Source: Candidatus Nealsoniibacteriota bacterium (lineage in GTDB: Bacteria > Patescibacteriota > Minisyncoccia > Minisyncoccales > PWPS01). From it: a DNA stretch of 34,108 bases. Location of the stretch: the NCBI GenBank assembly GCA_003553505.1, contig PWEN01000050.1, positions 1-34,108 on the forward strand. Reading direction: 5' to 3'. The position numbers and the translations under genes were made by a program. Shown piece by piece: positions 1-34,108 of the stretch. How positions within the stretch are numbered: the stretch's first letter is position 1; every line of letters begins with the position of its first letter. The notes under the pieces were generated by a model. It worked only from the letters and a program-made list of their open reading frames with translations. It did not search any database and was not told the DNA's origin.

Positions 1-2
1 AA

Positions 3-113
3 TGGAAAACAGTTTACCAGTGGCTTGATTATTACAATTATCAAAGGTTACACTTAAGTCTTAACGGGTTAACACCTGAAGAAAAACTAAAAAGTGTTAC
101 CCTTGAGTGTTAA
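3..113 (+). pseudogene. C-terminal end of an integrase-core (IS3/IS481-like) transposase, cut by the window edge
   Basis: Frame 3 reads WKTVYQWLDYYNYQRLHLSLNGLTPEEKLKSVTLEC*, typical of the rve transposase C-terminus (YNxxRxHxSLNGxTPxEK). Full or partial status is unknown because the 5' part is outside the window. Confidence 0.75.
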
Positions 114-188
114 CTGTACAAGGAGATTGGTTTTAGCTGAAAAATTATAACAGAAAAGGTCGATTAAAAATATAATTAAAAAATAATT

Positions 189-710
189 ATGAAAAAATTT
201 CTTTATATATTAGGTGGCTTAATTCTTGTAATTGTTATTATTGCTGCAATTGGTGGAGATCCCGAAGAAGAATCTGTGGCTGATGATCCGACGGAGACAG
301 AAGAAGGGGTCTTAGAAGATGAAATATTTGAAGTTGGTGATTCTATAGATCATGAGAATAGAATACTTACGGTTGATTCTGTGGAAAGAGGCTGGGTTAG
401 CCCCAATGAATTTGATACACCATCAGAAGGAGAGGCGTATGTTCTTGTTGAGCTTACTCTACAAAATGAAAGCGAAGAAGAGGTGAGTTTTAATCCTCTG
501 CACTTCGAGCTAAAAGATGGAGGAGGAGTAATTCAAAACTATGGTGCAATGGTGACAGGAGTTGATACTCTCTCAAGTGGGGGGTTGGCACCTGGAGGGG
601 AAATTTCAGGAAATTTGGTTTTTGAGGTAAATGAAAATAACCTGGAAGAGCTTACACTTTTTTATGAGCCTGGTTTTTGGGGTGATGATAGAGTAGAGGT
701 GGAGTTGTAA
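189..710 (+). CDS. Membrane-anchored DUF4352-like secreted protein
   Basis: N-terminal TM, acidic linker, then a GDSIDHENRILTVDSVE...EGEAYVLVELTLQNESEEEVSFNPLHFELKD...GGEISGNLVFEV pattern like DUF4352 immunoglobulin-like proteins. Confidence 0.7.
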   Translation: MKKFLYILGGLILVIVIIAAIGGDPEEESVADDPTETEEGVLEDEIFEVGDSIDHENRILTVDSVERGWVSPNEFDTPSEGEAYVLVELTLQNESEEEVSFNPLHFELKDGGGVIQNYGAMVTGVDTLSSGGLAPGGEISGNLVFEVNENNLEELTLFYEPGFWGDDRVEVEL

Positions 711-734
711 TAATTTCTTAAGATATTTTTAATT

Positions 735-774
735 CAAGCCCTTGTACAGATATTATAGTATGAGGGCTTGTTTT
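735..774 (+). terminator. Rho-independent terminator candidate
   Basis: caagccct ... agggcttg stem followed by TTTTA; long loop. Confidence 0.5.
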
Positions 775-860
775 ACTTCATTTTTGTGAAAACAAACACA
801 TATTGTGTTTTTTTATTTTACAGTATGTAAATAAGATTTTTTTATGATAGATTAAATGTT

Positions 861-1346
861 ATGAAAGTAGTAGTAATTGCAGATATTCACGACAATCTTC
901 CCAATCTCCAAAAGTGCCTTGATGAGTGTAGGGAGAGTGGTATTGAGAATATTGTTTGTTGTGGTGATGTAACAAACAAAGAGACTTTGCAGCTTATGTC
1001 GGAGAGTTTTGCCGGAAAGATAATGCTGGTGCGAGGAAATATGGAGATATTTGAAGATGAAGATCTAGAAAGTTACTCTAATATAGATTATAGGGGTCGT
1101 GTGGGATCTTGGGAAATTGACGGAAAGACAGTGGGTGCTTGCCATGAACCTTTTTTAATAGACAAGGTGTTAGAAAAGCGGTCTTGCGATATTGTTTTTT
1201 ATGGGCACACACACAAACCATGGGAAGAGGAAAGAGCAGGAGCAAGAATTATTAATCCCGGAACTCTAGGAGGAGTATTTTATAGACCTACTTATGCGAT
1301 ATGGAACACAGAGACAGGGGAGATGGAGTTGAAATTTATAGGTTAG
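861..1346 (+). CDS. YfcE/MJ0936-type metallophosphoesterase
   Basis: MKVVVIADIHDN, CCGDVT, VRGNME, GACHE, YGHTHKP, INPGTL motifs. Confidence 0.9.
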   Translation: MKVVVIADIHDNLPNLQKCLDECRESGIENIVCCGDVTNKETLQLMSESFAGKIMLVRGNMEIFEDEDLESYSNIDYRGRVGSWEIDGKTVGACHEPFLIDKVLEKRSCDIVFYGHTHKPWEEERAGARIINPGTLGGVFYRPTYAIWNTETGEMELKFIG

Positions 1347-1367
1347 AAAATATGAAATTATATAATA

Positions 1368-1634
1368 ATGAAAAAAATAGAAAAAAAGATTCATCCTGGA
1401 TATTTTGATAAAGTGCTTTCCGGAGAAAAGAAATTTGAGTTAAGATTAAATGATTTTGATATACAATCGGGAGATTTATTGATATTAAAAGAGTGGAATC
1501 CCGAAAAGAAAGAGTATACCGGAAGAGAGATTGAAAAGAAGGTTACAGATGTTTCTAGGTTTGATATAAACAATCTTTTTTGGCCCAAAAAAGAAATAGA
1601 AGAGAAAGGGATACAGATTATCTCTATTGAATAA
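1368..1634 (+). CDS. ASCH/DUF3850-like domain protein
   Basis: IHPGYFDKVLSGEKKFELRLNDFDIQSGDLLILKEW pattern. Confidence 0.75.
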   Translation: MKKIEKKIHPGYFDKVLSGEKKFELRLNDFDIQSGDLLILKEWNPEKKEYTGREIEKKVTDVSRFDINNLFWPKKEIEEKGIQIISIE

Positions 1635-1649
1635 AATCGAATCTTAAAA

Positions 1650-1955
1650 ATGCTTACGTTAATATATATTACCCACGAAAATAAAGAAGAGGCACAAAAG
1701 GTGGTTTCTCACTTACTGGAGAAGAACCTTATCGCTTGTGCTAACATCTTTCCGATTAACAGTTTTTTCCATTGGGAGGGGGAAGTAAATAGTGAAAAAG
1801 AGGTTGTTTCTCTTCTTAAAACATCTAAAGAAAACTGGGAGAAAGTAAAAGGAGAAGTGCAAAAAGTACACCCCTATGAAACCCCTTGTATTTTGAAAAT
1901 GGAAGTACAAGCAAATAGTGACTTTGAAGAGTGGGCAAGAAAAGAAACACAGTAA
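1650..1955 (+). CDS. cutA: CutA-like divalent cation tolerance protein
   Basis: LIACANIFPINSFFHWEGEVNSEKEVVSLLKTS...VQKVHPYETPCILKMEV is the CutA signature. Confidence 0.9.
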   Translation: MLTLIYITHENKEEAQKVVSHLLEKNLIACANIFPINSFFHWEGEVNSEKEVVSLLKTSKENWEKVKGEVQKVHPYETPCILKMEVQANSDFEEWARKETQ

Positions 1956-2099
1956 TAGTAATGGCAAATGATTACACGTAGAATGTAAAAAGATATTTCC
2001 GGAATTTGTTGTAAAGTAATCTGAAAATGTCGTTAACAAGGAGATGCTTGTCTTAAAAAAGTGTAAATTTTCTTTCTATAAAATAAACTTCTTAAAAAC

Positions 2100-3113
2100 A
2101 TGAAAGAAGGATCACATTTTGAGCGTTTTGTTGGAGGCAGTGAAAGCGACAAGAGAAAAGCTCGTGAAAAACTGGAAGAAAACAAGAGTGAGGACTTATC
2201 TAAGTACGAACTGGAAAAGACTCCCGAGGATATAGAGACTATCAAAAAAACAGAAGCTACTGTCAATGAGATAGTAACCCAATATGGGGGAGAGGGAAAA
2301 CCATTATCCCTCGACCGTATTTATGTACTTGAGCCAGACAGTGTTTCAAAAATAACAGAAGGAAGACTATTAAAGGGCATCCATAAAATATTAGAAGGAG
2401 TTGTGGGCGTTGAAAAAGAGGAGTCCAAATTGGAGTTTGTTGGCACTTTGGGCCACGATCTTTTTCACTTGAAGTCATATAAGGCGGCTAGTATCGGAAA
2501 TTCAGCCGAAGATATTCGTCCCTATCGTAGCGGTTTTTCTATGTACGAAAGAGATTTTACCAAAGAAGCGGGTAAAGAAAAAGTGTATTTTGGGATGCTT
2601 GAAGAGGCTATTGTTGCGGAATGTACAAAAAAACCCTTAAAAAGAATCAAAGAAAAAGACGAAGATCTTAGCAAAGAATATGAAGCCAATGAGAAATTAA
2701 AGGAGTGGGTCTATAATTTTAATCTTTCTGAAGGAGTTCCAAAGGAGAAAATTGAAGCAATCAAGGAAGAGTTGTTTTTTGTTCCCGATGCAGAACAAAA
2801 GGTAGAGAAAATAACTACCGAGTATGATGATGAAAAAAGCAGGCAGGCATTTGCTGCGGGACTCATTGCTCGCCTTAGCAAGGATGGGAGCATAGGAGTG
2901 CTTGAGAGATATCAAGAGAGAGAAAAAATGTATAATCTTTTAGATGAACTGGTTGCAAAGTCTGAGGGTAGGTTTAAAAATCGTAGTGAGATCTTTGACG
3001 AGTTTGCTAAGGCTAATTTTTCCGGCAACTATCTAAATATTGCTCGAATTGTTGAAAGTATTTTAGGAAAAGGTTCATTTAGAAAAATAGCAGAAGACTT
3101 TAGTGAAAATTAA
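2100..3113 (+). CDS. Hypothetical protein with a possible HDxxH metallopeptidase-like motif
   Basis: Long ORF with coding-like composition; GTLGHDLFHLKSYK followed by FGMLEEAIVAE. Confidence 0.65.
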   Translation: MKEGSHFERFVGGSESDKRKAREKLEENKSEDLSKYELEKTPEDIETIKKTEATVNEIVTQYGGEGKPLSLDRIYVLEPDSVSKITEGRLLKGIHKILEGVVGVEKEESKLEFVGTLGHDLFHLKSYKAASIGNSAEDIRPYRSGFSMYERDFTKEAGKEKVYFGMLEEAIVAECTKKPLKRIKEKDEDLSKEYEANEKLKEWVYNFNLSEGVPKEKIEAIKEELFFVPDAEQKVEKITTEYDDEKSRQAFAAGLIARLSKDGSIGVLERYQEREKMYNLLDELVAKSEGRFKNRSEIFDEFAKANFSGNYLNIARIVESILGKGSFRKIAEDFSEN

Positions 3114-3165
3114 GTGGGTCATGTCGCTTGAGAGCGATACAGAAGATCATATTAATAAATAAAAC

Positions 3166-3672
3166 ATGAAAGTAACGGTAAACGATTACATGCAGAAAGG
3201 GTACACTTATGAGCTTTCGGAGCCACAAGGAAAGAACTTTCATTCTGACTTTGAGCCTCAGCTCACCCCTAAAGAGATGCTTGAGTTAGGTGTTTTTGGA
3301 GGTGTTTATATGCGTGATTGCAAAAAAGAGTTTCCCGATGACTGGTTCTATAACGCTAAGTTTGCTCCCGAAGATATAAGAGAGCATCTGGCAAAACTTA
3401 ACTACTTTAAGGTAAACGCCAGCCAACCTCTTTCTGTATGGAGAGAAAAAGGCTGGATACATAAGGATGATCCCAGGGGGTGGTTTCAGTGGTACTGTAG
3501 ATACTATATGGGAAGAAGACATGAAGACGATGAAAGACAGATAAAAAGATGGAAACAGATGAAGAGACACATTACACAGATAAAGAACAACTGCAAGAAA
3601 GGGGATGAGAGTTGCAGAAGAAAGCAAAGACAAGCTGTTTTGCACTGGGCTTATGACAGCAGGAGTATGTGA
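3166..3672 (+). CDS. Conserved uncharacterised protein (WREKGWIHKDDPRGWFQWYCRYYMGRR family)
   Basis: 168 aa ORF with strikingly conserved-looking aromatic/charged core. Confidence 0.8.
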   Translation: MKVTVNDYMQKGYTYELSEPQGKNFHSDFEPQLTPKEMLELGVFGGVYMRDCKKEFPDDWFYNAKFAPEDIREHLAKLNYFKVNASQPLSVWREKGWIHKDDPRGWFQWYCRYYMGRRHEDDERQIKRWKQMKRHITQIKNNCKKGDESCRRKQRQAVLHWAYDSRSM

Positions 3673-3695
3673 GATATTTTTTTGAGCACAATTTG

Positions 3696-3704
3696 TGGTA
3701 TAAT
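3696..3704 (+). promoter_or_regulatory. Extended -10 promoter element
   Basis: TGgTATAAT; no good -35, consistent with an extended -10 promoter. Confidence 0.4.
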
Positions 3705-3846
3705 ATTGACACAAAAGAGGGATGAACATTGAAAAAAAGAATAAAGTGTATCGGTTTAAAACCTTAAAAAAGAAAAAGGAGGTGATTAAATCTCAAAGCT
3801 AGATAGAGAGATAGTTAAAAGAAACCAATTATGCAAGGAGGGTGTT

Positions 3847-5070
3847 ATGTCTGGCAATCAGTACAAAGAGGAAGTGATAGATCCTGGAGTTAAAGCTTCG
3901 ATGTTGGCAAAAGAGGTTTGCTTTCAAAGTCATGCGAACTGCCCGGCAGTAAGCGTTATTGCCCATCAACCCGGGAAATTTCGGGGCCCCGTTGGGTATC
4001 TCTGGAAAAAACACATTCTCGAGGAGATGGTGCAGGGAGCTGAAAATCCGGAAAAGTCATGGTCTTTGCTTGAAGAAGTGGAGAACGATGGAGCTGGCGG
4101 AAAACCCCAGTTTTTCACTTTGCTCGGAGATCCTTATGTGAATCGTGGTCTTGGCTGGGAGATAATAACCATGGCTGCGGATGATTTTAGCAGATCAGGA
4201 AGATTTCCGGCCATCATAGCCAATGAAATGAATGTCAAGAAAATCAACGAGGATAATTTTCATTTATTTCAAGCAATCATGGAGGGGTACGGAGAAGCTC
4301 TAAAGGAAGCCCGGCTGGTAAACATCACTGGCGAAATTGCAATAATGAAGCACAGCATAACTGCCTTTTGTGATATAAACTTTATCGAAGGGCAGCTTGT
4401 GTTAACCTGGGGCGCTACTTGCATCGGTTTATCTCGCAAGGAAATGTTGATTGATGGCTCTGACATTGGCCCCGGAATGTCGATCATCGGTTTCTGGGAG
4501 CCGGGGTACAGGTGTAATGGAGGCACTTTCTTTACAAACATTATCTTAGAGAAGTGGGGATCTCCCTTTTCTCGCTCTTTTTGGGAAAGCAAAGAAATGC
4601 TTGATTTTGTCAGAAAACTTACAGTGCCTTCTCAAAGTTATGCCAAAACCATAACTCGCCTTATTGGATGGAATTCGGACGGGAGTGCCGGGAGTCCATT
4701 GGCTTCTATTGCCGGAATTGCCCACATAACCGGTGGAGGTGTTTGGGAAAAGCTTGGCGAAATACTTCCTCAGGGAGTCGGAGCCAATCTTTATTCTATG
4801 CCTGAGCCGGCGGATGTTTTGCTTGAAGGGCAAAAGCTTTCCTGGAATACGAAGTTTCATTTATCTGACTGGAATGCTTACAGCACCTTGCACGGGGGTT
4901 GTGGAGCACTGCTTATTTGTCAGCCATCAGATGAACAGAAGGTCATCAAGGAAGCGAAGAAGGATGGCATAAAAGCCTCTGTTGTGGGAGAAACAACTAA
5001 GGACAATGAGATAATCATCAATTCTCGTTTTAAGGAAAGAAGGACGCTGTCCTCAAAAAAACCTGAGTAA
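3847..5070 (+). CDS. PurM/AIR synthase-like protein
   Basis: VNITGEIAIMKHS (GGETAEMPG-like) and RKEMLIDGSDIGPGMSIIGFWEPGYRCNGGTFFTNIIL (PurM-like); strong SD aaggagggtgttATG. Confidence 0.75.
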   Translation: MSGNQYKEEVIDPGVKASMLAKEVCFQSHANCPAVSVIAHQPGKFRGPVGYLWKKHILEEMVQGAENPEKSWSLLEEVENDGAGGKPQFFTLLGDPYVNRGLGWEIITMAADDFSRSGRFPAIIANEMNVKKINEDNFHLFQAIMEGYGEALKEARLVNITGEIAIMKHSITAFCDINFIEGQLVLTWGATCIGLSRKEMLIDGSDIGPGMSIIGFWEPGYRCNGGTFFTNIILEKWGSPFSRSFWESKEMLDFVRKLTVPSQSYAKTITRLIGWNSDGSAGSPLASIAGIAHITGGGVWEKLGEILPQGVGANLYSMPEPADVLLEGQKLSWNTKFHLSDWNAYSTLHGGCGALLICQPSDEQKVIKEAKKDGIKASVVGETTKDNEIIINSRFKERRTLSSKKPE

Positions 5071-5076
5071 CACAGG

Positions 5077-5104
5077 GCCGCACTGGGATGCGGTCTTTTT
5101 TATT
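5077..5104 (+). terminator. Rho-independent terminator
   Basis: gccgca-ctggga-tgcggt followed by CTTTTTT. Confidence 0.7.
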
Positions 5105-5147
5105 AAAACAGGAAAGCAAGGATCATTTTTATTGTTTGGGGTGTAAA

Positions 5148-5176
5148 TAAAAAAGGGGCCTCAAAAGACCCCTTTA
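5148..5176 (-). terminator. Rho-independent terminator for the minus-strand gene
   Basis: Minus strand aaaggggtcttttgaggccccttttttattt. Confidence 0.65.
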
Positions 5177-5188
5177 CAAGCGGTAAGC

Positions 5189-5709
5189 TTATTTTTTTAT
5201 GCTTGATATGGCCACTAAAAACAATGTAGTGGCCAAAAAGAAGATTATGACAAAATAAAGCTTAATCTTAAGCCAGGGTGAGTCAAAAGCTTCATGGAGC
5301 AGATAAACATTTTCATTGTCGTAGCTGTATCTTGATATTGATTTTTCCATGTCGTATTTTTCTGAATACTCATATAGGGCATTTTCTCCAAAAAATAGAA
5401 GATTCTTTCAACATGGAGTCCTGTACCAAGAACGCCCTCTTTTTTGCTCCAGCGAATGTAGACAACTCCATCTTCTGGAGCTCTTTCTAGGATCTGTTCA
5501 AATTTTGCAAGCTTAACTCGAGATCCTTCTGGAGCATCAATTCTTTTGACTTGGACAAAGTCTGCATCCACTCCTTTAATGTTGTTCTCAAGAGGGATGG
5601 TTTTTGCTTCTTCTCCTTCAGTGGCTATAAGCCATGCGAGCATTAATATTCCCACGATCCAAAGAACTGCTGCAGCATTAATCCATGTGTGTCTGTTCTT
5701 TTTCATCAC
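5189..5709 (-). CDS. Small two-TM membrane protein, interrupted by an apparent -1 frameshift at 5389-5395
   Basis: N-terminal part (to about 5390) has TM WINAAAVLWIVGILMLAWLIA. After T TTT TTG the -1 frame reads GENALYEYSEKYDMEKSISRYSYDNENVYLLHEAFDSPWLKIKLYFVIIFFLATTLFLVAISSIKK*, ending at 5189. Strong SD gaggagggtgtgATG. Confidence 0.7.
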
Positions 5710-5772
5710 ACCCTCCTCGCTCCTTAAAGAGCATAAATGTTAAAAGTACCATTTTGCTTAATTTGCTGTAAT

Positions 5773-5801
5773 ATATTACAATATTATGACGGTTTTGTCA
5801 A
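5773..5801 (-). promoter_or_regulatory. Sigma70-type promoter for the minus-strand gene, -10 inside a 14-bp palindrome
   Basis: Minus strand TTGACA-N17-TAATAT; palindrome TGTAATATATTACA at 5767-5780. Confidence 0.65.
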
Positions 5802-5861
5802 TTTTGTACTGAAAAATAACCTTCAAGGGGTTTAATACTTTTTATTAGGATTAAGAGATAT

Positions 5862-6428
5862 ATGACAACAAACATAGAAAAAGCAAAAAAAGAGTTTCTT
5901 CAAACAATAGATGATTTTGGTGCTGATCCTTATAGACTAAGAAATCATGTTCCGGAAGCAGAAAAGTGGGCACGCCGCCTTTTAAAAGATAATCCTGAAG
6001 CTGACGTAGAAGTTGTTCTTCTTTCTGTGTGGCTCCATGACATTGGTCACTATCCTGTGCCTACCGATATTGATCATGCAGTGAGAGGAGAGAGGAGAAC
6101 AAAAGAATTTCTAGAGAAGATCGGTTATCCGAAAGATAAGATGGATAAAGTGCTGCACTGTATTAGATCACACAGATGCAAGGATGTTATGCCAAACACT
6201 ATAGAAGCAAAAATTATTGCCTGTGTAGACTCTGCAAGTCATATGACAGAACCGATGTATTTTGATATGGCTAGAGTTGACAAGGAGAATGGAAGTGAAT
6301 TTAGAGCATATGCAAAAATGGATCGTGATTTTAGGGATCTAGAGGCTTTTCCTGAAATTCAAAATGAGTTAAAAGAGATATATGAGAATTGGAAAAAGTT
6401 GATAAAATCTTACGAAAAATTGAAATAA
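5862..6428 (+). CDS. HD-domain phosphohydrolase
   Basis: VWLHDIGH...HAVRGERRTKEFL...HCIRSHR...IIACVDSASHM. Confidence 0.85.
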   Translation: MTTNIEKAKKEFLQTIDDFGADPYRLRNHVPEAEKWARRLLKDNPEADVEVVLLSVWLHDIGHYPVPTDIDHAVRGERRTKEFLEKIGYPKDKMDKVLHCIRSHRCKDVMPNTIEAKIIACVDSASHMTEPMYFDMARVDKENGSEFRAYAKMDRDFRDLEAFPEIQNELKEIYENWKKLIKSYEKLK

Positions 6429-6429
6429 T

Positions 6430-6975
6430 ATGTCAAAACAAATAGAGATAGAGCACAGGTCACGTTTTACAGAAAAGAAATATAAGGAGTTGCTTTCTTT
6501 TTTAAAAGAGAATGGAGAGTATTTAGGAAAAGACGATAAAAATGTATACTTTTTTACACTTCCCGATAAACTACTCAAGGTTACAGATAATATTTCCAAA
6601 GGCACCGCAAAGATAACTGTTAAAACGAGCAAGATAGGACAAGGAAGTGATTTTGAAGAGGTGGAATTTTTTATCTCCCCTCAAGATGCAGAAAAGGCGG
6701 TTCATCTTTTTAAAATACTTGGATTTACGAAGATACACTCTTCTTTTCAGAAAAGAGAGAACTTTAGATACAAGGAAGTGGAGATATCTGTAAAGTATAG
6801 CGATGTTTGGGGATATCATGCAGAGTTTGAGTTGATGGTTAATAGTGTTGATAAAAAAGAAGAAGCAGATAGAAAAATAAAAGAAGTTGCAAGAGGTCTT
6901 GGTGTAGATCTGATGAGTGAAGAAGAGTTGCAGGATTTTATATCGAAGAAAGAAAAACAGATATTTAAAAATTAG
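6430..6975 (+). CDS. CYTH-domain protein (class IV adenylate cyclase/thiamine triphosphatase-like)
   Basis: IEIEHRSRF, alternating charged strands, VWGYHAEFELMV. Confidence 0.75.
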   Translation: MSKQIEIEHRSRFTEKKYKELLSFLKENGEYLGKDDKNVYFFTLPDKLLKVTDNISKGTAKITVKTSKIGQGSDFEEVEFFISPQDAEKAVHLFKILGFTKIHSSFQKRENFRYKEVEISVKYSDVWGYHAEFELMVNSVDKKEEADRKIKEVARGLGVDLMSEEELQDFISKKEKQIFKN

Positions 6976-6977
6976 CT

Positions 6978-7007
6978 TGTGTTCAGAGCTATTTTTATGT
7001 TATAATA
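6978..7007 (+). promoter_or_regulatory. Promoter upstream of ddh-like gene
   Basis: TTGTGT-N18-TATAAT. Confidence 0.5.
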
Positions 7008-7084
7008 TAAGCATTAACAGGAGGGACGTAAGTACGCTAAACAAGTAACGCAAGAAGCCAACAAAAATCAGGAGGAGGTGTGGA

Positions 7085-8068
7085 ATGGTAAGGATCACTA
7101 TCGTGGGGTTTGGACAGCTTGGTCGCGGTGTTTTAGAGGCGATCAAAAGAAACGACGACATGGAGCTTTCTTCAATAATTACCAGGCGTCCGGAAGACGT
7201 CAGAAAGGAGCTTGATGGAAGTGTTGCTGTTTATCATCTGGACCAACTAAAAAAAAGCTTTTCAACAAAAAAATCTGAAGTTGCTATTCTTTGTGTCGGA
7301 TCAAAGGACGACGTGGCCAAAATAGGACCTCAAGTGGCGGCGAAGTATAATACCGTTTGTAGCTTTGACATCCATGAAGAGATTGAGGAATATTCTCTCC
7401 GAATTCGTCCTATTGCAGAAGAAAATGGAAAGGTGTACATGCTCTCCAACGGCTTTGATCCCGGATTTTTCTCGCTTATAAGGTTTATTGGGGATGCTGT
7501 CTTGCCAGAAAGCAAGATTTATACTTTCTACGGCCCCGGTGTAAGTCAGGGACACTCCAATGCCGCCCGGTCGGTTAGTGGAGTGAAGGATGCTAAATCC
7601 TACACCATGCCCGTTCAGGAGTCGGTTGACAGGATAAGAAGAGGGGAGATGCCGACTCTTTCCAAAAGGCAAATGATATGGAGAAAAGTGTTTGTTGTTC
7701 CGAAAAAGGGTGCTGACACAGACAAGATAAGAAGCGATATTGTCGGTATGCCCCTCCAGTTTGATCAATACTATACGGAGGTGCACTTTATTTCTCAGGC
7801 AGAGATGGAAGAAGAGCACCACGCTTCTCCTCACGGAGGGTTTGTTATTATTGTCGGAGTGACCGGTAACGGGAACAAGCAAATTATGGAGTACAGCTTG
7901 AATCTTGAGAGCAACCCCGAGTTTACATCCTCCGTTTTGGTGGCCTTTGCGAGAGCCGCTTTCAAAATGAGTCTCTTTGGGCACAGTGGTGCGTTTGTTG
8001 CCGGACAAACCCCTCTGTTTAACATAAGCCCTCTTTCTCCAAGAGAGCTGCTCAGATACTTCATGTAA
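7085..8068 (+). CDS. ddh: meso-diaminopimelate D-dehydrogenase
   Basis: ITIVGFGQLGRGV; SNGFDPGFFSLIRFIGDAVLPESKIYTFYGPGVSQGHSNAARSVSGVKDAKSYTMPVQESVDRIRRGE; SD aggaggtgtggaATG. Confidence 0.9.
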   Translation: MVRITIVGFGQLGRGVLEAIKRNDDMELSSIITRRPEDVRKELDGSVAVYHLDQLKKSFSTKKSEVAILCVGSKDDVAKIGPQVAAKYNTVCSFDIHEEIEEYSLRIRPIAEENGKVYMLSNGFDPGFFSLIRFIGDAVLPESKIYTFYGPGVSQGHSNAARSVSGVKDAKSYTMPVQESVDRIRRGEMPTLSKRQMIWRKVFVVPKKGADTDKIRSDIVGMPLQFDQYYTEVHFISQAEMEEEHHASPHGGFVIIVGVTGNGNKQIMEYSLNLESNPEFTSSVLVAFARAAFKMSLFGHSGAFVAGQTPLFNISPLSPRELLRYFM

Positions 8069-8079
8069 GGTGAGCCACA

Positions 8080-8105
8080 GGGCAAACGTAAGTTTGCCCA
8101 TTTTA
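8080..8105 (+). terminator. Rho-independent terminator
   Basis: gggcaaac-gtaa-gtttgccc then ATTTTATTT. Confidence 0.75.
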
Positions 8106-8126
8106 TTTATACAGACACTACTGCTA

Positions 8127-8155
8127 TTGCATAATAATACTCCTTTTGTTATACT
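8127..8155 (+). promoter_or_regulatory. Promoter of khpA with a long structured 5'UTR
   Basis: TTGCAT-N17-TATACT; downstream hairpin GTTTCggTCCCGTctatACGGGAtatgGAAAC. Confidence 0.5.
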
Positions 8156-8252
8156 TACACGCAGAGAAAAGTAATGATTGGTTTCGGTCCCGTCTATACG
8201 GGATATGGAAACAGTAGGAAAGGTCGATTAAAATAGGATTGTACGATAAAAA

Positions 8253-8582
8253 ATGACAAAGGAAACATCTGACAAAGAGTTTCTTGAGTTCATCGTAAAG
8301 AACCTTGTAGACAATCCTGATTCCGTAGAAGTCGAGAGAAAAGTTGACGAGATGGGAGTGCTCCTTTCTCTGAAAGTTCATCCCGACGACATGGGACAGA
8401 TTGTCGGAAAAGAAGGTTCTACAGCGAGAGCGATCAGGAATCTGGTTCGCATTATCGGCCTTAAGCATAAGGCGAGAGTAAACCTCAAGATAGTGGAACC
8501 GGAAGGTAGCAATTTTAGATCAAAAGGAAGTTCCTCCGAGGAAAAAAACACCAAAGAGGGACTTGATGACATAGAACTGTAA
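8253..8582 (+). CDS. khpA: KH-domain RNA-binding protein (KhpA/YlqC family)
   Basis: VHPDDMGQIVGKEGSTARAIRNLVRI, upstream of trmD as is common. Confidence 0.9.
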   Translation: MTKETSDKEFLEFIVKNLVDNPDSVEVERKVDEMGVLLSLKVHPDDMGQIVGKEGSTARAIRNLVRIIGLKHKARVNLKIVEPEGSNFRSKGSSSEEKNTKEGLDDIEL

Positions 8583-8600
8583 GTTTTTGCAGTTTTAAAA

Positions 8601-8632
8601 AACGGTGCTATTATTCAATAGTGCCGTTTTTG
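8601..8632 (+). terminator. Hairpin/terminator candidate before trmD
   Basis: aacggtgctatt-attc-aatagtgccgtt (with G:U pairs) then TTTTG. Confidence 0.5.
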
Positions 8633-8635
8633 TTT

Positions 8636-9292
8636 ATGCATTTTCATATAATAACCATATTTCCCTCTTTTTTTGACCCCTTTTTATCGGAGGGGCTTAT
8701 TAAAAAAGGCATTGATAAAGGGGCTTTTAGCGTAAGTGTCCATGATCTGCGCGACTTTACCGATGATGTCCACAGAACAGTGGATGACCGTCCTTTTGGC
8801 GGAGGAAGTGGGATGGTAATGAAAGTGGAGCCCATATACAGGGCGGTTGAGTCACTTAGAAGGGAGAACTCCAAAGTGATCCTTTTTACTCCTCGCGGGA
8901 GGCGTTTTACGCAAAAGAAAGCTTTGGAGATGTCAAAAGAAAGTGATATTATCATGATATGTGGAAGATACGAGGGAATAGATGCAAGAGTAGAAGAGCA
9001 CATAGCAGATGAGAAGATATCGATCGGGAGCTATGTTTTAATGGGAGGAGAAGTTCCTGCTATGGCGGTCGTAGAGACCGTTTCACGTATTTTGCCGGGA
9101 GCAGTGGGAAAGGATGGCTTCTTGGAAAATCGTATGAATGAAGAGGGTTTTGCAGAATACAAGCAGTATACTCGTCCGGAAGTTTTTTCTCCTTGTGAGG
9201 GAGTAGAGTGGAAGGTTCCCAAAACGCTTCTTTCCGGGGACCACAAAAAGGTGTCACAGTGGAAAAACAAAAGAAAAAGAATTATAAAATGA
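8636..9292 (+). CDS. trmD: tRNA (guanine37-N1)-methyltransferase
   Basis: MHFHIITIFPSFFDPFLSEGLIKKGIDKGAFSV, DDRPFGGGSGMVMKVEPI, CGRYEGIDARVEE, SIGSYVLMGGE; ATG at 8636 preferred to the upstream GTG. Confidence 0.95.
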   Translation: MHFHIITIFPSFFDPFLSEGLIKKGIDKGAFSVSVHDLRDFTDDVHRTVDDRPFGGGSGMVMKVEPIYRAVESLRRENSKVILFTPRGRRFTQKKALEMSKESDIIMICGRYEGIDARVEEHIADEKISIGSYVLMGGEVPAMAVVETVSRILPGAVGKDGFLENRMNEEGFAEYKQYTRPEVFSPCEGVEWKVPKTLLSGDHKKVSQWKNKRKRIIK

Positions 9293-11973
9293 GATTTCAC
9301 CACAGAACAATTGAGGAAACAATGAGAGAGCTTCGTTCCGGCGTGGACGGTATCTCTAAAGAGGAGTCGGAAAAGAGGGCAGAGAAGTATGGTCCTAATA
9401 CCATAGAAGGAAAAGAGGACAGGCATCCTATTTTTATATTCCTCAAACAGTTTCACAGTCTCTTCATCTATGTACTTATTGCCGCGGGAGTAATATCTTT
9501 CGTCTTTGACAAGATGATAGATGTTTATGTGATAGCTGCCGTGATACTTTTTAACGCTTTTATGGGATTCTTTCAGGAGTATAAGGCGGAGCGCGCCATA
9601 ACGGCGTTAAAGAAGATGCTTGTACCCAAAGCGAAAGTTTATAGAGAAGGAGAGCTTGAGAACGTCTCTTCTAAAGATATAGTTCCCGGAGACGTTGTAT
9701 TTATCGAAGAAGGGGATCGTGTGCCGGCCGATATACGCGTAATAGAGTCCAAGAACTTGCGTACCATGGAGGCTTCTCTTACGGGAGAGTCTTCTCCTAA
9801 AAGTAAAAGTACTGATGCTGTCCCGGAAGAGACGGACTTTGCTGATAGAGACAATATGGGATTCATGGGTACATTTGTTACCGGTGGAAGAGGTAGAGGT
9901 GTTGTGGTGGCAACCGGATCGCAGACTGCATTTGGTAGTATCGCCAAAGACATTGAAAGCATAGAGAGGAGTGGAGGACATTTTGAAAAGAGAGTAAGCG
10001 TCCTTGCAAAGCAGATGACTGCCTTTGCCTTTGCGGGAGCTTCCATTATATTCCTTATCAGCTACTTTTTCCGTGATGACCTGGAGTTCTTTGAGGTAAT
10101 GCGTTACACCATAGCCGCTCTTGTTTCCGGAATACCGGAAGGACTTCCCGCTATACTGGTGATAGTTCTGTCTATCGGCGCCAATCGCATGGCAAGAAGG
10201 AACTCTATTATAAGGAAGCTTTCTTCTACGGAAACACTGGGAGTTACTACTCATATTGTTACCGACAAGACCGGCACTCTCACAGAGAACACCATGAATG
10301 TGCGAAAAATAGTCATGCCCGACAGGGAGCTGGAGGTTACCGGAGAAGGCTGGGAACCGGAAGGTAGCTTTTATGAGCATGAAGAGATCATACCTCCTAT
10401 GGAGTATGAGTCTATTCGTAAACTTATCCATATTGCCGCAGTCTGTAACAACGCAAGGATAGTAAAAGAAGGCGAAAAACACAGTATAGTAGGTGATCCC
10501 ACGGAGGCCTCGCTAGTAGTAATGGCGGAAAAGGCGGGAATAAAGAAGGGTGTCATAGAGCACATAGAAGAAAAGTTGGATGATCTTCCTTTTAACTCCA
10601 AAACAAAACTCCGTGCTTCGCTTGCGCTTCTAAAGAACGGAGAAAAGGAGGTTTACGCAGTTGGTGCTCCGGAAGAGATACTGCAAAGATCTACTTTTAT
10701 AAACGTGAACGGCAATGTGCGTCCCATAAACGATGAAGACAGGGATCATATAGTTTCCCGGCTGGAAGAGATGGCGGGAGACTCTATGCGCACTATTGCT
10801 CTCGCGTACAGAAAAGAGAGTGATGAAGAAGAGGAGGTGCACGAAGAAAGAGTGAACGATCTTGTCTTTGTCGGAGTAACGGGCATGATAGACCCTCCAC
10901 GCTCTGAAGTTTATGAAGCGCTTGAAAAGGCCAGATCGGCAGGCATAAGAGTGATCATGGTCACCGGAGATCACAAGGGTACGGCACTCTCCATATCAAG
11001 AGAGATAGGTCTTGTAGAGGAGGATGACACAAGAGCTTATACAGACAGTGAACTTGAAAAGATGAACGAGCAAGAATTCTCTGAAGCGATCAAAAGTACT
11101 TCCGTGTTTGCACGGCTTACGCCTCACATGAAGTTTAGAATAGCGGAAGAGCTTCAGAGACAGGGGGCGGTAGTGGCCATGACGGGAGATGGAGTCAATG
11201 ATGCTCCCGCCCTAAAGAAAGCCGACATAGGGATTGCGATGGGAATAACGGGAACAGATGTGGCAAAAGAAGCAGGAGAGATAGTTCTTGTAGATGATAA
11301 CTTTGCTTCCATAATAAGTGCTATAGAAGAGGGAAGAATAGCTTTTATAAACACCAGGCAGACTAGTTCTTCTCTTATTACCACTAACTTTGCGGAACAC
11401 GGCACGCTTATAAGTGCTTTGCTTATTGGTTGGAATCTACCACTTCTTCCTACGCAGATATTGTGGCTTAATCTTGTGACTGATGGAGTCTTTGGTACAG
11501 CTCTTGCTTTTGAGCCGGGACATGGAAGAATATTAAGCAAACCCCCGCGAGACAAAAGAGAGAACATTATCAGCAAAGAGATAGTGCCTTATTTTGTTAT
11601 TATGCTACTTTTGATGGCCTTTCTTGCTTTGCTCGTTTTTAATCATTTTCTGGACGATGGACTTGATAAGGCTCGCACGGGAGCTTTTACTGTAATGGCC
11701 TTTACGCAGTTGTTTAATGCTGTAAATATGCGTTCTATCGATAACTCTATCTTTAAAATAGGACTTTTTAGCAATCGTTACTTTATTATTGCAGTTGTAG
11801 CGGCAGTATTTTTGCAGCTTTCCGTAATACATATTCCTTTCTTTCAGGGAGTGTTTCACTTTGAGGCGCTTTCGGCACTGGAGTTCGTTGTTATAGTAGC
11901 AATGACTTCCTCGGTGTTTATTGTAGGAGAGTTGTATAAATATATTCGTTACTCTTTAATCGCTAACAGGTAA
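9289..11973 (+). CDS. Cation-transporting P-type ATPase (P2, Ca2+-type)
   Basis: TGES, DKTGTLTEN, MVTGDHKGTA, MTGDGVNDAPALKKADIGIAMG; overlaps trmD stop by ATGA. Confidence 0.95.
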   Translation: MRFHHRTIEETMRELRSGVDGISKEESEKRAEKYGPNTIEGKEDRHPIFIFLKQFHSLFIYVLIAAGVISFVFDKMIDVYVIAAVILFNAFMGFFQEYKAERAITALKKMLVPKAKVYREGELENVSSKDIVPGDVVFIEEGDRVPADIRVIESKNLRTMEASLTGESSPKSKSTDAVPEETDFADRDNMGFMGTFVTGGRGRGVVVATGSQTAFGSIAKDIESIERSGGHFEKRVSVLAKQMTAFAFAGASIIFLISYFFRDDLEFFEVMRYTIAALVSGIPEGLPAILVIVLSIGANRMARRNSIIRKLSSTETLGVTTHIVTDKTGTLTENTMNVRKIVMPDRELEVTGEGWEPEGSFYEHEEIIPPMEYESIRKLIHIAAVCNNARIVKEGEKHSIVGDPTEASLVVMAEKAGIKKGVIEHIEEKLDDLPFNSKTKLRASLALLKNGEKEVYAVGAPEEILQRSTFINVNGNVRPINDEDRDHIVSRLEEMAGDSMRTIALAYRKESDEEEEVHEERVNDLVFVGVTGMIDPPRSEVYEALEKARSAGIRVIMVTGDHKGTALSISREIGLVEEDDTRAYTDSELEKMNEQEFSEAIKSTSVFARLTPHMKFRIAEELQRQGAVVAMTGDGVNDAPALKKADIGIAMGITGTDVAKEAGEIVLVDDNFASIISAIEEGRIAFINTRQTSSSLITTNFAEHGTLISALLIGWNLPLLPTQILWLNLVTDGVFGTALAFEPGHGRILSKPPRDKRENIISKEIVPYFVIMLLLMAFLALLVFNHFLDDGLDKARTGAFTVMAFTQLFNAVNMRSIDNSIFKIGLFSNRYFIIAVVAAVFLQLSVIHIPFFQGVFHFEALSALEFVVIVAMTSSVFIVGELYKYIRYSLIANR

Positions 11974-11976
11974 AAG

Positions 11977-13932
11977 GTGTTTAAGTTAAACTCAAATTTT
12001 AAGCCCGCCGGAGATCAGCAAAAGGCGGTAGAAGAGATCGTTTCCGGCATAAATGAAGGTCTTTCAAAACAGACCTTACTTGGAGTTACGGGGTCAGGGA
12101 AGACGTTTACCGTAGCAAAAGCGATCGAAGAGTTGCAGAGGCCGATGCTTGTAATAAGTCACAACAAGACGCTTGCCGCACAACTCTGCAACGAGTTTCG
12201 TCACTTTTTTCCCGAAAACTCCGTGCACTACTTTGTTTCTTATTATGATTACTATCAACCCGAGGCTTATATCAGTACTACGGACACCTATATCCGCAAA
12301 GAGGCACTTATAAACGAAGAGATAGACAGGTTGCGTCATGAGGCTACTACTTCTCTTCTTACGCGCAGGGATGTTATTGTTGTTGCCTCTGTTTCTTGTA
12401 TATACGACCTAGGATTGCCTCAAGTTTACCGTGAGAGTATACTGAAACTGCAAAAGGGTGAGAAAAAAGACAGGAAAGAGATCATATCTTCTCTTGTAGA
12501 GATGCAGCTGTCACGCACCTCTTCGGAGCTTTCGCGTGGTAAGTTCCGTGTAAGAGGGGATATAATAGAGATAGCTCCTGCAAACAGAGATGTTGTCTAC
12601 GAAATGCAACTCTCAAACGGTTACATAGAGCGTATCTTTGAACTTGACCCGGTGGAGGGATTTGTTCCAGAAAAGACACCGGAAGTGGACACGGTTTTTA
12701 TTTCCCCGGTACGTCACTTTATATCCCGTGATAATAAGGAGGCGTTAAGACTTATAGAAGAGGAGTTAAAAGAGCGCATAGAGTACTTTGAGAAGAGAAG
12801 CATGCCTCTCGAGGCGGAGCGCATAGAGAAGATAACAAGAAACGATCTGGCAATGATAAGGGAGATGGGGTACTGTCACGGGATAGAGAACTACTCCCGT
12901 CACCTTTCCGGAAGGAGTGAGGGTGATCCTCCATCATCTCTTTTGGACTACTTTCCTTCCGACTTTGTTGTCGTTATAGATGAGTCACACATCACCCTGC
13001 CGCAGATAGGGGCGATGCACGCCGGAAACAAGTCGCGTAAGAACAGCCTTATCGAGAACGGGTTTCGTCTTCCTTCTGCTATGGATAACAGGCCACTGAC
13101 GTTTAAGGAGTTTGAGGAGAGGTGTTATCAGACGATCTATCTTTCCGCTACGCCGGGAGAGTATGAAAAGAAAGAAAGATTAGTGGAGCAGATAATAAGG
13201 CCTACGGGCCTTGTCGATCCCAAGGTTACGCTTTCTCCCTGCAGAGGGCAGATAAACGACCTTTTGTCGCGTATAGATGAGAGAACAGAAAAAGGTCACC
13301 GTGTGCTTGTGACAACTCTTACAAAGAAGATGGCGGAGGATCTCTGTGAGTATCTAAAAGAGAGAAAAGTAAAGGTTTCATATATCCACAGTGATGTAAA
13401 GTCACTGGAGAGGATAAAGATTCTTACTCGTTTGCGTCGCGGAGAAGTGGAAGTGGTGGTAGGAGTAAACCTTTTGCGTGAAGGCCTTGATCTGCCGGAA
13501 GTTTCTCTTGTTGCTGTGCTTGATGCTGACAAAGAGGGTTTCCTTAGAAACGAAACCTCTCTCATACAAACCATAGGGAGGGCGGCAAGGAATACGGAAG
13601 GAGAGGTTATACTTTACGCCGATAATATTACTTCTTCTATAAAAAAGGCGGTAAAAGAGACGGAAAGAAGAAGAAAGATACAGATGGAGCATAACAGAAA
13701 ACACGGCATTACTCCCCGTACAATCAAAAAGGAGATAACTGACATCGCTCCAGCAGAAGAAACGCTGGAGATAGAGCCCATAGAAGACAAGAAAGAGGCC
13801 ATAAAAGAAAAGGAGAAAGAGATGCGTGCTGCAGCGGAAAACCTCAACTTTGAGCTTGCCGCTATTCTGCGCGATCAGATAAAGTCATTAAAAGATGAAA
13901 AAGATAGTAGTAAAAGGAGCAAAGCAACATAA
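11977..13932 (+). CDS. uvrB: Excinuclease ABC subunit B (GTG start)
   Basis: GVTGSGKTFTVAKAI, YYDYYQPEAYI, DESHITLPQIGAMHAGN, C-terminal UVR motif. Confidence 0.97.
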   Translation: MFKLNSNFKPAGDQQKAVEEIVSGINEGLSKQTLLGVTGSGKTFTVAKAIEELQRPMLVISHNKTLAAQLCNEFRHFFPENSVHYFVSYYDYYQPEAYISTTDTYIRKEALINEEIDRLRHEATTSLLTRRDVIVVASVSCIYDLGLPQVYRESILKLQKGEKKDRKEIISSLVEMQLSRTSSELSRGKFRVRGDIIEIAPANRDVVYEMQLSNGYIERIFELDPVEGFVPEKTPEVDTVFISPVRHFISRDNKEALRLIEEELKERIEYFEKRSMPLEAERIEKITRNDLAMIREMGYCHGIENYSRHLSGRSEGDPPSSLLDYFPSDFVVVIDESHITLPQIGAMHAGNKSRKNSLIENGFRLPSAMDNRPLTFKEFEERCYQTIYLSATPGEYEKKERLVEQIIRPTGLVDPKVTLSPCRGQINDLLSRIDERTEKGHRVLVTTLTKKMAEDLCEYLKERKVKVSYIHSDVKSLERIKILTRLRRGEVEVVVGVNLLREGLDLPEVSLVAVLDADKEGFLRNETSLIQTIGRAARNTEGEVILYADNITSSIKKAVKETERRRKIQMEHNRKHGITPRTIKKEITDIAPAEETLEIEPIEDKKEAIKEKEKEMRAAAENLNFELAAILRDQIKSLKDEKDSSKRSKAT

Positions 13933-16369
13933 CTTGAAAAATGTTGATCTGGAGATTCCCAGAGATAAGATCACTGTTTTTACCGGAATATCTGGTTCCG
14001 GGAAGTCTTCGCTTGCCTTTGACACCATATTTGCCGAAGGACAGAGGAGATATGTAGAGTCTCTCTCTACTTATGCGCGTCAGTTCTTGGGAAGAGTGGA
14101 CAAGCCGGAAGTAGATGAGATAGAGGGACTCTCTCCCGCAGTCTCTATCGACCAGAAAGCACACTCCTACAATCCTCGTTCTACGGTGGCGACCATAACA
14201 GAGATATACGACTTTTTGCGTGTTCTTTTTGCTCGTGCAGGAAAACCGCACTGTCCTCTGTGTAAAGGAGAGATATCTTCTCTCGGAGTAGATCAGATAG
14301 TGGATAACATCTTAAAGATGAAAGGAGAGGGAGCGATGATTCTTGCTCCCGTTGTACGTGGCAGAAAAGGGGAGTACTACCAGCTTCTTTACGATCTTTT
14401 GAATGAAGGTTTTCGTAGTGTGCGCATAGACGGCAGGTTTCACTCTTTACGTGAAAGGATAGCTATGCCGCGTTATGAAAGGCATGACATATCAGTAGTT
14501 GTAGATGAAGTCTCTTTTAAAGATGAGCGTGAGAGGTTGTCTGAAGCTGTGGAGATAGCACTTCGGAAAGGAAGTGGGTTTATAGAGGTGATATCGGGGG
14601 ATGAGGAGAAACGTTTTTCCGAAAAACTTTCTTGTGCCAAGGATAACTTTTCTTATCCCGCAATAGAGCCGCGCTTGTTTTCTTTTAATAGCCCTTACGG
14701 TGCTTGTCCGGAGTGTAACGGGATTGGAAAAGAGACTATCTTTTCTGATAAGACATGTAAGGCGTGTAATGGAGAGCGTTTACGCACGGAGGCACTGCAC
14801 GTTCTTTTAGGGGGCAAGAATATCACCGAAGTTACAAGCATGTCTGTAGCACAAGGAGTAGAGTTTTTTGAGAAGATGAAGCTTGAAAAGTCACAAGAAG
14901 AGATAGCCAAAGCACCTCTTTAGGAGATAAAAAACAGAACAAAATTTCTCTTTGATGTGGGGCTTGACTATCTTACATTTAACCGTGCTTCTTCCACTCT
15001 TTCCGGAGGAGAGGCTCAAAGGATAAGGCTTGCATCGCAGGTTGGTTCACGTCTCGTGGGAACTCTTTACATCTTAGATGAACCCACTATCGGATTACAT
15101 CAAGAAGACAACGCAAGACTCATACAAACACTTCAGAGTTTAAGGGATATAGGAAACACCATAATTGTGGTGGAACACGACGAGAAGACCATATTTTCTT
15201 CTGATTATCTGGTTGACTTTGGTCCCGGAGCGGGAACAGAAGGCGGAGAGATAGTCGCTTCCGGAAAGATGCCGGAGATATTAAAAGATAAAAAGAAAGA
15301 TTCTCTTACACTGCAGTATCTGCGTCGTGAAAAAGAGATATCTCTGCCCAAAAACCCTAGATCGGTAAAAAAGACAACCCCTCTGTTAAAAGTTTTCGGA
15401 GCAAAGCAACATAACTTGAAGAACATAGATGTCAGTTTTCCTCTTTCCCGTTTTATAGCCATAACCGGAGTTTCCGGGTCGGGTAAAAGTACTCTTGTTT
15501 ACGACATCTTATACAAAAGCTTGGCAGAGAAGTTCTATAAGGCGAAAGGTGCTCCCGGTGATCATAGAAAGATCACGGGAACGGAGTATATAAAAGGAGC
15601 GGTAAGTATTAGTCAGGCACCTATCGGAAAGCCTCCGCGATCTACGCCTGCAACTTACGCGGGAGCTTTTACTTCTATCCGAGAGTTGTTTTCCTACACC
15701 AAAGAGGCACGTCTTCGTGGATGGGGTCCGGGAAGGTTTAGCTTCAATGTTCCCGGAGGGAGGTGTGAGAACTGCAAGGGGTACGGAGTAATTGGTGTAG
15801 AGATGCACTTTCTTCCCACCGTTTTTGTTACCTGTCAGGTGTGTGACGGGAAGAGGTTTAACCGGGAAACTCTTGAGATTCTTTATCGAGGACATAGCAT
15901 ATTTGATGTCTTGAATATGACTGTAGATGAAGCGCTTGACCTTTTTAGCGACACCCCGTGGATCAAAAGGAAGTTAAGCGTTTTAAGTAAGGTTGGTCTT
16001 GGTTATCTCACCCTTGGACAGTCGGCCACAACCCTTTCCGGAGGGGAGGTACAACGAGTAAAGCTATCATCAGAGCTGTCAAAACCTGACACGCGTAAAA
16101 CGGTATATGTCTTAGATGAGCCTACCGTGGGATTGCACTACGAGGATGTAAAAAAGCTCATCCAGGTCTTACAAAGGTTGGTTGAAAGAGGAAATACGGT
16201 TATCGTCATAGAACACAACCTCGATGTCATAAAAAGCGTTGATCACGTTATAGACCTTGGTCCCGGAGGAGGGGAGAAAGGGGGAGAAGTGGTTTGTATC
16301 GGAACTCCGAAAGAGATCTCCAGGAAGGGAAAAAGTCTTACGGGCAAGCATTTGAGAGATATAATATGA
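13895..16369 (+). pseudogene. uvrA: Excinuclease ABC subunit A, interrupted by an in-frame TAG at 14921-14923
   Basis: ORFs 13895..14923 and 14957..16369 are in the same frame. Read-through sequence [45 protein letters not shown] matches the contiguous UvrA family pattern. Confidence 0.9.
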
Positions 16370-17538
16370 CAGAAAACTTACCACAAAGTTCAGGAGTTTA
16401 TCTCTTCAAAGACGGTGAAGGGAGAGTTATCTATGTTGGTAAGGCGGCGAATATAAAAAGGAGGGTTAGTAGTTACTATAAAGGGAAAAGGGACACTAAA
16501 ACGGAGAGAATTGCGGAGAGTGCCAAAGAGATCGATTTTATAGAAACAGAAACAGTGCTGGAAGCTCTTATAGAAGAAGCACACCTTATAAAAAAACATA
16601 AACCGTATTACAACATAAAAGAGAAGGATGACAGAAGCTTTCTTTACGTTGTTATTACAAAAGAGGAGTATCCTCGCGTGCTGCTTTTAAGAGAGCGTGA
16701 GATAGGGGAGGCACGTAGTGTTTTTGGTCCTTTCGTTCTTTCTTCGGAGATAAGAAGTGCCATGAAGGTTATCCGCAAGATATTTCCCTTCTCTACACAC
16801 AAAGCGGGCACGGGAAAACCTTGTTTTCATTACCAGCTTGGGCTTTGTCCGGGGACTTGCACAGGTGAGATAAGCAAAAAGGACTACATGAAAGAGATAA
16901 GAAACATAGAACTTTTCTTTAAAGGAAAGAAAAAAACGCTTATCTCCCAGCTAAAAAAAGAGATGAAAAAAGCGAGTAGTGACTTGGAGTTTGAGAGAGC
17001 ACAGGATATAAAACGTAAAATAGACTCCCTTATCTACATACAAGACACGGTCCTTTTAAAGAAGAAGAAAAATGAAGGAGTGCGCATAGAGGGGTACGAT
17101 ATCTCAAATATGTCAGGAAAACTTGCTGTGGGAGCGATGGCCGTATTTTCTGGAGATGTGCCCTTGAAAAAGGAGTATCGTATGTTTAAAATAAGGGGCA
17201 GTGGGAAAGGGGACACTGAGATGATAAAGGAGGTGATAAAGAGAAGACTTAAACGTGACTGGGAGAGGCCGTCACTTATCCTTGTTGACGGAGGGGTGTT
17301 GCAGATGAGAAGCGTAGAAGAGGCTTTAGTTGAAGAAGGAGCAGAGATTCCGGTAGTGGCTTCTGTTAAAGGTGAAAAAGCAAGGATCATTGGCAAGGTT
17401 CCTTTTAAGATAAAAAAGAATACCTTGCTTCACTTACAAGAAGAGGCGCACCGTTTTGCGTTAAATTATCATCGCAGATTAAGAGAAAAAGAGTTTTATG
17501 GAGATAAAAAAAGTAATAGTAGGGGTGCTACAGACTAA
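16366..17538 (+). CDS. uvrC: UvrC-like nuclease, lacking the C-terminal HhH region
   Basis: GIY-YIG ([27 protein letters not shown]), UVR motif, RNase H-like [10 protein letters not shown] and ILVDGG; ends right after [14 protein letters not shown]. Confidence 0.92.
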
Positions 17539-17989
17539 CTGCTATATTATTTCTTCCGGAGACGATGCTGTTATTGTTGATCCGGGAGATGAAGCTGGCA
17601 AGATAGTAGATGAAGTGGAAGGAAAGAGTGTAAAGCATATCATCACTACCCATCACCACTTTGATCACGTTTCTGCAAAAAACGAAGTGCAAGAAAAGAC
17701 GGGAGCAGAGGTGTTGGAAAATCTAAAAGAAGGGGATGAGATAAAGATAGGAGAAGAGAAGTTGTCCGTTATTTCCACTCCCGGACACACAGAAGATTCT
17801 ATCTGCTTGATAGGAGAAGGTTTTGTTATTAGTGGAGATACGCTTTTTTATCAAGGATATGGTAGAACCGATCTTCCGGGAGGATCGGAAGAAAAGCTGA
17901 AAGAGAGTTTGGCAAGACTCACAAGAGAAATCCCGGAAGGCGCAGTGGTTTATCCGGGACACGGGAGATCTTTTACATTTGAAACATAG
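17498..17989 (+). CDS. MBL-fold (glyoxalase II-like) hydrolase
   Basis: IITTHHHFDHVSA, STPGHTEDSICL, VISGDTLF, VYPGHG. Confidence 0.93.
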   Translation: MEIKKVIVGVLQTNCYIISSGDDAVIVDPGDEAGKIVDEVEGKSVKHIITTHHHFDHVSAKNEVQEKTGAEVLENLKEGDEIKIGEEKLSVISTPGHTEDSICLIGEGFVISGDTLFYQGYGRTDLPGGSEEKLKESLARLTREIPEGAVVYPGHGRSFTFET

Positions 17990-18020
17990 ACCTTATTGTG
18001 ATAAAATACTGCTAAGTTAC

Positions 18021-18104
18021 GGGTCGGTACCAAAGCGGCCAACTGGAGCAGGCTGTAAACCTGCTGGCTTTATGCCTTCGGGGGTTCGAATCCCTCCCGG
18101 CCCA
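18021..18104 (+). tRNA. tRNA-Tyr (GTA)
   Basis: Acceptor GGGTCGG/CCGGCCC, anticodon loop ctGTAaa, long variable arm, GGTTCGAATCC T arm; CCA not encoded. Confidence 0.95.
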
Positions 18105-18174
18105 CAGAGTTCATGTTATAGATTTCATTATTGAGATCACAAGAACAAGAGCTATATGGAGCGTTAACGGTTTA

Positions 18175-18188
18175 TGTCCACGTGGACA
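18175..18188. other. 14-bp perfect palindrome TGTCCACGTGGACA between tRNA genes
   Basis: Sequence equals its own reverse complement. Confidence 0.9.
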
Positions 18189-18218
18189 GCTGCGCTGGGA
18201 AATGTGAAGTAAAAATAC

Positions 18219-18290
18219 GCCGAGATAGCTCAGGGGCAGAGCAACACATTGGTAGCGTGTAGGTCCCGGGTTCAAATCCCGGTCTCGGCT
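18219..18290 (+). tRNA. tRNA-Thr (GGT)
   Basis: Acceptor GCCGAGA/TCTCGGC, loop ttGGTag, GGGTTCAAATCCC T arm. Confidence 0.9.
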
Positions 18291-18309
18291 CAGAGTTAAG
18301 TTAAAAAAT

Positions 18310-18480
18310 ATGGCAACAAAAACAAAAAGACCATTTCTAAAGTTTAACTGCGATGCTTGCGGAAAGACGAATTATCATGTATCCGTACCAAAAGGAAAAA
18401 CGATAGAAGAAAAGATTTCCGTAAAGAAGTTTTGCAAGACATGTAAAGGGCACACCGTGCACAATATGAAGCTTAAATAA
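18310..18480 (+). CDS. rpmG: 50S ribosomal protein bL33 (56 aa, absent from the supplied ORF track)
   Basis: MATKTKRPFLKFNCDACGKTNYHVSVPKGKTIEEKISVKKFCKTCKGHTVHNMKLK; two CxxC pairs. Confidence 0.85.
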   Translation: MATKTKRPFLKFNCDACGKTNYHVSVPKGKTIEEKISVKKFCKTCKGHTVHNMKLK

Positions 18481-18489
18481 AAGCTTTAA

Positions 18490-18562
18490 GGGGGTGTGGT
18501 GAAATTGGCTATCACAGGAGTCTCCAAAACTCCCATTTCAGGTTCGAGTCCTGACACCCCTG
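18490..18562 (+). tRNA. tRNA-Trp (CCA)
   Basis: Anticodon loop tCTCCAaaa, GGTTCGAGTCC T arm, acceptor GGGGGTG/CACCCCT. Confidence 0.9.
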
Positions 18563-18603
18563 CGGAATTGGGGCAAGAAAAACCGAGACTATCTCGGTTT
18601 TTT
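18558..18603 (+). repeat. 46-bp direct repeat copy 1 (tRNA-Trp 3' end plus downstream terminator)
   Basis: ccctgcggaattggggcaagaaaaaccgagactatctcggtttttt, identical to 19548-19593. Confidence 0.95.
18577..18603 (+). terminator. Rho-independent terminator after tRNA-Trp
   Basis: aaaaccgaga-ctat-ctcggttttttt. Confidence 0.8.
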
Positions 18604-18733
18604 GTTTTGTGATAATATTAGAATAGTTCGTGCAATAATGAGTTAAACTCAACAAATTTAAAGCCCTAAAAAGCAAAAGAAGGACTTTGACATTAACAAC
18701 ATTTATATATGAACTAATAATTATATTTTTAAT

Positions 18734-19423
18734 ATGAAAACAGTAGGGATAATTGGAGGTCTTGGACCAGAAACAACTTCAGAATTTTACCTAGACTTAG
18801 TTTTTTCCTGTCAAAAGAAAGACAAGAACCATAGACCTTCTATAATAATCGCCAGCGTTCCCTTGCCTTATAAAATTGAAGAAGAGGCAATTTCTAAGGG
18901 TACAGGATTTGAAAGAATCCCACCCTTTTTAATTGCTGAAGCAAAAAAATTGGAAAAAGCAAGGGTAGATTTTATTGTTATGCCTTGCAATTCACTGCAC
19001 ATTTTTATCGAAGACATCAGAAGTGCTGTCAAGATTCCGGTTTTAAGCATTGTTGAAGAAACAGTAAAATTTCTTGCGAAAAACAAATTTAAGAAGGTTG
19101 GGATTATTTCCACTTCCGCAACGATTAAGAATAAATTATATGAGAATGCTTTCGAACAAAACAATATTGAATATGAATCTCCCGACGATTTACAACAAGC
19201 CAAAATGGGAAAAATTATTCTCAATCTTGTTACAGGGGTGCAAAACAATAAAGATAGAGAAGAATTAATCAGAATTATTAGTGATTTTGAAAAAAAGAAT
19301 GTTGATTGTGTTGTTCTTGCATGCACAGACCTCCAGTTATTGATTCCGAAACTTCCTTCGTTGAAAATATTTGATACAATGAAAATATTTGCTGATTCAA
19401 CTGTTGAAAAGATTTTAGAATAG
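18734..19423 (+). CDS. Aspartate/glutamate racemase family protein
   Basis: GIIGGLGPETTSEFYLDLV, IVMPCNSLHIF, VVLACTDLQLLI. Confidence 0.93.
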   Translation: MKTVGIIGGLGPETTSEFYLDLVFSCQKKDKNHRPSIIIASVPLPYKIEEEAISKGTGFERIPPFLIAEAKKLEKARVDFIVMPCNSLHIFIEDIRSAVKIPVLSIVEETVKFLAKNKFKKVGIISTSATIKNKLYENAFEQNNIEYESPDDLQQAKMGKIILNLVTGVQNNKDREELIRIISDFEKKNVDCVVLACTDLQLLIPKLPSLKIFDTMKIFADSTVEKILE

Positions 19424-19547
19424 CCAAGACCCTTTAATTCTGTATCTTTATTGCTTACCTTGTTAGTTTGATGGAAAGGCTTTAAATTTACTTTGAATTT
19501 TTCTTTGTTTGCAACTTCACAAAAAAGTTCTAACATCGTCCACGACT

Positions 19548-19593
19548 CCCTGCGGAATTGGGGCAAGAAAAACCGAGACTATCTCGGTTTTTT
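19548..19593 (+). repeat. 46-bp direct repeat copy 2 (includes duplicated terminator)
   Basis: Identical to 18558-18603; 990-bp spacing. Confidence 0.95.
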
Positions 19594-19645
19594 TATTTAT
19601 GGTAATATGTGCCACATAAGTTTCATATAATAAAATATTTTATTA

Positions 19646-20089
19646 ATGAGTCAAAAAATCACAATCAAAGAAGCTCCAATCGAGGAAGTTGTGAAAGTTA
19701 ATGCAACTATTGTTGAGTTTGATGCACCTTATCAAAAAGATTATTTTGAGAATAGGTACAAAGATGCAGAAAGATTAATTGTTGTAGCCTATGTTGATGA
19801 CCAACCAGCAGGATATGTTGTAGGATATGATAAATTTAAAGATGGATCATTTTATTGTTGGATGGCTGGCGTAAATCCAAGCTTTAGAAAGTTAGGATTG
19901 TTAAAAGAAATGATGGATTATGAAGATAAGTGGGCGAAAGAAAAAGGTTACAATAAAATAAAAGCTAAGACTCGAAATAATCGAAGAGAGATGCTTGCTT
20001 ATTTAGTTAAATATGGCTTCTTCTTTACCGAAGTTATTCAAAAGCCTAATATTAATGATAATAGAGTTCTTCTTGAAAAAGAGTTATAG
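19646..20089 (+). CDS. GNAT-family N-acetyltransferase
   Basis: AGYVVGYD...YCWMAGVNPSFRKLGLLKEMMDYEDKWAKEKGYNKIKAKTRNNRREMLAYLVKYGF. Confidence 0.88.
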   Translation: MSQKITIKEAPIEEVVKVNATIVEFDAPYQKDYFENRYKDAERLIVVAYVDDQPAGYVVGYDKFKDGSFYCWMAGVNPSFRKLGLLKEMMDYEDKWAKEKGYNKIKAKTRNNRREMLAYLVKYGFFFTEVIQKPNINDNRVLLEKEL

Positions 20090-20180
20090 GTGTGTAATTT
20101 CTGTGTCATGTTGTTACTTTTTTCAAAAAATATTATATGAAATTAATATTTACGTATCATCGAAATATTTATTATTTTCA

Positions 20181-20522
20181 ATGAATCACTTAAAGAAATA
20201 TTTAGGACAAGAGGTTACGGTAAAAATGGATAGGCCCATGGGAAGTAAACATCCTAAATGGAACTTCATTTACCCTGTAAACTATGGATTTATTCCAAGC
20301 ACAAAAGCTCCAGATGAAGAAGAGCTTGATGCATATGTTTTAGGTGTTTTCGAGCCCAAGAATGAATTTACGGGAACATGTATTGCAATAATACACAGGA
20401 TTGATGATAATGATGATAAGTTAGTGATTGCTCCAAAGGGTAAAAATTACTCTGATGAACAAATAAGGGCTTTGACAGAGTTTCAAGAGTCTTTTTTTGA
20501 GTCTGAGATTATAAGAGGCTAA
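20181..20522 (+). CDS. Short inorganic pyrophosphatase-like protein
   Basis: MDRPMGSKHPKWNFIYPVNYGFIPST...DEEELDAYVLGVFEP; internal ATG at 20181 preferred. Confidence 0.8.
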   Translation: MNHLKKYLGQEVTVKMDRPMGSKHPKWNFIYPVNYGFIPSTKAPDEEELDAYVLGVFEPKNEFTGTCIAIIHRIDDNDDKLVIAPKGKNYSDEQIRALTEFQESFFESEIIRG

Positions 20523-20615
20523 TAGGTGTAAAGATTAGGTGTTCAACTTATATTCTAAAACAAAGATGTAGTTGAATTTATCGAAAATTTCTTAAAACAA
20601 CCCTCTAGCAAAAAC

Positions 20616-20939
20616 CTAAGCCGCCAACTTTTCATTCCTTTCTTTGTCTTTTCTCTCTGTTAAAAAATTTGTTGCTGTTTCAATTAAAGCATCATAAATA
20701 TCACTCTTGTCCTTTTTCTTGTTAGGATTTAAATTTTCTTTATTAACTAACCTCTGAGCTTCTTCTCTGAGAAGTTTCGTGCATTCTACTTTAGCATCAA
20801 TACTAACCTTTGCATTATCAAGAGGTCTTTTGAGTCCATAATAATTTAAGAATTTTATCTCCTCTTCTCTTAAAACGTTTTCTATGCTTTCTTCTTTTTC
20901 GTCTTCTTGTTCTTCAAAAAATGACTCGTTTTCATTCAT
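20616..20939 (-). CDS. Hypothetical charged protein (107 aa)
   Basis: ORF with coding-like amino-acid usage; no family recognised. Confidence 0.5.
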   Translation of the reverse strand: MNENESFFEEQEDEKEESIENVLREEEIKFLNYYGLKRPLDNAKVSIDAKVECTKLLREEAQRLVNKENLNPNKKKDKSDIYDALIETATNFLTERKDKERNEKLAA

Positions 20940-21045
20940 AATAAAGTTGTATTATTATAACAATAATTGAATTATATCAATAATTAAAAAACAAAACAAT
21001 TATTTCATGTTTTTAATTGATAATTTTTTTATAGTATAAGAAAGT

Positions 21046-22092
21046 ATGAGTATAGATTTAAATAACTTTACACAAAAAAGTGTCCAAGCAATAGAAGAAG
21101 CGGTTAATCTTGCAAAAGAGAGAGGTAATCCGCAATTGAGCTCTGCCCATCTTGCATTTACCCTCTGCGCAGCCGAAGATACGGTCGTAAAGCCTCTCTT
21201 TGAGAGTCAAGACGCAGACAGAGAAAATATTGTACAAGAACTAAAGAGAGAAATAGAAAAACTTCCTGTTATTACGGGAGAAAAGAGAGACCCAGATGCA
21301 TCTCCGGAATTGGTAAAAGTGCTAGAGGTATCGAAAAGCGAGGCAGAAGAGCTTGGAGATAAATATATCAGCACAGAGCATATTTTACTTAGCTTACTGA
21401 AAACAAAGACAGATGTTTCTTCTGTTTTTGAAGATAATGGTATAAAATATGAATTAGTAAAAAATAGTTTAAATAATGTAAGAGGAAATATGAAAGTAAC
21501 AGATCAAAACCCGGAAAGCAAATATAATGCATTAGAGCAGTACGGCGAAGACTTTACCAAAAAAGCCTTGAACGGAGAACTTGATCCAGTCATTGGAAGA
21601 GATGAAGAGATAAGAAGAGTGATGCAGGTTCTCTCGAGAAGAACAAAGAATAACCCTGTTTTAATAGGGGATCCCGGAGTTGGTAAGACAGCTATTGTGG
21701 AAGGCTTGGCACAGAGGATCACAGCAGGGGATGTTCCCGAGTCACTGAAAAATAAGAAGCTTATTGGCTTACAGATGGGATCGCTTATTGCAGGAGCAAA
21801 ATACAGAGGTGAGTTTGAAGAGAGAATGAAATCGGTTTTAAAAGAGATAGAAGAGGCGAAAAAGGTACTTTATGAGGAAAAGGGAGTAACAATGGAGATT
21901 AGTGACAAAGTGAAAGACATGATCTTAAAGGAGGGTTTTGGCCCTGCATTTGGTGCTCGTCCTATGAAAAGGGTGGTTCAGAGCAAGATACTTGATGAGG
22001 TGGCGATGAAAGTCATAAGGCAAGAGATAGAAGAAGGGGAGAAAGTGCGGATCGATATTGATAATAAGGGAGGTGTTACCGTTTCAAAGTGA
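21046..22092 (+). CDS. ClpB/ClpC-like protein with large in-frame internal deletion
   Basis: Two Clp_N-like repeats, D1 Walker [21 protein letters not shown] and pore loop [14 protein letters not shown], then direct jump to the D2 C-terminal [23 protein letters not shown]. Confidence 0.85.
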
Positions 22093-22668
22093 CCTTTTTT
22101 GATACTTAATTAAGAAGAAGATTATAAGTGTCACGGCAATGACAAGGATCACTGCCCAGCTGCCGTACTGAATGTATCTGTTTATCTCTCTGATAGCATA
22201 TCCGAAAAAATATCCTATAAAAACAAGAAAGCTGCTCCACACCATTCCTCCCAGAACGGAATAAAAAAGGAACTTTCTAAACCTCATTCTCGTTGTTCCT
22301 GCCAGCACGTATGTTATTATGCCAAGGCCGCTTGTTATTTTAACTAAAAAAACGAGAAGAGCCTCGTTTTTTTGGAATCTTTTTTTTAAACGATTTGAAA
22401 GTGATCTTTTTATGCGGAACAGTTTTTCTGCTCTTGCAAGAAGACGACTTCCTCCAAAATAACCGGAGAGATAAAAAACAGTATCGGCAATAACGTCCGC
22501 CAAGATACTCATAATCAAAACAATAAACACGTTAAAAGTTCCCAAGGATGCCAGAAAAGCGCCTGTCAGTGTGCTAAAAGGGCCCTCTATCATCATTAAG
22601 ATAAAGAGTAGAGGATAACCCCAAAGGGATATTGTTTCTATAAAAATCTCGTACTCCATCGCTGCCAA
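22084..22668 (-). CDS. DedA family membrane protein
   Basis: [62 protein letters not shown]. Confidence 0.88.
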
Positions 22669-22752
22669 TCTAGCATTTTTTTAAAGTAGTATAAAGTTTG
22701 TTTGTTTGTGTTGTTTATGTTAGTATAAAAAAAGTTTAAATGTTATAAAAAA

Positions 22753-23574
22753 ATGAACTACAAAAACAAAGGATCTTCAAACGTAACTGTTACCATAATA
22801 GCGGTAGTTGTTTTGTTGGTGATTTTGGCTATTGGAGTTATCTTCTTTAGGTCGCCACAAGAAGAGGTAATACCAGAAGAAGAGAGAGAGGAAGAGGTGA
22901 TACCAGAAGAAGATGAGGAAGAAAAGGAGGATACTTCTTTTGAGGAAGAGATGAAGGAGATAGTGGAGAGCTTTATAGGAAAACCTCACAAAAGCGGTCC
23001 GCTTGACGAGGACACTCTTTATACAGAAGAGGGTTTTGATTCTACTACACTTGTTCTTTCTTCTGTAGCAAAGTTTTATGCGGAAGATGAGCCCGAAGAA
23101 GAGATGAAAAAGATAAACTATTATCCGCAAGGAGAAGTTTCTTATGAGAACAGGTTACACTTTTCGACTTACCGCAATAAAGTTTCTGATTATTTCTCTG
23201 ATATAACGGAAAGAGTAGGGGGTGATTATGCGGAAAGTAAGACAGTTGTATTGAACAAGGAAGGTGATGATGGTCGTCTTATCGATATTGACTGGGAGGA
23301 GGAAATAGAGATTTATTATATTCCCGTGGAGTATGTATTGGAGGCTTTGCCCGAACTCCCTCTTGTTTGTGGTGTCATGTTTATTATGGATGGGGATGAA
23401 GAGATAGGTCTTGATGTGCGCACAGAGGGGGTTGTTGTTGATGGAGTTGATATAATCTATGCCTCAAGTAGCAAAGAAGAGGTTACAAAAAGCGACTTCA
23501 TTGAGTACTTAGATGAGTCGGAGTTTGACGGAGTTGTTTTTTATGAATTTGTTGACTTAGAAGATGGAAGATAA
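22753..23574 (+). CDS. Membrane-anchored DUF1460-like (NlpC/P60-superfamily) protein lacking the expected catalytic residues
   Basis: TM, acidic repeats, IGKPHKSGPLD...GFDSTTLVLSSVAKFY...YYPQGEVSYENRLHFSTYRN...DIT...YASSSKEEVTKSDFIEYL resembles DUF1460. Confidence 0.6.
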   Translation: MNYKNKGSSNVTVTIIAVVVLLVILAIGVIFFRSPQEEVIPEEEREEEVIPEEDEEEKEDTSFEEEMKEIVESFIGKPHKSGPLDEDTLYTEEGFDSTTLVLSSVAKFYAEDEPEEEMKKINYYPQGEVSYENRLHFSTYRNKVSDYFSDITERVGGDYAESKTVVLNKEGDDGRLIDIDWEEEIEIYYIPVEYVLEALPELPLVCGVMFIMDGDEEIGLDVRTEGVVVDGVDIIYASSSKEEVTKSDFIEYLDESEFDGVVFYEFVDLEDGR

Positions 23575-24361
23575 AGCCAAGAAAAGTACGATTTTATTTA
23601 CTATTATTGCTGCACTGGGATTATTGCATTCCGGATATGAGCTTATTGAAAAGGGCTCTTTAGTTTTGATCGTTGGTACGGTTTATTATCTTGCCCTTGT
23701 TATCCTTTGTGCTTTAAATCTGCAGCTAAAGAGAACTCTATTTTTAAGAGTGGCAACCCTTCTTACTTTGCCGGGACTTGTTTTCTTTCTTTTTGGGGGA
23801 GCGCCCTTTTATGCTGTTGTTTCTGTGGCGCTTTTCTTGATCGGTTTTTATTCTCTTATAAACATTCCTCGTGGTGGCGTTGTCTGTTATCCTAATCCTG
23901 TGCTACGCAGAAAGGCAAGAAAGGTTTCCGCGTTTGAGATGCACGACTTGATGGAGAAGATGATGGAAACATTGAAAAAAGAAGATGGAGCAGGAATTGC
24001 CGCTCCACAAGTAGGAGTTTCTCAAAGAGTGATAATGATAAACACAGGAGAAGGGATAAGCACCTTTATAAATCCTGTTGTTACCCCTGTGGGATCCGAT
24101 AGAGTTGTTTCCAATGAAGGGTGCTTGAGTCTTAGGGGTGTGTGGGCCGATGTTGAGCGTCACTACAAGGTGATGGTGGAGGCGTATAACAAAGAAGGAG
24201 AAAAGATCTTTACAGAAGCGGAAGGCATGATAGCTATCATAATACAACATGAAGCAGATCACCTTGATGGAGTATTATTTATAGATCACCTTCCTCTAAA
24301 AAAGAAGATAAAGGAGATTTTAAAGTACTATTTTAGGGAGTACATATGGCAAAAAGACTAA
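23564..24361 (+). CDS. def: Peptide deformylase with N-terminal multi-TM domain
   Basis: GAGIAAPQVG, EGCLS, QHEADHLDG motifs; about 100 residues of TM segments upstream in one ORF. Confidence 0.9.
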   Translation: MEDKAKKSTILFTIIAALGLLHSGYELIEKGSLVLIVGTVYYLALVILCALNLQLKRTLFLRVATLLTLPGLVFFLFGGAPFYAVVSVALFLIGFYSLINIPRGGVVCYPNPVLRRKARKVSAFEMHDLMEKMMETLKKEDGAGIAAPQVGVSQRVIMINTGEGISTFINPVVTPVGSDRVVSNEGCLSLRGVWADVERHYKVMVEAYNKEGEKIFTEAEGMIAIIIQHEADHLDGVLFIDHLPLKKKIKEILKYYFREYIWQKD

Positions 24362-25320
24362 CTATCTTGGCAACTATTGCCTTGTTTGCCTTATTTTTTT
24401 TTGAGTTGCACATCGCAGAGTATACGTCAGAAGAGAAGCTGGTAAACATAGAGCCCGGCAAAGGAGTGTTTGAGATGTCTAACAAACTAAGAGATAACGG
24501 TGTTATTGGCAGCGTTATTGTTTTTAACACTTACGTCTTTCTGTCCGGAAAAAGAGGGGATCTTAAAGCGGGCAGTTATCTTTTTGATAGTAGTGCGACC
24601 ACTCACGATGTGGTAGAAAAGATATACAGGGGAGATGTTTATGCGAGAACCATTACCATCATTGAAGGGTGGAACCTAAATGATATAGCGACATATCTAA
24701 AGGAAGAGGGTTTCGGGAAAAAAGAGGAGTTTTACAGCATTACGGGAAGACCGCCTTACTACAAAGAAGGGGAGCTCTTTGAAGGATATCCTGCGAGTGT
24801 GGAGGTAAGAGGAAGGGATGATGTTACTATGGAAGGTTTCTTGTTTCCCGATACGTATCACATTCCTTTTAATGCTGATATGGGAGATGTTGTTTCTATT
24901 ATATTAAAAGAGTCGAGAGAGAGAATGAAAGATCTTTCATTTGAAACGGTGACTATTGCTTCGCTTATTGAAAAAGAGGTTCGTTTGATGGAGGATAAAA
25001 AGCTGGTTTCGGGGATAATAAGAGAGCGTATGAGAATAGGTATGCCGTTACAGATCGATGCTACTATAACCTATCTTACCGGTAAGCGTACAACAAGAGT
25101 TACTACGGAAGAGACACGTATAGACTCTCCTTACAACACATATCTTTATGCCGGTCTTCCCAAAGGGCCGATATCAAGTCCCGGAGAGTCCAGCATAGAG
25201 GCTGCGAAAAAACCAAAAGAGAGTGAATATCTTTACTATCTTTCTAAGCCAACAGGAGAAACAGTGTTTAGCAGAAACTTGGAAGAACACAATATAGCTA
25301 AAAATGAGTATTTAAGATGA
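24346..25320 (+). CDS. mltG: Endolytic transglycosylase MltG (YceG-like)
   Basis: TM, ITIIEGWNLNDIATYL, LEGFLFPDTYHI-like EGFLFPDTYHI, TIASLIEKEV, DATITYLTG, SPYNTYLYAGLPKGPISSPG. Confidence 0.95.
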   Translation: MAKRLTILATIALFALFFFELHIAEYTSEEKLVNIEPGKGVFEMSNKLRDNGVIGSVIVFNTYVFLSGKRGDLKAGSYLFDSSATTHDVVEKIYRGDVYARTITIIEGWNLNDIATYLKEEGFGKKEEFYSITGRPPYYKEGELFEGYPASVEVRGRDDVTMEGFLFPDTYHIPFNADMGDVVSIILKESRERMKDLSFETVTIASLIEKEVRLMEDKKLVSGIIRERMRIGMPLQIDATITYLTGKRTTRVTTEETRIDSPYNTYLYAGLPKGPISSPGESSIEAAKKPKESEYLYYLSKPTGETVFSRNLEEHNIAKNEYLR

Positions 25321-25835
25321 TCGCTATAATAGTTGCACCAAAAGATTTTCGTGACGAGGAGTATTTTATTTCCCTTGATGTTCTTTCTAGAGAGGAGGAT
25401 GTGGTTACGTTTAGTACCAAAAAAGGCCCCATAATAGGAGCGGAAGGGGGAGAAGGAGATGCACAAAAAGAGATAAAGGATATGTCGGTAAGTGAGTTCT
25501 CTGCCATTGTTTTTGTAGGTGGGCCGGGGTGTTTAAAGTTTCTTGACAACGAAGAAAGTTACCGTGTTTTAAGAGAGGCTAATTGTGTACTGGGGGCTAT
25601 ATGTATATCTCCCGTTATACTGGCAAATGCGGGAGTTCTAAAGGGGGTAAGGGCAACTGTTTGGTCTTCTGATATGGAGAGATCACCCATAAGGACCTTG
25701 AAAGAGAAGGGTGCGATACATGAGAACTCTTCTGTTGTTATAGATAAAAGGATTGTTACCGCAAACGGACCTGGTGCAACAAAAGATTTTGCAGAAGCGG
25801 TGCTTGATTTGACAAAAAAACAAAAAGAGATATAA
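25317..25835 (+). CDS. DJ-1/PfpI family protein
   Basis: IVFVGGPGCLKFL, GAICISPVILANAGVLKGVRATVW. Confidence 0.88.
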   Translation: MIAIIVAPKDFRDEEYFISLDVLSREEDVVTFSTKKGPIIGAEGGEGDAQKEIKDMSVSEFSAIVFVGGPGCLKFLDNEESYRVLREANCVLGAICISPVILANAGVLKGVRATVWSSDMERSPIRTLKEKGAIHENSSVVIDKRIVTANGPGATKDFAEAVLDLTKKQKEI

Positions 25836-25853
25836 TTGGTTTATAAAAAATTC

Positions 25854-25916
25854 CGCAGACAACGGGTAGCGTGTAAATCCCGTCGAGGAAGAAAATAAGA
25901 AGTTTTTCTGTCTGCG
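25854..25916 (+). ncRNA. Ribosomal protein L10 leader
   Basis: Closing stem cgcagac/gtctgcg enclosing acgggtagc...cccgtcGAGG, directly upstream of rplJ-rplL. Confidence 0.8.
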
Positions 25917-25933
25917 TTTTGCAGATTTTTATT

Positions 25934-26449
25934 ATGGCAGTAACAAAAGAAAAAAAGAAAGAGATCGTTAATTCGCTTCGCGAAGATCTTTCCAATCAGA
26001 AGGCGGTTGTTGTTGTAGGATTCAAGGGTTTGACAGGAGAAGATGCGTCCTCCATGAGAAGAGAGATCCGTCAGGCGGGAGCGAAGATATTTATTACCAG
26101 AAAAACACTGGCAAAAATAGCTTTTGATGAGAAAGGGATTGATTTGGACCCTCTCTCCTTTGAAGGAGAAGTAGGATTTGTTTTCGGCTTTAATGACAGT
26201 ATAGAGACAGTAAAAACCGTCTATCAGTTCATTAAAGAAGAAAAAATATCCGCTTTAGGCGGGGTAATGGAAGGAAAGGTTTTGTCTGCGGACGAGGTAT
26301 TGGAAATAGCGAAGCTTCCTTCTCGTGAAGAGCTTCTTTCCAAGCTTCTTGGAACAATGTCTGCGCCCATGGGAGGATTTTTGCAAGTTCTCCAGGGCAA
26401 CATAAAAGGTCTTTTGTATATTTTGGCAAATGCCAAACAAGATAAGTAA
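25934..26449 (+). CDS. rplJ: 50S ribosomal protein uL10
   Basis: [59 protein letters not shown]. Confidence 0.95.
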
Positions 26450-26457
26450 TAAAAAAA

Positions 26458-26898
26458 ATGGCTGAAGAAAAAAAGAAAAAGGAAGAAAAAACAGAAGAAG
26501 TTTCCGGCAATCTCGAGGATCTCATAAAGAGCATTGAGAACTTGTCGGTGCTAGAGCTTTCCGAGCTTGTTAAGGCTCTCGAAGAGAGACTCGGTGTTTC
26601 CGCTGCAGCTCCTGTAGCAGCTGCCGCGCCTGCAGCAGCCGATGGTGGTCAAGAAGGTGGAGGAGAAGAGGAAGAGAAGAGCAAGTACACCATGGAACTT
26701 AAGTCTGTGGGAGACAAGAAGATAGAGGTGATCAAAATAGTAAGAGATATTACCGGTCAAGGATTAAAAGAGGCTAAGGATCTTGTTGATTCTGCTGTCT
26801 CTGAGCCGCAGGTAATAAAAGAAGATGTCCCTGCCGAGGAAGCTAAAGAAGCAGAAGGAAGATTTAGTGAAATCGGAGCACAAGTAGAACTTAAATAG
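26458..26898 (+). CDS. rplL: 50S ribosomal protein bL12
   Basis: [29 protein letters not shown]...[25 protein letters not shown]. Confidence 0.96.
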
Positions 26899-26905
26899 AA
26901 ATCTT

Positions 26906-28648
26906 TTAAAGTTCGATTAGATATACCTTCTTGTCATCAAGGAGGTATATTTCTTTTTTATCAGAGGATATATAGATATCTTTTAGATTATTGAAATTTT
27001 CACTGTGTATCTGTTTTTCGAGCTCTCCTTCTTTGTTTACGACAATAACTCTTTGTGGCTCTAACAAGAAAAGAGGAGCATCTATTTCCGTGTGTATCTT
27101 TGTTACAGAGGATAGGGCGGGATATATGGAAAAGTTTATCTCTTCCTCGTAACTTCCGGTGTAATAACGGTGTATCTTCTTTTCTTCATCAAGCACGAAG
27201 ATCGATCTATCTATTGCTATATCAACACCTTTTCCATGGTTTTTCTCGCCTTCTTTTATCCACAAAGAAGGCCGTCTTTCTCCGTAAAATATTATCTCGT
27301 TTTTTGTTTCTTCAAGCAGATAGGCTCTGTTATTAAAAGAGGAGAGCGCTATAAAGTGGGCATCCTCATAAGGGAGATTTGTTTTTGATGATCTCACCTC
27401 TCCGTTTACTACCCTTATTATGTCTCCTTCTTGAGAGAAAAGCATTACCCCTTCGTTTGAAAGAGTGGACAGAATGATCTCTTCTTGAAGCTCTTTTATC
27501 TCGTATTCTCCGTTTTTATCCATTACCGCCATCTTGTTTTCGTGTAAAAGATAAAAACCATCCTCTGAAGCAACCATGCTGTCCGGGGAAAACTCCTCCA
27601 CTTCTCCTATTAGAATTGGGTCTTCAACATTCTCTCTTTTGGAGAGTTCATAAAGATAGTTCTTCAAGTTTTTCTTTTCGTCCCTTGCAAGCTGTGTGTC
27701 TATCTCTGAGAGATTCTTCATCGCTTCTTCAAAAACCGGAAGAATGTTATCAAGCTCTCCTCCTTTTACGGCCTCTGTTTTTTGCACTATCTTTTCTATT
27801 GCAGTTATCTTTCTTTCTTCAATTACTCTCTTGCTTATTGTAAAGACAGATATGCCTGCCAATACAACTATAAGAGCAAGAAGGGCAGGAAGAAGAACCT
27901 TTTTTGTAGGCAGAGAAGGTCTTTTTATTGCCTGCATTCTTACTATTAAGGGTGCAAAAGCTTCTTTTAGTGATATTTTTTCCTCTGCTGGCGATATTGT
28001 GCTTGATTCGTCTTTTATGCTTGTTGTGTAATCGATAACGAGTGCTGCACCGCTTATATTTGGAAATCTTTTTTTATGAAGATTAGATATGTTTTCCATG
28101 AACTCCTCATCGAGAGAAGATTCTGCCATTTTTTCCAGAATCTTTCCTTTTGTAAACGGTCTGTGCATCTCTTCTGTGATAACCACCACTTTGTCTTTCT
28201 TCTTCATCTTGCCGTATACTATGTTCTGAAAAACAGGCGATCCACTTTCTTCCACTTCTTTTCCTATGTCTGCAACACTTCCGTTGCTAAGAAGGAAAAC
28301 TTTTCCTTTACCAACTTTTCCCATGTAGATAAGAAAGTTTTTGGAAGAGAGAAATGTTATGCTTACTCTTCCTATGTACTCCTTCTTTTCTATTATTTCA
28401 TTTACTTCTTTGAGCGCTCTTTTTAGCGCCTTGTCCGGGGAAAGAGAGGGGTCTTCATAGTATTTTTCTTTTGCTGCGTGGAATATATTGGAAAGAAGGG
28501 GAGAGTCCGTCTTGCGTGCATTTGAAATCTCTCCCACCATGTAAAGCCTTCCAACTCGTCGCTGGTAGGCATCTTTAGGGTCATGATAAAAGCTCTCACA
28601 AAGCTTTTTTTCTTTCTCTGGATTGAAGTATAGCTCGAATATCTTCAT
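26906..28648 (-). CDS. PP2C-like cytoplasmic domain, single TM and predicted beta-propeller ectodomain
   Basis: N-terminus GRVSITFLSSKNFLIYMGKVGKGKVFLLSNGSVADIG resembles PPM phosphatase folds; TM VLLPALLALIVVLAGISVFTI; repeated beta-rich C-terminal segments. Confidence 0.6.
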   Translation of the reverse strand: MKIFELYFNPEKEKKLCESFYHDPKDAYQRRVGRLYMVGEISNARKTDSPLLSNIFHAAKEKYYEDPSLSPDKALKRALKEVNEIIEKKEYIGRVSITFLSSKNFLIYMGKVGKGKVFLLSNGSVADIGKEVEESGSPVFQNIVYGKMKKKDKVVVITEEMHRPFTKGKILEKMAESSLDEEFMENISNLHKKRFPNISGAALVIDYTTSIKDESSTISPAEEKISLKEAFAPLIVRMQAIKRPSLPTKKVLLPALLALIVVLAGISVFTISKRVIEERKITAIEKIVQKTEAVKGGELDNILPVFEEAMKNLSEIDTQLARDEKKNLKNYLYELSKRENVEDPILIGEVEEFSPDSMVASEDGFYLLHENKMAVMDKNGEYEIKELQEEIILSTLSNEGVMLFSQEGDIIRVVNGEVRSSKTNLPYEDAHFIALSSFNNRAYLLEETKNEIIFYGERRPSLWIKEGEKNHGKGVDIAIDRSIFVLDEEKKIHRYYTGSYEEEINFSIYPALSSVTKIHTEIDAPLFLLEPQRVIVVNKEGELEKQIHSENFNNLKDIYISSDKKEIYLLDDKKVYLIEL

Positions 28649-28722
28649 ATCTTTAATTATAAGATTTTTTTATAAAAATACAATTTTTGATTTATTTTTT
28701 TATGCTTGCTATAATTACAAAA

Positions 28723-28796
28723 GGACGATTAGCTCAGCTGGCTAGAGCGCTGCACTCACATTGCAGAGGTCGTAGGTTCAAGTCCTGCATCGTCCA
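28723..28796 (+). tRNA. tRNA-Val (CAC)
   Basis: Acceptor GGACGAT/ATCGTCC, anticodon stem CTGCA/TGCAG with loop ctCACat, GGTTCAAGTCC. Confidence 0.95.
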
Positions 28797-28802
28797 CTAC
28801 TC

Positions 28803-28830
28803 TTGACAAAATAACAAAATCGTGTAATAT
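28803..28830 (+). promoter_or_regulatory. hsp20 promoter
   Basis: TTGACA-N16-TAATAT directly after tRNA-Val. Confidence 0.7.
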
Positions 28831-28872
28831 TTAGGGTGAAAAGGTCGGATTAAAAACCAATCTTTTAAAACT

Positions 28873-29298
28873 ATGTCACTAATTCCATGGAAGCCATTTC
28901 AAGATGCCGACAAGTTCTTTGATGGTGATGAGGACTTCTTCTTTCCTGTTTTTCCAAAGAAGAAAACGGAGCCTGATATGGATATATACGAGACCGAGAA
29001 AGAGGTTGTGGCAGATGTAAACATCCCTAATGTTGACCCTGAAACGATAGAAGTCTCTGTTCAGGATAACGTACTTCATGTTTCTGGAGGGAAAGAAGAA
29101 AAAAAGGAAGAGAAAGACAAGGGTTACTGGAAGCGTGAGATTAGAAGCGGATCGTTTAGTCGTGCGGTAAGGGTTCCTTCTCCAGTTGAAGGCGATAAAG
29201 CAGAAGCGGTTTATGAGAACGGCATCTTAAAGGTAACCATACCCAAGAAAAAAGAGTTGGAAGAAGGAGAAGGGAAAGTGAAGGTGAAGATTAAGTAA
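28873..29298 (+). CDS. Hsp20/alpha-crystallin family small heat shock protein
   Basis: DIYETEKEVVADVNIPNVDPETIEVSVQDNVLHVSGG...RSGSFSRAVRVPSPVEGDKAEAVYENGILKVTIPKK. Confidence 0.95.
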   Translation: MSLIPWKPFQDADKFFDGDEDFFFPVFPKKKTEPDMDIYETEKEVVADVNIPNVDPETIEVSVQDNVLHVSGGKEEKKEEKDKGYWKREIRSGSFSRAVRVPSPVEGDKAEAVYENGILKVTIPKKKELEEGEGKVKVKIK

Positions 29299-29353
29299 TT
29301 GGCCCTTCTAAAGGAAGGGTCTTCCTCACTTTTCTTTTTCTTTTTTGCAGATT

Positions 29354-29632
29354 ATGAAAAAAAGAGTACGAATGAACATACATGGTCGGGTTCAAGGGGT
29401 CTTCTTTCGTGATAGCACAAAAAGAAGAGCCAAGAAGGAAGGGGTTTTTGGTTATGTAAGGAACTTGGATAACGGAAGCGTGGAAGTTGTTGCAGAAGGG
29501 GAGGAGGAGAATCTAGAAGAACTTATGGAGTGGTGTAAAAAAGGACCATTTCTCGCAAAAGTCTCAAAAGTAGAGGCCGAGTGGGAAGATTATAAAGGTG
29601 AGTTTAATAGTTTCAAAATAGAGTATGCATAA
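29354..29632 (+). CDS. Acylphosphatase
   Basis: GRVQGVFFRDSTKRRAKKEGVFGYVRNLDNGSVEVVAEGEEENLEELMEWCKKGP. Confidence 0.95.
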   Translation: MKKRVRMNIHGRVQGVFFRDSTKRRAKKEGVFGYVRNLDNGSVEVVAEGEEENLEELMEWCKKGPFLAKVSKVEAEWEDYKGEFNSFKIEYA

Positions 29633-29705
29633 ATTAGATATAATCGCTGCTTTTTTTGCTTTTTTTATTGCCCTAATGGTTGTAGTAGGCAAGTTTTCTC
29701 TTTGA
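29625..29705 (+). CDS. Candidate 26-aa single-TM microprotein
   Basis: MHKLDIIAAFFAFFIALMVVVGKFSL*, start overlaps the acylphosphatase stop. Confidence 0.45.
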   Translation: MHKLDIIAAFFAFFIALMVVVGKFSL

Positions 29706-29723
29706 CGGAAAATTGAAATAAAC

Positions 29724-29757
29724 AAAAAACCCTCACGCTTTGCGAGGGTTTTTTATT
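29724..29757. terminator. Bidirectional terminator
   Basis: aaaaaaccctcacgctttgcgagggttttttatttt. Confidence 0.75.
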
Positions 29758-29771
29758 TTAAAGAAGAGTGA

Positions 29772-30062
29772 TTACCATTCTTCACCTTCTTCCTCGTCGA
29801 TGTCTACATCAAGATCCTCGTCGAGATCGAGATCCTCATCATCGAGGTCCTCATCATCGAGGTCCTCATCATCGAGGTCCTCTTCTTCGTCTTCCTCTTC
29901 TTCATCTTTCATAGAGACGATCTCGTCGTCTCCTTCTTCGTCTTCCTCTTCTTCATCTTTTATTCCGACGATATCTTCTTCTTCGTTCTCCTCTTCTTCG
30001 CCCTCATCAAGTGCACCAAGGACGTCTCTTCTGAGGAGCTCTTCGTGGTCTAAAATGAACAT
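29772..30062 (-). CDS. Highly acidic low-complexity protein (D/E-rich repeats)
   Basis: MFILDHEELLRRDVLGALDEGEEEENEEEDIVGIKDEEEEDEEG...DLDDEDLDDEDLDDEDLDLDEDLD...EEW; own promoter, hairpin with SD, terminator. Confidence 0.75.
   Translation of the reverse strand: MFILDHEELLRRDVLGALDEGEEEENEEEDIVGIKDEEEEDEEGDDEIVSMKDEEEEDEEEDLDDEDLDDEDLDDEDLDLDEDLDVDIDEEEGEEW
29831..29880. repeat. 15-bp tandem repeat (gaggtcctcatcatc) encoding (DLDDE)n on the minus strand
   Basis: Three near-perfect tandem units visible. Confidence 0.85.
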
Positions 30063-30070
30063 ATTTTTTT

Positions 30071-30097
30071 CTCCTACTTTGTTTCGCAAAGAAGGAG
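30071..30097 (-). promoter_or_regulatory. Hairpin that includes the SD of the acidic protein gene
   Basis: Minus strand CTCCTtCTTTG-cgaaa-CAAAGtAGGAG, with AGGAG 8 nt before the ATG at 30062. Confidence 0.65.
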
Positions 30098-30152
30098 AGG
30101 TTAATTCACTTAACACCCTTACAAAGGTGTGTCGACCTTTTGCATAGCACCC

Positions 30153-30180
30153 ATTATAATCAGATACAGATTATTGTCAA
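30153..30180 (-). promoter_or_regulatory. Consensus sigma70 promoter of the acidic protein gene
   Basis: Minus strand TTGACA-N16-TATAAT. Confidence 0.75.
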
Positions 30181-30202
30181 TGGTATCTCTTTGTATTATA
30201 AT
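30174..30202 (+). promoter_or_regulatory. Promoter of the membrane Clp operon, probably leaderless
   Basis: TTGTCA-N17-TATAAT, with ATG 7 nt after the -10. Confidence 0.7.
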
Positions 30203-30208
30203 CAAATA

Positions 30209-30598
30209 ATGTTGCAAATTGCAGAAAAAAGAAACCTGTTCCTTTCTTGGATAAAGTGGCGTTATCTGATACAGCTAAAGGAGATACTTGTAAAGTGGAG
30301 GAACGTGGTATTTTTTATCTTTAATTATTTTTCCCTTTTTCTTCTTTTGCGAACCTATCTCTCTCCTTGGAGAAGGTATAGGTGGTCCTATGGAAGAGGG
30401 TTTGACTTGGGAAGATATGCAGAAGCGGCGCTTGCTAATACTTTTTCACGCTTAATAGGAGCATTTGTACGTACGTTTGTTATTGTTGCTTGTATTTTTT
30501 GTGCCATCTTTGTTTTTATTTGCGGTTTATTCATTGTTCTGTTTTGGATCTTGATTCCTTTTTTGATAATAGCCCTTCTATGTTTAACTTTAAGCTAA
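30209..30598 (+). CDS. Small membrane protein (130 aa) upstream of the Clp ATPase
   Basis: MLQIAEKRNLFLSWIKWRYLIQLKEILVKWRNVVFFIFNYFSLFLLL... with several hydrophobic helices; start chosen from promoter position. Confidence 0.75.
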   Translation: MLQIAEKRNLFLSWIKWRYLIQLKEILVKWRNVVFFIFNYFSLFLLLRTYLSPWRRYRWSYGRGFDLGRYAEAALANTFSRLIGAFVRTFVIVACIFCAIFVFICGLFIVLFWILIPFLIIALLCLTLS

Positions 30599-33081
30599 AG
30601 AAGGCGGCCATTTACCGCGCTGTACTATTAAGGAAGATTCCTCCTTTTCTTCTTTCTGGCTTTTTTAGAGATATTTTCCTTCTTGTTTCCTTTGCTTCTC
30701 TTTCTCTTTTTATTTTTAGAGACAGGGTTGGTTTGGAGTATGAGTATTTTCTGGAAACGAGCATTGTGCTCTTTGCCATATCCTTGATATTTTTTGAAGC
30801 AGGTGCTTTTTTTGCAAAATATCTCTCTGTTCCTCCTCTTTTTATGACACTACAAGAAGCATTGAAGAAAGAGGATGTAAATATTGCTGAGTTTCTTGAC
30901 TTTCCTGCGGCTTGTGCTGTCAGCAAGGCATATTCCATGGGAGGAGTGGACTCTTACCTTGTTCTTTATTTTATAATAAAAGATAGTGACCTCGATTTTG
31001 TATTAACACGTGCCCTTATAGACAAGAGAGAAGTTTTGCGTGATCTTTCTGAGACCTTCAAGAAAAGAGGAAAAATAAGCGACAGATCATTCTCTCCCTG
31101 CTTTAAGAAAACAATGGAGGGAGCGCTGCGGATTGCTGCAAAAAGAGGCAAGGAGAGAATAACGAAAGGAGATATACTTGCTTCTCTTTGTGAGAACAAC
31201 AACTATATGCGGGAGGTTTTGTATCGCGTGAATATGAAAACAACCGATATCATCGATACTGTTTCTTGGCAAGAAGAGATCTTAAAAGAAGAAGAGTCTT
31301 TTTCACGTAAGAGTCTCGCAAAAAAGGGTAGTCTAGCAAGAGAGTGGACGTGTGGATATACAGTTCTTTTGGATAACTTTTCTGTGGACCTAACAGAGAG
31401 CCTGAGAGATGCCGGTTTTCCAAAAACGGTAGGCCACAAGAAGGAGGTAGAGTCGGTGGAAAGAGTTCTTTCACGGAAAGAGACAAATAGTGTTGTGCTG
31501 ACCGGAGAGCCGGGCACGGGAAGGAAAAGCATAATATATGAGCTTGCAAGAAAAAGCTTTTTTGGAGAGTGTTTGCCGGAGGTAAACTATATGCGCATCG
31601 TTAAACTGGATATTACCTCTGTCATTGCAAGCTCGGAGGGAGTCGAGGAGACAGAGATGGTTATCAACAACATATTTAGCGAAGCGACAAATGCAGGAAA
31701 TGTTATTCTTGTAATAGAAGAGATGCACAACTTTGTTGCTGGCGAGAAAAAGCCGGGGGCGGTAAATATATCGGCACTACTCGAGCCTTATCTTCATCAT
31801 CCTTCTTTTCGACTCATAGGCGTAACCAGTTTTCTTGGGTTCCGTAAACAAGTGGAAGACAATCCTTCTCTTCTTTCTCTTATGGAGAAAGTCGAAGTGA
31901 GTGAAATATCAAAGAAGGAAACTCTTAGACTATTGGAGATGATGATTCCTTATCTCGAGAGGAAGTATAAGAAGTTTATATCTTTTGGAGCATTAAAAAA
32001 GATAATAAACCTATCGGATCGTTATATGCCAAATGATCCCTTTCCGGAAAAAGCGATGGACATACTGGAAGAAGCAGCGGTTCACGTAAGTCAAAAAAAA
32101 GAGTCCTTTCTTCTTCCACATCATGTGGCGGATATAATATCCGAAAAAACAGAGATTCCTGTGGGGGAGATAGACAAAGAAGAAAAAGAAACCCTTCTCC
32201 ACCTGGAAGAGTTGATGCATGAGAGGATAGTTAATCAGGACATGGCTGTAAAGGAAGTTTCTTCGTCTTTACGTAGATCGAGAACGGGAGTCACAACCAG
32301 AAAGGGACTCATGGGGAGCTTCCTTTTTCTTGGTCCCACGGGAGTAGGGAAGACGGAAACGGCAAAGGCGATAGCGGACATATACTTTAAATCGCAGAAA
32401 AGAATGATACGCATAGATATGTCCGAGTTTCAAGAGATATCAGACGTCTCAAGATTAATAGGATCTGAAAGACAAGAGGGAGTTTTATCTTCCAAAGTAA
32501 GAGAGAATCCCTTTTCTCTCATTTTACTAGACGAGATAGAGAAATCTCATCCCGATATATTGAATATATTTTTGCAGATACTGGATGAGGGGCATCTTAC
32601 AGACGGAGCTGGAAGGAAGGTGGATTTCAAGAGTACTATGATAATAGCTACCAGCAACGCGGGATACCAGATCATTATTGATTCTATGGAGAAAGGAGAG
32701 GACTGGGGAGAGTTAAAGAAAAAGATTCTCGGGCGTTTGTTTCAGGAGTCCGTGTTTCGTCCGGAGTTTGTTAATCGTTTCGATGGAGTAGTATTGTTTG
32801 AGCCGCTCAGCAAAGAGCATCTTGTTTCTATATCCGGCATGCAACTTGAAAGGGTTGCGGAAGACTTGAAAGAAAAAGACATAGAATTTATAATATCGGA
32901 AGATTTAAAAAGGTCGATAGTTGAAATGAGTTACGACCCCTTATTTGGAGCAAGAGAGATGCAGCGTATAGTGCAAGACAAAGTTGGAAACACTATCTCT
33001 TCTGCCATATTAAGAGAGGAGATAAAGAGAGGGGATCGTTTCACGATAAATATGGATGATTTTTCCATTATTAAACATTAA
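30580..33081 (+). CDS. Membrane-anchored ClpA/ClpC-like AAA+ ATPase
   Basis: Two N-terminal TM helices, atypical D1 (GEPGTGRKS, LVIEEMH), canonical D2 (GPTGVGKTETAKAIA, ILLDEIEKSHPDI, RPEFVNRFD, FGAREMQR); ATG 30580 preferred. Confidence 0.9.
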   Translation: MFNFKLKKAAIYRAVLLRKIPPFLLSGFFRDIFLLVSFASLSLFIFRDRVGLEYEYFLETSIVLFAISLIFFEAGAFFAKYLSVPPLFMTLQEALKKEDVNIAEFLDFPAACAVSKAYSMGGVDSYLVLYFIIKDSDLDFVLTRALIDKREVLRDLSETFKKRGKISDRSFSPCFKKTMEGALRIAAKRGKERITKGDILASLCENNNYMREVLYRVNMKTTDIIDTVSWQEEILKEEESFSRKSLAKKGSLAREWTCGYTVLLDNFSVDLTESLRDAGFPKTVGHKKEVESVERVLSRKETNSVVLTGEPGTGRKSIIYELARKSFFGECLPEVNYMRIVKLDITSVIASSEGVEETEMVINNIFSEATNAGNVILVIEEMHNFVAGEKKPGAVNISALLEPYLHHPSFRLIGVTSFLGFRKQVEDNPSLLSLMEKVEVSEISKKETLRLLEMMIPYLERKYKKFISFGALKKIINLSDRYMPNDPFPEKAMDILEEAAVHVSQKKESFLLPHHVADIISEKTEIPVGEIDKEEKETLLHLEELMHERIVNQDMAVKEVSSSLRRSRTGVTTRKGLMGSFLFLGPTGVGKTETAKAIADIYFKSQKRMIRIDMSEFQEISDVSRLIGSERQEGVLSSKVRENPFSLILLDEIEKSHPDILNIFLQILDEGHLTDGAGRKVDFKSTMIIATSNAGYQIIIDSMEKGEDWGELKKKILGRLFQESVFRPEFVNRFDGVVLFEPLSKEHLVSISGMQLERVAEDLKEKDIEFIISEDLKRSIVEMSYDPLFGAREMQRIVQDKVGNTISSAILREEIKRGDRFTINMDDFSIIKH

Positions 33082-33093
33082 TTAAGTTAATTT

Positions 33094-34068
33094 ATGACAA
33101 AAGGACATTTAGTTGCTGTTATTGTTCTCGTTGTTGTTCTTGTGGGAGGGGGTGTGTTCTATACAATGCAAGAAAGAACACCCTCTGATCCTGAAGAAGC
33201 GATAGAGAGAATGGTGAGCAACATGAACGACGTTCATTCCTTTGCCGCAGAAATGAACATGGACATGGAGTTAAGAGATGAGCGTGAGGAGTTCGATATT
33301 TCTCTTTTCATGGACATGAAAACTTCCACCAAAAGAGACAAAGAATCCTTTGAGGGTGACATAGATATCGATGCTTTCGTTGAAGGAGAGCAGTTCGATA
33401 TGGGGTTGGCAGCGAAGGTGGTTGACGAAAAAGCTTACTTCAAAGTGACATCTCTCCCTCAGATTGTGGTTGATGATATTGGTCCTATGGCAAGAGGATT
33501 TGAGAATATCTGGATAGGAATTGATATATCAGAAATGGAGGAAGAGATGGACGATGTTGATATTGACGAGGAGAAACTTCGTGAGGCGGTGATGTCTGTG
33601 TTTGATGACAAAGACCTCTACACTGCCACTGAGGTTGACGAGAGCTCTGACTGGGTAGAGTACAGTGTTTCCTTTGATGAGGATGTTCTCATCGAAACGT
33701 TAAAGGATTTAGTGTCTGTTTTGGCGGAAATCCCTGAAACGGGAATAAGAAGCGGTGACATTGACTTCGATGAGTTGCGCGTTGTTTTTGACATGATGGA
33801 GGAGGACTTAGAGGTTAACCTAAAGATAGGAAAGAGAGACGGTTATCTTTATGGCGTTTCTTTTGAGAACTCCCTTCACGAACCCGGAGGAGATGGAGTG
33901 ATGCATTTTTCCTTCGACATCTCTATGTCTGACTTCAATGAAGACTTTGAGATAGAGGCTCCGGAGGAATATCAAGATCTCATGGAGATGTTTGGACCTA
34001 TGATGATGCCTCAAGACCCAATGACTCCTGGGGAAGTAGACGAGGATATGATGGAACAGATGTTCTAA
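33094..34068 (+). CDS. Secreted/membrane-anchored LppX/LolA-like protein
   Basis: N-terminal TM, amphipathic beta-rich domain, Met-rich tail; next to the Clp gene. Confidence 0.6.
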   Translation: MTKGHLVAVIVLVVVLVGGGVFYTMQERTPSDPEEAIERMVSNMNDVHSFAAEMNMDMELRDEREEFDISLFMDMKTSTKRDKESFEGDIDIDAFVEGEQFDMGLAAKVVDEKAYFKVTSLPQIVVDDIGPMARGFENIWIGIDISEMEEEMDDVDIDEEKLREAVMSVFDDKDLYTATEVDESSDWVEYSVSFDEDVLIETLKDLVSVLAEIPETGIRSGDIDFDELRVVFDMMEEDLEVNLKIGKRDGYLYGVSFENSLHEPGGDGVMHFSFDISMSDFNEDFEIEAPEEYQDLMEMFGPMMMPQDPMTPGEVDEDMMEQMF

Positions 34069-34082
34069 AGCATTAAAGCGAG

Positions 34083-34108
34083 AACCTCCTTTTTTGAAAA
34101 AAGGAGGT
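34083..34108 (+). terminator. Strong hairpin at window end
   Basis: acctcctttttt-g-aaaaaaggaggt. Confidence 0.6.

Follow-up and report, generated by a model that had tools for sequence, protein, structure and literature searches.

The sequence AAAGGUC followed by G or, less often, A, which recurs in the 5′ leaders of many unrelated genes in one order of bacteria, is on balance probably an mRNA-level cis-element of translation initiation that is read by a protein linked to the small ribosomal subunit. In the leaders that carry it, it looks like a previously undescribed landing signal on the mRNA. The motif was noticed in a contig of 34,108 nucleotides (the window) that derives from an 810-kb genome with a completeness of 68%. 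The KhpA protein of the window matched Candidatus Nealsonbacteria with up to 83% identity, with Staskawiczbacteria next, and from the names of these relatives we take the genome to belong to the Paceibacteria (Parcubacteria).

The copies of the motif in the window and the features around them are as follows.

155 to 162, plus strand: AAAGGTCG copy 1, followed by an A/T-rich spacer of 26 nt (163-188) and ATG at 189
189 to 710, plus strand: gene for a small, exported or anchored DUF4352-domain protein, downstream of AAAGGTCG copy 1
8219 to 8226, plus strand: AAAGGTCG copy 2, followed by a spacer of 26 nt (8227-8252) and ATG at 8253
8253 to 8582, plus strand: khpA, KH domain, KhpA/KhpB family (Pfam PF13083)
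28803 to 28830, plus strand: promoter-like TTGACA (28803-28808) and TAATAT (28825-28830) 5′ of hsp20, read from the sequence
28840 to 28847, plus strand: AAAGGTCG copy 3, followed by a spacer of 25 nt (28848-28872) and ATG at 28873
28873 to 29298, plus strand: hsp20, Hsp20/alpha-crystallin (Pfam PF00011)
30140 to 30133, minus strand: AAAGGTCG copy 4, 12 nt past TATAAT (30158-30153) and 70 nt away from ATG (30062-30060)
13257 (minus strand) and 32909 (plus strand): the remaining two exact copies of AAAGGTCG, both inside genes

The original prediction had proposed copies 1 to 3 upstream of unrelated genes, and both points were confirmed: the distances from AAAGGTCG to ATG are 26, 26 and 25 nt, and Pfam assigns the downstream genes to a DUF4352 protein, khpA and hsp20. 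The window total of six copies compares with 1.27 expected from shuffled sequence, and none of 100 shuffles reached six. Copy 3 begins 10 nt past the −10-like TAATAT of hsp20 and would therefore sit near the 5′ end of the hsp20 mRNA. The fourth copy had been listed as a partial one, and its 70 nt to the ATG of the acidic gene place it outside the shared spacing. Two hairpins are predicted between this copy and the ATG (30062-30140, minus strand) and leave approximately 22 nt unpaired, and an in-frame GTG is located 16 nt downstream of the copy.

The major data were obtained from eight genomes of the window's order, of which 1.36 Mb were sampled. This sample comprises 1,392 upstream regions, and the gene starts were assigned heuristically, by a simple ORF script that favours ATG. 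Compared with background, the motif was far above expectation: for the region from −46 to −14 of the 1,392 genes, dinucleotide content predicts 0.7 copies of AAAGGTCG and 1.2 of AAAGGTCA, whereas 31 and 12 were found. These ratios are inflated somewhat by the use of partial genome stretches picked partly for motif hits, and all statistics given here count related genomes as independent. Most other one-base variants were close to background, with AGAGGTCG (3 versus 0.2) and AAAGGTTG (4 versus 1.7) deviating most, and the motif is thus near-strict, AAAGGTC[G>A]. Of the 165 AAAGGTC[GA] sites in the 1.36 Mb, 53 had a start codon 12-50 nt downstream on their own strand; the reversed sequence had one at 2 of its 216 sites. 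Relative to the gene, the motif was in the sense orientation in 49 cases, antisense in 3 and reversed in 2; both of these controls come from the same stretches, yet neither had guided their choice. For nearly all copies, the end of the motif was 20-39 nt from the ATG. The spacing had been predicted to be fixed, and this was upheld only in part, since the distance to the start codon is restricted but forms a band and is not constant. The predicted lack of Shine-Dalgarno (SD) sites was borne out in that none of the 49 sense motif genes has one, although approximately two were expected by chance and this is weak evidence alone. The motif was carried by about 2-7% of the sampled genes per genome, a rough frequency in view of how the stretches were picked, and it is therefore deduced not to be the general start signal. 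Whole-genome counts of the pattern AAAGGTCGN{18,34}ATG gave a ratio of motif to reversed sequence of 1.70 in 60 genomes of the window's order and 1.67 in 15 from the class's other orders; for the 50 genomes listed first among other classes it was 0.57. The first two ratios indicate that the signal is not restricted to the window's order and reaches parts of the class.

The motif is also conserved in the leaders of orthologous genes. For khpA, AAAGGTC[GA] was present 15-45 nt before the ATG in 40 of 80 loci from named genomes and slightly further away in several more. In five khpA leaders (L279, L281, L282, L290 and L304), the motif is flanked by repeats of the type AGTAGC...GCTACT (or GGGTAGC...CTACCC), which could form a hairpin with the motif in its loop but are not significant overall. 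A conserved hairpin was rejected as a general feature, with 25 stems of at least 6 observed for khpA against 16.7 expected and 27 against 21.7 for all motif leaders. For groES, a simple pattern count found the motif in 12 of 29 scored leaders, and a few further leaders were seen by eye to have close variants or copies just outside the band. In several genomes the groES motif fills the spacer of CIRCE (TTAGCACTC-AAAGGTCGT-AACTGCTAA), and in the leaders L195, L204 and L206 the AAAGGTC element lies exactly in the 9-nt spacer (GGAGGTCG in L195), while in the window's family it directly follows CIRCE. The distance to the ATG was approximately 23-32 nt in both arrangements; judged from these leaders, it is the operator that shifts relative to the motif, and the distance from motif to start that stays. 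An Hsp20-like gene from another family (L041) also has the motif, at 31 nt from its ATG. Rfam covariance models gave no cis-regulatory family above the cut-off for the window and the khpA and groES loci, the only matches above it being tRNA, rRNA and a group I intron.

The genes that carry the motif form a mixed set, including groES, hsp20, khpA, genes for exported or membrane proteins, and HU-, pilin-, rubrerythrin- and LemA-like sequences, these names being assigned from reading the N-termini. A strongly hydrophobic N terminus was found for 27 of the 49 motif genes compared to 323 of 1,384 others (23%; Fisher p = 3.5e-6), and the motif proteins were shorter (median of 155 versus 213 aa). The motif leaders had A at −3 in 76% of cases versus 49% and A at −6 in 67% versus 46%, and the G content from −22 to −1 was 7% versus 15%. 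Folding around the start was weaker than in other genes, the difference being small when AT-matched genes were compared (−1.75 versus −2.10 kcal/mol). In Flavobacterium and E. coli, A at −3 and A at −6 raise initiation (PMC6847099).

A sense-oriented word at a restricted distance from the start codon and independent of promoter position is what is expected of a translation-initiation cis-element, and initiation would most simply account for the distance to the ATG together with the start context, with a regulatory-protein site or a stability tag as further possible readings. In the proposed mechanism, the motif would sit 20-39 nt ahead of the AUG in the 5′ leader, which is where, with the AUG in the P site, the mRNA is presumed to emerge from the platform side of the 30S subunit. 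A reader, which may be a small-subunit component or an associated protein (a bS1-like protein, KhpA or another KH protein, or something else), would bind the motif and so recruit the mRNA, after which the A/U-rich, unstructured spacer would bring the start codon into place on the ribosome. The system would serve a lineage that is devoid of an anti-SD sequence and would mark a few per cent of genes, typically small, often encoding exported proteins or chaperones, and otherwise endowed with strong start contexts. The action on translation, the protein nature of the reader, its association with the ribosome and a high expression of the motif genes are what we infer from these sequence features. 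With regard to the reader, a bS1-like protein matching approximately 340 positions of the rpsA model was found in most relatives searched, whereas the match to bS21 was weak or missing in many of them. KhpA is considered a candidate on two grounds alone, the RNA binding of its family and the motif in the khpA leader. Speaking against the initiation reading are the small share of genes with the motif, its loose link to anti-SD loss across the class, a spacing band looser than that of the SD sequence, and the many motifs that would begin only a few nt from the predicted 5′ end of the mRNA, which would fit a stability tag too.

The composition of the gene set also bears on a possible, if somewhat unlikely, explanation in which AAAGGUCG is not a positive start signal but is recognized by an RNA-binding regulator (KhpA/KhpB-like or other) that turns certain mRNAs down or up, for example those of chaperone and envelope genes. 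The low proportion of genes with the motif, the inclusion of groES and hsp20, the excess of hydrophobic N termini and the widespread presence of the motif before khpA itself are all consistent with such a post-transcriptional regulon. However, the set is mixed, the motif leaders have the features of strong starts, and a site approximately 26 nt upstream lies outside the stretch from which a bound protein would usually obstruct the ribosome.

The frequent start of the motif a few nt past the expected transcription start could also indicate a 5′-end tag for mRNA stability, bound by a protein or by the 30S subunit and guarding against a 5′ exonuclease, a role for which the stab-SD of Bacillus is a parallel. 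This was deemed unlikely, as operon-internal copies that overlap stop codons hold a similar distance to the ATG, which a stability tag need not do. Nine copies overlap the upstream gene call, some of them at its stop codon, and are 22-46 nt from the next start.

The position of many copies shortly downstream of −10-like boxes, and of the groES motif within CIRCE, the operator of HrcA, would equally suit an element acting on the DNA, such as a promoter extension, an initially transcribed sequence or an operator. Between the −10-like hexamer and the motif lie anywhere from 2 to more than 30 nt, from which it was concluded that the promoter does not set the position of the motif; a fixed promoter spacing was rejected on the same ground, and no fixed position relative to −10/−35 or the transcription start was seen. 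Since copies also occur inside upstream gene ends and the site is non-palindromic with a strict orientation and a restricted distance to the ATG, a DNA-level role is regarded as very unlikely. The RNA-level nature of the element, as originally predicted, is well supported by the sequence comparisons, namely, the enrichment, orientation, spacing to the ATG, operon-internal copies and conservation among orthologs, while the constant spacing that had been part of that argument gives way to the restricted band.

The readable 16S 3′ tails of the order were GTGGATCATTAAATTTT- or GTGGAACACTTAAAC-like, and CCUCC was present in none of them, these tails amounting to 19 output lines, some of which are one gene repeated. 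A search of the window's own genome (68% complete) found no recognizable 16S gene, and its loss of the anti-SD is inferred from the 16S of relatives, including two of the same family. On the basis of these relatives, the motif does not complement the 16S 3′ end, and at 20-39 nt it is beyond the 5-10 nt that separate an SD sequence from the start codon. The hexamer CGACCT is present in one 16S helix in most genomes of the order. As a candidate for pairing it was rejected, being missing from the 16S L083 although the corresponding genome, G025, has 17 motif matches; GACCTT (6 nt) near position 1355 of the G030 16S was rejected as not conserved. No conserved 7-nt complement of the motif, wobble included, was found in complete 16S genes of the order, none was found in the 23S, 5S and three tRNAs checked in G030, and no recurring intergenic complement was seen in the stretches examined. 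The suggestion of an sRNA site accordingly found no support in the rRNA and intergenic stretches covered. Despite the short, nearly invariant form of the word and the CGACCT helix, base pairing to 16S rRNA or another RNA, whether SD-like or by an sRNA, is hardly credible given the absence of any conserved partner in these searches. As a separate observation, the G030 23S rRNA (L141:10394-10401) holds AAAGGTCG in the sense direction.

Several genomes from other orders of the class also have no anti-SD, and others retain GGATCACCTCCTTTCT. Loss in other orders was observed for L115, L120, L123, L124, L128, L135, L136 and L138 and further for L230, L232-L235, L237 and L238, with a perfect CCTCC in other families. 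Small samples from some of the other orders without anti-SD had few or no copies of the motif, indicating that loss and motif are not tightly linked. We tentatively suggest that, after loss of the anti-SD, the lineage may have evolved AAAGGUCG, approximately 26 nt upstream of the AUG, as a distal recruitment word read by a ribosome-associated protein and not by rRNA. About 5% of the genes in these genomes keep an SD of the AAAGGAGG type, though the 16S of relatives is without anti-SD; examples are at 3847, 7085 and 5709 (minus strand) in the window and in L070, L079, L080 and L144. In the window's genome these sites are mostly 4-9 nt before the start. Many such genes are in accessory-looking clusters, represented in the window by an AIR-synthase-like gene and one for diaminopimelate dehydrogenase, and horizontal transfer or binning contamination can be guessed at as their source.

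An order of reduced-genome bacteria without anti-SD has a sharply defined leader word, constrained in orientation and distance, on a defined set of genes. This bears on how start codons are chosen in bacteria without SD pairing and opens an SD-independent signal to testing. The annotation of start codons in such genomes could benefit as well, and the word would be relevant to the expression of genes taken from uncultured bacteria. No earlier description of AAAGGTCG as a word was found in the open-access literature searched. Loss of the anti-SD in CPR/Patescibacteria was not described among the open-access matches examined, and the CPR-ribosome literature may contain such a description; in two surveys of anti-SD-less prokaryotes, the terms related to Patescibacteria that were looked for are absent from the main text.

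Among known systems, the motif resembles the bS1-dependent A/U-rich enhancers in its place upstream of the AUG, its A/U-rich surroundings and the possible binding of a platform protein, but it is sequence specific and contains GC. The stab-SD and other 5′ mRNA stabilizers of Firmicutes rely on the anti-SD; the motif is similarly near the mRNA 5′ end and far from the AUG, whereas the 16S of the order does not have the anti-SD that they require. The SD sequence is likewise a short purine-rich mRNA word upstream of start codons, and the motif shares AAAGG with AAAGGAGG. It differs in its distance of 20-39 nt compared to about 5-9 nt for the SD, in the continuation of AAAGG with UCG and not AGG, and in a lineage whose 16S has neither an anti-SD nor a conserved complement. 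The Kozak-like context with A(−3) and A(−6) in Bacteroidetes and others has in common with the motif leaders the A-3, the A-6, an unstructured A-rich region and the absence of SD, but, as described in the accessible part of that paper, consists of single-base preferences near the AUG, with no distal word (PMC6847099).

What the first reader, a model, noticed from the sequence alone, without database searches (positions are those of the whole stretch)
30146..30211. Back-to-back promoters with overlapping -35 boxes
The 7-nt TTGTCAA serves as TTGTCA (+, 30174-30179; N17; TATAAT 30197-30202) and as TTGACA on the minus strand (30175-30180; N16; TATAAT 30153-30158). RNA polymerase cannot occupy both at once, so the acidic protein and the membrane Clp operon should be mutually exclusive. 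The plus transcript would start at or next to its ATG (30209), i.e. be leaderless.
Basis: seen in the sequence. Interest (0 to 1): 0.7.

Follow-up and report, generated by a model that had tools for sequence, protein, structure and literature searches.

The report
Divergent promoters sharing one -35 box
Two genes of a small-genome bacterium (Patescibacteria) are read in opposite directions from promoters that really do share a seven-letter box, but relatives keep both promoters without sharing it, so the sharing is probably compaction; what evolution keeps is a leaderless messenger for a membrane Clp operon and, on the other side, an unusual leader motif, in a lineage whose ribosomal RNA lacks the usual start-finding sequence.

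Summary
It is the only such pair in 294 kb sampled from this genome. Among 15 homologous family loci, the minus promoter (14/15, always a 16-nt spacer) and a -10 box 12-14 nt before the + gene's ATG (14/15) are conserved, so both promoters, and a leaderless membrane-Clp mRNA, are well supported. The shared -35 is not conserved: it occurs in 3/15 loci (own genome, its congener, one species of another genus). Elsewhere TTGTCA lies 28-101 nt from the plus -10, or about 490 bp from the gene. Mutual exclusion is therefore not the conserved logic; brief steric competition is possible here. Beyond the finding: the minus mRNA begins with AAAAGGUCG, a family-wide element found about 24 nt before many AUGs (hsp20, HU, pilins). 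In 29/29 16S tails read from this order the CCUCC anti-Shine-Dalgarno is missing; 26/28 from other classes of the phylum keep it. Leaderless and AAAGGUCG-led mRNAs may be its SD-free ways to start translation. No transcript data exist; start sites, competition and translation roles are inferred.

The parts
30174..30179 (+). plus -35 TTGTCA (5/6), inside the shared TTGTCAA 30174-30180
   Evidence: spacer of 17 only in G000, G001, G007
30197..30202 (+). plus -10 TATAAT; predicted start of transcription at about 30209
   Evidence: -10 box 12-14 nt before the ATG in 14/15 family loci
30175..30180 (-). minus -35 TTGACA (6/6), followed by A (TTGACAA)
   Evidence: TTGACAA conserved in 14/15 family loci; the 15th, G011, keeps it about 490 bp away
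30153..30158 (-). minus -10 TATAAT, 16-nt spacer
   Evidence: spacer of 16 and 6/6 -10 in all 14 loci plus L022 and L046
30145..30145 (-). predicted minus transcription start (an A; inferred from distance to the -10 and the CTA(G) of relatives)
   Evidence: inference
30133..30141 (-). AAAAGGTCG leader element near the 5' end of the minus transcript
   Evidence: invariant in the 10 family leaders aligned
30113..30130 (-). leader hairpin 1
   Evidence: leader MFE -20.2, z -4.2 against mononucleotide shuffles
30070..30098 (-). leader hairpin 2; its 3' arm holds the AGGAG that resembles a Shine-Dalgarno
29772..30062 (-). 96-aa Asp/Glu-rich protein, ATG at 30062
   Evidence: no Pfam or NCBIfam match; acidic counterparts at the same divergent place in relatives
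29720..29758 (-). intrinsic terminator after the acidic gene (17-bp stem, T run)
30209..30598 (+). 129-aa protein, membrane protein by its hydrophobic stretches; first gene of the operon, predicted leaderless
   Evidence: (matches in 52 of 60 genomes); no Pfam or NCBIfam match
30580..33081 (+). 833-aa Clp/HSP100-type AAA+ ATPase with an N-terminal hydrophobic region (read by eye); overlaps the previous gene by 19 nt
   Evidence: AAA_2, ClpB_D2-small; below all equivalog cut-offs
33094..34068 (+). 324-aa protein with an N-terminal hydrophobic segment, probably same operon
   Evidence: no Pfam match
28803..28848 (+). hsp20 promoter (TTGACA, TAATAT) and its AAAAGGTCGG leader element (28839-28848)
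28873..29298 (+). Hsp20-type small heat-shock protein gene
   Evidence: best match Hsp18, below cut-off

Best explanation
Two ordinary sigma-70-type promoters stand back to back. The minus promoter is the constrained one: TTGACAA, 16 nt, TATAAT, then an mRNA that begins with AAAAGGUCG and two hairpins and encodes an acidic protein. The plus promoter places TATAAT so that transcription starts at the AUG of a membrane protein-Clp operon, giving a leaderless mRNA. Because TTGnCAA is palindromic, the invariant minus -35 can also serve the plus promoter when the space between TTGTCA and the plus -10 shrinks to 17 nt, as in this genus and in one species of another genus. The consequence is at most brief steric competition between polymerases, not a conserved either/or switch. 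Shown by sequence and conservation: both promoters, their spacings, the leaderless geometry and the lineage-restricted sharing. Inferred: start sites, promoter activity, competition, and that the leader element and the leaderless start serve translation without Shine-Dalgarno pairing.
For: Coordinates and scores; rarity; minus spacer of 16 and 6/6 -10 in all 14 family loci with the element plus two loci of other families; -10 box 12-14 nt before ATG in 14/15 family loci, also in more distant loci with different upstream genes; sharing (spacer 17) only in L001, L003, L004, with spacers 28, 28, 28, 33, 37, 38, 40, 59, 70, 90 and 101 elsewhere and a distance of about 490 bp in G011; in family loci without sharing the best plus -35 is only 3/6-4/6; on the tree g1 lies outside (g4, g3) although one g4 member shares and the other does not.
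Against: No transcript data exist for any of these genomes. The plus promoter is near consensus, so competition could be stronger here than in the E. coli examples. Sharing at exactly 17 nt, the optimum, in two genera could reflect selection rather than compaction. Chance controls used first-order Markov sequence. Several genomes are incomplete drafts (own genome 68%).
Confidence: 0.75

Rival explanations
1. The shared -35 is a regulatory switch: polymerase bound in one direction excludes the other, so the acidic protein and the Clp operon are expressed alternately.
For: Near-consensus boxes in both directions with overlapping footprints; the plus -10 sits at the optimal 17 nt in three genomes of two genera.
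Against: Absent in 12 of 15 family loci, where both promoters persist apart; overlapping E. coli promoters show no measurable competition at basal activity (PMC12825309).
Confidence: 0.12
2. Only the minus promoter uses this -35; the plus gene starts from its TATAAT without needing a -35, and the TTGTCA match on + is a by-product of the palindromic TTGnCAA.
For: Plus promoters of non-sharing relatives have no good -35 (3/6-4/6) yet keep the -10 at the same place; TTGACAA is invariant for the minus promoter.
Against: In the sharers the spacer is exactly 17, the optimum, and the next closest spacer in the family is 28.
Confidence: 0.3
3. Chance alignment of promoter-like strings in A+T-rich DNA.
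For: Promoter-like hits in the region are only slightly above shuffles overall (21 against 16.3).
Against: Only pair in 294 kb, one pair in 15 simulations; element-by-element conservation across the family.
Confidence: 0.02
4. AAAAGGTCG at the start of the minus mRNA is a DNA operator of a heat-shock regulator rather than an RNA leader element.
For: It sits just after the -10 of hsp20 and of the acidic gene next to a Clp operon.
Against: It also precedes HU, pilins, GroES and genes inside clusters without a nearby TATAAT; its distance to ATG is narrow while its distance to TATAAT varies from 2 to 28 nt.
Confidence: 0.12

Closest known systems
Bidirectional promoters of E. coli and Salmonella (PMC12825309, PMC10268837)
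   Same: symmetric core promoter DNA lets polymerase bind in two orientations that exclude each other
   Different: those share a -10 and start 7-25 bp apart; here the -35 is shared and predicted starts are about 64 bp apart
Divergent (back-to-back) sigma-70 promoters between divergent genes
   Same: two complete promoters facing away from each other between two transcription units
   Different: the -35 boxes coincide in one palindromic heptamer, in a minority of relatives
Leaderless mRNAs of bacteria and archaea
   Same: -10 box placed so that transcription should begin at or next to the AUG
   Different: conserved for one proteostasis operon in a lineage whose 16S tail lacks CCUCC; not verified by start-site mapping
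Organisms lacking an anti-Shine-Dalgarno (Bacteroidetes, Mycoplasma and others; PMC6107228, PMC10783764)
   Same: no CCUCC in the 16S tail and few SD-like sequences before genes
   Different: here an order of Patescibacteria, with a distinct upstream motif AAAGGTCG about 24 nt before AUG in one family; neither was found in the papers searched, which does not prove that it is unreported

Membership tests
Divergent sigma-70 promoter pair with overlapping -35 | complete -35/-10 in both directions with overlapping -35 boxes | tested here: met
Divergent sigma-70 promoter pair with overlapping -35 | both directions transcribed from the predicted starts | not testable with these tools
   no RNA data for these uncultured genomes
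Mutually exclusive promoter switch | the overlap is conserved where both genes are | tested here: not met
   3 of 15 family loci
Bidirectional promoter in the sense of Warman and Grainger | divergent starts 7-25 bp apart around a shared -10 | tested here: not met
   predicted starts 30145 and 30209, about 64 bp apart
Leaderless mRNA | -10 box about 12-14 nt before AUG, no room for a leader | tested here: met
   14/15 family loci; L032 has TATAAT 21 nt before its ATG
Leaderless mRNA | mapped 5' end at the AUG | not testable with these tools
   needs dRNA-seq or 5' RACE
Shine-Dalgarno-led gene (acidic gene) | free SD 5-10 nt before AUG | tested here: not met
   its AGGAG lies in a hairpin arm
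Shine-Dalgarno-led gene (acidic gene) | CCUCC in the 16S tail of the organism | tested here: inconclusive
   absent in 29/29 tails of the order, two of them from the same family; the window's own assembly has no 16S
CIRCE/HrcA heat-shock operator at the acidic promoter | TTAGCACTC-N9-GAGTGCTAA | tested here: not met
   by inspection of the leaders; CIRCE-like repeats seen only before hsp20 of some g3 genomes and GroES of G005

The most novel reading that the evidence does not exclude
In a Patescibacteria lineage whose ribosomes have lost the anti-Shine-Dalgarno, AAAGGUCG about 24 nt before the AUG (counted with hairpins folded out, for the acidic gene) is a new non-SD signal for translation initiation, used side by side with leaderless mRNAs; this divergent proteostasis locus carries one of each.
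Probability: 0.4. Interest if true: 0.85.

Novelty: new variant of a known kind. Interest (0 to 1): 0.5.

Why it matters
As a promoter curiosity it is modest: it shows how the palindrome TTGnCAA lets one -35 serve both directions once the DNA between divergent genes shrinks, an analogue of the known -10 symmetry. It matters more as an entry point: how cells choose start codons without an anti-Shine-Dalgarno is an open question, and this locus pairs a conserved leaderless operon with a conserved, spaced leader motif in a lineage where CCUCC is missing, which gives a concrete sequence to test.

Tried and rejected
Heat-shock operator reading of AAAAGGTCG: not preferred, because the motif keeps its distance to ATG rather than to the -10 and precedes unrelated genes. 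SD for the acidic gene: its AGGAG is in a hairpin arm. Pairing of AAAGGUCG with 16S: CGACCT in helix 42 occurs in other families too, and GACCTTT in G007 was not seen in the G002 half; no family-specific partner, none in the 3' tail. Rfam at gathering thresholds gave only tRNAs. The acidic protein found no homologue by search, probably because of low complexity; counterparts were found by position. Phylum-wide, AAAGGTCG-N21-28-ATG was not above its reversed control in most genomes, so the element is not general. A covariation count on the leader hairpins was not made, because the alignment did not align the second hairpin well. The automatic start choice was wrong for L032 (it took TAACAT); its TATAAT lies 21 nt before the ATG and 28 nt from TTGTCA.

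Full report
OBSERVATION. On +: TTGTCA 30174-30179, 17 nt, TATAAT 30197-30202, ATG 30209. On -: TTGACA 30180-30175, 16 nt, TATAAT 30158-30153. Scores 11/12 and 12/12. In 294 kb sampled from this genome no other divergent pair has overlapping -35 boxes with at least 5/6 in all four hexamers, and 15 Markov simulations gave one, weaker, pair in total.

SURROUNDINGS. On the minus strand lies a 96-aa Asp/Glu-rich protein, ATG 30062, with an intrinsic terminator after it. On + lie a 129-aa membrane protein (hydrophobicity read by eye, no Pfam or NCBIfam match) and an 833-aa Clp/HSP100-type AAA+ protein overlapping it by 19 nt. An Hsp20-type gene lies about 1 kb away (28873). The 129-aa protein has matches in 52 of 60 genomes. 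The closest named relatives of the Clp protein are Patescibacteria (Nealsonbacteria, Staskawiczbacteria).

CONSERVATION. I compared 15 loci of the family and 35 of the order. The minus promoter is nearly frozen: TTGACAA, exactly 16 nt, TATAAT in 14 of 15 family loci and in two loci of other families (L022, L046). In one of the 14 (L010, G003) it serves hsp20 instead of the acidic gene. In the fifteenth, G011, the same promoter with its acidic gene stands about 490 bp from the + gene. The plus gene has a -10 box starting 12-14 nt before its ATG in 14 of 15 loci (TATAAT in 13, TATACT in L012); in L032 TATAAT lies 21 nt before the ATG, read because the automatic choice was wrong there. About nine order-level loci with different upstream genes also have TATAAT 12-14 nt before the ATG; the start was chosen among in-frame ATGs, which favours a match. 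Two Staskawiczbacteria loci show the same geometry. The leaderless reading is well supported, though not proven.

THE SHARED BOX IS NOT CONSERVED. The distance from TTGTCA to the plus -10 is 17 only in G000, its congener G001 and G007. In the others it is 28 to 101, with no good alternative -35 at the right place (3/6-4/6). On the tree of the operon proteins the genus of the window branches outside the pair (g4, g3), with moderate support (91/93 and 91/92); G007 (g4) shares and G004 (g4) does not. So sharing arose twice, or once with later losses.

MECHANISM. TTGnCAA is palindromic, so the invariant minus TTGACAA offers a 5/6 -35 in the other direction at no cost; only the plus -10 has to come to the right distance. 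Footprints then overlap and polymerases must take turns. Whether that matters depends on occupancy: at five E. coli promoters with a shared -10, loss of one direction did not raise the other at basal activity, and competition appeared only on activation (PMC12825309). The present promoters differ in geometry (predicted starts about 64 bp apart), so this is an analogy.

BEYOND THE FINDING: LEADER ELEMENT. The minus mRNA starts with AAAAGGTCG. The same element lies in the hsp20 leader (28839-28847). Across stretches of five family genomes (880 genes called by a simple ORF caller), AAGGTCG occurs 26 times in the 100 nt before starts, 19 of them within one 10-nt window (-38 to -29), against 75 occurrences on both strands of 754 kb in total; the 100 nt before 880 genes are about 6% of that sequence. 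In a separate count AGGTCG was at -40 to -24 in 18 genes and in three control windows together in 2. AAAGGTCG-N22-27-ATG gives 131 matches in 16 family genomes against 46 for the reversed pattern. Downstream genes include hsp20, HU, pilins, GroES and small acidic membrane proteins (names given by eye except hsp20). Among hits chosen by a nearby TATAAT, the distance to ATG clusters at 21-29 nt while the distance to TATAAT varies from 2 to 28 nt, which favours an RNA-level role. The acidic gene is an exception, 51-81 nt in g1, g3 and g4. Its leader folds into hairpins (z below -3.7 in six of ten family leaders, against mononucleotide shuffles), leaving 12-24 unpaired nt in nine of ten, while in genus g2 the leader is 21-25 nt long without strong hairpins. 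One long leader (G004) leaves only 4, so the idea of a preserved effective distance is suggestive only.

ANTI-SHINE-DALGARNO. The 16S tails of this order, including two family members (G007, G002), lack CCTCC after helix 45 in all 29 cases read, and so does one other member of the class (G084). Of 28 tails from other classes of the phylum 26 keep it; the two others carry CCGCC and CTTCC. The window's own genome has no 16S in its assembly, so its state is inferred from relatives. SD-like sequences near starts are few, 1-9% of genes, though above the control windows in G000 and G002. Lack of an anti-SD is known in other bacteria (PMC6107228, PMC10783764); I did not find it reported for this lineage in the papers searched, which is no proof of novelty. 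No family-specific pairing partner of AAAGGUCG in 16S was found.

VERDICT. Observation confirmed; promoters and leaderless start supported; mutual exclusion as a conserved switch not supported. The more interesting lead is SD-free start of translation.

Noticed in passing
window 28839-28847, 155-162, 8219-8226 (+); 30133-30141 (-); L051-L100, L151-L180: Family-wide leader element AAAGGTCG about 24 nt before the ATG of many genes, in leaders without an obvious Shine-Dalgarno.
   Followed up: partly
L181, L183, L188-L216 (order) against L317-L345 (other classes): 16S rRNA 3' tails of the order lack the CCUCC anti-Shine-Dalgarno in 29 of 29 cases, while 26 of 28 from other classes of the phylum keep it.
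   Followed up: partly
L056, L067, L068, L073 (hsp20), L180 (GroES): CIRCE-like inverted repeats stand directly before the AAAGGTCG element, suggesting HrcA control of these genes in some relatives.
   Followed up: no
window 29720-29758: A long symmetric terminator hairpin between the convergent acylphosphatase-like and acidic genes, probably serving both.
   Followed up: no
window 25809-25836: A perfect 12/12 sigma-70 promoter upstream of the ribosomal protein L10 gene.
   Followed up: no
L166 (G001:C4:4147-5443): Several small genes in a row, each with its own AAAGGTCG leader and most with an inverted repeat just before it.
   Followed up: no
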